Source: Lachnospiraceae bacterium | Lineage (GTDB): Bacteria; Bacillota; Clostridia; Lachnospirales; Lachnospiraceae | Direction of reading: 5' to 3' | Assembly: GCA_017556805.1 (NCBI GenBank) | Contig: JAFYMC010000013.1 | Span: 1 to 64,000 of the forward strand | Length of the DNA: 64,000 nt | Part shown: positions 1 through 64,000 of the stretch, one piece after another | Numbering within the stretch: the first letter of the stretch is position 1 | Layout: every line of letters starts with the position of its first letter | Notes under the pieces: generated by a model | Database searches by the model: none | What the model saw: the letters and a program-made list of their open reading frames with translations, nothing else | What the model was told of the DNA's origin: nothing | Position numbers and translations under genes: made by a program

Positions 1-210
1 GATGTTCTCCCACCAACACTCGAAGAGACCGTTGCCCTTCAATGTCATGCTGGTGTCGCCGTAGTCTTTCCACAGCTCATATGCATAGTTACCCTCGTAA
101 CCAGTTGCGTTGTTGTACAATACGGTGGCAGCATCTGCCTTCGTTGCCGGTACAACAACCTGCAGGCATAATACTAATGCCAGCAGTAAACCCTTTAGTT
201 TTTTGCTCAT
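1..210 (-). CDS. Glycoside hydrolase family 11 xylanase, 5' part only
   Basis: The first 70 codons of a secreted endo-1,4-beta-xylanase; the rest lies beyond the left window edge. The ATG at 210 is preceded by a strong AAAGGAGGT site. Residues 1-27 form a signal peptide: Lys-rich start, hydrophobic stretch LLLALVLCLQVVV, and an A-D-A cleavage site. The mature start contains YELWKDYGDTSMTL and then CWWENI, which matches the N-terminal strands of anaerobe GH11 xylanases (YELWKD, MTL, C.W.N). GH11 enzymes cut xylan outside the cell, so this suggests plant-fibre or dietary xylan use. The catalytic glutamates are not in view, so activity and any binding modules cannot be judged. A sigma-A type promoter precedes it. 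Confidence 0.8.
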   Translation of the reverse strand, partial: MSKKLKGLLLALVLCLQVVVPATKADAATVLYNNATGYEGNYAYELWKDYGDTSMTLKGNGLFECWWENI

Positions 211-240
211 TGCAAAAATACCTCCTTTCTCGCAAGGAAT

Positions 241-269
241 AGAATACCATTTTTTGTGCAACTTGTAAA
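241..269 (-). promoter_or_regulatory. Promoter of the xylanase gene
   Basis: On the minus strand TTTACA (264-269) and TATTCT (241-246) are separated by 17 bases, and the -10 box lies about 30 bases before the ATG at 210. The rest of the 210-440 spacer is AT-rich and I see no convincing catabolite (cre) site in it. Confidence 0.5.
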
Positions 270-442
270 GTATTATCAAATTTTTAACGTGGTTTTTTGG
301 TGATTTTTACCATAGACTTTTGACAAAATGTTTGTCAGTCGTCAGCAAACTTTACAACTATTTGTTCGTTATATAATCCGTTTCACTTTATTATCAGTCA
401 TTTAAAACATTCCCGTTCGTTTTATCACTAAGTATACCGATT

Positions 443-490
443 AAAAAAGAGGGCCTGTATAAAAATATTACAGGTCCTCTCTGTTTTTTT
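443..490. terminator. Rho-independent terminator, both directions
   Basis: A hairpin AGAGGGCCTGTA / TACAGGTCCTCT with one G-T pair is flanked by runs of T on both strands (A-run at 443-448, T-run at 484-490). It ends the minus-strand ABC exporter operon and insulates the xylanase promoter. Confidence 0.8.
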
Positions 491-527
491 GGTCATTCTT
501 TTATCATTTGAACATCACATCATAATT

Positions 528-2495
528 TTATTCCAACTCAAACGCACCTGTGTACAAACGGTAGTAGGTACCCTTTTCCGCAATCAGCTTCTCATGATTG
601 CCACGCTCGATAATATGTCCGTGATCCAGTACCATAATCACATCGGAATTCTTAACCGTAGACAAACGATGCGCGATTACAAATACGGTACGCCCTTCCA
701 TAAGCGAATCCATGCCCTTTTGTACAATTGCTTCGGTACGGGTATCAATAGAAGAGGTCGCCTCATCCAAAATCATAACCGGCGGATCCGCCACCGCTGC
801 CCTTGCGATAGCAAGAAGCTGACGCTGTCCCTGGGATAAATTTGCTCCGTTTCCGGAAAGCTCCGTCTCATAGCCCTTCGGCAGACGGGTTATAAAATCG
901 TCCGCCCCCGCAAGTTTTGCCGCCGCGATACATTCCTCATCCGTTGCATCCAGCTTACCGTAACGAATGTTTTCCATAACCGTTCCGGTAAACAGGTTCG
1001 TCTCCTGTAATACAATGCCGAGGGAGCGACGTAAGTCTGCCTTCTTAATCTTATTAATATTGATACCGTCATAGCGGATTTTCCCTTCCGCAATGTCATA
1101 GAACCGGTTTATCAAATTGGTAATGGTCGTCTTTCCCGCACCGGTTGCACCGACAAAAGCCACCTTCTGTCCCGGCTCCGCAAACACGGACACATTATGC
1201 AGTACCATCTTATCTTCTTCGTAACCGAAATCCACATCATCGAGGCGAACATCCCCTCGAAGCAACGTATACGTCACGCTTCCGTCTGCCTGGTGCGGGT
1301 GCTTCCATGCCCAGGTACCGGTACGCTTTTCGCTCTCCGTAATGGTTCCGTCCGGAGCCACCACCGCATTCACTAAGGTAACATAGCCGTCGTCCACCTC
1401 CGGCGCCTCGTCAATCAAATCAAAAATACGCTCTGCACCCGCAAGACCCATAACAATGGAGTTCACCTGCTGGGATACCTGGCTGATATTTCCGGTAAAC
1501 TGTCTCGTCATAGTTAAGAACGGCACAATCATACTGATGGAAAATGTCATTCCGGAAAGGCTTACATTCGTTGCATCGGAAAGCAAAAACGCTCCGCCGG
1601 CCAATGCCACGACAACGTACAATACATTACCTATATTATTTAAAATCGGCATCAACATATTGGCATACTGATTCGCTCTCTTGGCATCCTCGTAAAGAGC
1701 ATCGTTAATCTCATCAAAATCCGCACCGCTCTGCTTCTCGTGGCAGAACACCTTCACGACCTTTTGTCCGTTCATCATCTCTTCGATAAAGCCTTCGGTA
1801 CGGCCCACCGCTTTCTGTTGACGGACAAAGTACAATGCGGAACGACCGCCGATTGCCTTGGTTACCATGGTCATAACCAACACACCGGCCACGATAATCA
1901 GTGCCATCCAGACGCTGTAATACACCATAAGGAACAGTGCGGCAGATATGGAAACCGCAGCGCGGATGAGACTCGGTAACGACTGGGACACCAGCTGGCG
2001 CAGCGTATCCACATCATTGGTATAATGGCTCATAATATCACCGTGACCGTTCTGGTCAAAATACTTAACCGGTAAATTCTGCATACGGTCAAACATTTCT
2101 CCCCGCATCTTCTTTAAATATCCCTGGGTCAGAATCGCACCCAGCTGTGCGGATACAAGCTCCGCCACAATGGACAATACGTAAAAGAATGCCAGTAACA
2201 ATACCCACTTTAAAATCTCGACCTTGGCATTCGTCCAATCTCCGGCTCCGGCATATTGCTCAATCACCGCAATGACCTTCTGCATAAACGCCGCAGGTAT
2301 GGTACTGATAATTGCCGAAAACACAATACAAACCACAATCACCGGCAACAACACCGGATAAAATTGATACAGCATTACAACAAGGCGCTTTAACATGCCC
2401 TTATTCATCTTCGGCTTACCGCCCGGCATATCCTCTCCTGCCGGCATTCCTTTTGCATCCGCCTTTTTTAACAGTTCTTCCTTCTTATTCGGCAT
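528..2495 (-). CDS. Heterodimeric ABC exporter, subunit with consensus Walker B
   Basis: A 655-residue half-transporter: about six membrane segments in the first 340 residues, then a nucleotide-binding domain. Walker A GATGAGKT is near residues 450-456 and Walker B VMILDEATS, with the catalytic Glu, near 573-580. The ABC signature is LSQGQ instead of LSGGQ (about 553-557), the pattern of a subunit that faces a degenerate site in its partner. An insertion of about 45 residues separates membrane and ATPase domains. The ATG at 2495 follows AAGGGAGGTGACGACG; a longer reading to 2567 lacks such a site. It overlaps the upstream partner gene by 11 bases. Likely a multidrug or lipid/peptide exporter of the BmrCD/LmrCD type; the substrate is unknown. 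Confidence 0.88.
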   Translation of the reverse strand: MPNKKEELLKKADAKGMPAGEDMPGGKPKMNKGMLKRLVVMLYQFYPVLLPVIVVCIVFSAIISTIPAAFMQKVIAVIEQYAGAGDWTNAKVEILKWVLLLAFFYVLSIVAELVSAQLGAILTQGYLKKMRGEMFDRMQNLPVKYFDQNGHGDIMSHYTNDVDTLRQLVSQSLPSLIRAAVSISAALFLMVYYSVWMALIIVAGVLVMTMVTKAIGGRSALYFVRQQKAVGRTEGFIEEMMNGQKVVKVFCHEKQSGADFDEINDALYEDAKRANQYANMLMPILNNIGNVLYVVVALAGGAFLLSDATNVSLSGMTFSISMIVPFLTMTRQFTGNISQVSQQVNSIVMGLAGAERIFDLIDEAPEVDDGYVTLVNAVVAPDGTITESEKRTGTWAWKHPHQADGSVTYTLLRGDVRLDDVDFGYEEDKMVLHNVSVFAEPGQKVAFVGATGAGKTTITNLINRFYDIAEGKIRYDGININKIKKADLRRSLGIVLQETNLFTGTVMENIRYGKLDATDEECIAAAKLAGADDFITRLPKGYETELSGNGANLSQGQRQLLAIARAAVADPPVMILDEATSSIDTRTEAIVQKGMDSLMEGRTVFVIAHRLSTVKNSDVIMVLDHGHIIERGNHEKLIAEKGTYYRLYTGAFELE

Positions 2496-4239
2496 CGTCG
2501 TCACCTCCCTTATTCTGCGAGGTGTATACCTCTTGATAAATCTCATTGGAAGCGAGAAGCTCCTCATGGGTGCCTACCGCAACAATACGACCACCGTCCA
2601 TAATCACGATCTTGTCCGCATCCTGCACGGAAGAAACTCGCTGCGCAATAATAATCTTGGTGGTTTCCGGAATAAACTCACGAAACGCCTTACGAATCAG
2701 TGCATCGGTACGGGTATCCACCGCACTGGTGGAATCGTCCAGAATCAAAATCTTCGGCTTTTTAAGAAGCGCTCTCGCAATACACAAACGCTGCTTCTGA
2801 CCGCCGGATACATTGGCACCGCCCTGCTCTATGTAGGTATCGTATTTGTCCGGGAAGCTTTCGATAAACTCCGATGCCTGCGCCAGACGACATGCCTCCA
2901 TCAGTTCTTCATCCGTGGCATCCGCATTACCCCAGCGGAGGTTTTCCTTAATGGTACCGGAAAACAGCACATTCTTCTGAAGCACCACCGCCACCTGGTT
3001 ACGAAGGCTCTCCAAATCGTAGTTTCTTACATCCACACCGCCTACCGTAACGGAACCGTCCGTCACATCGTACAAGCGGGAAATGAGCTGAATCAACGAA
3101 GTCTTGGAGGAACCGGTACCGCCCAAAATGCCCACCGTTTCTCCGGACTTAATGGTAAGATCAATATCGGACAACGCATAACGGTCTGCCGCTCTGGAAT
3201 ACTTGAAATTCACATCCTTAAATACAACAGAGCCGTCCTTTACCGCATATACCGGATTTTCCGGATTCGTAAGAGAAGGCTTCTCCTCCAACACTTCCAC
3301 AACACGCTCCGCAGACTCCGCGGAAATGGTCAACATTACAAAAATCATGGAAAGCATCATCAAAGAGCTGAGTACCATAAAACCATAAGTAACCATAGAC
3401 GATATCTGTCCCACACCCATAGCCACACCCTTCGTGGAAACCACCAGATAGGAACCGAAGGATAAGACAAAAATCATATTTACATACAGACAAAACTGCA
3501 TCAGCGGACCGTTCAATGCCACGATACGCTCTGCCTTTGTAAAGTCCTTACAAACATCCTCCGCCGCAAAGTTGAACTTCTCCTTTTCATACTCCTCACG
3601 GACAAAAGACTTTACCACGCGCATGCCCTTTACGTTTTCCTGTACGGACTCATTCAAACGGTCATACTTACGGAACACACTGCGGAACAACGGCATCGCC
3701 TTCTTTGCCACCATAATAAGACCAAAGGCCAGAATCGGCACGACCACCACAAACATGAGCGCCATCTTACCGCCCATGATAAACGCCATTACGATAGCAA
3801 ACACAAACATAAGCAAACTGCGGATGGCAATACGGATGAGCATCATAAAGGACATCTGTACATTGGCCACATCGGTCGTCAGACGAGTTACCAAAGAAGA
3901 CGCCGAAAACTTATCGATGTTCTCAAAGGAATATTCCTGAATCCGGTAATACAAGTCATGACGCAGATTCTTTGCAAAACCGCAGGATGCCTTGGAGCCG
4001 GTAATTCCCGCCAGGCCACCGAAGAACAACGATACACAGGCCATGGCAAACAATACCAGACCGTGCTTTACAATAACCGAAATATCGCATCCGGCCTTTA
4101 TTTGATTGACCAGCTCCGCTACGACGAACGGAATCAGACATTCCATCACTACCTCGCCGACCATAAGGATTGGCGTCAGAATAGAGACCTTCTTATATTC
4201 CCTGACACAACCCATCAACTTTCTAAGCATGCCAAACAT
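2485..4239 (-). CDS. Heterodimeric ABC exporter, subunit with degenerate ATPase site
   Basis: A 584-residue half-transporter, first gene of the two-gene exporter operon. Membrane segments fill residues 15-305. In the ATPase domain the Walker A motif reads GGTGSSKT (373-380; the usual sixth-position Gly is Ser), the signature is canonical VSGGQ (477-481), and Walker B reads ILILDDSTS (497-505), so the catalytic Glu is Asp. In known heterodimeric exporters such as BmrC/BmrD and TM287/288, one subunit carries exactly this Glu-to-Asp change and pairs with an altered signature in the other, as seen here. The start follows AAAGGAGG. The substrate cannot be inferred; no regulator is adjacent. Confidence 0.88.
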   Translation of the reverse strand: MFGMLRKLMGCVREYKKVSILTPILMVGEVVMECLIPFVVAELVNQIKAGCDISVIVKHGLVLFAMACVSLFFGGLAGITGSKASCGFAKNLRHDLYYRIQEYSFENIDKFSASSLVTRLTTDVANVQMSFMMLIRIAIRSLLMFVFAIVMAFIMGGKMALMFVVVVPILAFGLIMVAKKAMPLFRSVFRKYDRLNESVQENVKGMRVVKSFVREEYEKEKFNFAAEDVCKDFTKAERIVALNGPLMQFCLYVNMIFVLSFGSYLVVSTKGVAMGVGQISSMVTYGFMVLSSLMMLSMIFVMLTISAESAERVVEVLEEKPSLTNPENPVYAVKDGSVVFKDVNFKYSRAADRYALSDIDLTIKSGETVGILGGTGSSKTSLIQLISRLYDVTDGSVTVGGVDVRNYDLESLRNQVAVVLQKNVLFSGTIKENLRWGNADATDEELMEACRLAQASEFIESFPDKYDTYIEQGGANVSGGQKQRLCIARALLKKPKILILDDSTSAVDTRTDALIRKAFREFIPETTKIIIAQRVSSVQDADKIVIMDGGRIVAVGTHEELLASNEIYQEVYTSQNKGGDDDAE

Positions 4240-4308
4240 AGCAATGCCTCCTTTCGTTTACACATGCAATCTTCACAAAATGCCTTGCAAAAAATACACT
4301 AATTACCA

Positions 4309-4337
4309 AGTTTATCACACTCACTTTTCAAAATCAA
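4309..4337 (-). promoter_or_regulatory. Promoter of the ABC exporter operon
   Basis: Minus strand TTGATT (332-337 of the 4300s) and TAAACT (4309-4314) are 17 bases apart, with a TG one base before the -10 box (extended -10). The start codon is about 70 bases downstream. Confidence 0.5.
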
Positions 4338-4367
4338 TGTACTTTAGAAAGATTTCGATATTTCGGT

Positions 4368-4410
4368 AAAAAAAGTGAGAAAGGCCGCATCACAAATCAC
4401 GACCTTTCTC
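4368..4410 (-). terminator. Terminator of the ECF sigma operon
   Basis: An 8-bp stem GAGAAAGG / CCTTTCTC (4377-4384 and 4403-4410), followed on the minus strand by a run of seven T (4368-4374), lies 20 bases after the lipoprotein gene that ends at 4431. Confidence 0.75.
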
Positions 4411-4430
4411 AATATAAATCCTAAAAACTT

Positions 4431-6659
4431 TTACTGAATATCCACGTTCCTGCTCTCATCCCATGCGTCCGCTTTCTCTTCAAACCATGCTCCAAAATCC
4501 TCGAATACGGTTTCCGATACAATCTCTTTCAGTACCGGAACCATTTCTCCCTTTGACAAACTACTCATTCCGTTTAATCGACTTGTGGCTTCAGCATGAA
4601 TATTCCTGTAAATGTCATCGCCGTATGTCTCAAACAAATACGTCACAAACCAATATCCGTAGTAATAATGCGGTTCCGTGGTCGGCCACTCACGCACAAA
4701 CAATTCCTCCGCATTCTCTGCCTTAATATCCAGCCATTTATAACCGTAATTCTCGTCCCCGTTGTAGTGGAACGTAAACAGCTTATCCTCCTCACTTACT
4801 TTTCCCTGCATATAAGAAGCAAAGCCCTCATCCATAATTCCGTCCATCATAGCTCCGTTACGCTCCTGAATCGCATGTGACATTTCATGTATCACCACAT
4901 CTCCGTGGCCACCCTCGATATCCAAATCCGACGGATCTATTACAATTGCAAAGCCCGCACTGCTCGGCCAAAACTCCTCCTGCGGCACCACAAAAATATG
5001 AAACTTCTCCTGATTCATATCTACCCCGAGAAAGGCCTCACTTCCCCAAAGAAAAAAGCGTAAATCACCGGTTTGTTTGCTGTACTTTGTATCATTAAGG
5101 AATGTCCAGCCGGTCTCATCCTCCACCTGACCGTATAAAGCCTCCAAAAGCTCCATAACATTTCCCTGTAAGGTTACCCCTTGATCCACAAACAAAACGA
5201 TATGCTCCGATTCCACATATTCTATCCGCTCGGTAAGATACGTATCCTCTGCTTTTCCGGACAACACCAACGGTTTTTGTACCTCGTAATCCTCCGTCAA
5301 CAGCAACGTGACCTTGTCTTCTCCGCCCTCTACGAGTTTTAACACATTTTCGGTAAATTCTCTCTGAAGAATACGATTTCCCCGTTCGTCCGACCAGCCT
5401 TCTCCTTCTCGTTTTTTTCCGTCGATTTCCATTTGATATACAAAGTAGGTAGCCTTTTCTGCTTCGTCATAGAAAATCTTTTTCATGGTCAGTTCGATTC
5501 CGGAGCGACCCACAACCAAGGTTTCCCCCATAGAAATCTGAAACGGCTCATCAAATGCCACATCCGGTGTCTTCACCGGTTTTTCTCTGGTAAGCAGCTT
5601 GCCGTCCGCCTTTTTTAAATCATATCCCTCCGTCCCCATCCAAAGGAATACCCGTTCCGCAGACGCAAAATCAATTGCCGGAAATGCCGGATTTGCAAAA
5701 CCAATGTATTTATTCCCTTCTTCTTCCAATACCATGTAACTTTCATCCGCAACCGGATACTCAGTTCCGTCCGCCTCTAAGGTCAGCTCAGAAATAAATT
5801 CGCTCCACTGCGGTTGAAAATCGTTATCTCTTTGTTCCTCTCTGCCGGTTTCCACCACAACATTACTGCTTGGGATATCGCCTTCAAAATAGAACTCCGT
5901 TTCATACTGTCCATAAAGCGTCCTTGTAAGCGTATACTTATTTCCTCCGCAGGAAAAGGTCACACCCGTATACTCTCTGTTTTCTATCGGGCAAAACTTC
6001 TGTTGCGGGATCGTCAAACGATATTCCGGTGTTTCGATGTGATACTCCTTCGGCTCCGACGTATTCTTTCCGAAGGTCACACGCAAAATATCCACCACTA
6101 CCGGTCTTCCGTCTGTAACACCGTAAGAAGCACCCAATAAATTCACATGATATAAGGATTTATCCGTCTCATCCTGCAGTCCGTACCCCTCACAAGTCCA
6201 ATACAGTTCCGGATTCGAATCAAACATCTCTTCCTCTAAAAGGTACACGGACAATTCCAGCTCATCGTAGGAGTTTGTCAGCTCCTCCTCCCCTACGTAA
6301 ACATCAAACAACAATACCGGCGTCTCCGTATCTCCGGTCACCGCTTTAAACTCAAATCGAAACTTACTGTCTTCGCAACTTTCGTTCACTTCATAACAAT
6401 ACCCACGCTCCACCAGCCGGGCGGATATCTCATCCTTATGAGTATTTCTTATATGTTCCCCCAATACTCTCTGCTCCGGAGTAGGGGTTGCGGTAGGCGC
6501 CGGAGTTGCCGTTATTTCCACAGGCATTGTCGTTTTCTCCGCCTCTGCCTTATCGATTGCATCCAATATCGCATCCATCGGAACCTGCGGCTCCTTTTTA
6601 CATCCCGCTAATAAAACCGCTGCCACCAGTCCAAGCAACAACCATCCCCTTTTCTTCAT
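4431..6659 (-). CDS. Lipoprotein with anti-sigma-like domain and zinc metallopeptidase domain
   Basis: A 742-residue lipoprotein: signal peptide with lipobox LAGC (Cys20), then a Thr/Pro-rich linker (about 38-62). Residues about 65-290 are clearly homologous to the outer domain of the anti-sigma factor encoded just upstream (shared LFDVYV, EGYG, LYHV.L.GAS, EYR...PQ, W.EF...LTL.ADG). The last 160 residues hold HEMSH (591-595) and a downstream DEGFA (about 610-614), the HExxH plus Glu pattern of gluzincin-type peptidases of the MA clan. It probably sits on the outer membrane face and hydrolyses a peptide bond, possibly in envelope proteins. It is 22 bases from the anti-sigma gene, so it is the last gene of the ECF operon. 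The substrate is unknown. Confidence 0.75.
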   Translation of the reverse strand: MKKRGWLLLGLVAAVLLAGCKKEPQVPMDAILDAIDKAEAEKTTMPVEITATPAPTATPTPEQRVLGEHIRNTHKDEISARLVERGYCYEVNESCEDSKFRFEFKAVTGDTETPVLLFDVYVGEEELTNSYDELELSVYLLEEEMFDSNPELYWTCEGYGLQDETDKSLYHVNLLGASYGVTDGRPVVVDILRVTFGKNTSEPKEYHIETPEYRLTIPQQKFCPIENREYTGVTFSCGGNKYTLTRTLYGQYETEFYFEGDIPSSNVVVETGREEQRDNDFQPQWSEFISELTLEADGTEYPVADESYMVLEEEGNKYIGFANPAFPAIDFASAERVFLWMGTEGYDLKKADGKLLTREKPVKTPDVAFDEPFQISMGETLVVGRSGIELTMKKIFYDEAEKATYFVYQMEIDGKKREGEGWSDERGNRILQREFTENVLKLVEGGEDKVTLLLTEDYEVQKPLVLSGKAEDTYLTERIEYVESEHIVLFVDQGVTLQGNVMELLEALYGQVEDETGWTFLNDTKYSKQTGDLRFFLWGSEAFLGVDMNQEKFHIFVVPQEEFWPSSAGFAIVIDPSDLDIEGGHGDVVIHEMSHAIQERNGAMMDGIMDEGFASYMQGKVSEEDKLFTFHYNGDENYGYKWLDIKAENAEELFVREWPTTEPHYYYGYWFVTYLFETYGDDIYRNIHAEATSRLNGMSSLSKGEMVPVLKEIVSETVFEDFGAWFEEKADAWDESRNVDIQ

Positions 6660-6681
6660 CGTTCTTTTCTCTCCCTTTCTC

Positions 6682-7800
6682 TTATTTTAACCGAATTCCG
6701 GCATCTCCGTGCTTCAAATAAATCTCTTTTACAGACACATCGTCCACCGGCGGAAAATACACCCAGGCATGATACCAGCCGGGCACTCCCGCTTCTCCGG
6801 TTTCATCGCAATATACCAGACCCTTCTTTTCCGTATCAATCCCGTAACTTTCTCCGTCTGCCACAAGTGTCAAATCCTTTGCAAACTCGTCCCACTGCAT
6901 CTGAAGCAGCGTTTCCAGGCCGTCTTGCGTTGTATATTGCCCCTCTAAGGACGATCCGTCATACGGAAACATAAAACTGCAACCGGTATCGTACACACTG
7001 AATTCTACGAAATTCAAATAACACTCTCTCTTTTCGCTAGGAAAACGGATTCCGTTGTAATAGTTTTGCGTAACCGGATGTAACCCTCCCTGCGGTAAGG
7101 AAAAACGGTACTCCAAATTCACATAATACGGCTGTGCCATATGCTCAAACCGAATCTCTCTTACACTGATTACCACCGGCTCTCCGTGGCTGATCCACGC
7201 CGAGGCACCGTCAAGGGACACATGATACAGATTCTCTGTTTCCGCATCCTTCACACCGTATCCTTCCGCCATGCCGTACGCATCCAGTTCATTTTCATAC
7301 TGCTTCTCCCCCAACGTATATGCGTACAACCGAATGCTGTCATTGTTACCTGCCAGCTCCGCATCTTCCACATACACATCAAATATCAGCTTCGGATAAT
7401 TGACATCTCCCGCAACCGCCACCAAATCCACACGGAAAATCCCTTCCGATGCGGTCAGGTTAATTTCATGAACATATCCTTCTTCAACCAGGTCTGCCGT
7501 AGTTTCATCCCGAAACAGATTCCGGAACAGTTCTCCCAACTTCCCGGTTGCCGCCAGTGCCGTGGTTGCCACCGCCAGAGAACAAATAATCACGATACAA
7601 GCTGCCGAGAGGACCTTCTTCCAAGCCGTTCTCTGCTTTTTCTTCTCACCGAAATCTATCAATGTATCTTTTTCTTCCCGGATTGTCCGGGTAGCAATCG
7701 TCTCTTTTGCTGCCCGATAAAGCAATTGCTCCGCAGTCACACGGTTATAAGTGTCGCAAAAGGTATCTACCTGCTGTTTATATTCCATCTTTACGCTCAT
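6682..7800 (-). CDS. DUF4179-like anti-sigma factor
   Basis: A 372-residue single-pass membrane protein. Residues 1-60 are a charged cytoplasmic part, residues about 64-84 form one membrane segment, and the remainder (about 285 residues) faces outside. This plan, and its position directly after an ECF sigma factor, identify it as the cognate anti-sigma factor; the outer domain resembles DUF4179 proteins of Firmicutes. Its ATG (7798-7800) overlaps the sigma factor TGA in an ATGA junction, so translation is likely coupled; GGAGGACTGG lies just upstream. The outer domain is repeated in the next gene, a metallopeptidase lipoprotein, which suggests they recognise the same ligand or each other. The cytoplasmic part has no clear zinc-binding anti-sigma motif (HxxxCxxC). 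Confidence 0.75.
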   Translation of the reverse strand: MSVKMEYKQQVDTFCDTYNRVTAEQLLYRAAKETIATRTIREEKDTLIDFGEKKKQRTAWKKVLSAACIVIICSLAVATTALAATGKLGELFRNLFRDETTADLVEEGYVHEINLTASEGIFRVDLVAVAGDVNYPKLIFDVYVEDAELAGNNDSIRLYAYTLGEKQYENELDAYGMAEGYGVKDAETENLYHVSLDGASAWISHGEPVVISVREIRFEHMAQPYYVNLEYRFSLPQGGLHPVTQNYYNGIRFPSEKRECYLNFVEFSVYDTGCSFMFPYDGSSLEGQYTTQDGLETLLQMQWDEFAKDLTLVADGESYGIDTEKKGLVYCDETGEAGVPGWYHAWVYFPPVDDVSVKEIYLKHGDAGIRLK

Positions 7801-8279
7801 CAGAACCAGTCCTCCTTTCGCAAAGACTTCCCAAGTTTTTCCCTACCTCGTTTCAGCCGTATCTTTACGGTTGCTTCCGGAAGTTCCGTCACTTCCGCAA
7901 TTTGCCGGATGGAATACTCCTCATAATAAAATAAATGAAGCGGAATTCTGTATTTTTCCGGCAATCGCAGCACCCATTGCAGCAGTTCTCCCTGCTCTTC
8001 TTTCGCTGTTGCCGGCAAATCCTCCGGCAACGGTCCATCCGACAAATAACTTCTGCTCCGTATATGATTTTTACACAAATTAATGGATACACGAATCAAC
8101 CATGCTTTCATGTGTTCTTCGCTTTCAAACTCCGGGGCATGACTCAGAAGTCTTAAAAAAACCTCCTGCTCCAAATCCGCAGCATCCTCCACATTTCTCA
8201 CATAGTTAAACACAACCGCATAGACGGTATTCTTAAATTTTTCAAACACTTCCAAGAATACGGTTTCTGTCATTTTCAT
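7800..8279 (-). CDS. ECF-type RNA polymerase sigma factor
   Basis: A 159-residue sigma-70 family factor of the extracytoplasmic type. Region 2 covers about residues 8-70 (NVEDAADLEQEVFLRLL, then W-containing recognition helix segment AWLIRVSINLCKNHIRS), and region 4 about residues 100-150 (LPEKYRIPLHLFYYEEYS and a helix-turn-helix IAEVTELPEATVKIRLKRG). Regions 1 and 3 are absent, as usual for ECF factors. It heads an operon with its anti-sigma factor and a lipoprotein peptidase. The Shine-Dalgarno is poor (AAGACA before ATG). A candidate ECF-type promoter upstream suggests autoregulation. Confidence 0.9.
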   Translation of the reverse strand: MKMTETVFLEVFEKFKNTVYAVVFNYVRNVEDAADLEQEVFLRLLSHAPEFESEEHMKAWLIRVSINLCKNHIRSRSYLSDGPLPEDLPATAKEEQGELLQWVLRLPEKYRIPLHLFYYEEYSIRQIAEVTELPEATVKIRLKRGREKLGKSLRKEDWF

Positions 8280-8340
8280 TGTCTTAAGAGATCTCTCGCT
8301 TTCGTTGAAATGCTTCTTCCATGACTCATTTCACTTATAA

Positions 8341-8367
8341 TACACACAAGAACAGGAAAAAGTTTCA
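8341..8367 (-). promoter_or_regulatory. Candidate ECF-type promoter of the sigma operon
   Basis: On the minus strand TGAAAC (8362-8367) is followed after 17 bases by TGTA (8341-8344), resembling the TGAAAC-N16-CGTA form of many ECF promoters. The transcript would start about 50 bases before the sigma gene. A TATTAT nearby could instead act as a vegetative -10 box. Confidence 0.35.
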
Positions 8368-8436
8368 AAAAATTTATTTTTACATTCCGGACAACAGTAT
8401 AGCAAACTTTTGTGCTTTACTCAAGTAAATCTTTCT

Positions 8437-8469
8437 TTTGGGGGCTGACGCAGTTCGTCACCCCCCAAA
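8437..8469. terminator. Strong hairpin, probable terminator
   Basis: A stem TTTGGGGG-TGACG / CGTCA-CCCCCCAAA with one bulged C lies 9 bases after the stop of the Cys-rich protein gene. T-runs are short, so termination strength is uncertain. Confidence 0.55.
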
Positions 8470-8477
8470 TGCTGATT

Positions 8478-9413
8478 TTAGACTTCCGGAAATACCGAGG
8501 TATCATCGCTTACAATTTTGCTGCAGTCATTGTTTGATACCTGACCGTACCTGTTACCGTTACAGTCACACTCACAGGTCCCGCAGCCTCCGTCCGTTCC
8601 TTGCAGTTCCCCAAGGTCTAACGGTTTAATGGCCAGATTCAACAAATCTCCTGCCACAAAGCGCATGCAATCGGTATTATCCGCCGCTAAGATGCTGCCC
8701 TTCGGCACATCGATTTTTCCGGCACTTTCCACGCGATAACCCGCAAAATACAGACTCTGCAATACCAGTGTCAGACCCACGGTTGCCGTACTGTCTTCAA
8801 TATCAAAATCCAACAACTTTGCCAAGCCGTACAGGTTCAACCCCTGCCGGATAAAGTTGCTGTCCTGGCTAAACCCGATAAAATTGATCACCGGTGTCGG
8901 CGTAGCTGCTATCGTATCGTAAGAGAATCCGTACGGTGCAAAAATTTCCAATTCCACGGACGTCGGATTTGTATCCTCATCATAGGTCGGTGCCGTGGTA
9001 GACGCCGGCAAATATACCGCCGTCGGGAAAATCGTTGCCACCAGACGACCTGCCGCATCATACAACTCTACCGCAAACTGCACCGTAATCCCGGACAAGG
9101 TTACCACGTAGCAATTCGGTCTGCCCGCCAATGACTCAATCTGTACCCCTTCCGGCCCATAGGTGTAGTCGGCATCAATTACCTTTACCGATGCACTCGT
9201 TACCGTCGGATAGGTTGCGGCGATGTCCACACCCAAATCAAAGGTGGTACAAAGGTTAATACCGATTTCATCATAAATCAAAGGAGCCATAATACTTAAT
9301 ACCGACGGGTCGCCGCATACCGGATTCGCACAGATATCCGTACAACCGGAGTATAACTTCTGTACCGCGTTGCTGACGATTCTCGAACGGTTCGAACATT
9401 TACATTTTGCCAT
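8478..9413 (-). CDS. Cysteine-rich protein of unknown function
   Basis: A 311-residue protein without signal peptide or membrane segments. It starts with CKCSNRS, has a CTDICANPVCGD cluster (about residues 24-36), a central region rich in Val, Thr and Ala that looks like beta-sandwich sequence, and a Cys-rich tail CGTCECDCNG. The clustered cysteines at both ends suggest disulfide cross-linking or metal binding; such composition is seen in spore coat and exosporium proteins, but I do not recognise the family. The start at 9413 is chosen because AAAAGGA lies 8 bases before it; an ATG at 9422 sits too close to that site. It diverges from the gene at 9499, sharing an 85-bp spacer. Confidence 0.7.
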   Translation of the reverse strand: MAKCKCSNRSRIVSNAVQKLYSGCTDICANPVCGDPSVLSIMAPLIYDEIGINLCTTFDLGVDIAATYPTVTSASVKVIDADYTYGPEGVQIESLAGRPNCYVVTLSGITVQFAVELYDAAGRLVATIFPTAVYLPASTTAPTYDEDTNPTSVELEIFAPYGFSYDTIAATPTPVINFIGFSQDSNFIRQGLNLYGLAKLLDFDIEDSTATVGLTLVLQSLYFAGYRVESAGKIDVPKGSILAADNTDCMRFVAGDLLNLAIKPLDLGELQGTDGGCGTCECDCNGNRYGQVSNNDCSKIVSDDTSVFPEV

Positions 9414-9498
9414 ACTGCACATCCTTTTCTTTTTTCTATATCATACGTTCTAATTCCCGGTTTGTGACCATAGCAATAATAAAAAAGCGGTGAATGTC

Positions 9499-10338
9499 AT
9501 GGAACTGTTTCCCTTCATCGAATCCGGCGTCCCTGTGCTTGTGTCCGCTTCCGAAAACGGTCTTTTTTTACATCCGGTTCACAACGAACGCTTCGGATAT
9601 CCGTTTCTTTTGTGTTCCGGTTACAAAAACGGGTTTTCCGGATGCATTTACAATGATTCTTTGCACTACACCTACATCAATAAAGAAAACTCTCTTTTAC
9701 TTCGTCGTCTGCACGAATCTACCACGCTATTCCGTCTGGACGGCACCGACACCGTCACCTATCAGGCACCGCAACCGGTCGTCTTTCAAGGCTCTCTCCT
9801 TTTGTTCTATTCCGAGAAAAACAAGGATGCCTACCGCTTAAAGCTTCACCTTCCTTTTTCCGAGCACGAGCCGCAGCTTCCGGAACCGCTCGGGCAAGCC
9901 TACTCCGCGCCACCCCTTCTTTCCCTTCAGGCAATCGGACACTATTTATATCTTTTCCTTACTACCGATAACACCGTTTCCGCCTATCGTTACTCCTCTG
10001 CCGGCTTTGAAACTCTTTCTTCCGAAGAAGAGCTTCTTTCCCGCTTACACATTCCGTGGGAAGCCGAGAAGACACAGCTGGAACAGGCATTGCTGCGAGT
10101 GGTACATCTCTCCGAACAACAGCAGAACCTGTTGACCGCAAAGGAACAGAACTTACAGGCAGTCGAAGCATCTCTGAAAGAATGTGAACAAAGCAGAGAA
10201 CAGGCCCTGCAAAAGCTGAAACAAACCGCCCTTCTTTTGGAGCGTGCAAAAAAACAATACAACGAGCTGATGCAGGTAGCGGAGCAATACCGGCAGGAAG
10301 CCGCAAAATGGTACGGAAAATTCACCGACAGAGTGTGA
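9499..10338 (+). CDS. Conserved-looking protein with C-terminal coiled coil
   Basis: A 279-residue protein, no signal peptide or membrane segment. Residues 1-185 look like repeated beta strands (many FLH, LLFYSEK, YLYLFLTT type segments), perhaps a small propeller; residues about 190-275 are a long heptad-rich coiled coil (EQALLRVVHLSEQQQNL, LKECEQSREQALQKLKQ). GTG at 9490 or ATG at 9499 could start it; GCGGTGA lies five bases before 9499, so that start is favoured. It is divergent from the Cys-rich protein gene and ends before a terminator. I do not recognise it. The pairing with a Cys-rich protein hints at a shared structural role, but this is only a guess. Confidence 0.65.
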   Translation: MELFPFIESGVPVLVSASENGLFLHPVHNERFGYPFLLCSGYKNGFSGCIYNDSLHYTYINKENSLLLRRLHESTTLFRLDGTDTVTYQAPQPVVFQGSLLLFYSEKNKDAYRLKLHLPFSEHEPQLPEPLGQAYSAPPLLSLQAIGHYLYLFLTTDNTVSAYRYSSAGFETLSSEEELLSRLHIPWEAEKTQLEQALLRVVHLSEQQQNLLTAKEQNLQAVEASLKECEQSREQALQKLKQTALLLERAKKQYNELMQVAEQYRQEAAKWYGKFTDRV

Positions 10339-10367
10339 TTTCCCTTCCCCTGTTACAAATAAAAACA

Positions 10368-10410
10368 AAAAGGACTTCCCATCCCGTGCTTACACGATGA
10401 GAAGTCCTTT
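10368..10410. terminator. Bidirectional terminator between convergent genes
   Basis: A stem AAAGGACTTC / GAAGTCCTTT continued by CATC.CGTG / CACG.ATG pairs. On the minus strand it is followed by CTTTTTGTTTTTATT; on the plus strand by CCTTTG. It separates the convergent genes ending at 10338 and 10463. Confidence 0.8.
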
Positions 10411-10462
10411 GCCATATGCCATTTATAAATCACCATTCAAACAAAAGAAGCTGTCCGTTTTC

Positions 10463-11422
10463 CTAACTCAGATACACCAGCACCTGCGTCACCGGAATTC
10501 TTCCCAAGCGTTCCTTCGCTGCCGCTTCCATCGCCCGGATAATCTCCTCCGCTGCCAGATCACGCTCGTTCTCCCCATACCTATCCTTCATAGATTCCAG
10601 ACATTCCAAAAGGTCACCGGCAAGCCGGTGCCCCATCTCACTGCCCAACACGCGCTTCGCCCGAAAACGCACCTCTACGTAAACCAAACTGATTCCGCCG
10701 TATCCCCTATAGTACAGCACTCCCGGTGTCAAACGCACAAAACAATCCGTGGCAACATCAAACCATGCCATCCATTCGTCCCCTGCCGCCTTTTTCTCCT
10801 CCTCCGACAGCTCACCGAATCGTTCAATCGGGTAAAGAATTTCCACGTCCTTTCCCTTCATTGCCGGCATCCGCTCACATACCGTTTCTTCCTTTTCTAT
10901 CGGTCCCATACAACAGTGCTTTCCCCAGACATAAAACGGGTATACGCTTCCTTGCGCAAGATACTCCATGGGATTTTCCGTATACTCCGGCGAACGCCAT
11001 GTACAGGTTCCGTTTTTTCCTTCATAGGACACCTCAAAATAATACCGTTTTTCCTTATAGCCGTAAAAATAACGCTTATTTCTATAGCCCGGCTTCTCGA
11101 TTCTGCATTTCGTCTCCTGTCCGAACCGTAGGATAAGGCTTTGCATTATGCAGGCCGAAAGACCCCGTATCCCGAAAAACACCGTCAGCAAAAACAGCGG
11201 CACTCCTCCCAACGCCCCTACAAACAAACCCTCTTTGCTGTTTTCGCTTGTTCCGGCAAAATATTCCGTTATGCCGTCCGCATCTGCAAGATATATCAAC
11301 TGGCTGAGTCCAACCCACACCACACAAAAAATCAGACATAGTACCGCAATGGCAATATCTCCCTCCCGTGCGGTTCTAAGCCGCTTTGTTTTCTGTTCCC
11401 AGGTTACCGATTTCTTTCCCAT
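10463..11422 (-). CDS. Membrane protein of unknown function
   Basis: A 319-residue protein with two membrane segments near the N-terminus (about residues 22-45 and 68-92, separated by a short outside loop) and a soluble remainder. The middle part (KRYYFEVSYEGKNGTCTWRSPEYTENP) looks like the beta-rich domain of DUF3592-type membrane proteins. The tail from about residue 230 is helical and charged (MGHRLAGDLLECLESM, IIRAMEAAAKERLG). The ATG follows GAAGGAGGGAGAAG. It stands alone, divergent from the gene at 11586. No catalytic motif is visible and the function is unknown. Confidence 0.65.
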   Translation of the reverse strand: MGKKSVTWEQKTKRLRTAREGDIAIAVLCLIFCVVWVGLSQLIYLADADGITEYFAGTSENSKEGLFVGALGGVPLFLLTVFFGIRGLSACIMQSLILRFGQETKCRIEKPGYRNKRYFYGYKEKRYYFEVSYEGKNGTCTWRSPEYTENPMEYLAQGSVYPFYVWGKHCCMGPIEKEETVCERMPAMKGKDVEILYPIERFGELSEEEKKAAGDEWMAWFDVATDCFVRLTPGVLYYRGYGGISLVYVEVRFRAKRVLGSEMGHRLAGDLLECLESMKDRYGENERDLAAEEIIRAMEAAAKERLGRIPVTQVLVYLS

Positions 11423-11585
11423 CTTCTCCCTCCTTCTCTTCTACGATAAAGGAATTCTTACGGTTTTGTCAATAGGTCCTCCTACTTACATAAGTCTTGA
11501 TTTTTTTGTTTCACTGTGCTACTTTGATAGTAGATATTTGATGTGAATCTTTCTTTTGTAACAAACATAAACGGAGGTATACACC

Positions 11586-12053
11586 ATGGGACTTTTCCAA
11601 AAACTTTTTGGCAAGAAAACTTCAGATTCTGCTCCTGAACCACAAACAACACCGACATTAGAACAAGATATCCTGTCTGCCGCAGAATGGGTAGTCACAG
11701 CACTGAACACCTCCGGCTACAAAGCCGACTATACGTTAGAAAGCATGAAGGAAGTTGACCGTTTTTTTGACGAACAAAGCGGCCCCGACGGAATCCTCTC
11801 CCGCAACCGCGGGCAAATCCTCTTTGCTCTCGGTTCCTATGTCGGGCAAACCGCAATTAAACTTCACGGAGGCAACTGGATTACCGATGATTCTTCCCCG
11901 GAAGGCGAAATTAACGCCTCTGTCAAGCTTTCCGACGGAACCCTCATTTGGCCGATTATTCGTTGCATGAAACGGTATCAGGCAGGCAACGAGGAAAGCC
12001 TGTTTGCCTATCTGTATGCGCTTTCTGCAGATATACCGACTTTAAAATTATAG
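11586..12053 (+). CDS. Small soluble protein, DUF3806-like
   Basis: A 155-residue protein beginning MGLFQKLFGKK, an amphipathic basic start. The body has RNRGQILFALGSYVGQTAIKLHGGNWI, then a predicted strand region and TLIWPIIRCMKRYQ. This order of a 'GxYxGxxxxxxxGxxW' stretch followed by 'WPxxxxxKR' resembles DUF3806 and related immunity or housekeeping families, though I cannot confirm membership. A strong GGAGGT site precedes the ATG. Its stop overlaps the -35 region of the thrS promoter (12055), so the two transcription units abut directly. Confidence 0.65.
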   Translation: MGLFQKLFGKKTSDSAPEPQTTPTLEQDILSAAEWVVTALNTSGYKADYTLESMKEVDRFFDEQSGPDGILSRNRGQILFALGSYVGQTAIKLHGGNWITDDSSPEGEINASVKLSDGTLIWPIIRCMKRYQAGNEESLFAYLYALSADIPTLKL

Positions 12054-12054
12054 C

Positions 12055-12083
12055 TTGACACGCCAAAATTACCGTGCTATAAT
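12055..12083 (+). promoter_or_regulatory. Consensus promoter of the thrS transcription unit
   Basis: TTGACA (12055-12060) and TATAAT (12078-12083) separated by 17 bases: a perfect vegetative promoter. The transcript would begin near 12090 and run through the T-box leader. Confidence 0.9.
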
Positions 12084-12089
12084 GAGCCC

Positions 12090-12350
12090 AATTAACATAG
12101 GAAAAGCGTTAACGGAAAAGAGTAACGCGGACACCGCATCCAGAGAGAGCATCATTTGGTGGAAGATGCTTATGTAGACCCCGCGCGAAAACCATTCTAG
12201 AGCTGCAACGCCGAAAGGAGAGTAAGTGTTGCCGTACACCTGCGTTAAAGGTTAGGATTTGTTGGAATCCGAAGTGAAACATTAAGGTGGAACCGTGCAT
12301 ACAAGCACCCTTAGAGACGCATAAACTGTGTCCCTAAAGGTGCTTTTCTT
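12090..12350 (+). promoter_or_regulatory. T-box riboswitch leader (threonine)
   Basis: This leader senses uncharged tRNA-Thr and allows transcription into thrS only when charging is low. It contains the T-box AAGGTGGAACCGTGC (12284-12298) and an intrinsic terminator AAGCACC.TTAG...CTAAAGGTGCTTTTCTT (12303-12350); the GGTG of the T-box can pair with CACC of the terminator 5' arm to form the antiterminator. The candidate specifier codon is ACC (Thr) at 12191-12193, followed by a purine as is usual. The UGGA of the T-box fits the U discriminator base expected for tRNA-Thr in Firmicutes. Confidence 0.9.
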
Positions 12351-12383
12351 ATGTTAATCGAACCTATTCACTTATTTTTAAGA

Positions 12384-12692
12384 ATAACCACCGGCACCCG
12401 AACCGCGGGACGGCTCGGGCGTGGCGAATTCTTATCAGCAAGTCTTATTTGAGATAGTAAGACTTTCGTCAAAGAAACATAGCTTTTGTGCTTTTCCCGA
12501 AGGGTCGCGTACTTAGCGCAGTCGAAATCACCTCCTAGCGGTTCTAAGTCTCGAGGTCGCTCCCGAGAGACGTTTAGAACCGATTGGAGGAAGTTTGACG
12601 GAGCGTTGCGATTTGCACAAAACTATGTATTCTTTGACAAAAGTCGTTTTTCCATAATCCTGCTGATAAGAATGGGCGTCCCGCGTGGTTAT
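12384..12692 (+). repeat. Structured repeat element, copy 1 (thrS leader)
   Basis: A non-coding element related to that at 22843-23108. It has a 5' tag GGCTCGGGCGTGGCGAA (12412-12428), nested inverted arms, and a conserved core (12490-12614). Arms: ATAACCAC 12384-12391 with 12685-12692; CGCGGGACG 12404-12412 with 12677-12685; ATTCTTATCAGCA 12428-12440 with 12661-12673; a 31-base imperfect arm 12461-12491 with 12615-12645. Core: CTTTTCCCGAAGGGTCGCG, TTAGCGCAGTCGAAATCA, an internal hairpin (12531-12590), and GACGGAGCGTTGCGA. It lies between the T-box terminator and the thrS start, so it would be part of the thrS mRNA. Strand given is that of thrS; the true active strand is not known. Confidence 0.75.
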
Positions 12693-12711
12693 CCCAGAAA
12701 GGAAGATGCAT

Positions 12712-14475
12712 ATGAAAATCTACGACAAACACGGTAACATCAACGAAGCAAATTTTGACAGCGAGCTTGGGGCAAATGCCCTGCGCCACACGGCAGCCCA
12801 CATCTTGGCCCAGGCGGTAAAGCGCCTGTATCCGGAAACCAAATGCGCCATCGGTCCGGCCATCGCCGACGGATTCTACTACGATTTCGAATTCGACTTT
12901 GAGTTTTCCGACCGGCATTTTGAGGAAATCGAGGCCGAAATGAAGAGAATCGCAAAAGAAAATTTACAGTTACGGCATTTTGTTTTATCCCGGGAAGAAG
13001 CGCTGAAACTTATGGAGGAGAAAAACGAACCGTACAAAATCGAACTGATTAACGACCTGCCGGAGGATGCGGTACTGCAGTTTTACCAGCAGGGTGACTA
13101 CGTAGAACTTTGTGCCGGACCTCATGTCTGCTATACCAGCGCAGTCAAGGCAGTAAAGCTTCTGTCCGTTGCCGGTGCCTACTGGCGGGGCGACGAAAAG
13201 AATAAGATGCTGACGCGTATCTACGGCACGGCATTCCCTTCCAAAGACCTCCTGGATGCCTATCTTTTCCGTATGGAAGAAGCCAGAAAACGAGACCATA
13301 GAAAACTGGGCAAAGAATTGGGATTATTTGCTCTCATGGAGGAGGGGCCGGGACTTCCGTTCTTTTTACCGAAGGGTATGATTTTAAAGAATCTTTTGAT
13401 TGACTACTGGAGAAAAATACATCGTCGCGAGAACTATCTGGAAATCTCCACGCCGATCATGCTCCACCGTTCCCTCTGGGAAACGTCGGGACACTGGGAG
13501 CACTACCGGGAAAACATGTACACGACGGTGGTGGACGAAAAGGACTTTGCCATCAAACCGATGAACTGTCCGGGCGGCATGCTGGTGTATAAAATGGAGC
13601 CGCGCTCCTACCGTGATTTACCGATGCGAATGGGGGAGCTTGGCATCATTCACCGTAACGAGAAATCCGGTACGCTCCACGGTCTTATGCGCGTACGCTG
13701 CGCTACGCAGGATGACGCCCACATTTTCATGACGCCGGACCAGATTTCCGATGAAATCAAGGGCGTGGCCCGACTCATTGACGAGTTCTACACGCAGTTC
13801 GGCTTCTCCTACCACGTAGAGTTGTCTACGCGTCCGGAGAACTCCATCGGTAGCGACGAGGACTGGGAACTGGCAACGGAGGGCCTCAAAAACGCACTGG
13901 ACGATTTGAAGCTTCCATACGTAATCAATGAAGGGGACGGCGCCTTTTACGGCCCGAAGATTGATTTCCACTTAGAGGATTCCATCGGCAGAACGTGGCA
14001 GTGCGGCACGATTCAATTGGACTTCCAGCTTCCGCAACGTTTCGAAGCGGAATATATCGGCGCCGACGGCGAAAAGCACCGCCCGATTATGATTCACCGG
14101 GTAGTCTTCGGTTCCCTGGAACGTTTTATGGGCGTTTTGATTGAGCACTTTGCCGGAAAATTTCCATTATGGTTATCCCCGGTACAAGTAAAGCTTTTGC
14201 CGATTTCGGATAAATTCATTGACTACGCAAAAGGCATAGAATCCTCCCTAAAGCTGGAGGGACTGCGCTGCGAAATCGATGCCCGTGCCGAGAAAATCGG
14301 CTATAAAATCCGCGAGGCCAGAGAAGACCGGGTACCGTACATCCTTGTGGTAGGTGAGAAAGAAGCCGAAAACGGTAGTGTCGCCGTCCGCAAGAGAGAT
14401 GAGGGGGATTTGGGAAGCATGGAACTTGCGAAGTTTATAGAACTTTTAAAAGAAGACGGAATTTCAATTCCGTAA
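12712..14475 (+). CDS. thrS: Threonyl-tRNA synthetase
   Basis: A 587-residue class II synthetase that charges tRNA-Thr. The editing domain has HTAAH (26-30) and CAGPH, the zinc-like HxxxH/CxxxH site that clears Ser-tRNA-Thr. The catalytic core follows with motif 2 (RNEKSGTLHGLMRVR), NCPGGM with the zinc Cys, motif 3 (VFGSLERFMGVLIEH), then the C-terminal anticodon-binding domain. The N-terminal TGS domain of about 60 residues found in most bacterial ThrRS is missing, and the protein opens directly with a short lead into the editing domain. ATG at 12712 is chosen because AAAGGAAG lies 8 bases before it. Expression is controlled by the T-box leader. Confidence 0.95.
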   Translation: MKIYDKHGNINEANFDSELGANALRHTAAHILAQAVKRLYPETKCAIGPAIADGFYYDFEFDFEFSDRHFEEIEAEMKRIAKENLQLRHFVLSREEALKLMEEKNEPYKIELINDLPEDAVLQFYQQGDYVELCAGPHVCYTSAVKAVKLLSVAGAYWRGDEKNKMLTRIYGTAFPSKDLLDAYLFRMEEARKRDHRKLGKELGLFALMEEGPGLPFFLPKGMILKNLLIDYWRKIHRRENYLEISTPIMLHRSLWETSGHWEHYRENMYTTVVDEKDFAIKPMNCPGGMLVYKMEPRSYRDLPMRMGELGIIHRNEKSGTLHGLMRVRCATQDDAHIFMTPDQISDEIKGVARLIDEFYTQFGFSYHVELSTRPENSIGSDEDWELATEGLKNALDDLKLPYVINEGDGAFYGPKIDFHLEDSIGRTWQCGTIQLDFQLPQRFEAEYIGADGEKHRPIMIHRVVFGSLERFMGVLIEHFAGKFPLWLSPVQVKLLPISDKFIDYAKGIESSLKLEGLRCEIDARAEKIGYKIREAREDRVPYILVVGEKEAENGSVAVRKRDEGDLGSMELAKFIELLKEDGISIP

Positions 14476-14513
14476 GAAAAAAGTGCAGAAAAAGAAGAAA
14501 CGATGTAACGTAC

Positions 14514-14542
14514 GAGGACTCTCGCGAAATGCGAGAGTCCTC
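14514..14542 (+). terminator. Terminator hairpin after thrS
   Basis: A perfect 12-bp stem GAGGACTCTCGC / GCGAGAGTCCTC with a 5-base loop between the convergent genes ending at 14475 and 14571. The tail ATAAATTAT is AT-rich but has no long T-run. Confidence 0.65.
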
Positions 14543-14570
14543 ATAAATTATATTGTCACCATCTACTACT

Positions 14571-15101
14571 CTACTGTGATTTCCATTCATCCAGTTTTTT
14601 AACAAAGGCATGAAATTCTTCAACCTGTACGATATTTAAAGGCATTGTCTTATCCATTTTCGTATTTACTTCATTCACTTCAAATTTCAAAAACTCTTTT
14701 TGATTTTGGTCGTATAATTTAACATATCTTACCGAACCACCGGCTTTTCCGCTGTCAACCTTACCCAAGCTATTTTTATGAATCACAAAGCTCTTATCGT
14801 AACCAATCACTTTTCCCGCAATATGCAATGGTACTACATACAACTTCTCATCCGTAATGCCCATAGCATAATACCAACTCTTACTTGATTTTCCATAGTG
14901 CTCAGTCCAATAAGCATACACCGGAACATAAGATTCTTCAACAGGAATCACCGCTTTTAATATTTCCAAAACCCTTCGACGTTCCTCACTGTTTTTTCCT
15001 TTATGTTTATCAAACAAATACTTTATCAAAAAATAAAGCAAAAACGCAGCAAGAAACAAACCTAACATCAACATTGGATGCTTGTCCATAAAATCAAACA
15101 T
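14571..15101 (-). CDS. Small membrane-anchored protein of unknown function
   Basis: A 176-residue protein with one N-terminal membrane segment (about residues 10-30, LMLGLFLAAFLLYFLIKYLF) and a soluble part of about 140 residues. The soluble part has alternating strands (LYVVPLHIAGKVIGYDKSFVI, VRYVKLYDQNQKEFLKFEV) and an end helix, similar in layout to PH-like bacterial domains. It follows the gene at 15114 by 12 bases and starts after AGGAGG, so the two are an operon and probably act together. The function is unknown. Confidence 0.65.
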   Translation of the reverse strand: MFDFMDKHPMLMLGLFLAAFLLYFLIKYLFDKHKGKNSEERRRVLEILKAVIPVEESYVPVYAYWTEHYGKSSKSWYYAMGITDEKLYVVPLHIAGKVIGYDKSFVIHKNSLGKVDSGKAGGSVRYVKLYDQNQKEFLKFEVNEVNTKMDKTMPLNIVQVEEFHAFVKKLDEWKSQ

Positions 15102-15113
15102 ACCGGAAACCTC

Positions 15114-15545
15114 CTATTTACCATTCATATAATAATTAATAAATTCTTCATGCGGATTCTTTAAGTATGTAAGATCCATCTCATAAAAAGAAGAAAAGAT
15201 AACTTCTTTCCATCCTGTTTTCTCTTTACCTTTATAACATCGTAGCCTTGTTCCAATAAAATACGTCTTGTAGCGGGCCCATTTTATTTCTGCCGGGTCT
15301 GAGAAAGTAAATTCTTTCTTTTTAAAAGCAATCTTACCCGGTGCAAGTATAAACACTTCATTCAAATGTCGTAATGGACTAAGTATAAATAACAACGCAA
15401 ATGTAACACTTGCGCAAAAAAACACCTTGCCAAAAACCGAATCATCCACACCCGAAGCATAAATGCCGAATAAAAATACAGCTAACACTATGAAACGTAT
15501 GAGTGAAACTACAATAATTTTTCCTTTGTTTGCATGAATTTCCAT
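15114..15545 (-). CDS. Small two-helix membrane protein of unknown function
   Basis: A 143-residue protein with two close membrane segments (about residues 11-30 and 36-57) followed by a soluble end of about 85 residues rich in strands (IFILAPGKIAFKKKEFTFSDP, YKTYFIGTRLRCY). The layout resembles bacterial PH-domain membrane proteins. A GGGAGA site precedes the ATG. It is the first gene of a two-gene unit with 14571-15101, whose soluble part looks similar in plan. I do not recognise the family. Confidence 0.6.
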   Translation of the reverse strand: MEIHANKGKIIVVSLIRFIVLAVFLFGIYASGVDDSVFGKVFFCASVTFALLFILSPLRHLNEVFILAPGKIAFKKKEFTFSDPAEIKWARYKTYFIGTRLRCYKGKEKTGWKEVIFSSFYEMDLTYLKNPHEEFINYYMNGK

Positions 15546-15600
15546 CTTTATATCTCCCGGTTAATACTATTAAGGTTTTGTAATCAGCCCGTATTTTTTA

Positions 15601-16374
15601 TTAATACTTAGAAAACAGCATCAACAATTCTTCCGTCTTATCTTCCATAAAGCTGGATACGGTCATGGTAACCGCATAATCACCCAAGCTGTAGTCGAAC
15701 ACCTGAATTGCGTAATACGGCACGCCGTTCATATCACTTGCCACATAAATCACATCACGCTTTTCCCCGCAAAAGTTCACCGTCTTCTTGTACATCTCCC
15801 GTACATTAATTCCTGCCTGTGCATATGTTGCGATTAACACATCCTTCTGGGCCGTCAGCATTCCGTCTACAAACTCCTCGTTGCTCATACTGCCAAATGC
15901 CAGACGCTCCTGGGTAGTCATCTTCTGATACATGATATTCATGGAAGTCAAGTCTTCCGCATTCTCGGCACTCATATCCGTGATTACCTGGAGATTGCTC
16001 ATCATAGCTTCTGCCTCGGTTCCGGCAAACAACTCTTCTACATTCTGCGGAAGTTCCTGAAGCTCTTCAGCGGTATAAAACTCCCAACCGGAATCCAACG
16101 TACAAGAAATTCCCATGTACTCGTTTACGTAAACACCACCCTGTACTCGGCCGAGAGACGTTGTCTTTCCCGTTTTCTCCGGTGCTTCCGTTGCCTTTGT
16201 CTCTTCTTCCTTTGCTGCTTCCGTCGGGGTTACATCGGTATCGTTCTTTTTCTGCTCATCACTCACTACCGGAGTAATCTTGCCGGAGATATCCTCCGCA
16301 TCCTTGCCTCCGCATGCCGCGAATGCCATAGCCATCGCCAGTACCATAACCAATTCTGTTACTTTTTTTCTCAT
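15601..16374 (-). CDS. Lipoprotein, paralogue of the next one upstream
   Basis: A 257-residue lipoprotein: signal peptide with lipobox FAAC, a Glu/Lys/Thr-rich linker, then a domain of about 170 residues. That domain shares with the upstream protein (16505-17296) the pattern VYVNEYMGISCTL.SGW.FYTAEELQ, a 'SxNIxYxKMTxxE' stretch, and the ending AVTMTVSSF.EDKTEELL.LFSKY. It is anchored outside the membrane; no catalytic motif is seen and the function is unknown. The ATG at 16374 is preceded by AAAGGGAAA and fits the signal peptide; a longer reading adds unrelated residues. It has its own consensus promoter. Confidence 0.75.
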   Translation of the reverse strand: MRKKVTELVMVLAMAMAFAACGGKDAEDISGKITPVVSDEQKKNDTDVTPTEAAKEEETKATEAPEKTGKTTSLGRVQGGVYVNEYMGISCTLDSGWEFYTAEELQELPQNVEELFAGTEAEAMMSNLQVITDMSAENAEDLTSMNIMYQKMTTQERLAFGSMSNEEFVDGMLTAQKDVLIATYAQAGINVREMYKKTVNFCGEKRDVIYVASDMNGVPYYAIQVFDYSLGDYAVTMTVSSFMEDKTEELLMLFSKY

Positions 16375-16442
16375 AATCGTATTTCCCTTTCTTGTTGAAC
16401 AACGTACCGGTTTATTCCGGTCATTCTCTATCAACTATTATT

Positions 16443-16471
16443 ATGATACTATCATTTAGATAATATGTCAA
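16443..16471 (-). promoter_or_regulatory. Promoter of the downstream lipoprotein gene
   Basis: Minus strand TTGACA (16466-16471) and TATCAT (16443-16448), 17 bases apart, about 65 bases before the ATG at 16374. It shows that the second lipoprotein gene can be transcribed apart from the first. Confidence 0.65.
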
Positions 16472-16504
16472 GCCCTATTTTTAATTTTTTTCTATTTCTA
16501 TTTT

Positions 16505-17296
16505 TTACTCGCACTTCGTAAACAGATTCAACAACTCCATTGTCTTATCTTCATTAAAACTCGAAACAGTAAGCAACGTTGCATACTCTCCGCTGTGATA
16601 ATCATAAAGCTGGAGCGCATAATACGGTGTCCCCATGTAATCCAGGGATAAATGCTGTGCCGAGCGCATTTCTCCAAGAAAATATACTTCCTTCACAGAC
16701 GTGGATTTTACGGTCATTCCCATCTGCTTATATGCATCAGCCACAAGTTCCACACCATTCGCTGTCGCTTGCACAATTTCCCTCTCCGTTTTCTTTGCAT
16801 ACTGTTCCTGCTCTGCCTTACTCATTTTCGTGTAGGTAATATTAACGGAAGTTAAATCATCTACATTCTCCACCATCATATCTCGGAAAAAGTCCATTCC
16901 TTTCAAATACTTCCCGATATTACTGCTATCCAATACTTCTCCCACTTCTCCGGTAATCTGCTGCAATTCTTCCGCAGAATATACCGTCCATCCCGGGCCG
17001 AATTCCGCAGTCAATCCTACGTATCTGTTGGTATATACCTTGCCCGTCCAGGTACCGAAGGAAACCTCCTTTTTCTTCTTTTCCTCCACCTTCTGGTTTG
17101 CAAAATCCTCCGCAAGACCATCCATTAAATCCTTTATCTGTTGTGAATTTTCATCCTCCCCGGAAACATTAAGACTTCCGCCCATCTCCTCCATACGCTC
17201 CGCAAAGTACTCTTCCTTACTCTTTCCGCATGCCGTCATGCCAAATGCCATAGCAAGAATCATTACCGACAGTACTACCTTTTTTCCTTTTCGCAT
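16505..17296 (-). CDS. Lipoprotein, paralogue of the one at 15601
   Basis: A 263-residue lipoprotein with lipobox MTAC, a charged linker, and an outer domain homologous to that at 15601-16374: VYTNRYVGLTAEFGPGWTVY, AEELQQ, SVNITYTKMSKAEQ, and TLLTVSSFNEDKTMELLNLF. The tandem pair points to a local duplication followed by divergence. The ATG follows GAGGAGA. It lies 27 bases after the DHH phosphoesterase gene on the same strand, so it may belong to that transcription unit. The function is unknown. Confidence 0.75.
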   Translation of the reverse strand: MRKGKKVVLSVMILAMAFGMTACGKSKEEYFAERMEEMGGSLNVSGEDENSQQIKDLMDGLAEDFANQKVEEKKKKEVSFGTWTGKVYTNRYVGLTAEFGPGWTVYSAEELQQITGEVGEVLDSSNIGKYLKGMDFFRDMMVENVDDLTSVNITYTKMSKAEQEQYAKKTEREIVQATANGVELVADAYKQMGMTVKSTSVKEVYFLGEMRSAQHLSLDYMGTPYYALQLYDYHSGEYATLLTVSSFNEDKTMELLNLFTKCE

Positions 17297-17323
17297 TTTC
17301 GTTCTCCTCTCATCCCTCGTAGC

Positions 17324-18811
17324 TTACATACGCTCATAGGTTTTCTCAAAAATTTTGCCCATAATAATATAGACATCTTTCGGGTCGTCGGAACGCACCG
17401 CCACATAATCTCCCGGCCGTCCGTACATGTAATTTTCTTCATCCCACATTGTATAAATTTTTAAAGCTCTCGTTAATTGCTTTGCATAAATCGGCGTTCC
17501 CGCCTTTGCAATACAACCTCTGGCCTTCGGAATCAATTTCTGCGTTTCCGCCTCATCCGCAACAATTACCGTCGGCTCATATTCCGCGCAAATTTCCGGG
17601 GTAAGCTCCGATAGTTCATAGGATGCTTCAAACTTCGCCTTCCGAATCGGATACACCTCTCCGAACACACCGATCATCAGATAAATTTCCGGTCCGGCCG
17701 TCACATTCAAATCCGCCTCCAGGGTACGTACACAAAGCTCCGTCCCCTCCGGGTACAAATCCAAAGACGGAATATAACCAAACACCAACGGACTCTTTTG
17801 ATACAGAGACAGACCTGCGGTATCAATCGGCGCATCTTTGGCGTAAATCACATCGTAACTGTTATAATAGTCCACAATCCGGCCCGTCATATACTCCCGC
17901 AGATTCTCCTCCCTCACCTCCGCAATACTGTCATTCGGAATATAACCTCCTGCCTTTTGCATATGTCCTCCACCGGAGCCGATACCGGAAATCACATACT
18001 CCAGCAATTCTACCGCCCGCACAGAGGTCACACAACTACGCACCGACAGCTTCAGTCCCGAAGGCATTTTAGAGAATACCACACAGGTATCCACTCCGTC
18101 CACCTGCAACAGTAAATCACTGATAAACCCGAGAATATTCGGGTCGCACGGTTTTGCCTGCACCACAGCGAACCGATATTCCTCCCGGTAGCGGTAATGC
18201 TTTAAGGCATCTCCTGCAATCTGCATCTCTGCCAAAGAAAGATTAGAGTTCTTTAACAGCATAAATACACTGCCGTCATACTTTGCAAAATCCCGCAAAT
18301 CCTTATCCGCCGGATGACTTAACTCGCCGAAGGCATTGGTATCCGAATACAGTCCGTAGTACAACGCGGTTGCCATGTCCGTATTCTCGTTTATCGCAAC
18401 GCCTTCCTCCTCCAGCATCTCTGCCACGACAGACGCACAACTGCCGTAGCTGCTGCGCACTTCCATCAGATCCGATACGGTTTTGTTGCACAAATGATGG
18501 TCGATAACCGCCACCTTCTTTGCCGGAAACCTTGTCACGTTTCCTTCTCCGTATACACAATCCACCGTCACCAAAAGCTCTGCCTCCGGCAACTCTGTTA
18601 CATATTCTAACGGAATCTCCAAATGCTCTACCATAATTACAAGATTCGGCTTTGTGATTTTGTTCCTTCCGCCGTAAACCAGCCGGACATCTTTCCCTTG
18701 CGCCTTCAAATAAGTGTAAACCGCAAAACCGGATGAAATCGCATCCGCATCCGGAAAATCATGACACTGTACCACAATGGACGAATAGTCCAATAATTCT
18801 CTTAATCTCAT
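17324..18811 (-). CDS. DHH family phosphoesterase with extra C-terminal domain
   Basis: A 495-residue cytoplasmic protein. The N-terminal DHH domain shows the metal-binding pattern CHDFPDADAISSG (motif I, about residues 18-30), a DCVYG stretch (motif II), and VAVIDHHLCN (motif III). A DHHA1-type segment with GSGGGHMQKAGGY follows near residue 290. About 170 further residues (LSLYQKSPLVFGYI, then PGDYVAVRSDD..DVYIIMGKIFEKTYE) are not typical of RecJ or NrnA. Such enzymes hydrolyse phosphodiesters in short oligonucleotides or cyclic dinucleotides; the exact substrate is unclear. It starts 11 bases after the TIR-domain gene with a GGGGGAG site, so the two are co-transcribed. The start at 18811 is set by that site. 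Confidence 0.85.
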   Translation of the reverse strand: MRLRELLDYSSIVVQCHDFPDADAISSGFAVYTYLKAQGKDVRLVYGGRNKITKPNLVIMVEHLEIPLEYVTELPEAELLVTVDCVYGEGNVTRFPAKKVAVIDHHLCNKTVSDLMEVRSSYGSCASVVAEMLEEEGVAINENTDMATALYYGLYSDTNAFGELSHPADKDLRDFAKYDGSVFMLLKNSNLSLAEMQIAGDALKHYRYREEYRFAVVQAKPCDPNILGFISDLLLQVDGVDTCVVFSKMPSGLKLSVRSCVTSVRAVELLEYVISGIGSGGGHMQKAGGYIPNDSIAEVREENLREYMTGRIVDYYNSYDVIYAKDAPIDTAGLSLYQKSPLVFGYIPSLDLYPEGTELCVRTLEADLNVTAGPEIYLMIGVFGEVYPIRKAKFEASYELSELTPEICAEYEPTVIVADEAETQKLIPKARGCIAKAGTPIYAKQLTRALKIYTMWDEENYMYGRPGDYVAVRSDDPKDVYIIMGKIFEKTYERM

Positions 18812-18822
18812 CTGTTCTCCCC

Positions 18823-20292
18823 CTACCGCACCATCCGATACGGATTCTGTCTGCTGCCGTCGCCTTCCCAATGTGCTTCCTCCGGCGAAATACAAATTGC
18901 CGGACGTACACCAAACCCTGATGCTGCCGCATATTTCGTTGCAAAGGTATCTTCCGCCAGCGAAATATTTACATAATAAATATCGCAGGCTCTTCCTTCC
19001 GCTGCCGATGCCGTCGCCCAGATATAATCCGTCGCTCCGGAATCCTTATACCCCCGGTACCAGGTGGTCTCGTCTGCCGCTATGGCTGCGTCCGTCGGCG
19101 TAGTGGACGGATTCAGTGCTCCCACCAGCGCATAGTCTCTCACCTGCTCCTTCGTAAGCAGAAACACGCCTTCTTTCGACTGTTCCACCAGCGCCGCTTC
19201 TTCCTTCGTAAAATCCGTCAAGAAACCGGTCTCCGTACTATAGGCATTTCCGTTCTCATCCGTTCCCTTGTTCTGCGGTGTCTTTCCCGGATAAGAAACT
19301 ATCCCGTTTGCATTTAACCACGCCCGCAAATCCGAGGTTTCCCAGTCGTTGCTGCCGCGAAACTCCCGTATCTGGGTATCGGTATAGGTATCTGCTTTCG
19401 TTCTGTCATAAAAGTTCCCCGCGTTGTCCCAGCCAAAGCTTCCGCTTTCCGCACAATCGAACGGGCGAATGGAAAGAATTCTTGTGGACACCAGAAGCGT
19501 ACCTTCCTCGTTTACATCCACCACCTGCCACTCAATGGCACCCTCTCCGTCTTTTGCATTCTCGCCCCCCGGTACATAACTGCCGAAGGATACATAGTCG
19601 CCTACTACAAAGCTCACACGCTCTTCTGCGGAATCGTCCGGCACCTGTCCTTGTCCCTCCGTTGTCCCGGGCTGTTGCACCCCGCTTGTCGGTGTCTTTG
19701 CCCGTTCCTCATCACGTTTCCTCTGAACCGTACCTAACACAATCATCACCGCCAGAATCGTCACTACCCCCGCTAAAATTCCCAAACGCTTTTTGAGCGG
19801 AACCTTTACATGAGGATTGATTCCCTCCGGCATAGGATTTCCCTTTGCTCCTGCCGCTCCTCCTTCCTCATCCGTTACCGAAGCAGCCTTACCTCTGCTT
19901 ATATTCACCTGCCGCTCCAACGCCTCTTCCAATTTTCCGAAAGACTCTTCCGACACAGTGTCCGGTCTCAGCCATTGAATCGACAGCAAAAAATATTCCA
20001 TCGCCTTTGACGGCACGGTTTTATCCAGACGATACACCACAATCGGCAGCTTTTTGCTGACCGCACGTTCCACCTCTCTAAGCACATGCTGGGACTCATT
20101 GGCCGCCTTATCAAACACCAAAACAAAGGCATCACAGCTTTCGATGCCCTTGATAATCTCTTCTCCGTAATTGTTCCCTACCGAAATATCTCTGGGTGCA
20201 ATCCAGCACTTTTTTCCACCGGCCTCCAAAAAGGCACAGATACGTTGCGCCGTCTCCCGTTGTTCCGTCGCATGTGAGATAAAAATCCTCAT
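18823..20292 (-). CDS. TIR domain - membrane segment - DUF6273 protein
   Basis: A 489-residue protein. Residues 1-125 are a TIR_2-type domain (IFISHATEQRETAQRICAFL, CWIAPRDISVGNNYGEEIIKGI, LREVERAVSKKLPIVVYRL); the Glu of REVERA is where the catalytic Glu of TIR NADases is expected. After a Gly-rich linker a single membrane segment lies near residues 175-195, followed by a Thr/Gln-rich outer linker and, from about residue 235, a DUF6273-like domain (YVSFGSY..., IEWQVVDV, WETSDLRAWLN, FGVRPAICIS). So the TIR faces the cytoplasm and the other domain the outside. ATG at 20292 is chosen from the CGGAGG spacing. It sits in an operon with a DHH phosphoesterase. Confidence 0.85.
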   Translation of the reverse strand: MRIFISHATEQRETAQRICAFLEAGGKKCWIAPRDISVGNNYGEEIIKGIESCDAFVLVFDKAANESQHVLREVERAVSKKLPIVVYRLDKTVPSKAMEYFLLSIQWLRPDTVSEESFGKLEEALERQVNISRGKAASVTDEEGGAAGAKGNPMPEGINPHVKVPLKKRLGILAGVVTILAVMIVLGTVQRKRDEERAKTPTSGVQQPGTTEGQGQVPDDSAEERVSFVVGDYVSFGSYVPGGENAKDGEGAIEWQVVDVNEEGTLLVSTRILSIRPFDCAESGSFGWDNAGNFYDRTKADTYTDTQIREFRGSNDWETSDLRAWLNANGIVSYPGKTPQNKGTDENGNAYSTETGFLTDFTKEEAALVEQSKEGVFLLTKEQVRDYALVGALNPSTTPTDAAIAADETTWYRGYKDSGATDYIWATASAAEGRACDIYYVNISLAEDTFATKYAAASGFGVRPAICISPEEAHWEGDGSRQNPYRMVR

Positions 20293-20403
20293 AACCATCC
20301 TCCGTTACCGTTATGTAAACTACAAATCCGACACAATGAGTATAGCACACTTTACCGTGTCAGCGCAATAAGGTCTTTCGTCAAGCGCACATATACTACC
20401 TTA

Positions 20404-20589
20404 TCATGTTTTCTTCCGGTCACTCTTTGCATGAAAGACTACATCTTCCCCATGCTTCATAAAATCCGCTGCCGCGCCCTCTTGTTCTCCTACAATATTG
20501 GATTTACTCATACCGTAAGCGGTTCCTCCCGCGGCATTGACCAGTCCCAGTGCAAGTCCGATTACAATTGCTAAAATAATATGAATCAT
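20404..20589 (-). CDS. Small membrane protein
   Basis: A 61-residue protein: one membrane segment (residues 2-22, IHIILAIVIGLALGLVNAAGG) and a charged tail with FMKHGEDVVFHAKSDRKK. Its ATG overlaps the stop of the zinc-ribbon gene upstream (ATGA junction at 20586-20589), with GGGAGGATAGG in front, so it is translated and coupled to that gene. A partner role to the zinc-ribbon membrane protein is likely but unknown. Confidence 0.65.
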   Translation of the reverse strand: MIHIILAIVIGLALGLVNAAGGTAYGMSKSNIVGEQEGAAADFMKHGEDVVFHAKSDRKKT

Positions 20590-21818
20590 GTCCTATCCTC
20601 CCTGTCATTACTGTATGATGTCATACTTGATGCAGACATACGATACTTTCCCAGCTTATATTTCCTGTAACCGGAAACACCGCCGGCCACCATAAAGCCG
20701 GTAAATGCCGCCAAAATAAGAAATGCCGGATACAGGCCCAGTCTCAGGATACCATAGGTCAAAAGCACAAAAATCGGACACGCAATCAGCGCATTTTTAA
20801 GAAATTTCTTTGCAATCTGCTTCTTTTCATACGGAAGGTTCGCAACCACTTTTCCCGTCTGCCCGTTTACCATAACCAATTCTCTTCCCGTATCGTATTT
20901 CAGGTTCACAAAATAAGCCGGAAGCAACGCATACTCTATCTTTTCAATCCGATATTCTTCCTGCACGTCCTTCTTTGTGTAGTTGGATAAGGTTCCGATG
21001 GTCCTTTTATTTACGCGCGGACAGGTGTCCAGAATCGCATCATCCAGATACTCCCGACAGCGCTGCACATTCGTTGTCTTAAGGGCCTCTTTTGTAACAT
21101 CATACCGGTCCGCATAGAAGCCCGATAGATACGCCACATCAAACTCTACCAGTTCGTCCGTCCGGAACGGTTCCAATCTTCGGGACATCTCGTTATTCAA
21201 TCGTTTGGACGCATCCAAGGTTACATTTTCATAACGGCAGGACGCATCCCTTGTATAGAGAAACGTACCGTCCTCATGAGTACGCGCTTCCACTGTCATA
21301 CTTCTGCGTATATAGGTATCAAACAACCAGTAAGGCATGTAAATCGCACGCACCTTATCCACCGTAAGCTCTTTGATTTTCGACGGAATATAGGAGCCCT
21401 TCGCAAAATGCTCCTTGATGGACGCAAGCGCTTCCTCCCGGGTCAACTTAAACGGAATGATACGCTTCGGACGTGCTTCCTTTGACACACGGTCGAACAC
21501 AATCGTGGCCGCCCCGCAGTAACTACAGAAGGTAGAAGCTTCCGTTCCGCTCAGCATCAGCTCCGCTCCGCAGGTTCTGCAATGATAAATATTGGTCTCC
21601 ATAAACTCATCTTCATCTTGCACCCACTCCGGCTCTGCCTTCGTTTCCCAACCGTGCACCACCTTCGGCGCCGCATGCTCCCTGTCGTAGTTCTCCCTGC
21701 CTTCCAGCTTGGAAAACTCCTCTTCTGTCGCTTCCCATCCGCAGGATAAGCATACCATTTTCTCCCGCCTCGGATCATACATCACCTGTCCCACACAATT
21801 CGGACACACTAAACTCAT
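20586..21818 (-). CDS. Zinc-ribbon membrane protein
   Basis: A 410-residue protein. It begins with a CPNC...CLSC zinc ribbon (residues 5-28), then a second ribbon CRTC...CSYCG (about 77-97). The next 200 residues are soluble (SIKEHFAKGSYIPSKIKEL, MPYWLFDTYIR, YADRYDVTKEAL), and two membrane segments lie near the end (about 345-390). The order resembles TFIIB-type zinc ribbon proteins of unknown function in Clostridia. It starts after GGAGGAATAGAGT and overlaps a small membrane protein gene. Role unknown; a scaffold or sensor is possible. Confidence 0.75.
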   Translation of the reverse strand: MSLVCPNCVGQVMYDPRREKMVCLSCGWEATEEEFSKLEGRENYDREHAAPKVVHGWETKAEPEWVQDEDEFMETNIYHCRTCGAELMLSGTEASTFCSYCGAATIVFDRVSKEARPKRIIPFKLTREEALASIKEHFAKGSYIPSKIKELTVDKVRAIYMPYWLFDTYIRRSMTVEARTHEDGTFLYTRDASCRYENVTLDASKRLNNEMSRRLEPFRTDELVEFDVAYLSGFYADRYDVTKEALKTTNVQRCREYLDDAILDTCPRVNKRTIGTLSNYTKKDVQEEYRIEKIEYALLPAYFVNLKYDTGRELVMVNGQTGKVVANLPYEKKQIAKKFLKNALIACPIFVLLTYGILRLGLYPAFLILAAFTGFMVAGGVSGYRKYKLGKYRMSASSMTSYSNDREDRT

Positions 21819-21853
21819 ACTCTATTCCTCCATAATAAAAAATCTCACATACC

Positions 21854-22081
21854 CTACTCATATTCATAATTCGGTTTAAGATAAACCGCATCATTATCGC
21901 TAATCTCTTTTTTGTATACCTTTTCGCCCCAATCATCTCTGCTGACTTCTTCAAAAGCAACCGATACATCACCGATATCCACTTTTAAGTCTTCCGCAAC
22001 AACATCTGCAATCTTTTTTGCCAAGTTTGTCTTAATCTCATCGTTTCTTCCCGGCCATAACTTCACAACAACATGCGGCAT
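21854..22081 (-). CDS. 4-oxalocrotonate tautomerase family protein
   Basis: A 75-residue protein that begins MPHVVVKLWPGRNDEIK. Removal of Met would expose Pro1, the catalytic base of this family; the length fits a one-domain tautomerase (PptA-like). The pattern 'xGR..E.K..L...I...V...L' and 'VSVAFEEV..DDWG' is typical. It probably catalyses keto-enol tautomerisation of an unknown small 2-oxo or halogenated acid. AAGGAGGAG precedes the start. Alone on its strand between the zinc-ribbon gene and the GNAT gene. Confidence 0.85.
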   Translation of the reverse strand: MPHVVVKLWPGRNDEIKTNLAKKIADVVAEDLKVDIGDVSVAFEEVSRDDWGEKVYKKEISDNDAVYLKPNYEYE

Positions 22082-22121
22082 ACCGTCTCCTCCTTAGTCT
22101 AAATTTTATAGTTCTATTTTT

Positions 22122-22147
22122 CATAAGCAATCAACACATTGCTTATG
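22122..22147. repeat. Short perfect inverted repeat
   Basis: CATAAGCAAT / ATTGCTTATG with a 6-base loop, between the GNAT and tautomerase genes. No T-run follows on either strand, so it is not a standard terminator; it may stabilise an mRNA end or bind a protein. Confidence 0.4.
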
Positions 22148-22184
22148 ACGCTTCGCCAAAAAAGCACTCTCTTTTGTATAATCC

Positions 22185-22727
22185 CTAAACCGTTATCCAG
22201 TATCGCTTCATCTTGCAATCCTCAACATCAATCGTCGTCTCATAAACTCCGCCGTTGGCAAGTATTGTTCTCTCGCTGGCTTCATTTCTGACATCACAAG
22301 TGATAAGAAGCTTACTAATTCCCAGCGTTTTTGCATTCTGTATATTCAAACGAAGCATTTCTTTTGCATAGCCTTTCCCACGTTCCGAAGGACGCACCGA
22401 ATATCCGCAATGTCCACCCCAAGTCCCAAGAATCGGGTGATTGATATGATGGCGTAAATCGATAACCCCTACCACTTTATCATCACTCTTTCGTACCGCT
22501 AAATAGGTATGAGACGGGACCGCTGTTCCTGTCTCACCACAGGTTACTTCACTTTTTCTGAGTTCACATATCGTTACCCACTCTTTGGCGGACTTACATT
22601 CATCAAGGGATAAACAACCCGCAAATTGGTCTTCATTCTCTGCATCACATTCTAAAATCTCTTGACGAAAATTCCATATATCATCCGCATATTTCATTTG
22701 AACTTCTATCAACTCAATCTGTCCCAT
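22185..22727 (-). CDS. GNAT family N-acetyltransferase
   Basis: A 180-residue acetyl-CoA dependent acetyltransferase. Visible family features are the strand VVGVIDLRH (motif D/A start), the CoA-binding turn SVRPSERGKGYAKEML (about residues 105-120; R-x-x-G-x-G/A pattern), and the strand LLITCDVRNEASERTILANGG. The start at 22727 is chosen because GGAGCGG lies at the right distance; a longer reading to 22772 has no such site. The substrate is unknown. The gene lies just past the second structured repeat, which occupies the spacer between it and the export operon. Confidence 0.85.
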   Translation of the reverse strand: MGQIELIEVQMKYADDIWNFRQEILECDAENEDQFAGCLSLDECKSAKEWVTICELRKSEVTCGETGTAVPSHTYLAVRKSDDKVVGVIDLRHHINHPILGTWGGHCGYSVRPSERGKGYAKEMLRLNIQNAKTLGISKLLITCDVRNEASERTILANGGVYETTIDVEDCKMKRYWITV

Positions 22728-22842
22728 TTGAACCGCTCCATAAATTCTAATTCGTCTACTCCTACAAACCAAATTCTAACACACCCCATCCCCATTCGCA
22801 ACCTTTTCTCCGAATGTCTTACCTTTTGCTCATTACTCCTCC

Positions 22843-23108
22843 GGCTCGGGCGTGGCGAATTTTTACAAGCGTACGGGAACGTTGTCATACCATAAAAACA
22901 GCCCCTCACATATATAGTTTTGCTTTTCCCGAAGGGTCGCGCTCTTAGCGCAGTCGAAATCAGCTCTTAGAAAAGACTGGGCGCGAGGCCACACCCGAGC
23001 GTCCTAGTCGTTCTTAGAGGAAGTTCGACGGAGCGTTGCGACTTGCAATAACTATATATGTGAGGGGCTGTTTTTATGGCTTTATAAACTCCACACGCTT
23101 GTAAAAAT
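22843..23108. repeat. Structured repeat element, copy 2
   Basis: Second copy of the element at 12384-12692, in the 388-base spacer between the GNAT start and the last ATPase gene of the export operon. Tag GGCTCGGGCGTGGCGAA (22843-22859); outer arms ATTTTTACAAGCGT (22859-22872) and its complement (23095-23108); inner arms form a perfect 30-bp inverted repeat (22890-22919 with 23050-23079); core CTTTTCCCGAAGGGTCGCG from 22923, TTAGCGCAGTCGAAATCA, internal hairpin (22964-23019), GACGGAGCGTTGCGA (23028-23042). Core sequence is nearly that of copy 1, while the arms are unrelated. The rest of the spacer (22728-22842) shows nothing else. Confidence 0.75.
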
Positions 23109-23115
23109 GGGATAG

Positions 23116-24003
23116 TTACGGTCTCTCCAGCTGAATCTTCTCCTCCTGCATGGAGACCTTTACTTTATTTCCCGGAAGCTCCAGCTTATCTAACAAATCT
23201 CTCGGAATCTGCACACGGCCCGCGCGGTCCACGATGGCATATTCCTCCTGGGTTTCCCCGATTTCCTGCCAGTTCACGGCAGAAGCATTTGACATATCAC
23301 TGTATTCTTCCTTTAAAATACGCTCACTACTGATCTTACCGTCCCGGATAGCCACTACACGCTTTACCTTCTTTGCGAGGGTGGTATCGTGGGTAACGAT
23401 AACGATGGTCTGACCCTTTTCCTGATTTAAGCGTACAAACAAATCATAAATGTAATCCGCGGTCTTACGGTCAACGGATCCCGTCGGCTCATCCGCAAGG
23501 AGAAGCTTCGGCTCGTTTGCCAATGCAATAGCAATGGCGATACGCTGCTGCTCACCACCGGAAAGCTGCTGTAAGCGGTTATTCTTACGATGAGACATAC
23601 CTACCAAATCAAGAAGCTCCAGCGCCCATTCCTTCTTGTTCTTACGGTTGGTCAGCTGCATCGGTGTCATAACATTCTCAAGAGCCGTCAGATACGGAAG
23701 CAGGTTTCTGGCGTTGTTCTGCCATACAAAGCCTACCGTATCACGCTTATACTCCACCAACTGCTTTTCGTTCATGGTAAAGAGATTCTTGCCGTCGACA
23801 AAAAGCTTGCCGGCACTCGGCTTATCCAGTCCGCCGATCATGTTAAGGAAGGTGGATTTACCGCTACCGCTGTTACCGATAATGGCAACCAGCTCGCCCT
23901 TTTCCACTGTCAAGTCCAGGCCCTGCAGTGCCAACACTTCCAAGTCTTTGGTTTTATAAATTTTTACCAGGTTATCCGCCTGAATCATAATTTCTTCTGC
24001 CAT
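23116..24003 (-). CDS. ABC transporter ATPase with AbrB-like C-terminal tail
   Basis: A 295-residue ATPase of the LolD/MacB type: Walker A GNSGSGKS (about 41-48), signature LSGGEQQR (about 143-150), Walker [13 protein letters not shown] (about 163-174), and the switch His. After the ATPase fold (about residue 235) comes a tail that reads [19 protein letters not shown] followed by [19 protein letters not shown]. This matches the swapped-hairpin pattern of AbrB/MazE/SpoVT domains (D..GRV.IP...R..L.L..G..V.v....). It is the last gene of the six-gene export operon and starts 12 bases after the other ATPase with GGGAGG. Confidence 0.88.
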
Positions 24004-24015
24004 AGCCGTCCTCCC

Positions 24016-24741
24016 TTATTCTTGCACAGCGTCGATGGTTTCTTCGCCAACCGCTTCCGCCTCTGCTTCATCGGTCTTTACCGCGCCGTCTTCCAACTCA
24101 TAGGAAAGGGTACCCGCAGACATAAGTCCCACATCGTGGGTGGTCATTACAATGGTAACGTCTTCCTTTTCTACCAAATCCCGGAACAGCTTCATCACAG
24201 CCGCTGCCGTAGCGGTATCAAGCTCTGCCGTCGGCTCATCCGCAAAGATGACCTTCGGGCGATGGGCCAGTGCTCTTGCAATGGCCACACGCTGCTGCTC
24301 ACCACCGGACATTTCCTGCGGCATATGCTCCATACGGTTACCCAGGCCCACAAGCTTCAGACACTCCTCCACCCGTTCCTTCCGGCCCTCCGTAATTCCG
24401 GCCAGACGCAGGGAAAACTCTACATTTTCATAAGCACTCATCATCGGAATCAGAGACACGGACTGGAACACAAAGCCCACGTCCTTTCTGCGAAGTTCCT
24501 CTCTCTGCCGCTCGGAAAACTCCCCGATGTCCTGTCCCTCAAACAACAGCGTACCGCTACTCTGACGGTCCAGTGCACCCAAAATATTCATGAGCGTTGT
24601 CTTGCCGGAACCGGAACGTCCCTTTAAAATCGTCAGGGACTTCTTCGGAATCTGAATCGTAATGTCCTTCAATGCGTGAAACTCACCGCCGGTCACCGGG
24701 AAAATACGGTTTAACTCTTTGGTTTCAATCATGTATTCCAT
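24016..24741 (-). CDS. ABC transporter ATPase, LolD/MacB type
   Basis: A 241-residue ATPase: Walker A GRSGSGKT (about 41-48), Q-loop FVFQSVSLIP, signature MSGGEQQRVAIARAL (about 144-158), Walker B VIFADEPTAELD. An acidic tail (TDEAEAEAVGEETIDA) follows the switch His. It energises the large FtsX-type permease encoded directly upstream (gap 20 bases). GAAAGGAG precedes the ATG. The presence of a second ATPase in the operon suggests a heterodimeric motor. Exported substrate unknown. Confidence 0.92.
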   Translation of the reverse strand: MEYMIETKELNRIFPVTGGEFHALKDITIQIPKKSLTILKGRSGSGKTTLMNILGALDRQSSGTLLFEGQDIGEFSERQREELRRKDVGFVFQSVSLIPMMSAYENVEFSLRLAGITEGRKERVEECLKLVGLGNRMEHMPQEMSGGEQQRVAIARALAHRPKVIFADEPTAELDTATAAAVMKLFRDLVEKEDVTIVMTTHDVGLMSAGTLSYELEDGAVKTDEAEAEAVGEETIDAVQE

Positions 24742-24761
24742 TTGTATTCTCCTTTCAACCC

Positions 24762-27560
24762 TTAGTCTTCACCCAGCTTTAACGCATTGGTAATCTTCAT
24801 TGCCACAATGTTTCTTATAAGAACCGCAATACAGATGCAAAGCATTACCGCAATTACCACAAACAGCTTCACCATATCGGCACTGTCTGTAATCAACGTC
24901 TGCGGAAGCACCTGCTTCTCCGCCGCATAGGCAATCTGAATCATCGGTACATACATCTTGGAAGCCACAAGGCCCACAAAGGCACCGAACAGAATGGACA
25001 AAATGCCGGAGAAAATCTGCTCGTTAATGAGCATATGTAAAATTTCGTTCTTGCGCATACCCATGGCACGGAATACACCGAACAACAGCTCACGCTCACG
25101 AATGGATAAAATCCAGTAAATCAAGTATCCCACGCCGCACAACAACAGGATGATAATAAAACTTAAGGTCAGAATACCGTTGGTTCCCTGGAACAGGGTA
25201 TCCGTACGGATATCCGCCAGATTGCTCTGAAGGCTCTCGATGGAGGTAAACTTGTAGTTATTCTCCTTTGCCCATGTGTAGAAGAACTCCGCATCCGCTT
25301 CACTTGTCTTTAACCATACCTGATACGGACGAAGATCAAAGCCTTCCTGCACCTGTGACAAATGGGCAATGACCAGATAGTTATCCATGGTTACGATTTC
25401 TCCCTCAGACACCACCTGCTCCGTCGGTATGTAACCGGACCAGTACTTTACAAATCCGTAAATCGTACCTTCGATTTTATTGCCTTCCGCATTTTCGTAG
25501 GTAATCTTATCACCCAGCTTCTTTCCGTGCTTAATACGGAAGTTATCGGATACCAGCACCGCCTCCGCATTGGTAGACAGTACATTCAGATACTCTCTTA
25601 ACTGATACTCGTTTAAGTTCTCATCTCCCACAACGGTTTCGCCGTATTCCTTTGTATTAATGGCAAATACTTCTCCGGTACCCAGTACCTCCTTGCCTTC
25701 CTTAAACTGTACTTCCTGACGGAATACACGAGTGGCACTCTCCACTCCCGGAATCTCCCCGTACTTACTAAACTCCGGCTCTATGTAATACACTTCGGTA
25801 CCCGGATGCGTCTTTGCGTAAGCCTCGTTATTTTTCCACTGCTCCTGTACTACCAGATTCGTACCCGTGAGGTAGGTGGTATTCTGCTCCGCATTGGCAA
25901 TAATGGTACGAGCCACTGTTGCATTAAAAATACCGAGGGCCACCGTCAGAATCAGGAACAGCATTACGAACTGCTGCTTCGCTCCGGTACGGATGGTCTG
26001 CAAAAAGGACGCATAGCCCGCCGGGCTTAAATTACGCTTACGTACCACAAACAACAGCTTGATAAGAAGCGGCTGCACGCGCAAAAACAACAGACCCACA
26101 CCGAGAATAAACAGGGACGCACTGAAATATAACAACGGGTCCAGCGGCTCTCCCGCCAGCACACTTTCCTTCAGGGAATCCAGTCTTCCGGAGAAGTTGT
26201 AGAAACCGTATAACGCCACGCCGGTGGCAATCACATCCAAAAACAGCTTCTGCCAAAGCTTCTTCTCCGAGCGCGCCTTACGGCGCTTTACATGTACAAT
26301 GGAAACTCCGCTGTATTTAAACACCGGAATCAAGGTGAGCAACACGGATACCGCAATCGCCACTCCCGCATACAGGAATACCTCTCCCGTCAGCTTTACC
26401 GGAAGGCTTCTTTTTACACCGAACTCCAAAAAGGCGGTGGAAGAACCGATGACCTTACAAAGGTACATACCGAGTGGCAAACCGATGACAAAGGAAATGC
26501 CTGCCAGCACCAGATTCTGCATAAAATACAGGCGGATAATCTGCCCCTTACCGGCGCCGCGGCTCTTTAACAGTGAAATCTCACTCTGCTCCATGGAAAG
26601 CATCTGTCCGGAAATCATAAACAGGAACGCTGCCAAAAGTGCCAATACCGGCACCTGCAAAATCAGAAGAGTTGCATTAATCTTCTTTTCCTTCCCTACG
26701 AACTCTTCCAATACTTCCTCGTAGCCGTCGCAGGAAATCATCTTGCTGACACTCTCCAACTCCAGAAGACTGTCTACTCTCTCCTTTGCCGCTACTGCTT
26801 CCTCCTGAGGCAGACTGTTACAGTCACTGATGACATACCAGGTAGCATTAAACTTGTATCCGCCCATGCGGTTGCCCCGGAACATCGTATCGAATAACGG
26901 TTCCGAAACAAATACATCCGCATCATAGGTATCCGGACTGTTTACCCAGTAAATATCATTTTCTTCGCTGTTCTTAATCACACCCACAATACGGACGCGC
27001 AACGGTTCATCCTCCAAATCCTTAATGGAAGCAAACTCCATTACCTCGCCGAGAACAAACTTCTGCTGAATCAGCGCAGCCTCCGTTACAACTGCCTCCA
27101 GACAACCGTCCTCTGCAAGCTCATCCGAATACATACTGCCGGCAATTACCGTACTGTGATCCGGCAAATCCGTAAGTGTGCCGATTTTAACATCTCTTTT
27201 CGCTCCTGCCACACGTTCTAACGCAGACAAGCCCGTAGAATAGGACAGGCCCACATGTGCCACATACTCCATCTGTTCTACGCCCAATTCGGCGCACACA
27301 CGGGTAGAATACTCCTCCAGTGCCAGAAAATCCTCCTGAAACTCGCCCTTTCGTGCCGTGGAAGACATGGTAATCAAGCCGGCGTGTACTCCGTTTTTCT
27401 CTGCATAGGCGTCGAATTCATCCGAAAGCATTCTCTGCAGGGAAGCATCTTTATACATCGGATATCCCGCAGCTACCGCTACCAGCAGGACATTGCCGAT
27501 CAGCAGACACAAGGCAAGCCATTTTTTGTGTCTGAGTTTTTGCAACATAAACCGAAACAT
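24762..27560 (-). CDS. Large FtsX-type ABC permease
   Basis: A 932-residue permease with two repeats of the FtsX/MacB-type unit. It has an N-terminal membrane segment (about 14-32), a large outer domain (about 50-290), then several membrane segments (about 300-430 and 450-530), a second outer domain (about 560-800), and three more segments at the end (about 810-925). This matches single-polypeptide MacB-like permeases that work with two ATPases. It is preceded by three membrane fusion protein genes and followed by two ATPase genes on the same strand. The AGGAGG site is clear. Such systems export peptides, lipids or lipoproteins, or respond to envelope stress. Confidence 0.9.
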   Translation of the reverse strand: MFRFMLQKLRHKKWLALCLLIGNVLLVAVAAGYPMYKDASLQRMLSDEFDAYAEKNGVHAGLITMSSTARKGEFQEDFLALEEYSTRVCAELGVEQMEYVAHVGLSYSTGLSALERVAGAKRDVKIGTLTDLPDHSTVIAGSMYSDELAEDGCLEAVVTEAALIQQKFVLGEVMEFASIKDLEDEPLRVRIVGVIKNSEENDIYWVNSPDTYDADVFVSEPLFDTMFRGNRMGGYKFNATWYVISDCNSLPQEEAVAAKERVDSLLELESVSKMISCDGYEEVLEEFVGKEKKINATLLILQVPVLALLAAFLFMISGQMLSMEQSEISLLKSRGAGKGQIIRLYFMQNLVLAGISFVIGLPLGMYLCKVIGSSTAFLEFGVKRSLPVKLTGEVFLYAGVAIAVSVLLTLIPVFKYSGVSIVHVKRRKARSEKKLWQKLFLDVIATGVALYGFYNFSGRLDSLKESVLAGEPLDPLLYFSASLFILGVGLLFLRVQPLLIKLLFVVRKRNLSPAGYASFLQTIRTGAKQQFVMLFLILTVALGIFNATVARTIIANAEQNTTYLTGTNLVVQEQWKNNEAYAKTHPGTEVYYIEPEFSKYGEIPGVESATRVFRQEVQFKEGKEVLGTGEVFAINTKEYGETVVGDENLNEYQLREYLNVLSTNAEAVLVSDNFRIKHGKKLGDKITYENAEGNKIEGTIYGFVKYWSGYIPTEQVVSEGEIVTMDNYLVIAHLSQVQEGFDLRPYQVWLKTSEADAEFFYTWAKENNYKFTSIESLQSNLADIRTDTLFQGTNGILTLSFIIILLLCGVGYLIYWILSIRERELLFGVFRAMGMRKNEILHMLINEQIFSGILSILFGAFVGLVASKMYVPMIQIAYAAEKQVLPQTLITDSADMVKLFVVIAVMLCICIAVLIRNIVAMKITNALKLGED

Positions 27561-27572
27561 GGTATCCTCCTA

Positions 27573-28700
27573 TTACTGAACCAAGATTTGTGTACCCTCT
27601 TCCAGACCATCGATTACCCAATAGGTATTGGCATTCTTACGTCCGAAAGAAAAACCGACTGCATGTAACCCGTACTCATCCTTTACCTTTACCATCTGGG
27701 TACCGTTTGCCATATATACCGCAGAAGCATCCAAAAGTAAAACATCCTTCATACGGACGGTTTCCACCGTCACGGAAAAACCGGAACCGTCATACAAATA
27801 CTCACTCTCTTCATCCAGACGAATAAACGCCGTAGTACCTGCCAAATCCTCGGATATCATGGCTGCAGATGCTGTAATTACCGTTCCCGTTCCCTGACAG
27901 GTCACACCGTTTACCTTTGCGGATACCTTCACACTCTGTCCGAACCGGAACTGCTTGTTCTCATTCGATACTTCAAGCAGACGCTCTGCCGGATCTGCCA
28001 CCACAATGGTGTAAGAGGATATCTGGGTACCGAACCGTAAGGTCTCCTGCTCCAGCAAAATGCCGTCCTCTTCCATTACAATCTCCGTCGTATTGAGTGC
28101 TTCCTTCATTTCCTCCAAGCGTTCCAACGCTTCCGTATAGGTGGCGCCGGTCTCACCGCGCTCCTCCATACGTTGAATCTGACGTTCCATCATTGCCAGC
28201 TGGATTTCATCCATTGCCACAAAAATTTTCGCAATCGGGTCGCCCACCTTTTTATTCGGTGTTTCCATACCAACCGCTTCCATATAGTAAGTCTGACCGT
28301 ACGGGAAATCATACCGGATGGTCTTCTGCTTCGGATACACCACCGATGCCGCCACGGTAGACGTCATTACAAAATCACCCCGCCGTACCGTTGTGTACTT
28401 CTGAGTTTCTGCTGTCTGTGTCTCCAATGCATCTTTATACAGCGTCTCGGAAGAGACCTCCTTCTGTATGGTCAACCCTTCCGTAACGTCTTCCGTCTTC
28501 TGCGCTGCATTCTGTCCCGCCGGCTGTTTCTCCGGGGTATACTGTCCCGGTTTTGTCTGCCCTGTCGCATTCCAATCCGAAAAATCCCAGTCCCCTCCGG
28601 CACCTCCCGGCAATCCCGCAGGTGCGGCAGAACAGGTCCCCATTACAACACATAAGGTCAATGCAAGAAAGATTCTTTTTCTTCCCTTAATTTTTAACAT
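27573..28700 (-). CDS. Membrane fusion (HlyD-like) protein 3 of the export operon
   Basis: A 375-residue exported protein: signal peptide with ALTLCVVMGTCSAAPA, a Gly/Gln-rich low-complexity region (about 30-70), then an adaptor-like body with a central helical pair (MERQIQRMEERG...LERLEEMKEAL) and a beta-barrel end (VKVSAKVNGVTC, FSVTVETVRMKDVLLLDASAVYM, GLEEGTQILVQ). The C-terminal pattern 'G.Q.V.V....LEEGT.I' is typical of HlyD/RND adaptors. Its start overlaps the end of the preceding adaptor gene by 14 bases and uses AAGGAG. The lipoyl-type half is weaker than in its two neighbours. Confidence 0.75.
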   Translation of the reverse strand: MLKIKGRKRIFLALTLCVVMGTCSAAPAGLPGGAGGDWDFSDWNATGQTKPGQYTPEKQPAGQNAAQKTEDVTEGLTIQKEVSSETLYKDALETQTAETQKYTTVRRGDFVMTSTVAASVVYPKQKTIRYDFPYGQTYYMEAVGMETPNKKVGDPIAKIFVAMDEIQLAMMERQIQRMEERGETGATYTEALERLEEMKEALNTTEIVMEEDGILLEQETLRFGTQISSYTIVVADPAERLLEVSNENKQFRFGQSVKVSAKVNGVTCQGTGTVITASAAMISEDLAGTTAFIRLDEESEYLYDGSGFSVTVETVRMKDVLLLDASAVYMANGTQMVKVKDEYGLHAVGFSFGRKNANTYWVIDGLEEGTQILVQ

Positions 28701-29706
28701 ATACCCGGTCTCCTTCCTGCAGTCCTTCTGCGATTTCTACATATACGGTACCGGAATATCCGAGGGTGACATCCTTACGTACTCTCGTATCTCCGTCCAA
28801 CAAATAAACATAAGTACCTGTGCTGTCTCTGTACACCGCACTGTTCGGCACGGAAAGCACCTGAGGATGATAATTGCCCACCATACAAATCAGGACAAAA
28901 TCTCCCATACCGGCCTCTCCGACATCCTCTGCCGTATAATAGGTATACGTTCCTTCTTCCTCCATCAGCTCCTCTACATAGGTAACCTCTGTCTCTTTTC
29001 CGTCTACAACGGCGTAAACCCTGTCATAATTTTCAAGATCGGACGGAGAAAGATAACTACCTACCGTAATATACAAACGCTCCGTATCGGAAACCGCAAT
29101 CACCGGCTGGCCTGCCGCCACATTAGTGCCTTCTTTCACACAAGCGGTAACCACACCGTCAAAAGGAGCAAAAATCTGACTGTTTCCAACCTTTGCTCTG
29201 GCTTCCTCCCACGCTGCCCAAAGCTCCGGTTCCTGCATTTCCCACAACTGCTCCGCCTGAGCCAGCAACAAATTCTGCCACTCTCTTTCCTCACGGCTCA
29301 GATTGGTTGCCAGCTTTTTATTTACCGCTTTTACCGTGTCTACATATACCTTTTTCTCCGACAGATATCTGTTTAAGGCGTTGCTTGCCGCAGTCCGCAC
29401 CTCGTCTTCCCCCTGCTCTGCAAGCAAATCTCCGGCCTTTACCACACTGCCGATTTCCACATAAAGATTCGCAATCCGACCGCCTGCTTCAAAGGTTAAT
29501 TCCTCCGTATATGGTGCCAATTCCGCATCCTTGGTGGTAACCGTATACAAATCACGATACATTACGGTTTCAATATCCACCACTGCCTCCACCGGGGAAA
29601 GCAATTCTATCTCATTCTGCATTGCGCCCCGGGCTCCGCAACCGGCCAGACTCACTGCCGCAAGCGCCGCTACCGCCAGACACAATCCGCATCTTTTCCT
29701 TCTCAT
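28687..29706 (-). CDS. Membrane fusion (HlyD-like) lipoprotein 2 of the export operon
   Basis: A 339-residue lipoprotein (lipobox LAGC, about residues 19-22). The body carries a first half-lipoyl segment (GRIANLYVEIGSVVKAGDLLAEQG), a helical hairpin (ASNALNRYLSEKKVYVDTVKAVNKKLATNL), a second half (SQIFAPFDGVVTACVKEGTNVAAGQPV), and a C-terminal barrel ending GLQEGDRVYVKN. These are the classical adaptor elements. It probably links the permease to the outer face of the envelope or presents the substrate. AGCAGGAGG precedes the ATG; the gap to the adaptor upstream is 12 bases. Confidence 0.85.
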   Translation of the reverse strand: MRRKRCGLCLAVAALAAVSLAGCGARGAMQNEIELLSPVEAVVDIETVMYRDLYTVTTKDAELAPYTEELTFEAGGRIANLYVEIGSVVKAGDLLAEQGEDEVRTAASNALNRYLSEKKVYVDTVKAVNKKLATNLSREEREWQNLLLAQAEQLWEMQEPELWAAWEEARAKVGNSQIFAPFDGVVTACVKEGTNVAAGQPVIAVSDTERLYITVGSYLSPSDLENYDRVYAVVDGKETEVTYVEELMEEEGTYTYYTAEDVGEAGMGDFVLICMVGNYHPQVLSVPNSAVYRDSTGTYVYLLDGDTRVRKDVTLGYSGTVYVEIAEGLQEGDRVYVKN

Positions 29707-29718
29707 ACTATCCTCCTG

Positions 29719-30780
29719 CTAACGCAAAATCACTTCGTCGCCTTCGGCAAGTCCGCTTACCACTTCTACCTTGGAATCCGCCTCTAATCCCACTTCAATC
29801 TGCTTAATCTGACGGTTGCCCTCTTCGTCAAAGTAATACACATAGGCGCCGTCTCCCGCATAGTGAACTGCGTTTTTCGGAACACTGAGGGCATCTTCCT
29901 TTTCCTCCAGTACCAGAGAATACAACACTCTCAGTCCCAAAGGCATATCGTATCGCGGCACCTTGAGTTCAAAATGCATCACGCCCTGCTCCGCGTCAAT
30001 TCCCTTCAAATAGGTTTCGTACTCCACTCCGGTGCTGGTGGCAAACACATAGGTCTCGCCCACGGTAAAATGCTCCGCATACTCGATATCATCGCACAGG
30101 AAGGCACATTCCGCACTGTCACTGACGGTCATTACCTTATTTCCTGACCAGGAAATAAAACTGCTTCCGGTGTCTCTCAGATAGGTCACGGTACCGTCCA
30201 TTCCCGCATAAATCTTGCAGCCTTCCACCCACTGATACAGCTCATCATACTGTAGCTGTGCGATGTAAACGGAATCCTCGATATCCTCTATCTGCAACCG
30301 GTATTCCGTCTCTAACAGATCTACACGGTTCTGATACTCCGTAGCGGACATGGACGACTTCTTTCGCGCCAACTGGGCAAGCTTAAGCTCCTTCTGCTCC
30401 TTCAAATGTTCTATCTTCATCTCTTGTGTCCGAATCTGATATCCCAGAGTCGCAAGGCTTTCTTTTTCCTCATCACAATACACTTCCGCCAAGAGATCTC
30501 CCTTTTTCACGGAATCCCCCAGAGAAACATACACACCCGACAAACGTCTTCCGTCTACCGAAAAAGACAAATTCTCCGACTTTACCTGCTGGTAATTTGC
30601 CACCAGCACCTTCGTCTTCTGAATCCTGTCTTTTTGGACCGTTGTCATTTCATAGGAACTCGTTCCGTTCCCCGACGTCAGAACCGATGATTTATCATCC
30701 TTCTGCGTCTTATTACACCCGCAAAGCGCAAGCGCACAGGAGACGAATACCACTCCTGTGAAAAACCTTTTCCTTCCCAT
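29719..30780 (-). CDS. Membrane fusion (HlyD-like) lipoprotein 1 of the export operon
   Basis: A 353-residue lipoprotein (lipobox LCGC), the first gene of the six-gene export operon. It has a half-lipoyl segment (GRRLSGVYVSLGDSVKKGDLLAEVYCDE), a long coiled-coil hairpin (about 95-170), a second half (KIYAGMDGTVTYLRDTG), and the adaptor end VVSGLAEGDEVILR. It begins after GCAGGAGG. The three adaptors of this operon differ strongly from each other, which argues for division of labour rather than recent duplication. Exported substrate unknown. Confidence 0.85.
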   Translation of the reverse strand: MGRKRFFTGVVFVSCALALCGCNKTQKDDKSSVLTSGNGTSSYEMTTVQKDRIQKTKVLVANYQQVKSENLSFSVDGRRLSGVYVSLGDSVKKGDLLAEVYCDEEKESLATLGYQIRTQEMKIEHLKEQKELKLAQLARKKSSMSATEYQNRVDLLETEYRLQIEDIEDSVYIAQLQYDELYQWVEGCKIYAGMDGTVTYLRDTGSSFISWSGNKVMTVSDSAECAFLCDDIEYAEHFTVGETYVFATSTGVEYETYLKGIDAEQGVMHFELKVPRYDMPLGLRVLYSLVLEEKEDALSVPKNAVHYAGDGAYVYYFDEEGNRQIKQIEVGLEADSKVEVVSGLAEGDEVILR

Positions 30781-30821
30781 TGTAACCTCCTGCTACATTA
30801 GCAACCTGATATAAAGAGCTC

Positions 30822-30862
30822 TTTACTGTTTTTGCAGTAAAAAACTCCCATCGTCCATTTTA
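30822..30862 (-). promoter_or_regulatory. Extended -10 promoter and leader hairpin of the export operon
   Basis: Minus strand TGGTAAAAT (extended -10; TAAAAT at 30857-30862) lies about 80 bases before the first adaptor gene; the -35 box is weak. In the leader, TTTACTG / CAGTAAA (30822-30842) can form a hairpin with a 6-base loop. Confidence 0.35.
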
Positions 30863-30995
30863 CCACAGAATCCGTTTGTTTTCCACGAAAGCCCCCGTTT
30901 TTTTTGTGTCTATTCTGTTAACTTTACACAAAGATATTGATTTTATTGTGAATATATTATGATTTCTTATTATTCTAATTAGAAAGCTAACTCAA

Positions 30996-31032
30996 CAAAA
31001 AATCCCCGAAGAATCCTAGACTCTTCGGGGAT
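30996..31032 (-). terminator. Terminator after apgM
   Basis: Stem ATCCCCGAAGA / TCTTCGGGGAT, followed on the minus strand by a run of T (complement of AAAAAA from 30996), about 24 bases past the apgM stop. Confidence 0.85.
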
Positions 31033-31055
31033 ATCTTCCGCATAAGCGGTATTAT

Positions 31056-32258
31056 TTACAGTTCAAATAACGTATCGATTAACTTATAGCCTTCCGGATA
31101 CAGAATACCGGACGCCTTTGCCTCTTCCTCGTTGTAGAAACCGATACGTCTGCGCTCCTTGGTACTGTCATAGAGCAGGAACGGTACCGGGTCGGAGGTA
31201 TGGGTACGACAACGAATCGGAGTCGGATGATCCGGCATTACAAGAAGACGGAACTCCTCGCCTGCTGCCTTCATGCCTTCCACAACCGTGCGGATTACCT
31301 TTGCATCCAGGGATTCGATGGCCTCTAACTTATTCGGGAGACTTCCCTGATGACCCATCTCATCCGGAGCTTCTACATGTACATATGCAAAATCGTAACC
31401 GTCCTTGGTCAGCGCGTCTACCGCTGCCTGTGCCTTACCCACATAGTTGGTATGTAAGGTACCGTCTGCGCCCGGCACTTCGATAACCTTCATACCTGCA
31501 CCGATGGCAATACCCTTTAATAAATCTACCGCAGAAATCATAACACCGCGCTTTCCGGTCTTTTCTTCAAAGCTGTCAAGTGCCGGTCTGGTGCCTGCAC
31601 CCCAGAACCAGATGGAATTTGCCTTATGTAAGCCCTTTGCGGCACGCTCTACGTTAAGCGGATGATTATTTAAAATATCGTAGCTCTTTTCCATCATTTC
31701 ACGAAGCTTATCCTCCTTCGGAAGATAATCCCCAATCACCTTGCCTAAAATATCGTGAGGCGGAGTAAGCGGAACTACCTGCCCCTTATCCCAAATCAAA
31801 AGGTGTCTGTAGCTGGTACCCACATAATAACTGTAGATATCGTCCTGTAACTCCTTCTTCACTGCCTCTAAAAGCACAGCCGCATCCTCCGTGGAAATCT
31901 CACTGGAGCTGTGGTCGATAATGGTTCTCTCTGCGTACGGCACATCCTCCTCGGACACCGTAACGATATTACAACGAAGGGCAATGTCCGTATCCTTCAT
32001 CGGCACACCGATGGAAAGGGCTTCAAGCGGAGAACGTCCGGTGTAATACTTCTTCGGATTATAACCAAGCACTGCTAAGTTTGCGGTATCGCTTCCCGGG
32101 CTCATTCCCTCCGGAATGGTTGCGGAAAGGCCTACTACAGACTTCCCTGCAAGTTCATCCATCATCGGGGTATTTGCATATGCAAGCGGAGTCTTTCCAT
32201 CGATTTCCGCAATCGGCTCATCCGCCATACCGTCACCTAAAACTACAATATACTTCAT
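31056..32258 (-). CDS. apgM: ApgM-type cofactor-independent phosphoglycerate mutase, possible homoserine kinase
   Basis: A 400-residue alkaline-phosphatase-superfamily protein of the ApgM branch. Metal-site motifs are visible: VVLGDGMAD (residues 5-13), SPGSDTANLAVLGY (the phospho-Ser region), and PDHPTPIRCRTHTSDPVPF near residue 345. ApgM proteins are annotated as phosphoglycerate mutases, but where the gene is clustered with threonine genes they have been proposed to replace ThrB as homoserine kinase. Here it follows hom by 18 bases and no thrB-like gene is seen, which favours that role. Which reaction it performs cannot be settled from sequence alone. AAAGGATATC precedes the start. Confidence 0.85.
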   Translation of the reverse strand: MKYIVVLGDGMADEPIAEIDGKTPLAYANTPMMDELAGKSVVGLSATIPEGMSPGSDTANLAVLGYNPKKYYTGRSPLEALSIGVPMKDTDIALRCNIVTVSEEDVPYAERTIIDHSSSEISTEDAAVLLEAVKKELQDDIYSYYVGTSYRHLLIWDKGQVVPLTPPHDILGKVIGDYLPKEDKLREMMEKSYDILNNHPLNVERAAKGLHKANSIWFWGAGTRPALDSFEEKTGKRGVMISAVDLLKGIAIGAGMKVIEVPGADGTLHTNYVGKAQAAVDALTKDGYDFAYVHVEAPDEMGHQGSLPNKLEAIESLDAKVIRTVVEGMKAAGEEFRLLVMPDHPTPIRCRTHTSDPVPFLLYDSTKERRRIGFYNEEEAKASGILYPEGYKLIDTLFEL

Positions 32259-32276
32259 ACTGATATCCTTCTTTCC

Positions 32277-33479
32277 TTATGCTTCTACACGAATACGATT
32301 CTTTACGGTAACCTTCTTACTCTGCTCCGCAAAAGCCGCTTCTGTCATCTTTTCGGTTACGAATGCAAACTCACCGGTTACACCCTCTGCCGTTACTTCC
32401 TTCACAGTACCGAATGCTGCCACTGCCGCATCCTTTTCCTCTGCCGGTACACGAACGAAGAATACGTTCAATGCCTCGTCACAGGAAGAAAGAGCCAACT
32501 TCTTATTGCTCCAGTGGGTCATAATGTTGGTGCCGACATGCTTTGCCGCATCCACGATATCCGCAACCACTGCACTTGCGGTCGGGAGCTTACCTGCGCC
32601 GCGGCCGTAGAACATAACATCACCCAGCATGTTACCCTTTACCAAAATACCGTTAAATACATCATCTACGCTGTACAACGGATGATGCTTATTAATCATA
32701 CGCGGAGCTACCATAGCGAAGAACTTATCTCCCTGACGATTGCCCATACCAAGAAGCTTAATGGTGCAACCCATGTTCTGGGCATACTTCATATCCTCTG
32801 CGGTAATTTTTGTGATACCCTCGGTATAAATATCCTCGAAATCTACCTGCTTACCATAGGCAAGAGAAGTTAAAATCGCAAGCTTTCTGCAGGCATCATA
32901 ACCTTCCACATCCGCCTCCGGATTACGCTCTGCGTAGCCCAGTCTCTGTGCTTCCTTAAGCACCGTATCGAAATCGGAACCGAAGTCACGCATCTGGGTT
33001 AAAATATAGTTGGTAGTACCGTTTAAAATGCCGGTAATTTCCATAATTTCATCCGCGGTCAGGGACTGGTTTAACGGGCGGATAATCGGAATACCGCCGC
33101 CGACACTTGCCTCGAATAAGAAGTTTAACTTATTCTGCTTTGCAATCTCAAGAAGCTCTGCGCCGTGCTTTGCCACCAGCTCCTTGTTGGAAGTACATAC
33201 GCTCTTGCCGTTTTCCAGACAAGCCTTTACATACTTATAGGCAGGGTCTACTCCACCCATTACCTCCGCCACGATTTCTACTTCCGGATCATTTAAAATA
33301 TCCTGAAACTCGTGGGTAATAATATCCTGTACCGGATCTCCCGGGAAATCGCGCAAGTCAAGCACGTGCTTTACTTCAATTTCTTTCCCCGCACGCTTTG
33401 CGATGCTGTCTTTGTTCTGGTTTAAAACCTCCACTACACCGGAACCTACGGTGCCGTATCCTAACACTGCAATTTTCAT
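32277..33479 (-). CDS. hom: Homoserine dehydrogenase
   Basis: A 400-residue NAD(P)-dependent enzyme that reduces aspartate semialdehyde to homoserine, for threonine, methionine and isoleucine. The Rossmann start is AVLGYGTVGSGV (residues 4-15); the conserved EASVGGGIPII (about 122-132) and LNGTTNYILT (about 151-160) are intact, as is the catalytic lysine region (AYGKQVDFEDIY). The C-terminal end has an ACT-like stretch (VFFVRVPAEEK..., FAFVTEKM) for end-product feedback, a little shorter than usual. It lies between pheB (18 bases upstream) and apgM. Strong AACGGAGG site. Confidence 0.95.
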   Translation of the reverse strand: MKIAVLGYGTVGSGVVEVLNQNKDSIAKRAGKEIEVKHVLDLRDFPGDPVQDIITHEFQDILNDPEVEIVAEVMGGVDPAYKYVKACLENGKSVCTSNKELVAKHGAELLEIAKQNKLNFLFEASVGGGIPIIRPLNQSLTADEIMEITGILNGTTNYILTQMRDFGSDFDTVLKEAQRLGYAERNPEADVEGYDACRKLAILTSLAYGKQVDFEDIYTEGITKITAEDMKYAQNMGCTIKLLGMGNRQGDKFFAMVAPRMINKHHPLYSVDDVFNGILVKGNMLGDVMFYGRGAGKLPTASAVVADIVDAAKHVGTNIMTHWSNKKLALSSCDEALNVFFVRVPAEEKDAAVAAFGTVKEVTAEGVTGEFAFVTEKMTEAAFAEQSKKVTVKNRIRVEA

Positions 33480-33497
33480 ATCTTTTGCCTCCGTTAC

Positions 33498-33938
33498 TTA
33501 TTCTCTGCCCAATATTTTAATATAGTGTACACCCGAGATCGCTTCCATACGTTCTACCAATACCGTTGCTTCCTCTGTTTCCGGTCGCATTTCTACGGAA
33601 ATGGTAAGGGATGCGATGCCTCCGATGGGAATTGCCTGATGAATCGTCAGGATGTTTGCATGACTCTTCGCAATCTCTCCCAGTACCACAGACAACAGTC
33701 CCGGCTCATCATCCATCTGAAGCATAAAGGTAATGGTCCGTCCTCTGTTATTTTCATGGAACGGGAAAATATCATCCTTATATTTGTAGAAAGAGCTACG
33801 ACTGATTCCAACCGCTTCCGTTGCCTCCTGCACCGTCAGCACACGCTCGGAATCCAGGAGTCTCTTTGCCTCTACTACCTGTAACAACACCTCAGGTACC
33901 GCTTTTTTCTTTACGATATAGAATTTTTCTTCCGCCAA
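33498..33938 (-). CDS. pheB: UPF0735 ACT domain protein PheB, TTG start
   Basis: A 146-residue protein: N-terminal helix-turn-helix-like half (LTVQEATEAVGISRSSFYKYKD) and C-terminal ACT domain (MQDEPGLLSVVLGEIAKSHANILTIHQ region). It is the regulatory-type protein found beside hom or pheA in Firmicutes; the ligand is probably an amino acid. The start is a TTG at 33936-33938, with AAAGGGGG seven bases before it, giving the usual beginning L/M-AEEKFYIVKKKAVPEVLL; a longer in-frame reading to 34070 crosses a terminator hairpin and has no ribosome site. It heads the pheB-hom-apgM operon. Confidence 0.9.
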   Translation of the reverse strand: MAEEKFYIVKKKAVPEVLLQVVEAKRLLDSERVLTVQEATEAVGISRSSFYKYKDDIFPFHENNRGRTITFMLQMDDEPGLLSVVLGEIAKSHANILTIHQAIPIGGIASLTISVEMRPETEEATVLVERMEAISGVHYIKILGRE

Positions 33939-34034
33939 AGTGGATCCCCCTTTCGTGTTCGCGCCATAAAAACAATTGTCCGTATCAAGGAGATATGATA
34001 CCACACTCCCCCGGAGAATGCAACCCCTTTTTTG

Positions 34035-34066
34035 AAAAAAGGCCGTGCACTTTTCAAGTGCCGGCC
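34035..34066 (-). terminator. Terminator of the ftsE-ftsX-M23-S41 unit
   Basis: Stem GGCCG-GCACTT / AAGTGC-CGGCC (34041-34066, one mismatch), followed on the minus strand by six T (34035-34040). It lies 15 bases past the S41 protease stop and insulates pheB. Confidence 0.85.
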
Positions 34067-34080
34067 TCATCCGAAAAATA

Positions 34081-35370
34081 TTACTTCATCAACTTCTTCA
34101 CTTCTTCGATTGCCCTCTGTACCTGATTATCCTCGGAAAGCGGTACCACCGGCTTCTGTTTCAGTTCTTCGTCAAGCTCCACCACCACATCCGGCGTAAT
34201 ACCGGTACCGTGAATGTTTCTGCCGTCCGGCGTATAGTAAGTAGAAACCGTCAGCTTCACGGCACTTCCGTCCGTAAGCGGAATCACACTCTGCACAATA
34301 CCCTTACCGAAGCTCTGGGTGCCCACAATCGTTGCCAGCTCATAATCCTGCAGAGCACCGGAGAAAATCTCCGAAGCACTGGCACTGTAACCGTTTACCA
34401 ACACCACCATCGGAAGAGGTCCGATGCTGCCCTCATGGGCATAAATCTCTTCTTTTGTGTTGTATTTATCCAAAGTATATACAATCAAATCGTTTTCTTC
34501 CAAAAACATATCCAGCATATCGCACACTGTGGTCAGAAGGCCGCCTCCGTTGTCTCTGATATCCACAATCAGTCCTTCCATGCCCTGCTCTTTTAAATCG
34601 TTCAGTGCTGTTTCAAACTGTTCTGTCGTGATTTCGTCAAACTGCATGACATAGATGTATCCGATGGAGTCGTCTAACATTTCATAGGTAACGGTTTCCA
34701 CCTCTACCAAATCACGGGTAATGGTCAGCTCCACATATTCACCGACAGAAGCCCGCCATACCTCCACTTCTACGACAGTTCCCTGCTCCCCCTTCATGTG
34801 TTTTACCGCCAGATCAATATCCCAGGCAGACACATCCTCTCCGTCAATCTTCGTCAGAATATCGCCCGGAAGCATTCCCGCCTTATAAGCCGGTCCGTCC
34901 ACAAACGGCCGCACAATGGTAATCACCTTCGTGGATGCATTCTGGCTTACCAGCGCACCGATACCGCAATAGGCACCTTCCATTTCCTCCATCAGTGCCG
35001 CATAGTCTTCCTTCGTATAATAGCAGGAATACGGGTCACCCAGGGACCATAACATTCCCTGATACATGCCCTCGTACAGTTCACTTTCCTCGGCATCTTC
35101 CCAGTAATACAGGTCAATGAGTGCCTTTAACTTATTCGCTTTCTTCAGAAACGCTTCGTCATCTTTGGTTTTTGCATCATTTCCCAATCCTGCAAACAAA
35201 TCCCAAAAATTACTTCCGTACTCCTTCTCCGCCTTTTCTTTTCCGGAGCCGGTCTCCGGCGACGGCGCACCGCAACCGGCCAGTCCGGATACACTGCCCA
35301 CACAGAAAAGCAATACCATACCAAAAACAATCATTTTTCTTTTAAAACCAAACTTCTTACTCATTTTCAC
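34081..35370 (-). CDS. S41 family C-terminal processing peptidase
   Basis: A 429-residue secreted or lipid-anchored protease (lipobox LAGC near residue 33). Order: signal peptide, N-terminal helical part, PDZ domain (about 135-215; GALVSQ, GPAYKAGMLPGDILTKIDGEDV), catalytic domain with LIVDIRDNGGG, the Ser in YSASASEIFSGAL, and Lys in QSFGKGIVQ. These are the Ser-Lys dyad motifs of CtpA/CtpB. A GTG start at 35370 fits the AAGGAAG site 9 bases upstream; ATG at 35364 is the alternative. It follows the M23 hydrolase gene and probably regulates cell-wall enzymes or a sporulation signal. Confidence 0.92.
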   Translation of the reverse strand: MKMSKKFGFKRKMIVFGMVLLFCVGSVSGLAGCGAPSPETGSGKEKAEKEYGSNFWDLFAGLGNDAKTKDDEAFLKKANKLKALIDLYYWEDAEESELYEGMYQGMLWSLGDPYSCYYTKEDYAALMEEMEGAYCGIGALVSQNASTKVITIVRPFVDGPAYKAGMLPGDILTKIDGEDVSAWDIDLAVKHMKGEQGTVVEVEVWRASVGEYVELTITRDLVEVETVTYEMLDDSIGYIYVMQFDEITTEQFETALNDLKEQGMEGLIVDIRDNGGGLLTTVCDMLDMFLEENDLIVYTLDKYNTKEEIYAHEGSIGPLPMVVLVNGYSASASEIFSGALQDYELATIVGTQSFGKGIVQSVIPLTDGSAVKLTVSTYYTPDGRNIHGTGITPDVVVELDEELKQKPVVPLSEDNQVQRAIEEVKKLMK

Positions 35371-35393
35371 AACGCTTGCTTCCTTCCATCTTA

Positions 35394-36677
35394 TTACGGT
35401 TTTACATACTTACAAGGGTCCACCGGAGTTCCGTTAATACGGATGGTAAAATGCAGATGCGGAGCGGTAGACCAGCCGGTAGAACCGCATTTCATAATTA
35501 CCTGACCCTGCTTTACATAGTCGCCCGCCTTTACCAATAGTTTCGACGCATGCAAATAGTGGGTCGTCACGCCGTTTCCGTGATCGATTACCACATGATT
35601 TCCGTTCATGGAACTCCATGTTGCTTTCGTAACACGTCCCGCAAGGGATGCCACAATATCCGCACCATATGCGCCACCGATATCGATACCGCTGTGATTC
35701 TCCGGCTTTTTGCTGATCGGATTAATACGATAGCCGAAATAGGAGTAAATATTCGGATCTCCCGGGAACGGCCAAATCATATTATCAATCGAGGTCTCGT
35801 CGGTCAGTCCAAGCTTCTTTAACTCTTCTTCCCGCCTCTTACGTTCCTCTGCTTCCCGTCTTAATCGTTCTTCCTCTTCTTTTCTCTTACGCTCCTCTTC
35901 TTCGATTCGCAGCCGCTCTTTCTCCTCCAAATCCGCTATCTCAATCTCTTTATTTGAAATTTCTTCATAAAACTCGAAATACTGCTCCTCCGTAACTCCG
36001 AGGCTGGCTGTCAATTCTTCCATATAGGCCGCTTTATTTGCTACCATTGTGGACAAATTATCAATCAACAGCTGCTGTACCTCTTTTTCCGCATTTAACT
36101 CTACCAACGCCAGGTCATAAGATTCTTCCTTCTTTTTTACCTCCTCACAGGATGCCTCATAGCGTTTTAACAAATTATCATCATACTTTGCAATCTGGGA
36201 ACGGTACTCCACCTGATTGAGTAAATCCTCCAGACTGTCCGAACCTGTTATCAGCTCCCAAACGCTGGTTTCTCCGTTCTCATACATATATTTTATCCGC
36301 GCCTTCATAGTGGCATACTGATTATCTTTGGTCCGGTTTGCATTCTCCAGCTCGATTTCCGCAGCATCCAGTGCATCCGCACATAAAGCGATACTTTCTT
36401 CCAATTCCTCCAACGTTGTATAAGCATCGGCCAGCTCTGCATCTACCTTCTGAATGTATTCTTCCGTACTCTTTTTATCTGCCTCAAGCGCTGCAATCTT
36501 ATCCGCAGCTTCCTGACGCAACAATTCCAGCGCTTCTTTTTCTTCTTTGGCTTTATCAATAGCCGATTGATAGGATTGTGCCGCCAGTGCCTCAGTTCCG
36601 TGTCCCCCCGGGAGCATCGAAACAATAATCGCAATCAACCCTATATAGCAAATTCCCTTTTTCAGAACCTGTTTCAT
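35394..36677 (-). CDS. M23 murein hydrolase activator, EnvC/PcsB type
   Basis: A 427-residue exported protein: signal peptide (about 1-32), a very long coiled coil (about 35-290, with a KRKEEEERLRR-rich stretch near 260-290), then a LytM/M23 domain (about 305-425). In the domain, HSGIDIGG, THYLHA, and HLHF give the H-x3-D and HxH zinc ligands, so it appears active as an endopeptidase. Such proteins are regulated by FtsEX through the coiled coil; here ftsX ends 38 bases upstream. It likely splits peptidoglycan during division. Start after AAAGGAG. Confidence 0.92.
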   Translation of the reverse strand: MKQVLKKGICYIGLIAIIVSMLPGGHGTEALAAQSYQSAIDKAKEEKEALELLRQEAADKIAALEADKKSTEEYIQKVDAELADAYTTLEELEESIALCADALDAAEIELENANRTKDNQYATMKARIKYMYENGETSVWELITGSDSLEDLLNQVEYRSQIAKYDDNLLKRYEASCEEVKKKEESYDLALVELNAEKEVQQLLIDNLSTMVANKAAYMEELTASLGVTEEQYFEFYEEISNKEIEIADLEEKERLRIEEEERKRKEEEERLRREAEERKRREEELKKLGLTDETSIDNMIWPFPGDPNIYSYFGYRINPISKKPENHSGIDIGGAYGADIVASLAGRVTKATWSSMNGNHVVIDHGNGVTTHYLHASKLLVKAGDYVKQGQVIMKCGSTGWSTAPHLHFTIRINGTPVDPCKYVKP

Positions 36678-36714
36678 CCGGCGTCTCCTTTCTTTTTCTC
36701 TGCAGTACTTTCGT

Positions 36715-37641
36715 CTAGCGCAAACTGATTTTCTTTAACTGCTTTCTGGTGGACATGGTACTACCGAACCAACCGATTAATATACCGATGGCAAGTAAAA
36801 GAGGTGTCAGCTTTGCAAAAACCTCATGCTCGCTTAAAAAGGTCATTTTGCGAAATACACTTTCAAATTCTCCGGAAAGATATTCAATTACCTTTCCGTA
36901 AATCAGATGTAAAATTCCAAGAGGAACCAACGCCCCGCAAACTCCCAGCGTTACACCCTCCACCACAAACGGGAACCGCACAAAATAGTCGGTGGCTCCG
37001 ATTAAATTCATAATGGAAATCTCTTCCTTCCGGACAGAAATACCGATGGATACAGTCATCCGGATAAGGAATACCGCTACCGCTACCAAAATCACAATAA
37101 TTGCTACCGAAACCAGCGTCACCATACGCTTGATTCCCTGCAGGCTCTCTGCCACACCTTCCAGCGCATTTACCTTACGCACACCGTCCAGACCCTCGAT
37201 GTAACGAATCAATACGTCCTGCATGGACACATCGTTTAAATATACCTTGAAGGACGCGGAATCCTGAAGAGGATTATCCTCCCCGAAGGTAGCCGCCAAT
37301 TCCTCGTTTAAATGGTCCTTTTTATAATTCTCCCAGGCCTCTTCCGCGGAGATGAACACCGGATCACCGGCAACTTCTGCCCTTGTTTTGATTGCCGCAC
37401 CGATTGCGTCTATCTTCTCTTGCGGACAATTCTCCACAAACAGCACCGTCACACCGACATTTTGTTCTGCCTCCTTCATCACATAACTGACATTGGAAGA
37501 CACAAAATAGAACAGACCCAATATAAACAAACTTGCGGCTATGGTACCGATGGAAGCCAGTGAGAACATTCCGTTGTGAAAAATACTCCGGATGCCCTGC
37601 TTTAAGCAATAAAAAAACGTTCTAATACCTTGCATACACAT
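36715..37641 (-). CDS. ftsX: Cell division ABC permease FtsX
   Basis: A 308-residue protein with the FtsX plan: a cytoplasmic start (CLKQGIRSIFHNGMFSLASIGTI), TM1 (about 25-45), an outer loop of about 110 residues (VGVTVLFVENCPQEKIDAI...DGVRKVNALEG), then TM2-4 (about 175-300). With FtsE it transmits ATP hydrolysis to the M23 hydrolase outside. It starts inside the end of ftsE; AGAAGGGTGGG precedes both ATG 37641 and ATG 37635, and either could be used. It overlaps ftsE by 14-20 bases, so translation is coupled. Confidence 0.93.
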   Translation of the reverse strand: MCMQGIRTFFYCLKQGIRSIFHNGMFSLASIGTIAASLFILGLFYFVSSNVSYVMKEAEQNVGVTVLFVENCPQEKIDAIGAAIKTRAEVAGDPVFISAEEAWENYKKDHLNEELAATFGEDNPLQDSASFKVYLNDVSMQDVLIRYIEGLDGVRKVNALEGVAESLQGIKRMVTLVSVAIIVILVAVAVFLIRMTVSIGISVRKEEISIMNLIGATDYFVRFPFVVEGVTLGVCGALVPLGILHLIYGKVIEYLSGEFESVFRKMTFLSEHEVFAKLTPLLLAIGILIGWFGSTMSTRKQLKKISLR

Positions 37642-38362
37642 ACCCACCCTTCTGTTCATCACTGATGACTCTGCCGTTTCGAAGGGTAATGACACGTTTC
37701 TGCATCATATCTACCACTTCGTGGTTATGGGTTACCACCACCACCGTGGTACCGCGGCGGTTGATTTCTTCCAACAAATGCATGATTTCCCAGGAATTTT
37801 TCGGATCCAAATTACCTGTCGGCTCATCCGCCAGCAAAATCACCGGATTGTTTACCAGTGCTCTGGCCAACGCCACCCGCTGCTGTTCTCCGCCGGAAAG
37901 CTCATCCGGGTAAGCCTTGTACTTTTCACTCAGACCCACCAGCGACAAAAAGCGCGGTACATTCCGCTTAATCTCTCCCGGAGGCACCTCTACGACACGC
38001 TGTGCAAAGGCTACATTCTCGTAGGCGTTCCGGTCCTTTAAAAGACGGAAATCCTGAAATACAACACCGATACTGCGGCGATACTTGCTGACCTGATGGC
38101 GGCGCAACCGGGACAACTCCCTCCCTGCCACAAATACCTTTCCTTTGGTCGGCAGAATTTCCCGGAGCATCAGACGGATCAACGTGGACTTACCGGAACC
38201 GCTGCTACCGGTAATAAACACAAACTCGCCTTTTTTAATGCTGATGGAAACATCTTCCAGCGCATGGATCTCCTTTTGATAATCTTTATATACATGGTCA
38301 AAATGAATGACCGGCGCTTGTATATTCTGTAAATCCCTGTGTAAATCGTAGCTCCCTGCCAT
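37622..38362 (-). CDS. ftsE: Cell division ABC ATPase FtsE
   Basis: A 246-residue ATPase: Walker A GSSGSGKST (about 51-59), Q-loop VVFQDFRLL, signature [16 protein letters not shown] (about 154-169), Walker [15 protein letters not shown]. An N-terminal extension of about 16 residues (GSYDLHRDLQNIQ) precedes the first strand. Together with FtsX it forms the complex that controls division peptidoglycan hydrolases. GAGGAGGGAG precedes the ATG. First gene of the ftsE-ftsX-M23-S41 unit. Confidence 0.95.
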   Translation of the reverse strand: MAGSYDLHRDLQNIQAPVIHFDHVYKDYQKEIHALEDVSISIKKGEFVFITGSSGSGKSTLIRLMLREILPTKGKVFVAGRELSRLRRHQVSKYRRSIGVVFQDFRLLKDRNAYENVAFAQRVVEVPPGEIKRNVPRFLSLVGLSEKYKAYPDELSGGEQQRVALARALVNNPVILLADEPTGNLDPKNSWEIMHLLEEINRRGTTVVVVTHNHEVVDMMQKRVITLRNGRVISDEQKGGYVYARY

Positions 38363-38392
38363 GGGGCTCCCTCCTCTTATATATAATCCGAA

Positions 38393-38414
38393 AGCCGCAT
38401 CTTCCGGTGCGGCT
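38393..38414 (-). terminator. Weak hairpin after the PucR/CdaR-type regulator gene
   Basis: AGCCGCA / TGCGGCT with an 8-base loop, followed on the minus strand by TTTC. It lies just past the stop at 38422. Confidence 0.5.
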
Positions 38415-38421
38415 CTCCTAC

Positions 38422-39510
38422 CTAAAACTCCATGTTTTCTACGTATTTCATGTACTTTACTACCATGAGAGCCATCTTAAAGGTAATGGCATCCTCAAAG
38501 GTACGAAGGTCCAAATGCGTCATCTTCTGCAGCTTGTCCAACCGGTATACCAACGTATTACGGTGAATATACAGCTGACGGGATGTCTCGGACACATTTA
38601 AGTTATTCTCAAAGAACTTATTAATCGTAACAATGGTCTCTTCATCGAAGTCCTCCAGGGACTTACCGTCAAAAATCTCCCGGATAAACACCTTACACAT
38701 CGGAAGCGGCAACTGATATACCAAACGGCCGATACCGAGATTGGAATAGGCAACAACATTTCTATCGCTGTAGAATATCTTGCCCACCTCAAGGGCCATC
38801 TTTGCTTCCTTATAGGAACGGGACACATCTTTAATCTCATTCACAATGGTACCGATGGCAATGTTCACGCGGGTCATAGCCTCGGTATTTAAGGTATCCA
38901 AAAGCACCTTCGCCGTCTTCATCATGTGCTCGTAATCCTCGTTTAACTTAAGCTCCTTCACAAGGATAATATTCCGCTCGTCCACTGCGGTAATAAAGTC
39001 TCTGCTCTTGCCTGCGAAAAGGCTCCGCACGGTCTCCAGCGCATTGGTGTCCTTCTCCTGCTTCGTCTCGATAAGAAATACGATACGGCGGGCATCCGCC
39101 TCGATATGAAGCTTCTTTGCCAAGTTGTAAATATCCACCAGAAGCAGGTTGTCCAGTAACAGATTCTTGATAAAATTGTCCTTGTCGTAGCGCTCCTTAT
39201 AAGCCACAATCAAGTTCTGAATCTGGAACACCGTCATCTTACCGATCATATAAACATCATCCGTGTCGCCCTTTGCCAACACAACAAACTCCAGATGACT
39301 GTCATCATATACTTTAAAAAACTGATAGCCCGCCAAGGACTGGCTCTCTGCCGGAGAATCCACAAAGGCAACCGCTGCCTCGATGCTCTCCTGTCCCGGC
39401 TCTAACGTGGTGGCCAAAATCTCACCATCGGTCCCCAGTACACACAGTTCTACCCTGGTAATGGCCTTTAATCCGTCAATTGTATTCTGTAACACCTGAT
39501 TTGAAATCAT
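38422..39510 (-). CDS. PucR/CdaR-type transcription regulator
   Basis: A 362-residue regulator. The N-terminal part (about 1-135, IDGLKAITRVELCVLGTDGEILATT) resembles the sugar-diacid/PAS-like sensing domain; a middle part resembles a GGDEF-remnant domain of CdaR proteins; the C-terminus has the PucR helix-turn-helix (NVSETSRQLYIHRNTLVYRLDKL) near residues 310-335. It starts after AAAAGGAGG. It follows the UgpC-like ATPase gene with its own promoter, so a role in carbohydrate control is plausible but the ligand is unknown. Confidence 0.85.
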   Translation of the reverse strand: MISNQVLQNTIDGLKAITRVELCVLGTDGEILATTLEPGQESIEAAVAFVDSPAESQSLAGYQFFKVYDDSHLEFVVLAKGDTDDVYMIGKMTVFQIQNLIVAYKERYDKDNFIKNLLLDNLLLVDIYNLAKKLHIEADARRIVFLIETKQEKDTNALETVRSLFAGKSRDFITAVDERNIILVKELKLNEDYEHMMKTAKVLLDTLNTEAMTRVNIAIGTIVNEIKDVSRSYKEAKMALEVGKIFYSDRNVVAYSNLGIGRLVYQLPLPMCKVFIREIFDGKSLEDFDEETIVTINKFFENNLNVSETSRQLYIHRNTLVYRLDKLQKMTHLDLRTFEDAITFKMALMVVKYMKYVENMEF

Positions 39511-39551
39511 AGGTCCTCCTTTTACAACAATACTACTTCCCCACTATAGTC

Positions 39552-39580
39552 AGTTTATCATTCGCTGGGGTAAAAGTCAA
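39552..39580 (-). promoter_or_regulatory. Promoter of the PucR/CdaR-type regulator
   Basis: Minus strand TTGACT (39575-39580) and TAAACT (39552-39557) with 17-base spacing, about 40 bases before the start at 39510. Confidence 0.6.
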
Positions 39581-39647
39581 CCGAGGCGGCAAAAAATAAT
39601 TGTGAAAAATTGTATAAAGGCATCGCGCTCCTCGCTGTACACAAAGA

Positions 39648-39672
39648 AAGGGCCGTTAAAATAACGGCCCTT
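39648..39672. terminator. Terminator after the UgpC-like ATPase gene
   Basis: Perfect stem AAGGGCCGTTA / TAACGGCCCTT with a 3-base loop, 13 bases past the stop. On the minus strand CTTTCTTTG follows. Confidence 0.8.
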
Positions 39673-39685
39673 AAAAATCTTATAA

Positions 39686-40813
39686 TTAGTGAGAAATAAT
39701 CTGCTCGGTCTCCTTATCGAAGATATGTATCTTCGTTAAGTCGAAAGCGATGGTGATGGTATCACCCGGTCTAGCAGTCGTACGCGGGTTAACACGTGCG
39801 GTTACCGGAATGGTCTCATCGATATCGAAGTATAAGAATACTTCTGCACCGAGAAGCTCGTATACACGAACGGTTGCTTCTAAGCTGCTGTCCTTAGACA
39901 TAGCGATGAAGCTCTCCTCATCCTTAATGTCCTCCGGTCTGATACCGAGAACAACCTTCTTCGGATGCTCTTCGTTGGTGTAGCCACCATCGATAAGCTT
40001 CTGAGCTCTCTTCTCGGTAAGCTTAATGGAGTGGTTACCGAACTTAAGAGAAACAGCGCCGCCTTCTTCTACTGCCTGACAGTCGATGAAGTTCATCTGC
40101 GGAGATCCCATGAAACCTGCAACGAAGAGGTTCTGCGGTCTGTCGTAGAGATTCTGCGGGGTATCAACCTGCTGGATAACACCGTCCTTCATAACTACGA
40201 TTCTGGTACCAAGGGTCATTGCCTCGGTCTGGTCATGGGTTACGTAGATAACGGTAGTCTGTAACTTCTGATGAAGCTTGGAAATCTCGATACGCATCTG
40301 TACACGGAGCTTTGCATCCAAGTTGGAAAGCGGCTCATCCATGAGGAATACCTTCGGATTACGTACGATTGCACGACCCATTGCTACTCGCTGTCTCTGA
40401 CCACCGGAAAGAGCCTTCGGCTTACGATCCAGTAAGTGCTCGATATCAAGGATTCTAGCTGCCTCACTAACGAGCTTCTTAATCTCTTCCTTCGGGGTCT
40501 TTCTTAACTTAAGACCGAATGCCATGTTGTCATATACGGACATATGCGGATACAATGCGTAGTTCTGGAATACCATCGCGATATCTCTGTCCTTCGGCTC
40601 TACGTCATTCATAAGCTTGTTGCCAATGTAAAGCTCACCACCGGAGATCTCCTCGAGACCTGCGATCATACGAAGGGTAGTGGACTTACCACAACCGGAC
40701 GGACCTACGAAGATGATGAATTCCTTATCCTCAATCTCAAGATTGAAATCCTTAACAGCCACAAAGCCGTTCGGATAAGTCTTGTTGATATTCTTCAACG
40801 ATAAACTTGCCAT
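39686..40813 (-). CDS. ugpC: Sugar ABC transporter ATPase, UgpC/MsmK type
   Basis: A 375-residue ATPase that energises carbohydrate uptake transporters: Walker A GPSGCGKST (about 37-45), Q-loop AMVFQNYALYPHMSVYDN, signature LSGGQRQRVAMGRA, Walker B FLMDEPLSNLDAKLR, and a C-terminal regulatory TOBE domain (residues about 240-370, with VVLGIRPEDI). No permease or binding protein gene is beside it; a single shared ATPase serving several sugar transporters is known for MsmK/UgpC in Firmicutes. It is strongly translated: TTAGGAGG before ATG, in a 250-base upstream spacer (40814-41064) with a long AT-rich leader but no clear -35 box. Confidence 0.95.
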   Translation of the reverse strand: MASLSLKNINKTYPNGFVAVKDFNLEIEDKEFIIFVGPSGCGKSTTLRMIAGLEEISGGELYIGNKLMNDVEPKDRDIAMVFQNYALYPHMSVYDNMAFGLKLRKTPKEEIKKLVSEAARILDIEHLLDRKPKALSGGQRQRVAMGRAIVRNPKVFLMDEPLSNLDAKLRVQMRIEISKLHQKLQTTVIYVTHDQTEAMTLGTRIVVMKDGVIQQVDTPQNLYDRPQNLFVAGFMGSPQMNFIDCQAVEEGGAVSLKFGNHSIKLTEKRAQKLIDGGYTNEEHPKKVVLGIRPEDIKDEESFIAMSKDSSLEATVRVYELLGAEVFLYFDIDETIPVTARVNPRTTARPGDTITIAFDLTKIHIFDKETEQIISH

Positions 40814-41064
40814 TTCATTTTCCTCCTAAAATAAGATGTAATACACTTTTCTCTTCCACAAAAAAAGCACATTAATATAATACACCATTTACAACCAAAA
40901 TACCATATCTCATTTAACCAAATTATTCCCCTCGTTTTTGTTACATTTGCACAGTACATTTTGTCTTGTTTTTGTCCCGGCGCCCTTCTTTACTGTCATT
41001 TCGTGACTTTGGGTCTATATTTGGCACACTTTTAACCTCTTCACAACAACCTGTCAGTCTTTTT

Positions 41065-41481
41065 CTATTTTACCGTATATTCCCCGGATACAAGCAGCGT
41101 ACACCCGGATAAAGCCTCGCATCCGTTTCCTTCTTCCGCGATTATGTAACTGTGATACAAAAACATGGAAGTATCCCTTTCGGTAAGTTCTCCCACAGTC
41201 AAATCCACCAGTCCGTTTCCCGCTGCCGTCACGGAGCCACCCAGCACCACAATCCCGGTACCGGCACCTCCCGTCAGCATCTGTCCCTTACTCAGCTGCA
41301 CTTTTTTTGCACCGCCCTGCACCAAACCCAGTTGTTTCTCCACATAACTGCGGGTAACCAGCGGATCTCCCGTACTGCCCGGTGTTTTCGATGCCGCGCC
41401 TGCATAATGCCCGGTAAAAAATGCTCCCGCAAGCAGCACTGCCGCACCGATTCCCCACAACAACTTCTTATATCCTTTCAT
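41065..41481 (-). CDS. Small exported protein of unknown function
   Basis: A 138-residue protein with a signal sequence (MKGYKKLLWGIGAAVLLAGAFF) and a soluble part. The segment DPLVTRSYVEKQL is common in exported proteins of Clostridia; the rest forms Gly-rich strands (GKMLTGG-type loops, TGIVVLGGSVTAA, GCTLLVSGEYTVK). It starts at 41481 with AAAGGAGAGG; a longer reading lacks a site. It overlaps no gene but follows the upstream envelope protein gene by 17 bases, so they are an operon. No catalytic residues seen. Confidence 0.7.
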   Translation of the reverse strand: MKGYKKLLWGIGAAVLLAGAFFTGHYAGAASKTPGSTGDPLVTRSYVEKQLGLVQGGAKKVQLSKGQMLTGGAGTGIVVLGGSVTAAGNGLVDLTVGELTERDTSMFLYHSYIIAEEGNGCEALSGCTLLVSGEYTVK

Positions 41482-41498
41482 AGTCCTCTCCTTTCCCG

Positions 41499-42245
41499 TT
41501 ACTCTTCCTCGAACCATCCGTTTTGCAACGCTTCCACCATCTGTCCGATTGCCCCGAAGTCCGGATGAAACTCCTCTGCCGATGCTTCTCCCGGCAACGT
41601 CCGGTACACAATTTGCTTCAGATCCTCGTAGCTTTCCAGATACACCAGTTCCTCCCGCAATGTATCGTCGGTAAGAGCCTGTCCCGCAATCGTTGTCACC
41701 GTATCTAAGAGAGACTCCGGCTTCTTGAACCTTCGTTGTCCCTCCACCGTCTCCGTGAGTTCGTTATACAACGCCTCCTCCACAATATAGCATTCCTTCG
41801 GCCGGAGCCCCAGCAAAGAGACTCCCACCTCTTCCGCAGCCATGCACCTGGTTTCCTCCGAAAATATACGGCACAAATCCGACACCATAAACAACTCCGG
41901 CGACTCCGGATTGTGCACACGCAATACCTCGTACCCGCCCTTTACAAGCTCTGCCTTTGTATTCACCGGCACCTCTATAAATACCATGGTGTCCGCCAGA
42001 AAATCCGCATAGCGGAACCAAAAACCCGACACTTCCTGTTCTTTGTTCACCACCGCAAGCACCGACCATTGGGACGCTACCGGTATCGGTACCTCCGGTG
42101 CCTTTGTTGCCTGCACCTGCGGCTTATCCGGCGCCGTCTCCTTCACGGCAAACAGTTCGGAAAAGATAACATAAGCACCCAACCACACCAGGCTGACCAA
42201 AGAAGCATATAAAAAAAGCCGTAAAGCAAAACTTCCTTTTTTCAT
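41499..42245 (-). CDS. Membrane-anchored protein, distantly LCP-like
   Basis: A 248-residue protein with one N-terminal membrane segment (about 8-33) and an outer domain. Its middle (GFWFRYADFLADTMVFIEVP, then 'MAAEEVGVSLLGL', and YIVEEALYNEL) is reminiscent of a shortened LytR-CpsA-Psr domain (strand, 'DTxxFxxxP', later helical pattern), but the arginines that bind the polyprenyl phosphate in true LCP enzymes are not evident. I therefore treat it as a protein of unknown function. Consensus promoter at 42273-42301; AAAGGAGGAGG before the ATG. Co-transcribed with 41065-41481. Confidence 0.6.
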   Translation of the reverse strand: MKKGSFALRLFLYASLVSLVWLGAYVIFSELFAVKETAPDKPQVQATKAPEVPIPVASQWSVLAVVNKEQEVSGFWFRYADFLADTMVFIEVPVNTKAELVKGGYEVLRVHNPESPELFMVSDLCRIFSEETRCMAAEEVGVSLLGLRPKECYIVEEALYNELTETVEGQRRFKKPESLLDTVTTIAGQALTDDTLREELVYLESYEDLKQIVYRTLPGEASAEEFHPDFGAIGQMVEALQNGWFEEE

Positions 42246-42272
42246 TTTCCTCCTCCTTTTTCCTTCCCCATC

Positions 42273-42301
42273 AGTATAACAGATATTTTTTCTCCGTGCA
42301 A
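42273..42301 (-). promoter_or_regulatory. Promoter of the 42245-41065 unit
   Basis: Minus strand TTGCAC (42296-42301) and TATACT (42273-42278) with 17-base spacing, about 30 bases before the ATG. Confidence 0.7.
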
Positions 42302-42322
42302 CGCGGGGTTATGCGTTTTTTC

Positions 42323-42351
42323 TTGCCTGTTGCACCGTCATCATGTATAAT
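42323..42351 (+). promoter_or_regulatory. Promoter of the SDR gene
   Basis: TTGCCT (42323-42328) and TATAAT (42346-42351) with 17-base spacing, on the plus strand, back to back with the promoter of the divergent gene. Confidence 0.7.
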
Positions 42352-42426
42352 AACAGTATTCGTAACAAAATACATCTCTATTCAAAAACGCGACAGAATG
42401 TTACTCTGCCGGAAACGGAGGCTGCT

Positions 42427-43188
42427 ATGTCACAAAAAACAGTATTAATCACCGGTGTGTCCAGAGGAATCGGCCGTGCCTGCGCCCTTGCCTTTGCAAA
42501 GGCCGGTTATGCAGTAGCCGGATGCTGCCATACAAATAAGGACCTTCTGGCTTCCCTGTCTTCGGAGCTTACGGCTCTCGGTACGCCTCATCTGCTTTTA
42601 CAAGGAGAATTACAAAATTCGGCGTTTCCCTCCGAGTTGGTTGCAAAAACAGTAGAACGCTTCGGACGTTTAGATGTCCTGATTAACAATGCAGGCGTCT
42701 CCATGATCCGTATGCTGACCGACACCGACGATTCCCAGTGGGAGCACGTGATATCCTCAAACCTGTCCTCGGCCTTTTACTGTACCCGCGCCGCCATTCC
42801 GCACCTGTTAAAAAACCGGGACCGGGAAAACATTCCTTCCACAGCCCCGTGCGGTATTATCTTAAATATATCCTCTGTCTGGGGATGCTCCGGTGCCTCC
42901 TGTGAGGCAGCTTACTCCGCATCCAAAGCAGGGTTAAATGCTCTGACCGAAGCAACGGCAAAAGAACTGGCTCCCAGCAGAATCGCAGTAAATGCCTTGG
43001 CCTGCGGCGTTATCGATACCGATATGAACCGTTGTTTTTCCGATGAAGAGCGGGACGCTTTGGCAGAAGAAATTCCGGCCGGTCGCTTTGCCGCCCCGGA
43101 AGAGGTTGCCGATGCATTGGTACTGCTGGCACAAATGCCTGCTTACCTGACCGGTCAGGTCATCCGCTTTGACGGCGGCTTTCTGTAA
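42427..43188 (+). CDS. Short-chain dehydrogenase/reductase (FabG-like)
   Basis: A 253-residue NAD(P)(H) oxidoreductase: TGVSRGIGRA cofactor loop (about 9-18), NNAGV (about 80-84), catalytic Ser in ILNISSVWG, YSASKAG (Tyr/Lys catalytic pair, about 154-160), and the end FDGGFL. The layout is that of 3-oxoacyl-ACP reductases, but an insertion LKNRDRENIPSTAPCGI precedes the catalytic Ser strand, and no fatty acid synthesis genes are beside it. The substrate cannot be named. Start 42427 is set by ACGGAGG; a reading from 42343 begins at the -10 box, so it cannot be right. Confidence 0.9.
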   Translation: MSQKTVLITGVSRGIGRACALAFAKAGYAVAGCCHTNKDLLASLSSELTALGTPHLLLQGELQNSAFPSELVAKTVERFGRLDVLINNAGVSMIRMLTDTDDSQWEHVISSNLSSAFYCTRAAIPHLLKNRDRENIPSTAPCGIILNISSVWGCSGASCEAAYSASKAGLNALTEATAKELAPSRIAVNALACGVIDTDMNRCFSDEERDALAEEIPAGRFAAPEEVADALVLLAQMPAYLTGQVIRFDGGFL

Positions 43189-43199
43189 CATAAAAAATA

Positions 43200-43229
43200 G
43201 GGCTACGCATCCTGCGTAGCCCCTTTCCT
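43200..43229. terminator. Bidirectional terminator
   Basis: Stem GGGCTACGC / GCGTAGCCC with 5-base loop, followed by CTTTCCTTTT on plus and preceded by an A-run on the same strand (T-run on minus). It serves the convergent genes ending at 43188 and 43231. Confidence 0.85.
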
Positions 43230-43230
43230 T

Positions 43231-45132
43231 TTATTCCTGCTTTTGCGCTTTTCTCTGACGCTTATCCTCGTACATCCGGCTGTCACTGATTTCCAATGCC
43301 TTCGCAAGGGCTATCTTAGAAGCATCTTTCACCTCATACAAGCCACAGCTGACCTCCGCATCGTACGGCTGCCCGCTCTGCGCATTGATCCGCACCAGTT
43401 CCTCTCGAACCTCTTTTATAATATCCTCACCGTCGCTCGGCTGTTCCATTCTGCATACTACCACAAACTCATCACCGCCGGTACGTGCCACCACAATATG
43501 CTCCCTGCGTTCCGAAACTTTCGTAAGTGCGGATCCTACTCTGCAAAGGGCATCGTCTCCCGCGGAATGTCCGTAAGCATCGTTTATCTTTTTCAGATTA
43601 TCCATATCGATACTGATAACCGCAATCCGCTTTCTGAGGAACATGGAATCGCTGTAAATCTTACGGGCCTTCTCCTCAAATCCCCGCCGGTTACTGATAC
43701 CGGTGAGCGTATCTTCTTTGTACAAACGTTTAATATCATTCATGGCATCCAGACGCTCATGTAAGAAATAATTCTCCAGAGCTACCGCAAAGTTCATTGC
43801 CCACGGCTGCATGAAATCATTATAATGTCCGTAATTATCAAAACATGCTGCCACATATCCCAAGTTATGATTTTTGTAATGTAACGGAACAAAATAGAAA
43901 CTGCCGTTTTCGATTTCCTGTCGTTCTTCCTCCGGCACCAGCTCCGAACGATCAAATTTTTTCTCAAAATACGAAAGAGTATTGTTCGGATTCTTTACGG
44001 CACGCAATACCATGGTCTTTGTATACTCAAAACGGGTCGTACCAAGGTTACGTTCCTCCTCCGTCAGTTTCTCCGACTCATCGCACAGACAAATCCACAT
44101 TTTCTTTGCATTGTTACGCAGATTGTACTTATGTACCACATTTAACAGTTCTGCCTCATCCGTAACGCCTTCCAAATCAGAATTCATAAAAACCGTCTGG
44201 TGATTAATATCCTTCCGTTCCTCCAGTTCCTTGATCAGGCTGTGCCATTTGTTGGTTACCTTATGACGCATACAACCACAGGTCCCGCGGTATTTATCCT
44301 GCGTAGAAATGAACTGGGTCTTCTCCGGCTTCATTCCGTGGACAACTTCATCAATCAAATCCACCGCCCGTTCCGCCATTTCTTCGAAATTTACGGAAAC
44401 CGTCGTAAGCGGAGGCTCCGCATGCTGCGCCTCCACCAAATCATCAAATCCGGATACACAAATTTCCTCCGGTACACGAATGCCTCGTTCGCTCAGTTCA
44501 CTCGTCACCGCCAGCGCCATATAGTCATTGGCGCATATAATCGCCTGTGGATACATGGTGGTCCGGGTAGACAAAAAGTGATCCACTGCAGGCTTTGCAA
44601 AGGTCTTCCAATAGTTCCCGTAATATATCATATCGTCCGTCACCGGAATCCCGGCCTCTTCCATCACACGCTTAAAGCATTCAAACCGTAAGCGGGCATC
44701 TTCCAGCTCCATACGACCGGTCATAAAACAAATATCCCGGAACTTATGTACTTCAATAAAATGACGGATAATCCGTTCCATGGACACTCTCTCGTCAACC
44801 CTGACATTGTAAAACCCTTCCACAGGTTCACGCAAAGAGACCACCGGACAGGACAACCCTCTCAGCTTACGGATAAGCGCCTCTCCTCCGTCGGAAATAT
44901 TAAGCGAATCCAACGCAATTATGATACCGTCAAACTGGGAATAATCCGGCAAGGAATAAATCTGCTGTTCCCCGACGCTGTATAACAAATTATCTCCGTG
45001 GGAATTGAATGTCGTAAAAAAGTACACATCATAACCATATTCTTCTGCCTTCATGCTGATGGCACGACATACTCTGCTGGAAAAATTAAATGTTATACTA
45101 CCGATTATAACGCCTATTTTCTTCCGTTTCAT
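43231..45132 (-). CDS. Diguanylate cyclase with LacI-like sensor domain
   Basis: A 633-residue cytoplasmic protein. Residues 1-275 form a periplasmic-binding-protein/LacI-type domain (KIGVIIGSITFNFSSRVCRAI, then IICANDYMALAVTSELSERG, VSGFDDL), but without the N-terminal DNA-binding helix-turn-helix of LacI regulators. A middle region (about 300-450) looks like a GAF/linker, and the C-terminus is a GGDEF domain (LTGISNRRGFEEK, RTGGDEFVVV near 549-558). The catalytic GGDEF is intact, so it should make c-di-GMP in response to a ligand, probably a sugar. It overlaps the HPt gene by 4 bases (ATGA), so the two act together. Confidence 0.9.
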   Translation of the reverse strand: MKRKKIGVIIGSITFNFSSRVCRAISMKAEEYGYDVYFFTTFNSHGDNLLYSVGEQQIYSLPDYSQFDGIIIALDSLNISDGGEALIRKLRGLSCPVVSLREPVEGFYNVRVDERVSMERIIRHFIEVHKFRDICFMTGRMELEDARLRFECFKRVMEEAGIPVTDDMIYYGNYWKTFAKPAVDHFLSTRTTMYPQAIICANDYMALAVTSELSERGIRVPEEICVSGFDDLVEAQHAEPPLTTVSVNFEEMAERAVDLIDEVVHGMKPEKTQFISTQDKYRGTCGCMRHKVTNKWHSLIKELEERKDINHQTVFMNSDLEGVTDEAELLNVVHKYNLRNNAKKMWICLCDESEKLTEEERNLGTTRFEYTKTMVLRAVKNPNNTLSYFEKKFDRSELVPEEERQEIENGSFYFVPLHYKNHNLGYVAACFDNYGHYNDFMQPWAMNFAVALENYFLHERLDAMNDIKRLYKEDTLTGISNRRGFEEKARKIYSDSMFLRKRIAVISIDMDNLKKINDAYGHSAGDDALCRVGSALTKVSERREHIVVARTGGDEFVVVCRMEQPSDGEDIIKEVREELVRINAQSGQPYDAEVSCGLYEVKDASKIALAKALEISDSRMYEDKRQRKAQKQE

Positions 45133-45482
45133 TCCGCATCACCGATCCTTTCGATAATTTGTAGGTATTCCTCTTTCAACTGTCCGTACCGTTCTTTTGC
45201 CGTATCCCAATCCTGTACCTTTAATGCCTGCAATACCGCCATCGCCTTTGTCGCGGCGGAATCAAAGCCGAAATTAGCCAAATTTCCTTTCAGACGGTGT
45301 ACCGTTCCGTAAAACTCTTTCTCCTCCCGTGCTGCCAGGGCCGCATCCATCTCTTTGATAATTTCTTCTCCCGGAAACAGAAGGACACACTCCTCCCATA
45401 ACGACATCTGACCTGCCATCCGCACAATCAATTGTTCTTCGTCACCGATGAACGTCTGCATTCTTCGATATAATTCCGACAT
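45129..45482 (-). CDS. HPt (histidine phosphotransfer) protein
   Basis: A 117-residue helical protein. HRLKGNLANFGF holds the phosphorylatable His (about residue 60) in the HPt pattern H..KG...N.G, and the flanking helices (EEQLIVRMAGQMSL, LQALKVQDWDTAKERYGQL) fit a four-helix bundle. The start at 45482 is after GAGAGGTG; the frame stays open to 45980 but that part is the antisense of the dipeptidase gene. Its stop overlaps the ATG of the diguanylate cyclase. No histidine kinase or response regulator is in view, so its partners are elsewhere. Confidence 0.85.
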   Translation of the reverse strand: MSELYRRMQTFIGDEEQLIVRMAGQMSLWEECVLLFPGEEIIKEMDAALAAREEKEFYGTVHRLKGNLANFGFDSAATKAMAVLQALKVQDWDTAKERYGQLKEEYLQIIERIGDAE

Positions 45483-45512
45483 TAAGGTACACCTCTCCAT
45501 TGTTCTACTATC

Positions 45513-45541
45513 ATTATACCTCATTTTTTGCTGTTTGTCCA
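45513..45541 (-). promoter_or_regulatory. Promoter of the HPt-diguanylate cyclase operon
   Basis: Minus strand TGGACA (45536-45541) and TATAAT (45513-45518), 17 bases apart. The transcript would start about 25 bases before the HPt start. Confidence 0.8.
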
Positions 45542-45588
45542 CGAATTCTGTGCATATAGTATTATAACTCTCTACTGCGGTACCGATT

Positions 45589-46611
45589 ATGTCTCCTATC
45601 ATTGATTTACACTGCGATACATTGTATCGTCTGTCCTCCGGGCCGGAACGTTTCTTTTCCCCTAACGGCACAGAAAGCTCCTCTGTTTCTTTCGCCGGCC
45701 TGCAAAGCGCCCATAGCCTCCTGCAATGCTTTGCTCTGTTTACGGACCTTTGCGAATTATCCTCCCCGGACCCTTTGTCCCCTCTTAAAAACCAGCTGGA
45801 CTGTTTCCGTACAATACTCGGCAAATCCGAAGGACAACTCCACCAAGTCAAAACCGTCTCCGACCTTATAACGTGCATGAACCGGCAAAAAAACGGAGTC
45901 CTTCTCTCCATGGAAGAAAGCTGCCTGTCGGAGCATCCTGTGTCTCTCCTTCCTAAGTTCTTTGACCTTGGAGTCCGCATGGCAACCCTTACCTGGGATT
46001 ATTCTACCATTTTAGCTTCTTCCGCAGTGAATGCGCCTCCTCATCCTCTTCCAAACCGTCATCTCTTTCCGGCTGCCTTCTCCCGGATTCCGGAAGCCTA
46101 TCCCGGACTGACCCCCGCAGGGTTTGATTTTCTTTCGGAAGCGGAACGCCTGGGCATCCTGATTGACGTGTCCCATCTGTCCGATGCCGGTTTCCGGGAC
46201 GTTGCCACCCATAGCAAACGACCATTCCTCGCCAGTCATTCCAATGCCCGTTCCGTTTGTAACGTTCCTCGTAATCTCACCGACGATATGCTACGTACCC
46301 TGGCCCGGCAGGGCGGTCTTACCGGTCTATGTCTCCACGAACCCTTCCTTTCACCGGGGCCTCTTACCAAGGATAATGTCACGGAGGCTTTGATTGCCCA
46401 TATCTCCCATATCTTTCACGTAGGCGGTTCGGAAGTACTTGCCCTTGGCACGGATTTTGACGGTATGCCGGGCAACTGCGCCATACCGGACATTTCCCGG
46501 CTTCCTCTTTTTGCGGAGCAACTGAAAAAGGCCGGATTCACCTCCGGCCAGATTGACAATCTTTTTTACAAAAACGCATTGCGGTTCTTTAAAGAAAACT
46601 TGCCCGCATGA
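45589..46611 (+). CDS. Membrane dipeptidase (peptidase family M19)
   Basis: A 340-residue zinc peptidase of the renal dipeptidase family: DLHCDTL (HxD zinc ligands, residues 6-12), LSMEES (bridging Glu), DVSHLSDAGF and ASHSNARSVC (zinc His), and GTDFDGMPG. It cleaves dipeptides including D-amino-acid forms; most likely cytoplasmic because no signal is present. Divergent from the HPt operon. The ATG has no clear ribosome site (ACTGCGGTACCGATT), so translation start strength is uncertain and leaderless initiation cannot be excluded. Confidence 0.92.
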   Translation: MSPIIDLHCDTLYRLSSGPERFFSPNGTESSSVSFAGLQSAHSLLQCFALFTDLCELSSPDPLSPLKNQLDCFRTILGKSEGQLHQVKTVSDLITCMNRQKNGVLLSMEESCLSEHPVSLLPKFFDLGVRMATLTWDYSTILASSAVNAPPHPLPNRHLFPAAFSRIPEAYPGLTPAGFDFLSEAERLGILIDVSHLSDAGFRDVATHSKRPFLASHSNARSVCNVPRNLTDDMLRTLARQGGLTGLCLHEPFLSPGPLTKDNVTEALIAHISHIFHVGGSEVLALGTDFDGMPGNCAIPDISRLPLFAEQLKKAGFTSGQIDNLFYKNALRFFKENLPA

Positions 46612-46648
46612 CTTTCCTTTGTGTGCATGCGGTGCTTTGCACGTAGAA

Positions 46649-46678
46649 AGCCCCGGAATCCTTTCGGATACCGGGGCT
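46649..46678 (-). terminator. Terminator after the tRNA-Leu genes
   Basis: Stem AGCCCCGG-ATCC / GGAT-CCGGGGCT with a TTTC loop, followed on the minus strand by TTCTACG. It lies 9 bases past the tRNA. Confidence 0.7.
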
Positions 46679-46686
46679 GTAAGTAA

Positions 46687-46769
46687 TGCGGAAAAAGGGA
46701 CTTGAACCCTCACGGTCGGGGACCACATGATCCTTAGTCATGCCTGTCTGCCAATTCCAGCATTTCCGC
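46687..46769 (-). tRNA. tRNA-Leu (AAG)
   Basis: Cloverleaf read on the minus strand: acceptor GCGGAAA / TTTCCGC, D-arm AATTGGCAGA, anticodon stem CATGA / TCATG with loop CTAAGGA (anticodon AAG, with U33), long variable arm GTCCCCGACCG typical of leucine, T-arm GAGGGTTCAAGTCCCTT, discriminator A. The 3' CCA is not encoded. Confidence 0.9.
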
Positions 46770-46811
46770 ATATAATACGCACCTCGCAGAACACTCTAGC
46801 ATACGGTACGA

Positions 46812-46895
46812 TGCAGTTGAGGGGACTTGAACCCCTACCCACGTACGTGGACATGAACCTGAATCATGCGCGTATGCCAATTCCGCCACAACTGC
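46812..46895 (-). tRNA. tRNA-Leu (CAG)
   Basis: Cloverleaf on the minus strand: acceptor GCAGTTG / CAACTGC, anticodon loop TTCAGGT (anticodon CAG) between CATGA and TCATG, long variable arm, T-arm AGGGGTTCAAGTCCCCT, discriminator A, no encoded CCA. First of the tandem Leu pair, 42 bases from the AAG gene. Confidence 0.92.
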
Positions 46896-46905
46896 GAACT
46901 GCCCT

Positions 46906-46937
46906 ATTATACTAACACCTTTTGTTCGAATTGTCAA
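46906..46937 (-). promoter_or_regulatory. Promoter of the tRNA-Leu pair
   Basis: Minus strand TTGACA (46932-46937) is followed after 17 bases by TAGTAT (46909-46914), and TATAAT overlaps it (46906-46911, 20-base spacing). Start would be a few bases before the tRNA. Confidence 0.7.
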
Positions 46938-46969
46938 CAACAATTTTAATTTTTTTTATTTTTTATAAA

Positions 46970-46995
46970 AAACCCGGATTCTAGCGCTTTCCGAA
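46970..46995 (-). terminator. Possible weak terminator of the coiled-coil protein gene
   Basis: On the minus strand TTCGGA pairs with TCCGGG around an 11-base loop and is followed by TTTTTT. The hairpin overlaps the stop of the gene and is weak. Confidence 0.3.
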
Positions 46996-47829
46996 GAACT
47001 TTTTGCCACCCTTCTTGGTCTGCTTTTCCTGCCCTTCCTGCTCGTCCTTCCAGTCGAAATACTCTCCGTCTAACTCCTCACTGCTCGGTAACACCGGTTC
47101 TACCACACCTTCGCCTTCCACCGTCGTTTCCTCTAAGGACTGGCTCGGTGTATACTTTTTCTTCTTACTCTGCTTCTTTCCGAAACCCTCCGGCATCTTC
47201 GGCTGTTCATTCACCTGTACCACAATCGGGGCCGACAGCTTCTGATTCAGCTCGGAAGCCGCTTCTGCCGCCGCAATCTCCGCCTTCTCTGCTTCAAGTT
47301 CCGCCTGACGCTTTATTTCCTCTTCCGTCAGGTTCTGTTTCTTTTCCTTTTCTTTATTCTGCTGTTCAATGAGGCGCAGATACTTCTTGGAATCCATCAT
47401 CAGACTCATCTGCGCCACCATGCTCTCTTCATTTTCCTGCAAATAGCGAAGCCCTTCCTCGTAGTTACGCAACGCCTCATTGTACTCCTTACGCAGGTTC
47501 TGACAAAGCTGCTCTGTGGTTTTGCGCATATCCATAAACATCTCTCTTGCATACAGCATAGATGCCGCATAGGTGTCCTCCGCCCGGCCCTTCGCCTCTT
47601 CTTTAATCCGGGCCATCTTGCGCTCATGCTCTGCCAGCGCGCGTTCTCTGGAGCTTACGGTACCCTCGTACTGCTCCATCAAATCATATACCGTATAATT
47701 CAGTTCCTCCAAGAGTTGGAAAATACGTTTTTTCGGAACAATCAAATCCTCCGACGAATATGCACTCTCTTCGCAATTAGATAACATCAAATAAATCTGC
47801 CGCATAATCTGCTCTAACTTTTCCTGCAT
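46981..47829 (-). CDS. Coiled-coil protein, DivIVA-like layout
   Basis: A 282-residue cytoplasmic protein. Residues about 20-175 are a long coiled coil (MARIKEEAKGRAEDTYAASM, EMFMDMRKTTEQLCQNLRKE); residues 175-205 are Glu/Ala-rich; the tail is acidic and ends with a lysine-rich GKKFFGKR. The plan is that of DivIVA-type or cell-division scaffold proteins, but the canonical DivIVA N-terminal motif is not evident. It starts after AAAGGAGG and lies 13 bases after the lipoprotein gene, so the two are co-transcribed. Confidence 0.65.
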   Translation of the reverse strand: MQEKLEQIMRQIYLMLSNCEESAYSSEDLIVPKKRIFQLLEELNYTVYDLMEQYEGTVSSRERALAEHERKMARIKEEAKGRAEDTYAASMLYAREMFMDMRKTTEQLCQNLRKEYNEALRNYEEGLRYLQENEESMVAQMSLMMDSKKYLRLIEQQNKEKEKKQNLTEEEIKRQAELEAEKAEIAAAEAASELNQKLSAPIVVQVNEQPKMPEGFGKKQSKKKKYTPSQSLEETTVEGEGVVEPVLPSSEELDGEYFDWKDEQEGQEKQTKKGGKKFFGKR

Positions 47830-47842
47830 AAATCCTCCTTTG

Positions 47843-48652
47843 TTATTCCGCCGTAGTTACATCTCTCAGATAGAACTCATGACCTTCCGTCAGAGTTTCC
47901 TCGATTACCGTCGTCCGGGTCTCTACCCGCATCAAACGCACGGTTTCGTCCGTACTGCAATCGTATACTCTTCCCTCTATCTTATGTTTCCCGTCCGAAT
48001 ATAAGTACTTGTAATCGTTTTCCCGCTCTCTGCTGACATAACATTCCAACGAATCCCGGACCAAATCATCGAGAAACTGCTGCAACTCCTTTTCCTCTCC
48101 GATAATAGAGAACGAAACCTCTTTGTCTGCAGATGCCGTATAACGATATTCATACCTTCCCTCTGTCGCAATCAACTCTGACCGATCATATTTCCCGGAA
48201 AAGAAAACCTCCTTATTTCCGAAAAAATCCTCGGCACGCTGCCATCCGGACTGCAGTAAGGTATCGTATTCCGGCTGTCCGGTAGGCTCCGGAGTCGGAC
48301 TTCCGTCCGGACTCACCGTAACCGTAGGCTCTGCTACAGGCGTTGCACCGGGGTCCGTATCCGGTGTAATCTCCGGCAAACCGCTTAATGTAGGCTGCGG
48401 CGGTAACGTAACAACAGGCGCTCCCGTCGGGCCATCGGTAGGAGACACCACAGGCCCCTCCGTAACCGCCGGTTCACCGGTCGGCGCCGGTGTCTGCCCG
48501 GCCTCTGCCGTAGGAGAAGGTACCGGCGTATTCGTCACTCCCGGCTGTACCACCGGTTTTGTACACGAGGAAAGACAAAACAGCACGCCAAGAAAGAGAC
48601 CGGTACACACCGCTCTCTTTCCCTGTATCAAGCAAAACCGTCTTCTGTGCAT
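47843..48652 (-). CDS. Lipoprotein with Pro/Thr-rich linker
   Basis: A 269-residue lipoprotein (LSSC lipobox, about residue 30). A proline- and threonine-rich linker (about 32-125; PTGEP, SPTDGPTG, GSPTPEPTGQ) acts as a spacer in the wall, followed by an outer domain of about 140 residues (DTLLQSGWQRAEDFFGNKEVFFSGKYDRSEL, then VRLMRVETRTTVIEETLTEGHEFYLRD). No catalytic motif; function unknown. It starts after GGGAGGAG. Operon with the coiled-coil gene that follows. Confidence 0.7.
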   Translation of the reverse strand: MHRRRFCLIQGKRAVCTGLFLGVLFCLSSCTKPVVQPGVTNTPVPSPTAEAGQTPAPTGEPAVTEGPVVSPTDGPTGAPVVTLPPQPTLSGLPEITPDTDPGATPVAEPTVTVSPDGSPTPEPTGQPEYDTLLQSGWQRAEDFFGNKEVFFSGKYDRSELIATEGRYEYRYTASADKEVSFSIIGEEKELQQFLDDLVRDSLECYVSRERENDYKYLYSDGKHKIEGRVYDCSTDETVRLMRVETRTTVIEETLTEGHEFYLRDVTTAE

Positions 48653-48723
48653 CCCCGTCTCTCCTCCCTGGCTTTTTCTTTATTGTATCGCATTCCCCCG
48701 TCTGTGACAAGGGATAAAATTTC

Positions 48724-49896
48724 CTATTCTTTTACAATGAGACTGCGGTATGAGGTACCGGCAATGCCTCCGAAAATGCCGAACCAGTCCAGCACGGTAG
48801 CTCCGGTATCCGCAAAGCACTCTCTGGTGCTCATATCCACATTTTCCTTTATCTCCGGTCCGACCGCTACCACCGGGATATATTCTCTGGAATGGTCCGT
48901 AGACGGTGTTAACGGGTCACAGCCGTGGTCCGCCGTAATCAAAAGAAGGTCTCCCTCGCGAAGCTTAGCAAGCAATCGCGGAAGCTGTGCATCAAAATAG
49001 GTCAATGCCTTTCCGTACCCTTCCGGGTCATTCCGATGCCCGTATTTGGAATCGAAATCCACCAGATTCACAAAACAAAGACCGTCGAAATCCTTATCGC
49101 CGTAGGCAATCATCTTCTCGATTCCGTCTTCGTTGCCGGAGGTTCGGACAAACTCCGTAATTCCGCTTCCGGCAAAAATATCGTTAATCTTTCCGACACC
49201 GATGACATCATAGCCGTTGTCGGCCAAAATATTAAGCATAGTTCGCTCCGGCGGCACGAGTGAATAATCATGACGTCTTGAGGTCCGCGTAAACGGCCAC
49301 TCCCCTTCAAACGGGCGGGCAATGACACGGCCCACACCGTAGGCTCCCTGACACAATCCCCTGGCAATCTCGCAATACCGGTACAACTCCTCCACCGGCA
49401 CCACCGCCACATGGGCTGCAATCTGGAATACACTGTCCGCAGAGGTATATACAATCAGTGCCCCGGTCTCCATATGCTCTCTTCCGTAATCCCGGATCAC
49501 ATCTGTTCCGGAATACGGCTTATTACAAAGCACCTTCCGGCCGGTCCGCTCGGAAAACTCGATGAGCAGCTCCTGCGGGAACCCTCCCGGGAAGGTCGGA
49601 AGCGGACGCTCGGAAATAATGCCCGCAATTTCCCAATGACCGATGGTGGTATCCTTTCCCTTGGATGCCTCCTTCATTCTGCCGTAAGCACCCTTCGGAG
49701 CTTCGTTTCCTTTCTTTAAGTGTTTCACACCTTCGATATCAAACAAGCCCAGTTTCTCCATATTCGGCATAGCAAATTCGGAATAGGTTGCTGCTGCCGC
49801 CAGCGTATTGCTTCCCTCATCTCCGTATAACTCCGCATCCGGCAAAGCCCCGATGCCCACACTGTCCAGTACTACCAAAAATACCCGTCGTCCCAT
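48724..49896 (-). CDS. deoB: Phosphopentomutase
   Basis: A 390-residue enzyme of the alkaline phosphatase superfamily that interconverts ribose-1-P/5-P and deoxyribose-1-P/5-P in nucleoside salvage. Key stretches: VVLDSVGIGALPDA (metal Asp, residues 7-20), GKDTTIGHWEIAG (the phospho-Thr at about residue 80), the cap part with NKPYSGTDVIRDYG, and LLITADHGCDPLTPSTDHSREY (metal-binding Asp/His, near 330-350). The length and all motifs are typical. ACGGAGG precedes the ATG. No other deo gene is beside it. Confidence 0.96.
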   Translation of the reverse strand: MGRRVFLVVLDSVGIGALPDAELYGDEGSNTLAAAATYSEFAMPNMEKLGLFDIEGVKHLKKGNEAPKGAYGRMKEASKGKDTTIGHWEIAGIISERPLPTFPGGFPQELLIEFSERTGRKVLCNKPYSGTDVIRDYGREHMETGALIVYTSADSVFQIAAHVAVVPVEELYRYCEIARGLCQGAYGVGRVIARPFEGEWPFTRTSRRHDYSLVPPERTMLNILADNGYDVIGVGKINDIFAGSGITEFVRTSGNEDGIEKMIAYGDKDFDGLCFVNLVDFDSKYGHRNDPEGYGKALTYFDAQLPRLLAKLREGDLLLITADHGCDPLTPSTDHSREYIPVVAVGPEIKENVDMSTRECFADTGATVLDWFGIFGGIAGTSYRSLIVKE

Positions 49897-49988
49897 AATT
49901 ACCTCCGTCTGATTTTCCTTCCCTTAGTTTTACCCCGAACGAATTCTTTATGCAATTATTAACTTTTTCGAAATTCGATTCCGTCATC

Positions 49989-50017
49989 TTGTTTCGCACC
50001 TTGAAATATGTTAAAAT
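49989..50017 (+). promoter_or_regulatory. Promoter of the PAP2 gene
   Basis: TTGTTT (49989-49994) and TAAAAT (50012-50017) with 17-base spacing and an extended TG before the -10 box. Confidence 0.6.
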
Positions 50018-50075
50018 ACATAACGGAAACACCTAAAAATACTACCGCGATTTCAGGGTCGGAAGGAGTACTTTC

Positions 50076-50738
50076 ATGAAAGAATTCGTCAAAAAATATC
50101 GCCACGCGTGGCTGATTCTTACATATTTACCGATATACATGGTATGGTTTCTCCTTTTGGAGCGTTACATTACCAAAGACTATCACATCATTGAGTCAAC
50201 GCTTGATGCCTATATCCCGTTCAACGAACTTTTTATCGTTCCGTACCTGCTGTGGTTTCCGTTTATTGCGGTTTCCGTCCTTTACTTTATTTTCCGGGAC
50301 AGAACCGAATGTTACCGCCTTTCCGGTCTCCTGATTACGGGCATGACGGTATTCTTACTGGTTTCCACTTTCTATCCGAACGGTGTAGCCCTGCGTCCCG
50401 TACTTTCGGAGCTTAACCGCGACAATTTATTCCTCGACCTGGTAGCTGCCCTGCACAAAGCGGACACCTCTACCAACGTCTGTCCAAGTATTCATGTTTA
50501 CAATTCCCTTGCGGTGTGCTTTGCATTTTTTACATCCGCCCACTTAAAAGGAAAACGTCTGCTCAAAGCCGGCATCCTTATTCTGACGGTTCTTATTTGC
50601 ATGTCTACGGTGTTCTTAAAGCAGCACTCCGTCATCGACGTTATCTGGGCCGTTGCGATTATGGCCGTTGCCGCTCCGGCAATTTACGGGCGATGCCTTT
50701 TTAAAAAGGGACATCGCACCGGTACCGTTTCCGAATAA
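50076..50738 (+). CDS. PAP2 family membrane phosphatase
   Basis: A 220-residue integral membrane protein with six predicted membrane segments. CPSIHVYNS (about residues 140-148) and LKQHSVIDVIWA (about 186-197) give the PSxH and SxxxxxHxxxD parts of the PAP2 active site, although the first part K-x6-RP is not clear. Such proteins dephosphorylate lipid pyrophosphates (undecaprenyl-PP, phosphatidate) or inositol lipids. It is alone on the plus strand between divergent and convergent minus-strand genes. GGAAGGAG precedes the ATG. Confidence 0.85.
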   Translation: MKEFVKKYRHAWLILTYLPIYMVWFLLLERYITKDYHIIESTLDAYIPFNELFIVPYLLWFPFIAVSVLYFIFRDRTECYRLSGLLITGMTVFLLVSTFYPNGVALRPVLSELNRDNLFLDLVAALHKADTSTNVCPSIHVYNSLAVCFAFFTSAHLKGKRLLKAGILILTVLICMSTVFLKQHSVIDVIWAVAIMAVAAPAIYGRCLFKKGHRTGTVSE

Positions 50739-50741
50739 TTC

Positions 50742-51758
50742 CTAGTTAAACTTAAATATCTTTCGGGCCACTTCATACCCCACTTTAAAGAAGCCCTGGC
50801 CCGCTTTGCTGTCTGCTTTGGAGGACTGACCGAGAATGGTCATGCTAATCTTCCTGTACAATTTCTTATCATAGGCCTTTAAGTACTCCCACAACTCCTG
50901 CTTTTTCGCAAGATTCTCCTCCGTCCCGCTCTTTAACAAATAGATGGAGGAAATAGTCATCATAATACACAAATACTTAATCATGTAATTGCGCAACTTC
51001 TTTTCTTTGATTTTCCAGATATCATGAGCCTCAATCATAAGCTTTGTTACTCTCACCTGCTGGTCGATACGCTTAATCATATTGGCTTCCGTAACGGACT
51101 GGTCGTCTCTGCCGATAAAATAACGGTATAAATTCACATCCATATAGTACATGGACTTTACCGCCGGCAACGGCTGATACACAAAAATGTTATCTACATA
51201 GAAGGTGTGTTTCGGAAGACTTAAGCCACACTCCCTCAAAAGCTCCGTACGATAAATCACGGAGTGCATGAGAATATACTGTCCCTGACGGAAATGTCCC
51301 GTATCTGCCCAGGTAAACAGCTCATTCTGCGGCAGGGCACTGCGATACTGGATGACCTTCTTTTTTTCCTCTCCAACCTTCTCATACACATAGTTTGCAA
51401 TGAACATATCCGGCGCCGTTCCCTGCGCAAGCAGTTCCCTCAGCTTTGCCAAAATATCTGCAAGCGCCTTCTCCTTTACCCAGTCATCACTGTCCACAAC
51501 CTTCATGTACAAGCCCGTTGCATGAGCCAGACCGGTCATTACCGCATCTCCGTGTCCGCCGTTTTCCTTGTGCACCGCACGGACAATCCCCGGATACTTC
51601 TCTTCATACTGTTTTGCAACGGCAAGGGTATTATCGGAGGAACCGTCGTCCACCACAATAATCTCCATATCATCCCCGCCGGTAAGCAGAGACTGAATTG
51701 CCTTTTCCATATATGCTTCCGAATTATAACACGGTATTACCGCCGAAATCACTTTCAT
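50742..51758 (-). CDS. Glycosyltransferase family 2
   Basis: A 338-residue GT-A glycosyltransferase: IPCYNSEAYMEKAIQSLL (donor-binding strand, residues 8-25), IIVVDDGSSDNT (about 34-45), HKENGGHGDAVMTGL, and DSDDWV (the DxD, about 90-95). The C-terminal third is helical with an ending FKVGYEVARKIF. It transfers a sugar to an unknown acceptor, probably in cell-surface polysaccharide. Same strand and 36 bases after the 842-residue exported protein gene, so part of that unit. GAAAGAGG precedes the ATG. Confidence 0.9.
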   Translation of the reverse strand: MKVISAVIPCYNSEAYMEKAIQSLLTGGDDMEIIVVDDGSSDNTLAVAKQYEEKYPGIVRAVHKENGGHGDAVMTGLAHATGLYMKVVDSDDWVKEKALADILAKLRELLAQGTAPDMFIANYVYEKVGEEKKKVIQYRSALPQNELFTWADTGHFRQGQYILMHSVIYRTELLRECGLSLPKHTFYVDNIFVYQPLPAVKSMYYMDVNLYRYFIGRDDQSVTEANMIKRIDQQVRVTKLMIEAHDIWKIKEKKLRNYMIKYLCIMMTISSIYLLKSGTEENLAKKQELWEYLKAYDKKLYRKISMTILGQSSKADSKAGQGFFKVGYEVARKIFKFN

Positions 51759-51794
51759 AAAATCCTCTTTCCGCGCCTGTCGCGCCCCACTGTT

Positions 51795-54323
51795 TTAGTA
51801 TAAAAAGCTGATATAAATTCCGTCGCCATCTTCGAACATCTTCTCTGCCTTATCCTTGGTTGCGGTCTGACTGCGCCCTTTTACCGGATCGTAATAGGTA
51901 ACCTCTCCGGAAGTATATCCGGTAATTATTACCGCATCCCCGGTGTTCTTCAGCGCCAGTACCGGTTGTCCCTTCCAGACGAAGTACAATACTTCATCCA
52001 GTGTTGCCCCCGTAAGCACCGCCACATCCGCGTTGGTATACCGTCCCAGCACCTGTTGCAGCGGTTCCTTTGCTTCCTCCGGGGTGATTGTAACAGAAAG
52101 GCCCTTGACGGAAAGCATCATCTGTAATGCCGCCTGCACCGAACCCACGTCGCCTCCTGCCTTTACACCGGTCAACCGGTCCACAGATGCAGCGTTCGCC
52201 TTGATTCCGCGCTCCCACACAATCTTTCCCTTTTCGTTAATTACCGTTCCGGCACGCTCATCCGCCACCGGAATCGCCGCACCTGCCGTCCCGTAAATAC
52301 CGTCAATCATGCCGTAGTAGTACGTATAATAGGCCGGATTCTCCGATTCCATCTCATTCACACGAAGCGTCGTATCCTTTTGTACTACCGTATACATCAC
52401 CGGCACTTCCTTCGGCAATTCTTCCATGACAAAATCCGCCGGAAACGCAATGTAATATTCGGTCAGCATCCGTTCCGTTATACGCTCGTTCAGAGAAATC
52501 TTGCCGTTCTCCGTCTTCTCCTGATTCAAAATATAATCACTGGGAGCAGCTTCATAGCCATCGGCTCCGTTCCCGGTCAGACGATTTAAACAAATAACAT
52601 TTCCGTCGGTCTGTGCAGACTCTACAAAATATCCGTCCTTTTCATAAGTCTTCTGCAATTGTCCGAAGGAATTTTTAATCTCCACCTTGTACATGGCGTA
52701 GATGACTCTGCCGTCTTCGTTCACATACAAATCCTCGGTTCTTCCGTATCCGTAAAGAAGATTTTTTTCAGACCGGCCAAGCAGCTTAATATACTCGCCT
52801 TCCTCCGGTAATACCGTAACTCTTTTCCCTGTTTCCGGATACAACAGTGTTACCGACTCCGTCCGGTCATGCTCCTGATATGCCATAAAACGTTCGCTTA
52901 CGGAATATACATAATCGCCGTCCCGCACATCTTTCGCCAATTCGGTCAGTTCCTCCGTTATTAGATCATATGCGTATACGCCGCCGTTTACCATGAAGTA
53001 AAATACATCAAACTCATTAAAATATGCAAACTGTCCCAGCTCTTCCTTTAAAATCTGGTAGGTGGTATTTACCGGAACATAAATCAACTCCTCCAACCGT
53101 TTCTCATCTTCATAGTAACGATATACAAACAATCCGACCCGGCCCTCATATACACCGTGATTCATATACCCGCTCACAAGGAAGGTAATGTTTCCGTTAT
53201 CCTCCATCTTTAATACCCGAATATCATACTGCTCCTTCAGGCTACACATACGCTCTAAAGATCCATGCCCCGAAGCAAACACCGTAGAGAGGGTATTCTC
53301 CGCCAGACTGTAGCAATACAAAGAACCGTTCCGCACAAACGCCACCTTGCTGTGGTCCGAATTCGGATACAATTCTATCCGCTCCGGGTCCGCCACCCCC
53401 AGCTTCAAATCACTCTGGGACAGGCTGGCATTGGCCCCGTCAAACAAAGACTCCGTATGGCGCTCATAATTTAACAGATGCACCACACTTCCCAGATAGC
53501 GGATACGGAAATATTCTTCTACCGCATACTTTTCCGTCCCGTAGCCTGTATCAAGTGCAATGCCGTAACGTACTACCGCGGTCATAATATCCTCATAAAA
53601 CTCCGTCACGGAAACCACCGGCTCCGTAAGCAACTGCGGCACCGACTCTCCCCAGGATACCGTCTTATAGCTGTCGTGGATATCCACATAATGATAACTG
53701 TCTGCGGAAGCTCCCGGCTTGGTTTCCAAATACGGAATAATTGCCTCATTATCTTCCGCCCGGGCACTTCTGGTATTTTCACCGAAGGTCCGGATAAAGT
53801 TTAACTTCTCCGCAAGCTTCGGAGATGCATACTGCTTCACACGAAAATAATAGTACATGCGCTTTCCGGTATTCCCGATAAGGGTAACCTTTACCGCATA
53901 TTCCGTTCCGTCTTTTAAATCTGTCTTTAATTTAATGCGTACGATTTTGTGACCGTCCTGCTTATCAAAGGCGTTGATGGTACCGGAGTCTACCTCCGCC
54001 TCGCTGGATACATCCAACACCTCATACTTCACACGACGTACATCCGTCTCGTACTCGTTGATTTTCAACTCAAAAATTCCGTCTGCACCGATGGGAATTA
54101 TGTCCTCCCGGTTTAAAACGGTGCTCAGATTGGAGCTGTATCCTCCGATACAATTAATCTCCTCTCCGCAGGTCAATACGGACAGCGTAGGAAACGATGC
54201 CGTTCCCGCTTCAACCGTTTCGATTTCCTCGTCAAATGTCGTTTCTCCCACGCGGCTTCCGAAAAACAGTACCGCCACGCAGAATACCGCGACCAAATAC
54301 AGTATCTGATAAACTCTTTTCAT
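51795..54323 (-). CDS. Exported propeller protein with a degenerate C39-like domain
   Basis: An 842-residue exported protein: a signal or anchor (residues 5-22), a beta domain (about 40-170), and a large middle part (about 290-560) with repeated short strands (IELYPNSDHSKVAFVRNGSLYCYS, FYFMVNGGVYAYDL, FMAYQEHD) that suggests a propeller. The end (about 715-842) reads like a C39-like papain-fold domain (SVQAALQMML, GQPVLALKNTGDAVIITGY, VTYYDPVKGR), but the catalytic Cys and His positions appear to be other residues. It could bind peptides instead of cleaving them. It starts one base after the methyltransferase stop and precedes the GT2 gene. Confidence 0.7.
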   Translation of the reverse strand: MKRVYQILYLVAVFCVAVLFFGSRVGETTFDEEIETVEAGTASFPTLSVLTCGEEINCIGGYSSNLSTVLNREDIIPIGADGIFELKINEYETDVRRVKYEVLDVSSEAEVDSGTINAFDKQDGHKIVRIKLKTDLKDGTEYAVKVTLIGNTGKRMYYYFRVKQYASPKLAEKLNFIRTFGENTRSARAEDNEAIIPYLETKPGASADSYHYVDIHDSYKTVSWGESVPQLLTEPVVSVTEFYEDIMTAVVRYGIALDTGYGTEKYAVEEYFRIRYLGSVVHLLNYERHTESLFDGANASLSQSDLKLGVADPERIELYPNSDHSKVAFVRNGSLYCYSLAENTLSTVFASGHGSLERMCSLKEQYDIRVLKMEDNGNITFLVSGYMNHGVYEGRVGLFVYRYYEDEKRLEELIYVPVNTTYQILKEELGQFAYFNEFDVFYFMVNGGVYAYDLITEELTELAKDVRDGDYVYSVSERFMAYQEHDRTESVTLLYPETGKRVTVLPEEGEYIKLLGRSEKNLLYGYGRTEDLYVNEDGRVIYAMYKVEIKNSFGQLQKTYEKDGYFVESAQTDGNVICLNRLTGNGADGYEAAPSDYILNQEKTENGKISLNERITERMLTEYYIAFPADFVMEELPKEVPVMYTVVQKDTTLRVNEMESENPAYYTYYYGMIDGIYGTAGAAIPVADERAGTVINEKGKIVWERGIKANAASVDRLTGVKAGGDVGSVQAALQMMLSVKGLSVTITPEEAKEPLQQVLGRYTNADVAVLTGATLDEVLYFVWKGQPVLALKNTGDAVIITGYTSGEVTYYDPVKGRSQTATKDKAEKMFEDGDGIYISFLY

Positions 54324-54324
54324 C

Positions 54325-55500
54325 CTATTCTCTCTCCGTCACCAGACGGTAGAGCGTCGGCATAGTGTTACAATAAGAAATCTGCGCCTTCAGCTCTCGC
54401 TCCACCCGGTTCCCCAACTCCTCTTGCTTTATCGTTTCTTTCTTTACCGCCCGCAATAATATGTTTTTCGGCGTATGTTCCATATCAATAAATTCCAGAA
54501 GCTGCGTCTTATAACCGCAAGCATCCATTACATTTGCCCGGAATGCATCCGTCATAAGAGCGGACATCCGTTCCTTCACGATGCCGTATTTCAAAAACGG
54601 TAGTAACGGCTCGCACTCCATCTGGCGATTCCACTCATGCTGACAGCACGGTACCGACAATACTACCGCCGCCCCCCAGCGGATAGCCTTATATAAAGCA
54701 TAGTCCGTAGCCGTATCACAGGCATGAAGGGTCACTACCATATCCACGGCACTCATCCCCGTATAATCTGCGATATCGCCGCACAAAAACTCCAGCTTCG
54801 TATATCCGTATTCCTGTGCCAGGCGATTGCAACGGGCAATGACATCCTTCTTTAAATCCAGTCCCACAATGCGTACTTCATAACCCTTTACCGTATAGAG
54901 ATAATGATACAACGCAAAGGTCAGATAAGACTTGCCGCAACCGAAGTCCAAAATGGTAACCTCGCGATTTTTCGGAAGTGCCGGGAGAATATCCTCCACA
55001 AACTCCAGAAAGCGGTTAATCTGGCGGAACTTATCGTACTTCGCCTTCACAACAGTGCCGTCCTTTGTCATAACCCCCAAATCAATCAGAAACGGAACCG
55101 GCGTGCCCTCCTCCAGCAAATACTGCTTCTTCCGGTTATGCTCTCTCGGCATAATCACAGCAGATGTATCCTGCCTCTTCTTACACTTTACGGTGGCGGT
55201 TCCCTTCTTTCCGATTAATACAGTCCTCTGATGAAACACCGACAACAGTTCTGCCTGACGAAATGCGCCGTCTTTTAGCCAACCCTGCAGCCGTTCCGTC
55301 ACACCGTCTTCCGTACAATTGGTATGAAACACCTGGGTTCCGCGGTACTCTTCGATTTGATATTGCTGCCTGCCGCCGATGACCACCGGATGTACCTTCA
55401 CCTTGGAAAGCTCCGCCGTCTTCGGTGCATTACTGAGAACCGCACGTTGCAGTCCTTCCTCTACGCATTTTGCAATTGCCTCAATCACCGTCTGTTCCAT
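54325..55500 (-). CDS. SAM-dependent methyltransferase
   Basis: A 391-residue class I methyltransferase. The SAM site is ILDFGCGKSYLTFALYHYL (about residues 183-201), followed by GLDLKKDVIARC, DMVVTLHACDTATD and VVLSVPCCQHEWNRQ. The N-terminal 150 residues (beta strands with VIGGRQQYQIEEY) form a substrate-recognition part. This layout resembles the methyltransferase_32 family (RNA or protein methylation); the substrate is unknown. AAGGAAGGG precedes the start. First gene of the unit with the 842-residue protein and GT2. Confidence 0.85.
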   Translation of the reverse strand: MEQTVIEAIAKCVEEGLQRAVLSNAPKTAELSKVKVHPVVIGGRQQYQIEEYRGTQVFHTNCTEDGVTERLQGWLKDGAFRQAELLSVFHQRTVLIGKKGTATVKCKKRQDTSAVIMPREHNRKKQYLLEEGTPVPFLIDLGVMTKDGTVVKAKYDKFRQINRFLEFVEDILPALPKNREVTILDFGCGKSYLTFALYHYLYTVKGYEVRIVGLDLKKDVIARCNRLAQEYGYTKLEFLCGDIADYTGMSAVDMVVTLHACDTATDYALYKAIRWGAAVVLSVPCCQHEWNRQMECEPLLPFLKYGIVKERMSALMTDAFRANVMDACGYKTQLLEFIDMEHTPKNILLRAVKKETIKQEELGNRVERELKAQISYCNTMPTLYRLVTERE

Positions 55501-55631
55501 CTTTGTCCCTTCCTTGCAAACTTATCCACTTTTCAGTATAGCATATTTTAAAGGAATTTCAAGACTGCCGAGCACCTTTTTCGGCCGGTGTCATATATTA
55601 CAACAACATCTCTCATAAGGCAGGTTTTTCT

Positions 55632-56087
55632 ATGCCATCTTATTCCTCGGAACCCGGTTACCCGGTCAAACCAGAACCACTGTCCCGCTTCTATCCGAAT
55701 CAGGAATCCCCGAAGCACTCCGCCGCGCCCCGACGGATCCCGTCAGAACGCAAAAGGGGCGATGCCTCCTATCTGATGCATCGCCATCCTGTTTTACTGC
55801 AACGCTTGTACGATGTCGCGGAACTTACCTTGTCTGCATACCGTCCCAACGATTTCATCTATGACGACTACCCGGACTATCTTTCTCTTCGACTGATGCG
55901 GGATCACCTGCTTCGTGACAATCGTTCCCTTACGGAAGCATTTTTGCAGGCAGGTTGCGGAACGGAATGGTTAAATCTTCTCACCGATACTGTTCTCTCC
56001 GAACTTTTATGCCGTAAACGGGAGGCCTATCGCAAACCGAGAGGCGTGGCCAGTACCACTTCCGTACAATCCGTGTCCTTATCATAA
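55632..56087 (+). CDS. Small protein of unknown function
   Basis: A 151-residue protein. The first 45 residues are Pro/Ser-rich and basic (low complexity); the rest is helical (LLQRLYDVAELTLSAYRPNDF, LRLMRDHLLRDNRSLTEAF, LLTDTVLSELLCRKREA). AAGGCAGG lies 8 bases before the ATG. Its 3' end overlaps the end of the ywmB-like gene on the other strand by 61 bases. Coding signal is moderate: residues 60-135 look like real protein, but the gene could be shorter or spurious. Confidence 0.5.
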   Translation: MPSYSSEPGYPVKPEPLSRFYPNQESPKHSAAPRRIPSERKRGDASYLMHRHPVLLQRLYDVAELTLSAYRPNDFIYDDYPDYLSLRLMRDHLLRDNRSLTEAFLQAGCGTEWLNLLTDTVLSELLCRKREAYRKPRGVASTTSVQSVSLS

Positions 56088-56785
56088 TACACCGCTACCT
56101 GTACATTGATTTTTTTCTTTTCCACCGTAATATACTCCTCTACCGCACCGGTATACGCATATACCGTATAATTTGCATTCTGACGGTTTTCGTATACCGG
56201 TTGCGCGTAGAGCTCTGACAGCAGCAAGTCTGTAATTTCATCCTTCTTTCCCAAAGGAATCTCGCCTTCATAAATTCCGCACAACTCCAAATTGGTAGAA
56301 ACCTCCGACAATCCGATTTTTTCCGCTGCCTTGTTTATCCTTTTCCGAAACCCCGCCGACGCTGTTGCCTGGTCTCCCGTCAGCGCAATCTCCGCACAAA
56401 CATAGTAGGCCTCCGGCTCCTCCAGATATACTACCTTAATAACCGAATGCGCCTGTGCCGCAAGCTTTTCGTATACATATTCCTGTCGTCCCTCATAGCT
56501 CACCTCACGAATCGTGCCGTCTACCGTAAGACCGATTTCCTCTCCGAAATACCGCAACAATTTTTCCTCGGAAAAGCCGTATGGCGGTGGCAAATACCGG
56601 CCGGTCATGGTTACGGTACCGCGACTTTCCTCCGGTGTCAGCACCGCAAATGCCCCTTCCATACTGGCCTGCGCAAAAAACGCCCGCTCGGTAACCACCC
56701 GGAAGACCGCAGCCAATAACAGTACCGCAGCCAGACCTTCCAGAATTCTTTTTTGTCCTCTCTTTGTTTTTCCCAACAAATGCAT
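56027..56785 (-). CDS. YwmB-like exported protein
   Basis: A 252-residue protein with an N-terminal membrane signal (ILEGLAAVLLLAAVFRVV) and an outer alpha/beta domain (GRYLPPPYGFSEEKLLRYFGEEIGL, YEKLAAQAHSVIKVVYLEEP, AEKIGLSEVSTNLELCGIYEG). This matches the YwmB (TATA-box-binding-like) family that lies near spoIID in Bacillus. Its role is unclear, possibly in sporulation or envelope. Start 56785 follows GAGAGGAG at 8 bases; a longer reading to 56809 has no better site. It follows clpX after about 77 bases on the same strand. Confidence 0.75.
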   Translation of the reverse strand: MHLLGKTKRGQKRILEGLAAVLLLAAVFRVVTERAFFAQASMEGAFAVLTPEESRGTVTMTGRYLPPPYGFSEEKLLRYFGEEIGLTVDGTIREVSYEGRQEYVYEKLAAQAHSVIKVVYLEEPEAYYVCAEIALTGDQATASAGFRKRINKAAEKIGLSEVSTNLELCGIYEGEIPLGKKDEITDLLLSELYAQPVYENRQNANYTVYAYTGAVEEYITVEKKKINVQVAVYYDKDTDCTEVVLATPLGLR

Positions 56786-56862
56786 AAAAAATACTCCTCT
56801 CCGCCTCACCGTATGTAAGACCTATATAGAGGAGTATTTCCATCATTTTCCGTCCTATTCCG

Positions 56863-58257
56863 TTATTTATCGGAGCCACGCATCTCAATCACCGGGCCAC
56901 CGCAACCACGCACATAATCGCCGGTAATCGTCACCTTACCGATGGAGTCATCCTTCGGAATTTCGTACATAATATCCAGCATAATTTCTTCCAGAATCGC
57001 ACGAAGGGCACGGGCACCCGTATCCTTTTCCATAGCTCGTTCCGCAATGGCAAGAAGGGCATTCTCGTCAAATACCAGCTTCACCTCATCCAGAGACAGC
57101 AAGTGCTCATATTGCTTTAAAATTGCGTTTTTCGGCTCCTTAAGCACCTGAATCAGTTGCTCTTTATCCAATCCCTGTAAGGCGAAAATCACCGGTAAAC
57201 GGCCTAAGAATTCCGGAATCATACCATATTCCCGCAAATCCTCCACCGTCACCTTGGACAAAAGCATCTTATCCTCATCGTACTTATCCTTAAGCTCCGC
57301 GCCGAATCCGATCATGGCCGTCTGATTCAAGCGTTTCTTAATGACCTTTTCCAAATCCGGGAACGCACCGCCGCAAATAAACAAAATGTCCTTTGTATTA
57401 ATGGTGGTCATCGGTACCATGGCATTTTTATTGGTAGCCCCCACCGGCACCTCCACCTCGCTGCCCTCCAGAAGCTTTAACAACCCCTGCTGTACCGACT
57501 CTCCGCTGACATCCCGGCTGTTGGTATTGCGCTTTTTGGCAATCTTATCGATTTCGTCGATAAAAATAATCCCGTGCTCCGCACGCTCCACATCATTATC
57601 CGCAGCAGCCAAAAGCTTAGAAAGCACACTCTCCACGTCGTCGCCGATATAGCCCGCCTCCGTAAGTGTAGTGGCATCCGTAATGGCAAGGGGCACGTTA
57701 AGAAGTCGCGCCAGGGTCTTTACCAGATAGGTCTTACCGCTACCGGTCGGGCCTAACATCAGCATATTGGACTTTTCCAGTTCAATGGTATCACTCTTAT
57801 CCGCCACACGTTTATAATGATTGTACACCGCAACGGAAATCACCTTTTTTGCGTGGTCCTGCCCGATGACATACTCATCCAACTCCGCCTTAATCTTATG
57901 AGGCGGCTTCAGATTCTTAAGATCAAGGACCGGTGCCTCTTCTCCTTCTTTTTTCTCCTGTTCCGCCGGCTTTGCCTTCTTTTTTACCTTCGGCATCTTC
58001 ATAAACTCACCGCCCATCCGGAGCATGGACGGGTCTATGGTCAACATTTCCATATACGGAAAACCGCCGCCGTTAATGGAATCGAAGGTCTTTTGCAAGC
58101 AATCGTTGCACACGCAAAAATCATTGGGCAACTGCATCATCTTCCCCGCAACGCTTTCCGGTCTGCGGCACATCTGACAATACTTTTCGTAGTCCGTCTC
58201 CTTCGTTTCCGTAGTATTTTCCTTATTTTCTTCCGGGAGTTTTTTTTCGTCTTCCAT
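56863..58257 (-). CDS. clpX: ATP-dependent protease ATPase subunit ClpX
   Basis: A 464-residue AAA+ unfoldase. The N-terminal zinc-binding part has CQMC and CVCNDC (about residues 27-55). The AAA+ core has Walker A GPTGSGKT (about 149-156), Walker B IIFIDEIDKIAKK, sensor RDVSGESVQQGLLKLLEG, arginine finger region FLGRLPVIF, and the MIGFGAEL loop used to dock ClpP. All parts are present, so it should partner ClpP, which is not in this window. The start at 58257 follows AAAGGGAAAG; a GTG at 58278 is the alternative. It lies 25 bases after the sugar transferase gene. Confidence 0.93.
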   Translation of the reverse strand: MEDEKKLPEENKENTTETKETDYEKYCQMCRRPESVAGKMMQLPNDFCVCNDCLQKTFDSINGGGFPYMEMLTIDPSMLRMGGEFMKMPKVKKKAKPAEQEKKEGEEAPVLDLKNLKPPHKIKAELDEYVIGQDHAKKVISVAVYNHYKRVADKSDTIELEKSNMLMLGPTGSGKTYLVKTLARLLNVPLAITDATTLTEAGYIGDDVESVLSKLLAAADNDVERAEHGIIFIDEIDKIAKKRNTNSRDVSGESVQQGLLKLLEGSEVEVPVGATNKNAMVPMTTINTKDILFICGGAFPDLEKVIKKRLNQTAMIGFGAELKDKYDEDKMLLSKVTVEDLREYGMIPEFLGRLPVIFALQGLDKEQLIQVLKEPKNAILKQYEHLLSLDEVKLVFDENALLAIAERAMEKDTGARALRAILEEIMLDIMYEIPKDDSIGKVTITGDYVRGCGGPVIEMRGSDK

Positions 58258-58281
58258 CTGCTTTCCCTTTCCGCTCACACA

Positions 58282-59679
58282 TTAATATGCGTTTTTATTG
58301 ATAAATCCTTTAAACACCGTCAAAAATAGTATTTTGATATCAAATCCCAGCGTCCAGTTCTCAATGTAATGGACATCGTGCTCGATTCTTTTCCGAATGG
58401 AGGTATCTCCGCGGTAACCGTTCACCTGGGCCCAGCCGGTAATTCCCGGACGCACCTGATGCTTAATCATATAACGCGGAATCTCTTCCTTAAACTTTTC
58501 CACAAACTTCGGACGTTCCGGACGAGGTCCCACCAGACTCATATCACCTTTTAATACATTAATCAGCTGCGGAAGCTCATCAATACTGGTCTTGCGAATG
58601 AATTTACCGATTCCCGTCACCCTGGAATCATTCTTCGTAGTCCAGGCATTCGCTTCCTTCGCAGCCTCCTGCACCACCATGGAACGGAACTTATACATCT
58701 TGAATTCTTTATTATGGAGTCCCACTCTCACCTGGGAAAAAATCACCGGTCCCTTAGAGGTCAGTTTAATTAAAACTGCCACCACAAGCATCGGAATCGC
58801 AAAGACCGCAAGAGCCATCAACGCTCCCACAATATCCACCGTTCGCTTTATTGCCCGGTTCACCAGATTACTGAGCGGTACCTTACGGATATTAATGACC
58901 GGAAGCCCCTCTAAATCCTCGATATAAGGAACTGTCGGCACAATATGATTATAGTCGGGAATAAACTTGGTATGCACACCGGAATACTCACAGGCAGCCA
59001 CCAGGCGCTCTAACTTTTCATATTCCTCGATTGCAAGCGCAATCGCAATCTCATCATAGTCATGCTCCTTCAAATAATCCGAAAGTTCCTCCATGGTACC
59101 TACTACCTCTACCTTCTTATACCGGGTACCGATTGCCATCTTATCATCCAGAACACCGTGAATAAAGTATCCCCACTGCGGATTTGCCAGAATACGGTCT
59201 ACATAAGCCTCCGCCGCACGACTGTATCCCACAATCAGGACATGCTTTAAGTTCTTTCCCTTTCTGCGCAAATGCTCCAAAAACTTCCGGAGAAAGAAGC
59301 GGAACACACACTCCAACACCACATTGGTTCCGTAAAAGATTGCCAGAAATCCTCGGGAAATATCCATCTTAAATAAGAACAACAGCACAATAAACGCTGC
59401 ACCGCTGATGATATTTGCCTTTAACACCAGCCACAGCTCCCACTGCATCCCCCGTCCCCGCTTCGGTGCATACAAACCGCTGGTCCAGTAAATCAACAGA
59501 TACACCGGTAGCACCACAATCAAAAAACGGGAATAAGACTCTATGGTATAGTCGCCGGCCTTTTCCATATTCAGCCATACAAAACGAAGCAAATAGGCCA
59601 AATAATAGGATGCCAGTACAAATATACCGTCTGTCACAATATGCAATTGATTAAATGCTTTTTGATTATCTTTAATCAT
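58282..59679 (-). CDS. Polyprenyl glycosylphosphotransferase (sugar transferase)
   Basis: A 465-residue membrane enzyme of the WcaJ type. Four membrane segments at the start (about 10-115), a Rossmann-like CoA/nucleotide part (about 140-250, [18 protein letters not shown]), a fifth segment (about 275-300), then the catalytic domain: [26 protein letters not shown] and LVGPRPERP. It moves a sugar phosphate from a UDP-sugar to undecaprenyl phosphate, the first step in capsule or exopolysaccharide synthesis. GTAGGAG precedes the start. It heads the unit that continues into clpX. Confidence 0.93.
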
Positions 59680-59716
59680 CTCTGTCTCCTACCGTTTCTC
59701 CCCTCATATATGTTAT

Positions 59717-59745
59717 ATCTTACATGATTCTTTCAAAAACCTCAA
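59717..59745 (-). promoter_or_regulatory. Candidate promoter of the sugar transferase - clpX unit
   Basis: Minus strand TTGAGG (59740-59745) and TAAGAT (59717-59722) with 17-base spacing; both boxes are weak. Confidence 0.35.
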
Positions 59746-59805
59746 CAAAAATTTTCGAAAACCCTCATTTCTTCACCGATTCGTCACAAAGCCTACACAA
59801 ACCCG

Positions 59806-59814
59806 TGGTATACT
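59806..59814 (+). promoter_or_regulatory. Extended -10 promoter of the HtrA gene
   Basis: TGGTATACT (59806-59814) lies about 35 bases before the ATG; no good -35 box is present, as for extended -10 promoters. Confidence 0.45.
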
Positions 59815-59849
59815 AGCGGTATTACGAAACACGATTGGGAGGTTTATTT

Positions 59850-61280
59850 ATGGATCCGAATTATGATAATACAAGAATAGACGAAAGCATGAATAACAGG
59901 GAAGAGGTTATGCAGGAACACATTGCTGTCACCGAACCGACGGCAGACCTTCCTCCGCAGGATGTATCTTCCGACCTTCCGGAAACCACTGTTCCGGAGA
60001 CTACCGTTTCGGTAAAAAAGAAAAAAGAACACAAGACTCTCAAAAAGTTTTTCGGCTGCATCGGACTGGCAGCCTGCTTCGGCATCGTAGCCGGAGGTGC
60101 GTTTTTCGGCGTACGCTACGCAGTTACCCGTCTTTTCCCGCAGGAGTCTGCGCAGATGGACGAAGTGGTGAGTCCGACCGATGTTCTTTTCCCGAAACCG
60201 AATGTCACCATTGCTTCTACTGCCACCAGTGAGGTAGGGGATACCGACGCTACAGAGACGGTAGCAGCCGTAGTAGAACAGACCATGCCTGCTATGGTAT
60301 CCATCCAGACCGTCTACACCACCGTTTCTTATTTCTGGGGACAACCGATTACAAATGATCAGGAGGGTGGCGGATCCGGTATTATTATCGGTTCCAACGA
60401 ACAGGATTTACTGATTGCCACCAATTACCATGTAATCGAAGACACCTCCTCCGTAAAAGTTATTCTCGCCGACGGTACTACTCACAACGTCACGGTAAAA
60501 GGGTCCGATGCAGGTGCCGATCTTGCCATTTTGGCACTTCCGCTTTCCGGTCTTACCCAGGAAACACTGGACAGCATCGACATTGCTGTTTTAGGCGACT
60601 CCGACAGTGCCCGCATCGGTCAAATGGTAGTTGCCATCGGAAATGCATTGGGGTACGGTCCGACCGTTACCGTAGGGTATTTAAGTGCAAAGGACCGCGA
60701 GATTACCATCGAGGGCAACGACATGGTGTTATTGCAAACCAACGCAGCCATCAACTCCGGCAACAGCGGCGGTGCCCTGTTAAATACAAAGGGTGAAGTC
60801 ATCGGCATTAACAATGCAAAGCTTACCCGCACCGATATCGAAGGCATTTGTTTTGCCATTCCGATTTCCGAAGCCACTCCGATTTTAGAAGACTTAATGA
60901 CCCGTGAAATTCTCGCAGATAATGAAAAAGGATACTTGGGCGTTACCGTTTCCGAATTGGATTCCGCTATTTTCCGGGATTACAACTGGCCGGAGGGTGT
61001 GTATGTTGCTTCTGTCAGCAAGGACAGTGCCGCAGAAAAGGCCGGTATCTATCAGGGCGATATTATTACCCATGTAAACGGCGAGCAGGTAACTACCGCA
61101 AATCAGTTAGTCAATGCGGTTACCTCCCAGCGCTACGGCACCGTAGTAGAAATCACTTTACAGCGTATTGTTAACGGTAAGTTTGATGAATTTACCTACT
61201 CCGTTACCCTACAGCAAAACCCGGAGCTTTTGGCTTCCACGGAAGCACATCCGGACACACCGTCCCCGGAACCGCGCTGA
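59850..61280 (+). CDS. HtrA/DegP-type serine protease
   Basis: A 476-residue membrane-anchored protease. The N-terminal 60 residues are a cytoplasmic acidic part, followed by one membrane segment (about 72-95), a trypsin-like domain (about 135-345) with catalytic TNYHVIED (His), GADLAILAL (Asp) and INSGNSGGALLN (Ser), then a PDZ domain (about 360-455: GYLGVTVSE, GIYQGDIITHVNGEQVTTANQL). The outer domain acts in envelope protein quality control. It starts with GGGAGGT before ATG 59850; the earlier ATG at 59835 lies before this site. Ends before a strong terminator. Confidence 0.95.
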   Translation: MDPNYDNTRIDESMNNREEVMQEHIAVTEPTADLPPQDVSSDLPETTVPETTVSVKKKKEHKTLKKFFGCIGLAACFGIVAGGAFFGVRYAVTRLFPQESAQMDEVVSPTDVLFPKPNVTIASTATSEVGDTDATETVAAVVEQTMPAMVSIQTVYTTVSYFWGQPITNDQEGGGSGIIIGSNEQDLLIATNYHVIEDTSSVKVILADGTTHNVTVKGSDAGADLAILALPLSGLTQETLDSIDIAVLGDSDSARIGQMVVAIGNALGYGPTVTVGYLSAKDREITIEGNDMVLLQTNAAINSGNSGGALLNTKGEVIGINNAKLTRTDIEGICFAIPISEATPILEDLMTREILADNEKGYLGVTVSELDSAIFRDYNWPEGVYVASVSKDSAAEKAGIYQGDIITHVNGEQVTTANQLVNAVTSQRYGTVVEITLQRIVNGKFDEFTYSVTLQQNPELLASTEAHPDTPSPEPR

Positions 61281-61317
61281 TTTATCTATCTGTATATAGA
61301 ACTCTCCTTCGAAAGAA

Positions 61318-61359
61318 AACTGCCGCAAGTTCACTGTAACAGTGCTTGCGGCAGTTTTA
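61318..61359. terminator. Bidirectional terminator
   Basis: Stem AACTGCCGCAAG / CTTGCGGCAGTT with a nested CACTG / CAGTG stem, followed by TTTTATT on the plus strand. It separates the HtrA gene from the convergent ABC exporter. Confidence 0.9.
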
Positions 61360-61375
61360 TTCTACCTCATTGATT

Positions 61376-62119
61376 CTATTTTGCCGATGCGGCTTCAAAT
61401 TTATCAGCCACTTCTTCTACCGGTCCGTCCTCTACCACATGGCCCTTTTCCAGCCAGATGGCACGGTTACATAAGGAGCGTACCTGCTTCAAATTGTGGG
61501 ATACAAACAGTACCGTAATCCCTTTCGCAAACATTTCCTTGATGCGTTTTTCGCTCTTTTTGCGAAACTTTACATCACCTACGGAAAGCACTTCATCCAA
61601 AATCAGAATATCCGGTTCCACCATCGTCGCAATGGAAAAGCCCAGGCGCGCTCTCATACCGGAGGAATAGTTCTTTACCGGCACATGAATAAACTCACCC
61701 AACTCGGAAAACGCCACGATTTCATCGTATTTTTCCTTTAAAAATGCCTTGGAATAGCCTAACATGGCACCGTATAAATAAATATTCTCTGCCCCGGTAT
61801 ACTGAGGATCAAATCCGGCGCCCAGTTCCAGCAAAGGAACAAGAATACCGGACTTGGCCACCGTCCCTTCCGTCGCCTTTAACACACCGGCAATCACCTT
61901 TAGCAGGGTACTTTTCCCGGCACCGTTTAATCCAAGAATCGCAACACGCTCTCCTTTTTTAATATCAAAGGACACCTCTCGAAGAGCCCAAAACTCCTTA
62001 TACCGCATTTGTCTCTTCAGAATACGGATAACATATTCCTTAAGATTATCTACCTTTTGTTCGCTTAGATGGAATTTCACTCCCAGATTGTCCACCGAAA
62101 CTATTGTCTTTTCTTCCAT
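61376..62119 (-). CDS. Polysaccharide/teichoic acid export ATPase (TagH/Wzt type)
   Basis: A 247-residue ATPase: Walker A GLNGAGKST (about 62-70), signature SSGMRARLGFSIA (about 150-162), Walker B ILILDEVLSVGD, and the short form without the carbohydrate-binding tail. The YSSGMRARL signature is characteristic of TagH/Wzt exporters. It powers the export of lipid-linked glycans across the membrane with the permease encoded directly upstream (17 bases). CGGAGTG precedes the ATG. Confidence 0.93.
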   Translation of the reverse strand: MEEKTIVSVDNLGVKFHLSEQKVDNLKEYVIRILKRQMRYKEFWALREVSFDIKKGERVAILGLNGAGKSTLLKVIAGVLKATEGTVAKSGILVPLLELGAGFDPQYTGAENIYLYGAMLGYSKAFLKEKYDEIVAFSELGEFIHVPVKNYSSGMRARLGFSIATMVEPDILILDEVLSVGDVKFRKKSEKRIKEMFAKGITVLFVSHNLKQVRSLCNRAIWLEKGHVVEDGPVEEVADKFEAASAK

Positions 62120-62136
62120 AGCTTATCACTCCGCAC

Positions 62137-62910
62137 TTACAGATACAAAATAAATTTGTCCTGCTTTTTGTAGAACGCAAAAATACCGATGAGCAAGGAT
62201 ACCGCACCGAATCCGAACGCATACCCCATCGCCCGAAAGTCAGGCGGAGCTCCGAATACGGCGTTCCGGAAATTCACAATCACCGCATACAACGGATTTA
62301 ATTTAAAAATCCATGCGTTCTTTTCACTGACCACATCGCTCACCTGGTAGAATATGGCGCTGGCATACATGAGTAACATGAGGGCAACGCCCCACAAATA
62401 CTCCACATCCCGGAAAAACACGGCCATGGTGGACAATATCAGTCCCACCCCTGCCGTTAATAACAAAATCTGCAACAACGGAATCACAATCCACAAAAGC
62501 TGTATCGTCGGATACACCCCTCTTGCCACAGCCACCGCCGCCAATACAATCAGCGAAATCAAAAAGATCACATACCCCGACAGTACGGATGCAAACGGAT
62601 ACATATACTTCGGCACATAGACTTTCTTAATCATACTTGCATTGGAGCGAACCGACTTTAACGCTGCCTTTGTGCCGTTGGAGAAAAAGGAGTACAACAA
62701 ACGACCGGTCAAAATATAAACCGGAAAATCCTTGGTCCCCCTTCCCAATAACTTGGAAAACACCAACGTCAAAACCACCATAGTAAGCAACGGCTCCAAC
62801 ATGGTCCACAAAACTCCCAAATACGAATTCCGATATTTCAGTTTAATGTCCTTTTTTACTAACTCAACCAGCAAATTCCGATATTTGCCGAACGTTTTCA
62901 ATACCGACAT
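62137..62910 (-). CDS. Polysaccharide/teichoic acid export permease (TagG/Wzm type)
   Basis: A 257-residue ABC-2 permease with six membrane segments (about 30-60, 105-135, 145-170, 175-200, and 225-250 region). The opening VKKDIKLKYRNSYLGVLWTMLEPLL is the conserved cytoplasmic start of TagG/Wzm proteins. Together with the TagH-type ATPase it exports an undecaprenyl-linked polysaccharide. It follows the YbbR-domain gene by 17 bases. TAGGAGA precedes the ATG. Confidence 0.93.
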   Translation of the reverse strand: MSVLKTFGKYRNLLVELVKKDIKLKYRNSYLGVLWTMLEPLLTMVVLTLVFSKLLGRGTKDFPVYILTGRLLYSFFSNGTKAALKSVRSNASMIKKVYVPKYMYPFASVLSGYVIFLISLIVLAAVAVARGVYPTIQLLWIVIPLLQILLLTAGVGLILSTMAVFFRDVEYLWGVALMLLMYASAIFYQVSDVVSEKNAWIFKLNPLYAVIVNFRNAVFGAPPDFRAMGYAFGFGAVSLLIGIFAFYKKQDKFILYL

Positions 62911-62927
62911 TCCTGTCTAATCTCCTA

Positions 62928-64000
62928 TCATTGATTGTTTACGACAATATCCAGCTCGACAACCTCGTCCCATACTACCTTAGACGGAAGCTCCATGCCG
63001 AGCGGCACTCTGTATGTACCCTCTGTCAATCCGCTAAGATCGACATAAGGCTTCAAATATTCAACTGTAATAAGCGGCTCTCTGGCGGCTTTATATTTTA
63101 CCGTTGTCGAAACATCGGTAGTTGTAAGAATTCCCGCAGTCAGGCCTTCGCCTATATTACGAATCTCGATTTCCGAAACCGGTATACCGATTTCTCGTTC
63201 TTCATACGGAGTAATATTCACCTTTACCGCCACCATCTGGGTATCCACTACCCGGAGACTGCCGAGTGTATCATCCAAAACAGAGCTGATCTGGATATTC
63301 TTTTCTATGGTCCCGGTCTGGCCGGTCACATCCACCTCAACCTCCAGAAAATATCCCAGCTTATCCAAATCTTCCTTGGACCCTGCCACACGCACGGTCT
63401 CCGGCTGAAAAGCGATGTTTCCGGCCAGCAATTCATGACCTTCTGCCACCTCTCCCACGGTAACCACGCGGATATGCATATCCTTCGACGCCAGAATCGG
63501 CACATGAACGGTCACCGCGTCGGAATCCACCTGCATGGTCAACTTGGAAGATGCAATCTCATCCCCGTTCATATCGTACACCACCGGTATCGCCGTAGTA
63601 ACAAAATCTACGCTCCGACCGCTGACATCCACATTCAATACCACTTCATTAATCTTATCCAATACCGTCTTTGCACCGGAAATCTGGATAATATTCGGGC
63701 TCGGAAGGGCATCTCCCACATAGTAGCCCGCCATCGGCTCGCCCACCGTATCTACCTGGAAGCTGAACCGTTTCGTTACATAATCGTCAAACAGAAGCTT
63801 CATCACGTTTTCGCCGTTGTTCAACACCGTAACATCCGGCTTCGACGGCACCGCTGCCTTAATCAGCACCGTATCCATAAAGGAAACCTCGGTCAAATCC
63901 GCCGTTGCTTCAATATCTGCCTCCGTCAACTGATCCAGTACCGATTTTCTTCCCTCCACCACCACATCTACCGTATCACCGGAAATAACCTCAAGAACCT
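62928..64000 (-). CDS. ybbR: YbbR-domain protein, 3' part only
   Basis: The last 357 codons of a membrane-anchored protein with YbbR repeats; the 5' end lies beyond the right window edge and the frame is open to 64000. The repeats show the pattern GYYVGDALPSPNIIQISGA, VDVSGRS..., GHELLAGNIAFQPETVRVAGS and DVTGQTGTIEKNI. In Bacillus, YbbR (CdaR) regulates the membrane cyclic-di-AMP cyclase CdaA; the cdaA gene would be expected just upstream. It continues into the polysaccharide exporter genes on the same strand. Confidence 0.85.
   Translation of the reverse strand, partial: VLEVISGDTVDVVVEGRKSVLDQLTEADIEATADLTEVSFMDTVLIKAAVPSKPDVTVLNNGENVMKLLFDDYVTKRFSFQVDTVGEPMAGYYVGDALPSPNIIQISGAKTVLDKINEVVLNVDVSGRSVDFVTTAIPVVYDMNGDEIASSKLTMQVDSDAVTVHVPILASKDMHIRVVTVGEVAEGHELLAGNIAFQPETVRVAGSKEDLDKLGYFLEVEVDVTGQTGTIEKNIQISSVLDDTLGSLRVVDTQMVAVKVNITPYEEREIGIPVSEIEIRNIGEGLTAGILTTTDVSTTVKYKAAREPLITVEYLKPYVDLSGLTEGTYRVPLGMELPSKVVWDEVVELDIVVNNQ

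Follow-up and report, generated by a model that had tools for sequence, protein, structure and literature searches.

The question raised by this locus is what kind of element keeps its stems paired and not their sequence. The window analysed here, a stretch of 64,000 nt from a Lachnospiraceae draft genome, carries at two places a series of conserved blocks in the same order, separated by arms that differ between the two places and pair within each. A preliminary description, made from the letters of the window, took these for a two-copy structured element without a known name. As to the existence of such an element, at 12384..12692 and at 22843-23108, we can confirm it: the two copies, the four shared blocks and both pairs of arms were all recovered where they had been placed, the arms do pair, and both copies fold far below shuffled sequence, copy 1 at -104.1 kcal/mol (z -7.3) and copy 2 at -125.1 kcal/mol (z -9.6), each versus 100 dinucleotide shuffles. 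As to its nature, we argue that the window sequences are probably copies of a non-autonomous, MITE-like transposable hairpin of ~250-310 bp whose core is structured. Its dispersal, its target duplications and its placement at promoters are observed in a congener, G304, while the membership of the window copies would follow from their homologous core and the same architecture.

Layout of the two copies

Read from the outside inwards, copy 1 (309 bp) begins with an outer stem, followed by the tag GGCTCGGGCGTGGCG and by P1, a stem of 13 bp; a small extra hairpin is possible next, before a P2 arm of 24 nt and the core. In copy 2 the order is tag, a 14-bp P1, a P2 of ~34 bp and core (Table 1). P2, whose arms measure 24 nt (copy 1) and ~34 nt (copy 2), is a second copy-specific stem, additional to P1, that adjoins the core, and copy 1 possesses the further outermost stem as well. 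The core of copy 1 is composed of the CCCGAAGGG hairpin, the TTAGCGCAGTCGAAATCA block, an inner hairpin at 12531-12590 and the GACGGAGCGTTGCGA block. The minimum-energy fold of copy 1 pairs part of the 12405..12411 region otherwise, and the extra hairpin at 12440..12465 is absent from it. A pseudoknot between the TCGGG of the tag and the CCCGA of the first core block, suggested earlier, does not appear to be supported, with CCCGAAGGG predicted to close on itself as CCC-GAA-GGG and with many copies lacking the tag (32 distinct tag contexts at up to 2 mismatches in all the DNA examined, versus 201 distinct elements, other genera included).

Copy 1 sits in the thrS leader, between the T-box and the threonyl-tRNA synthetase ORF (thrS by Pfam), and copy 2 is flanked by a GNAT gene and the gene of an ABC transporter (also by Pfam), the right-hand ABC ATPase being on the - strand. 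The view that the element has no known name agrees with the Rfam comparison: neither window copy matches an Rfam 15 family at the gathering score, the Rfam matches of the window being the T-box and two tRNAs only, and at E values up to 5 copy 1 gives only implausible matches far below the cut-off and copy 2 none. Nor was a description of it found among the listed results of full-text literature searches, which covered few subscription papers.

Table 1. Parts of the two element copies and the neighbouring T-box leader in the window.
Feature	Position	Strand	Remarks
Copy 1 outermost left arm (ATAACCACCGGCACCCGA)	12384..12401	+	First 8 nt pair with 12685-12692
Copy 1 GCGGGAC	12405..12411	+	Can pair with GTCCCGC at 12678-12684; read from sequence
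Copy 1 conserved tag GGCTCGGGCGTGGCG	12412..12426	+	Identical in the two window copies
Copy 1 P1 left arm	12428..12440	+	Pairs with 12661-12673
Copy 1 possible small extra hairpin in P1-P2 interval	12440..12465	+	AAGTCTTA/TAAGACTT, read from sequence; copy-specific
Copy 1 P2 left arm	12468..12491	+	Pairs with 12615-12638; copy-specific
Copy 1 conserved core	12496..12611	+	Covariance model 156.3 bits over 12482-12622
Copy 1 P2 right arm	12615..12638	+	
Copy 1 P1 right arm	12661..12673	+	
Copy 1 outermost right arm GTCCCGC GTGGTTAT	12678..12692	+	
Copy 2 conserved tag	22843..22857	+	
Copy 2 P1 left arm	22859..22872	+	Pairs with 23095-23108
Copy 2 P2 left arm	22890..22923	+	Copy-specific
Copy 2 conserved core	22928..23041	+	Covariance model 149.6 bits over 22914-23052
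Copy 2 P2 right arm	23045..23079	+	
Copy 2 P1 right arm	23095..23108	+	
thrS T-box leader	12100..12315	+	Rfam RF00230, 100.2 bits

Copy number and distribution

Copies were sought by BLAST with copy 1 in its own genome, followed by a covariance model built from 20 copies. The number of two proved far too low, as the core is present 22 times in this 2.9 Mb draft genome (G000), rated 86% complete, and homologues that keep the pairing were found both there and in related bacteria, so that the refutation named in the preliminary description did not come about. Nine of the 10 genomes of the genus are positive, with 3 to 43 matches each, the congener G304 possessing 43, as are 14 of the 299 genomes of the family (the own genome and a congener counted among them). 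When GTDB genomes were scanned with a pattern, 106 stretches were returned, from a set that seems to include the assemblies of G299 and G301-G303 again, merged only where sequences were identical; the 80 titles listed name Lachnospiraceae, Eubacterium, Dorea, Roseburia or 'Clostridia bacterium'. One isolate, Eubacterium plexicaudatum ASF492, classed by NCBI in the Eubacteriaceae, also carries a copy (L215), which, compared with Rfam, gives a single implausible match. Copies of other genera (L215, L035, and L191) share a different terminal repeat, CAATGTCATTNACTTAA.

Different evolution of core and arms

The core, conserved over ~115 nt, and the arms evolve differently. As to the core, the covariation test was favorable in one respect and not in another: in 20 copies with 34 pairs, 65 cells (not independent events) were changed on both sides versus 24.8 in shuffles, with 0 of 500 shuffles as high, while further pair types were not raised (20 versus 22.4); the same alignment lay above all 500 shuffles on four of five covariation measures. 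Across 226 distinct cores, collected with loose patterns (4 mismatches) that may include false matches, G·T mismatches numbered 320 and A·C mismatches 47 of 3755 non-independent cells, with 195 of the 320 coming from two pairs and with the fold predicted by an energy model that accepts G·U. The cores of nine G304 copies (the distinct ones from 12 loci, their cells again non-independent) have 32 G·T and 7 A·C. Because G·T outnumbers A·C, we read the core strand as one that folds; the + strand is kept in a specific fold with G·U and is therefore a probable module of RNA (or of single-stranded DNA).

As to the arms, long arms pair around the core in 94 of the 96 located copies (at least 30 arm pairs each), and of the two exceptions with few arm pairs, one was misplaced by the search pattern and one lies at a contig end. 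The innermost helix measures 27-41 bp in 76 of the 96. Between most copies no arm sequence is shared, and arms differ between most non-orthologous ones. Of 23 groups of copies linked through homologous flanks (for some groups on a single side), those listed include arms that are alike and arms that are entirely different at one place, as in G000_L171 and G303_L111. Certain copies at separate loci have arms in common that carry compensated changes, with covariation at 19 of 100 predicted pairs in five of them.

An RNA strand under selection should tolerate G·U and not A·C. Isolated mismatches within the arm helices are 32 G·T, 36 A·C and 30 other, counted in 178 of 201 elements (a set built with a 3-mismatch pattern and containing orthologues, 23 being dropped for short flanks or weak stems). 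The arms of the nine G304 copies have 21 G·T and 17 A·C, along with 24 arm cells changed on both sides, these cells also being non-independent. Because the two mismatches are equally common, arm pairing seems to be kept at the DNA level; the same equality would result if the two strands were under selection together. Over whole stems with loops included, A·C exceeds G·T (218 versus 158), which could mean that the - strand matters. The preliminary description had taken pairing without conservation as the mark of selected structure: that the element is real and structured stands, but the arms are not borne out as selected RNA, given their A·C count close to the G·T count and the shared terminal repeats of G304, and most likely they pair for another reason.

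The arms match poorly at L010 and L166. At the orthologous sites L166, L139, L098, and L106, the P2 arms of G000 are poorly matched, the left one resembling, by eye, the arm of G299 and the right one that of G302; the mismatched arms of L166 are a possible intermediate of arm replacement. At L063, a terminator tail appears, by eye, inverted on the other side of the element.

Evidence for mobility

Evidence for transposition comes from G304, of which 20 and another 20 stretches were examined. Its arms are a shared terminal inverted repeat, with 161 occurrences at up to 2 mismatches (reversed control 0), unlike the arms of the window's group, which pair but differ between most copies; CTYGAGTTTYCGCATTTTT is the sequence of element ends. 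Full elements of G304 measure 247-271 bp, and several stretches carry shortened or core-less versions. Target duplications are mostly 8-10 bp, the duplication score in the 15 elements with both ends averaging 5.8 versus 0.78 (sd 0.48) in permuted flanks, with scores of at least 6 in 8 of 15 (0.7 expected) and of 0 in 2 of 15. Both window copies score 0, and for this reason our confidence in the mobile hairpin is slightly lower. A scan of all copies gave scores above 0 in 19 of 236 versus 8 of 236 in a shuffled control, with loose patterns (4 mismatches) and with false matches included, two of them in the window; the high score of L035 is an artefact, the repeat being part of the arm.

With 22 copies, and with lengths of 309 bp and 247-271 bp, the elements are short, multi-copy and non-coding, as expected of MITEs. 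As no transposase-bearing element with the same ends was found, we call them MITE-like and not a MITE of a named IS: none carries the terminal ends of G304 among the repeat places listed (part of the 161, in draft genomes), and looking up terminal repeats in plasmids gave nothing useful. The earlier remark that no transposase or reverse transcriptase lies nearby agrees with the 643 ORFs within 2 kb of elements, the 15 families recurring at most loci looking cellular when read by eye, except for one ORF that runs through an element itself. UPF0236, which we take to be the family of the ISLre2/TnGBS enzymes, was found in none of the 10 genus genomes (these being drafts, and the control genomes being silent as well), ISKra4 was not found in the one draft genome queried, that of G304, and Transposase_mut was found in one of the 10, neither G000 nor G304.

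Insertion sites and alternative explanations

In G304, a sigma-70-like -35 box begins 10-13 nt, mostly 11-12 nt, outside 22 of 48 terminal-repeat ends (0.5 expected; custom-made scorer). Promoter-near ends are 11 of 20 on the left of the + strand and 3 of 12 on the right. In the same genome (L330-L349), elements often lie 11-12 bp upstream of -35 boxes, with the one at L349 lying between divergent promoters. Around the copies of the window's group, outward promoters show uneven bins and no sharp peak.

The occupancy of single sites varies within the genus. At the thrS site, G301 has no element, the outermost left arm of copy 1 being missing there too, G299 has a short hairpin, G300 a copy without the left part, and G302 and G303 have other inserts, the one in the G303 leader (L287) being a different GC-rich insert between the T-box terminator and thrS. 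At the site of copy 2, the G300 copy bears unrelated arms, the one in G303 is orthologous, the one in G302 is missing most of the core, and G299 has none. The notion of arms as an inverted copy of the target was rejected, as the G301 thrS site lacks the arms and G304 copies share theirs.

The copies of the window's type have their own site preference, as judged with a custom-made terminator scorer. A strict terminator points at the element and ends 50-100 nt to the right of the core in 27 of 135 copies, versus 0-2 in each other 50-nt bin on that side, and to the left the counts are 9 of 135 at 100-150 nt and 0-4 elsewhere. The right-hand (3'-side) neighbour is on the - strand in 79 of 93 copies, by crude ORF calling that misread the gene to the right of copy 2. 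Such placement at gene ends, with terminators pointing at the element, would suit hairpins that stop transcription from both sides, as bidirectional terminators or insulators, and selection on two strands, penalising G·T and A·C alike, would explain the equal arm mismatches. Terminators do not need a conserved 115-nt core, however, and the target duplications of G304, the placement upstream of outward -35 boxes and the position of copy 1 inside a leader would all be left unexplained, and we consider this explanation unlikely.

Quite unlikely, in our judgment, is a functional non-coding or cis-acting RNA family, its core and arms selected as RNA and its copies spread by ordinary duplication. 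The covariation and the G·U pattern of the core speak for it, as do the position of copy 1 between a T-box and its gene and the presence, in the same frame at L024, of TwoAYGGAY, a proposed CsrA-binding RNA; but the arms lack a G·U preference, G304 has target duplications and fixed insertion positions, and the thrS site is occupied in some members of the genus and empty in others.

Group IIC introns prefer terminators as targets. A SINE-like retroelement, in which a host enzyme copies the + strand core RNA into DNA that enters at terminators in a similar manner, would agree with the core fold and the insertion behind terminators, but inverted terminal repeats and duplications of mostly 8-10 bp would better fit a DDE transposase, no reverse transcriptase is among the 15 recurring neighbour families, and neither the window nor any of the 20 loci scanned has an Rfam intron match, making this origin very unlikely.

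That the copy-specific arms are captured guides against other sequences, RNAi- or CRISPR-like, is barely conceivable in spite of innermost helices of 27-41 bp whose sequence differs between most non-orthologous copies, as a search of G300 at up to 3 mismatches finds the P2 arm of L063 at its own place only, the arms of the two window copies match nothing else convincingly in their own genome, G304 copies have arms in common, and neither plasmids, queried with one whole window copy, nor phages, queried with the other, returned a homologue. An exact pattern of the element had no match in viral contigs. When 402 arm queries were compared with the DNA examined, 222 of 1447 matches fell outside annotated elements; among the 60 of these listed, 40 are a separate repeat inserted in L011 and L022, and the other 20 are copies missed by the pattern, or mostly matches of 15-19 nt.

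A probable mobile hairpin with a folded core

The MITE-like hairpin that we prefer would work as follows. An apical conserved core of ~115 nt would be enclosed by arms that form terminal inverted repeats (P1, P2 and, in many cases, an outer stem), and a putative transposase acting in trans would move arms and core as one unit, leaving target duplications mostly of 8-10 bp, as seen in G304 and presumed for the window copies. Insertion would be directed to the borders of transcription units, in G304 at 11-12 bp upstream of -35 boxes and, by the strict rule, directly behind terminators in about a fifth of the window-type copies. The arms may stay paired through mutual correction at the DNA level, by template switching or inverted-repeat conversion, and the core is probably the hairpin's cargo, a module of RNA (or single-stranded DNA). 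A further idea, tentative and rather doubtful, is that of a mobile frame with an exchangeable RNA core, the new one or TwoAYGGAY, spreading folded domains, possibly protein-binding decoys, to promoters and terminators, its arms kept complementary by DNA-level correction during sequence turnover.

One implication is a warning, that stems that are paired but not conserved, by convention taken to indicate structured RNA, can arise from terminal inverted repeats kept complementary at the DNA level, and counting G·T versus A·C for each helix helps to separate this from RNA selection. Another is the addition of an apparently undescribed mobile family to those of gut Clostridia, one in which insertion at promoters and terminators can be studied as a natural experiment, together with the question of why a strictly conserved folded core should travel on a mobile hairpin.

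Relation to known systems

A revealing relative was found in the own genome. At L024 (G000:C16:50600-54100), positions 1810-1973 match TwoAYGGAY RNA (RF01731, 98.3 bits) within a frame that has the same tag, P1, paired arms and a similar right end as the window element, and a different core; judged from this one case, the frame seems able to accommodate more than one core, and, as a new reading, TwoAYGGAY RNA may itself travel as cargo on an element of this kind. TwoAYGGAY is listed as a probable RNA (PMC2864571), suggested to bind CsrA and described, like the window element, as a conserved core on an external stem that is not well conserved (PMC4333381). The window copies differ from it in having no match to its covariance model up to E 5 (criterion at least 43 bits).

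Prokaryotic MITEs (Correia/NEMIS, QMITE2, ERIC, YPAL/RU-2) are likewise small, (nearly) non-coding and multi-copy, with inverted repeats, target duplications and a transcript forming a long hairpin. QMITE2 has direct repeats of 7-9 bp, terminal repeats of 23-29 bp and a core of 113-145 bp, and the targets of YPAL span or adjoin dyad symmetry. In contrast to these MITEs, the window element is conserved across genera in its core and not in its terminal arms, its core covaries like a single-strand structure, and no parent IS was found for it. The p-MULT 3 and some ISKra4 elements (TnGBS, ISLre2) likewise integrate upstream of sigma-A promoters at a set distance (PMC3942029), but these carry transposase genes and are found 13-17 bp from the promoter (upstream of -35), while the G304 elements lie mostly at 11-12 bp and seem non-coding. 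The mobile/repeat sequence candidates (MRSC), a set of 250 from a pipeline for discovering bacterial RNAs (PMC11109978), likewise have many structured copies per genome in inconsistent orientation. A REP element, a palindrome of 20-40 bp (PMC3733652), was rejected on size, the window element measuring ~250-310 bp with a 115-nt core.

Variation in the core itself was also seen. At L025 (G000:C25, ~1640-1760), a core-deleted hairpin keeps the arms and the core edges, the core middle being gone. Some cores (L011 at 1400-1598, L022, L121, L150, and L151) contain an inserted GC-rich block of 83 nt (TCGCTCGGTCGCGGGCGCGTTCGCATG...), which is also present elsewhere, at L300 without the core, and is apparently a second small dispersed repeat of the genus.
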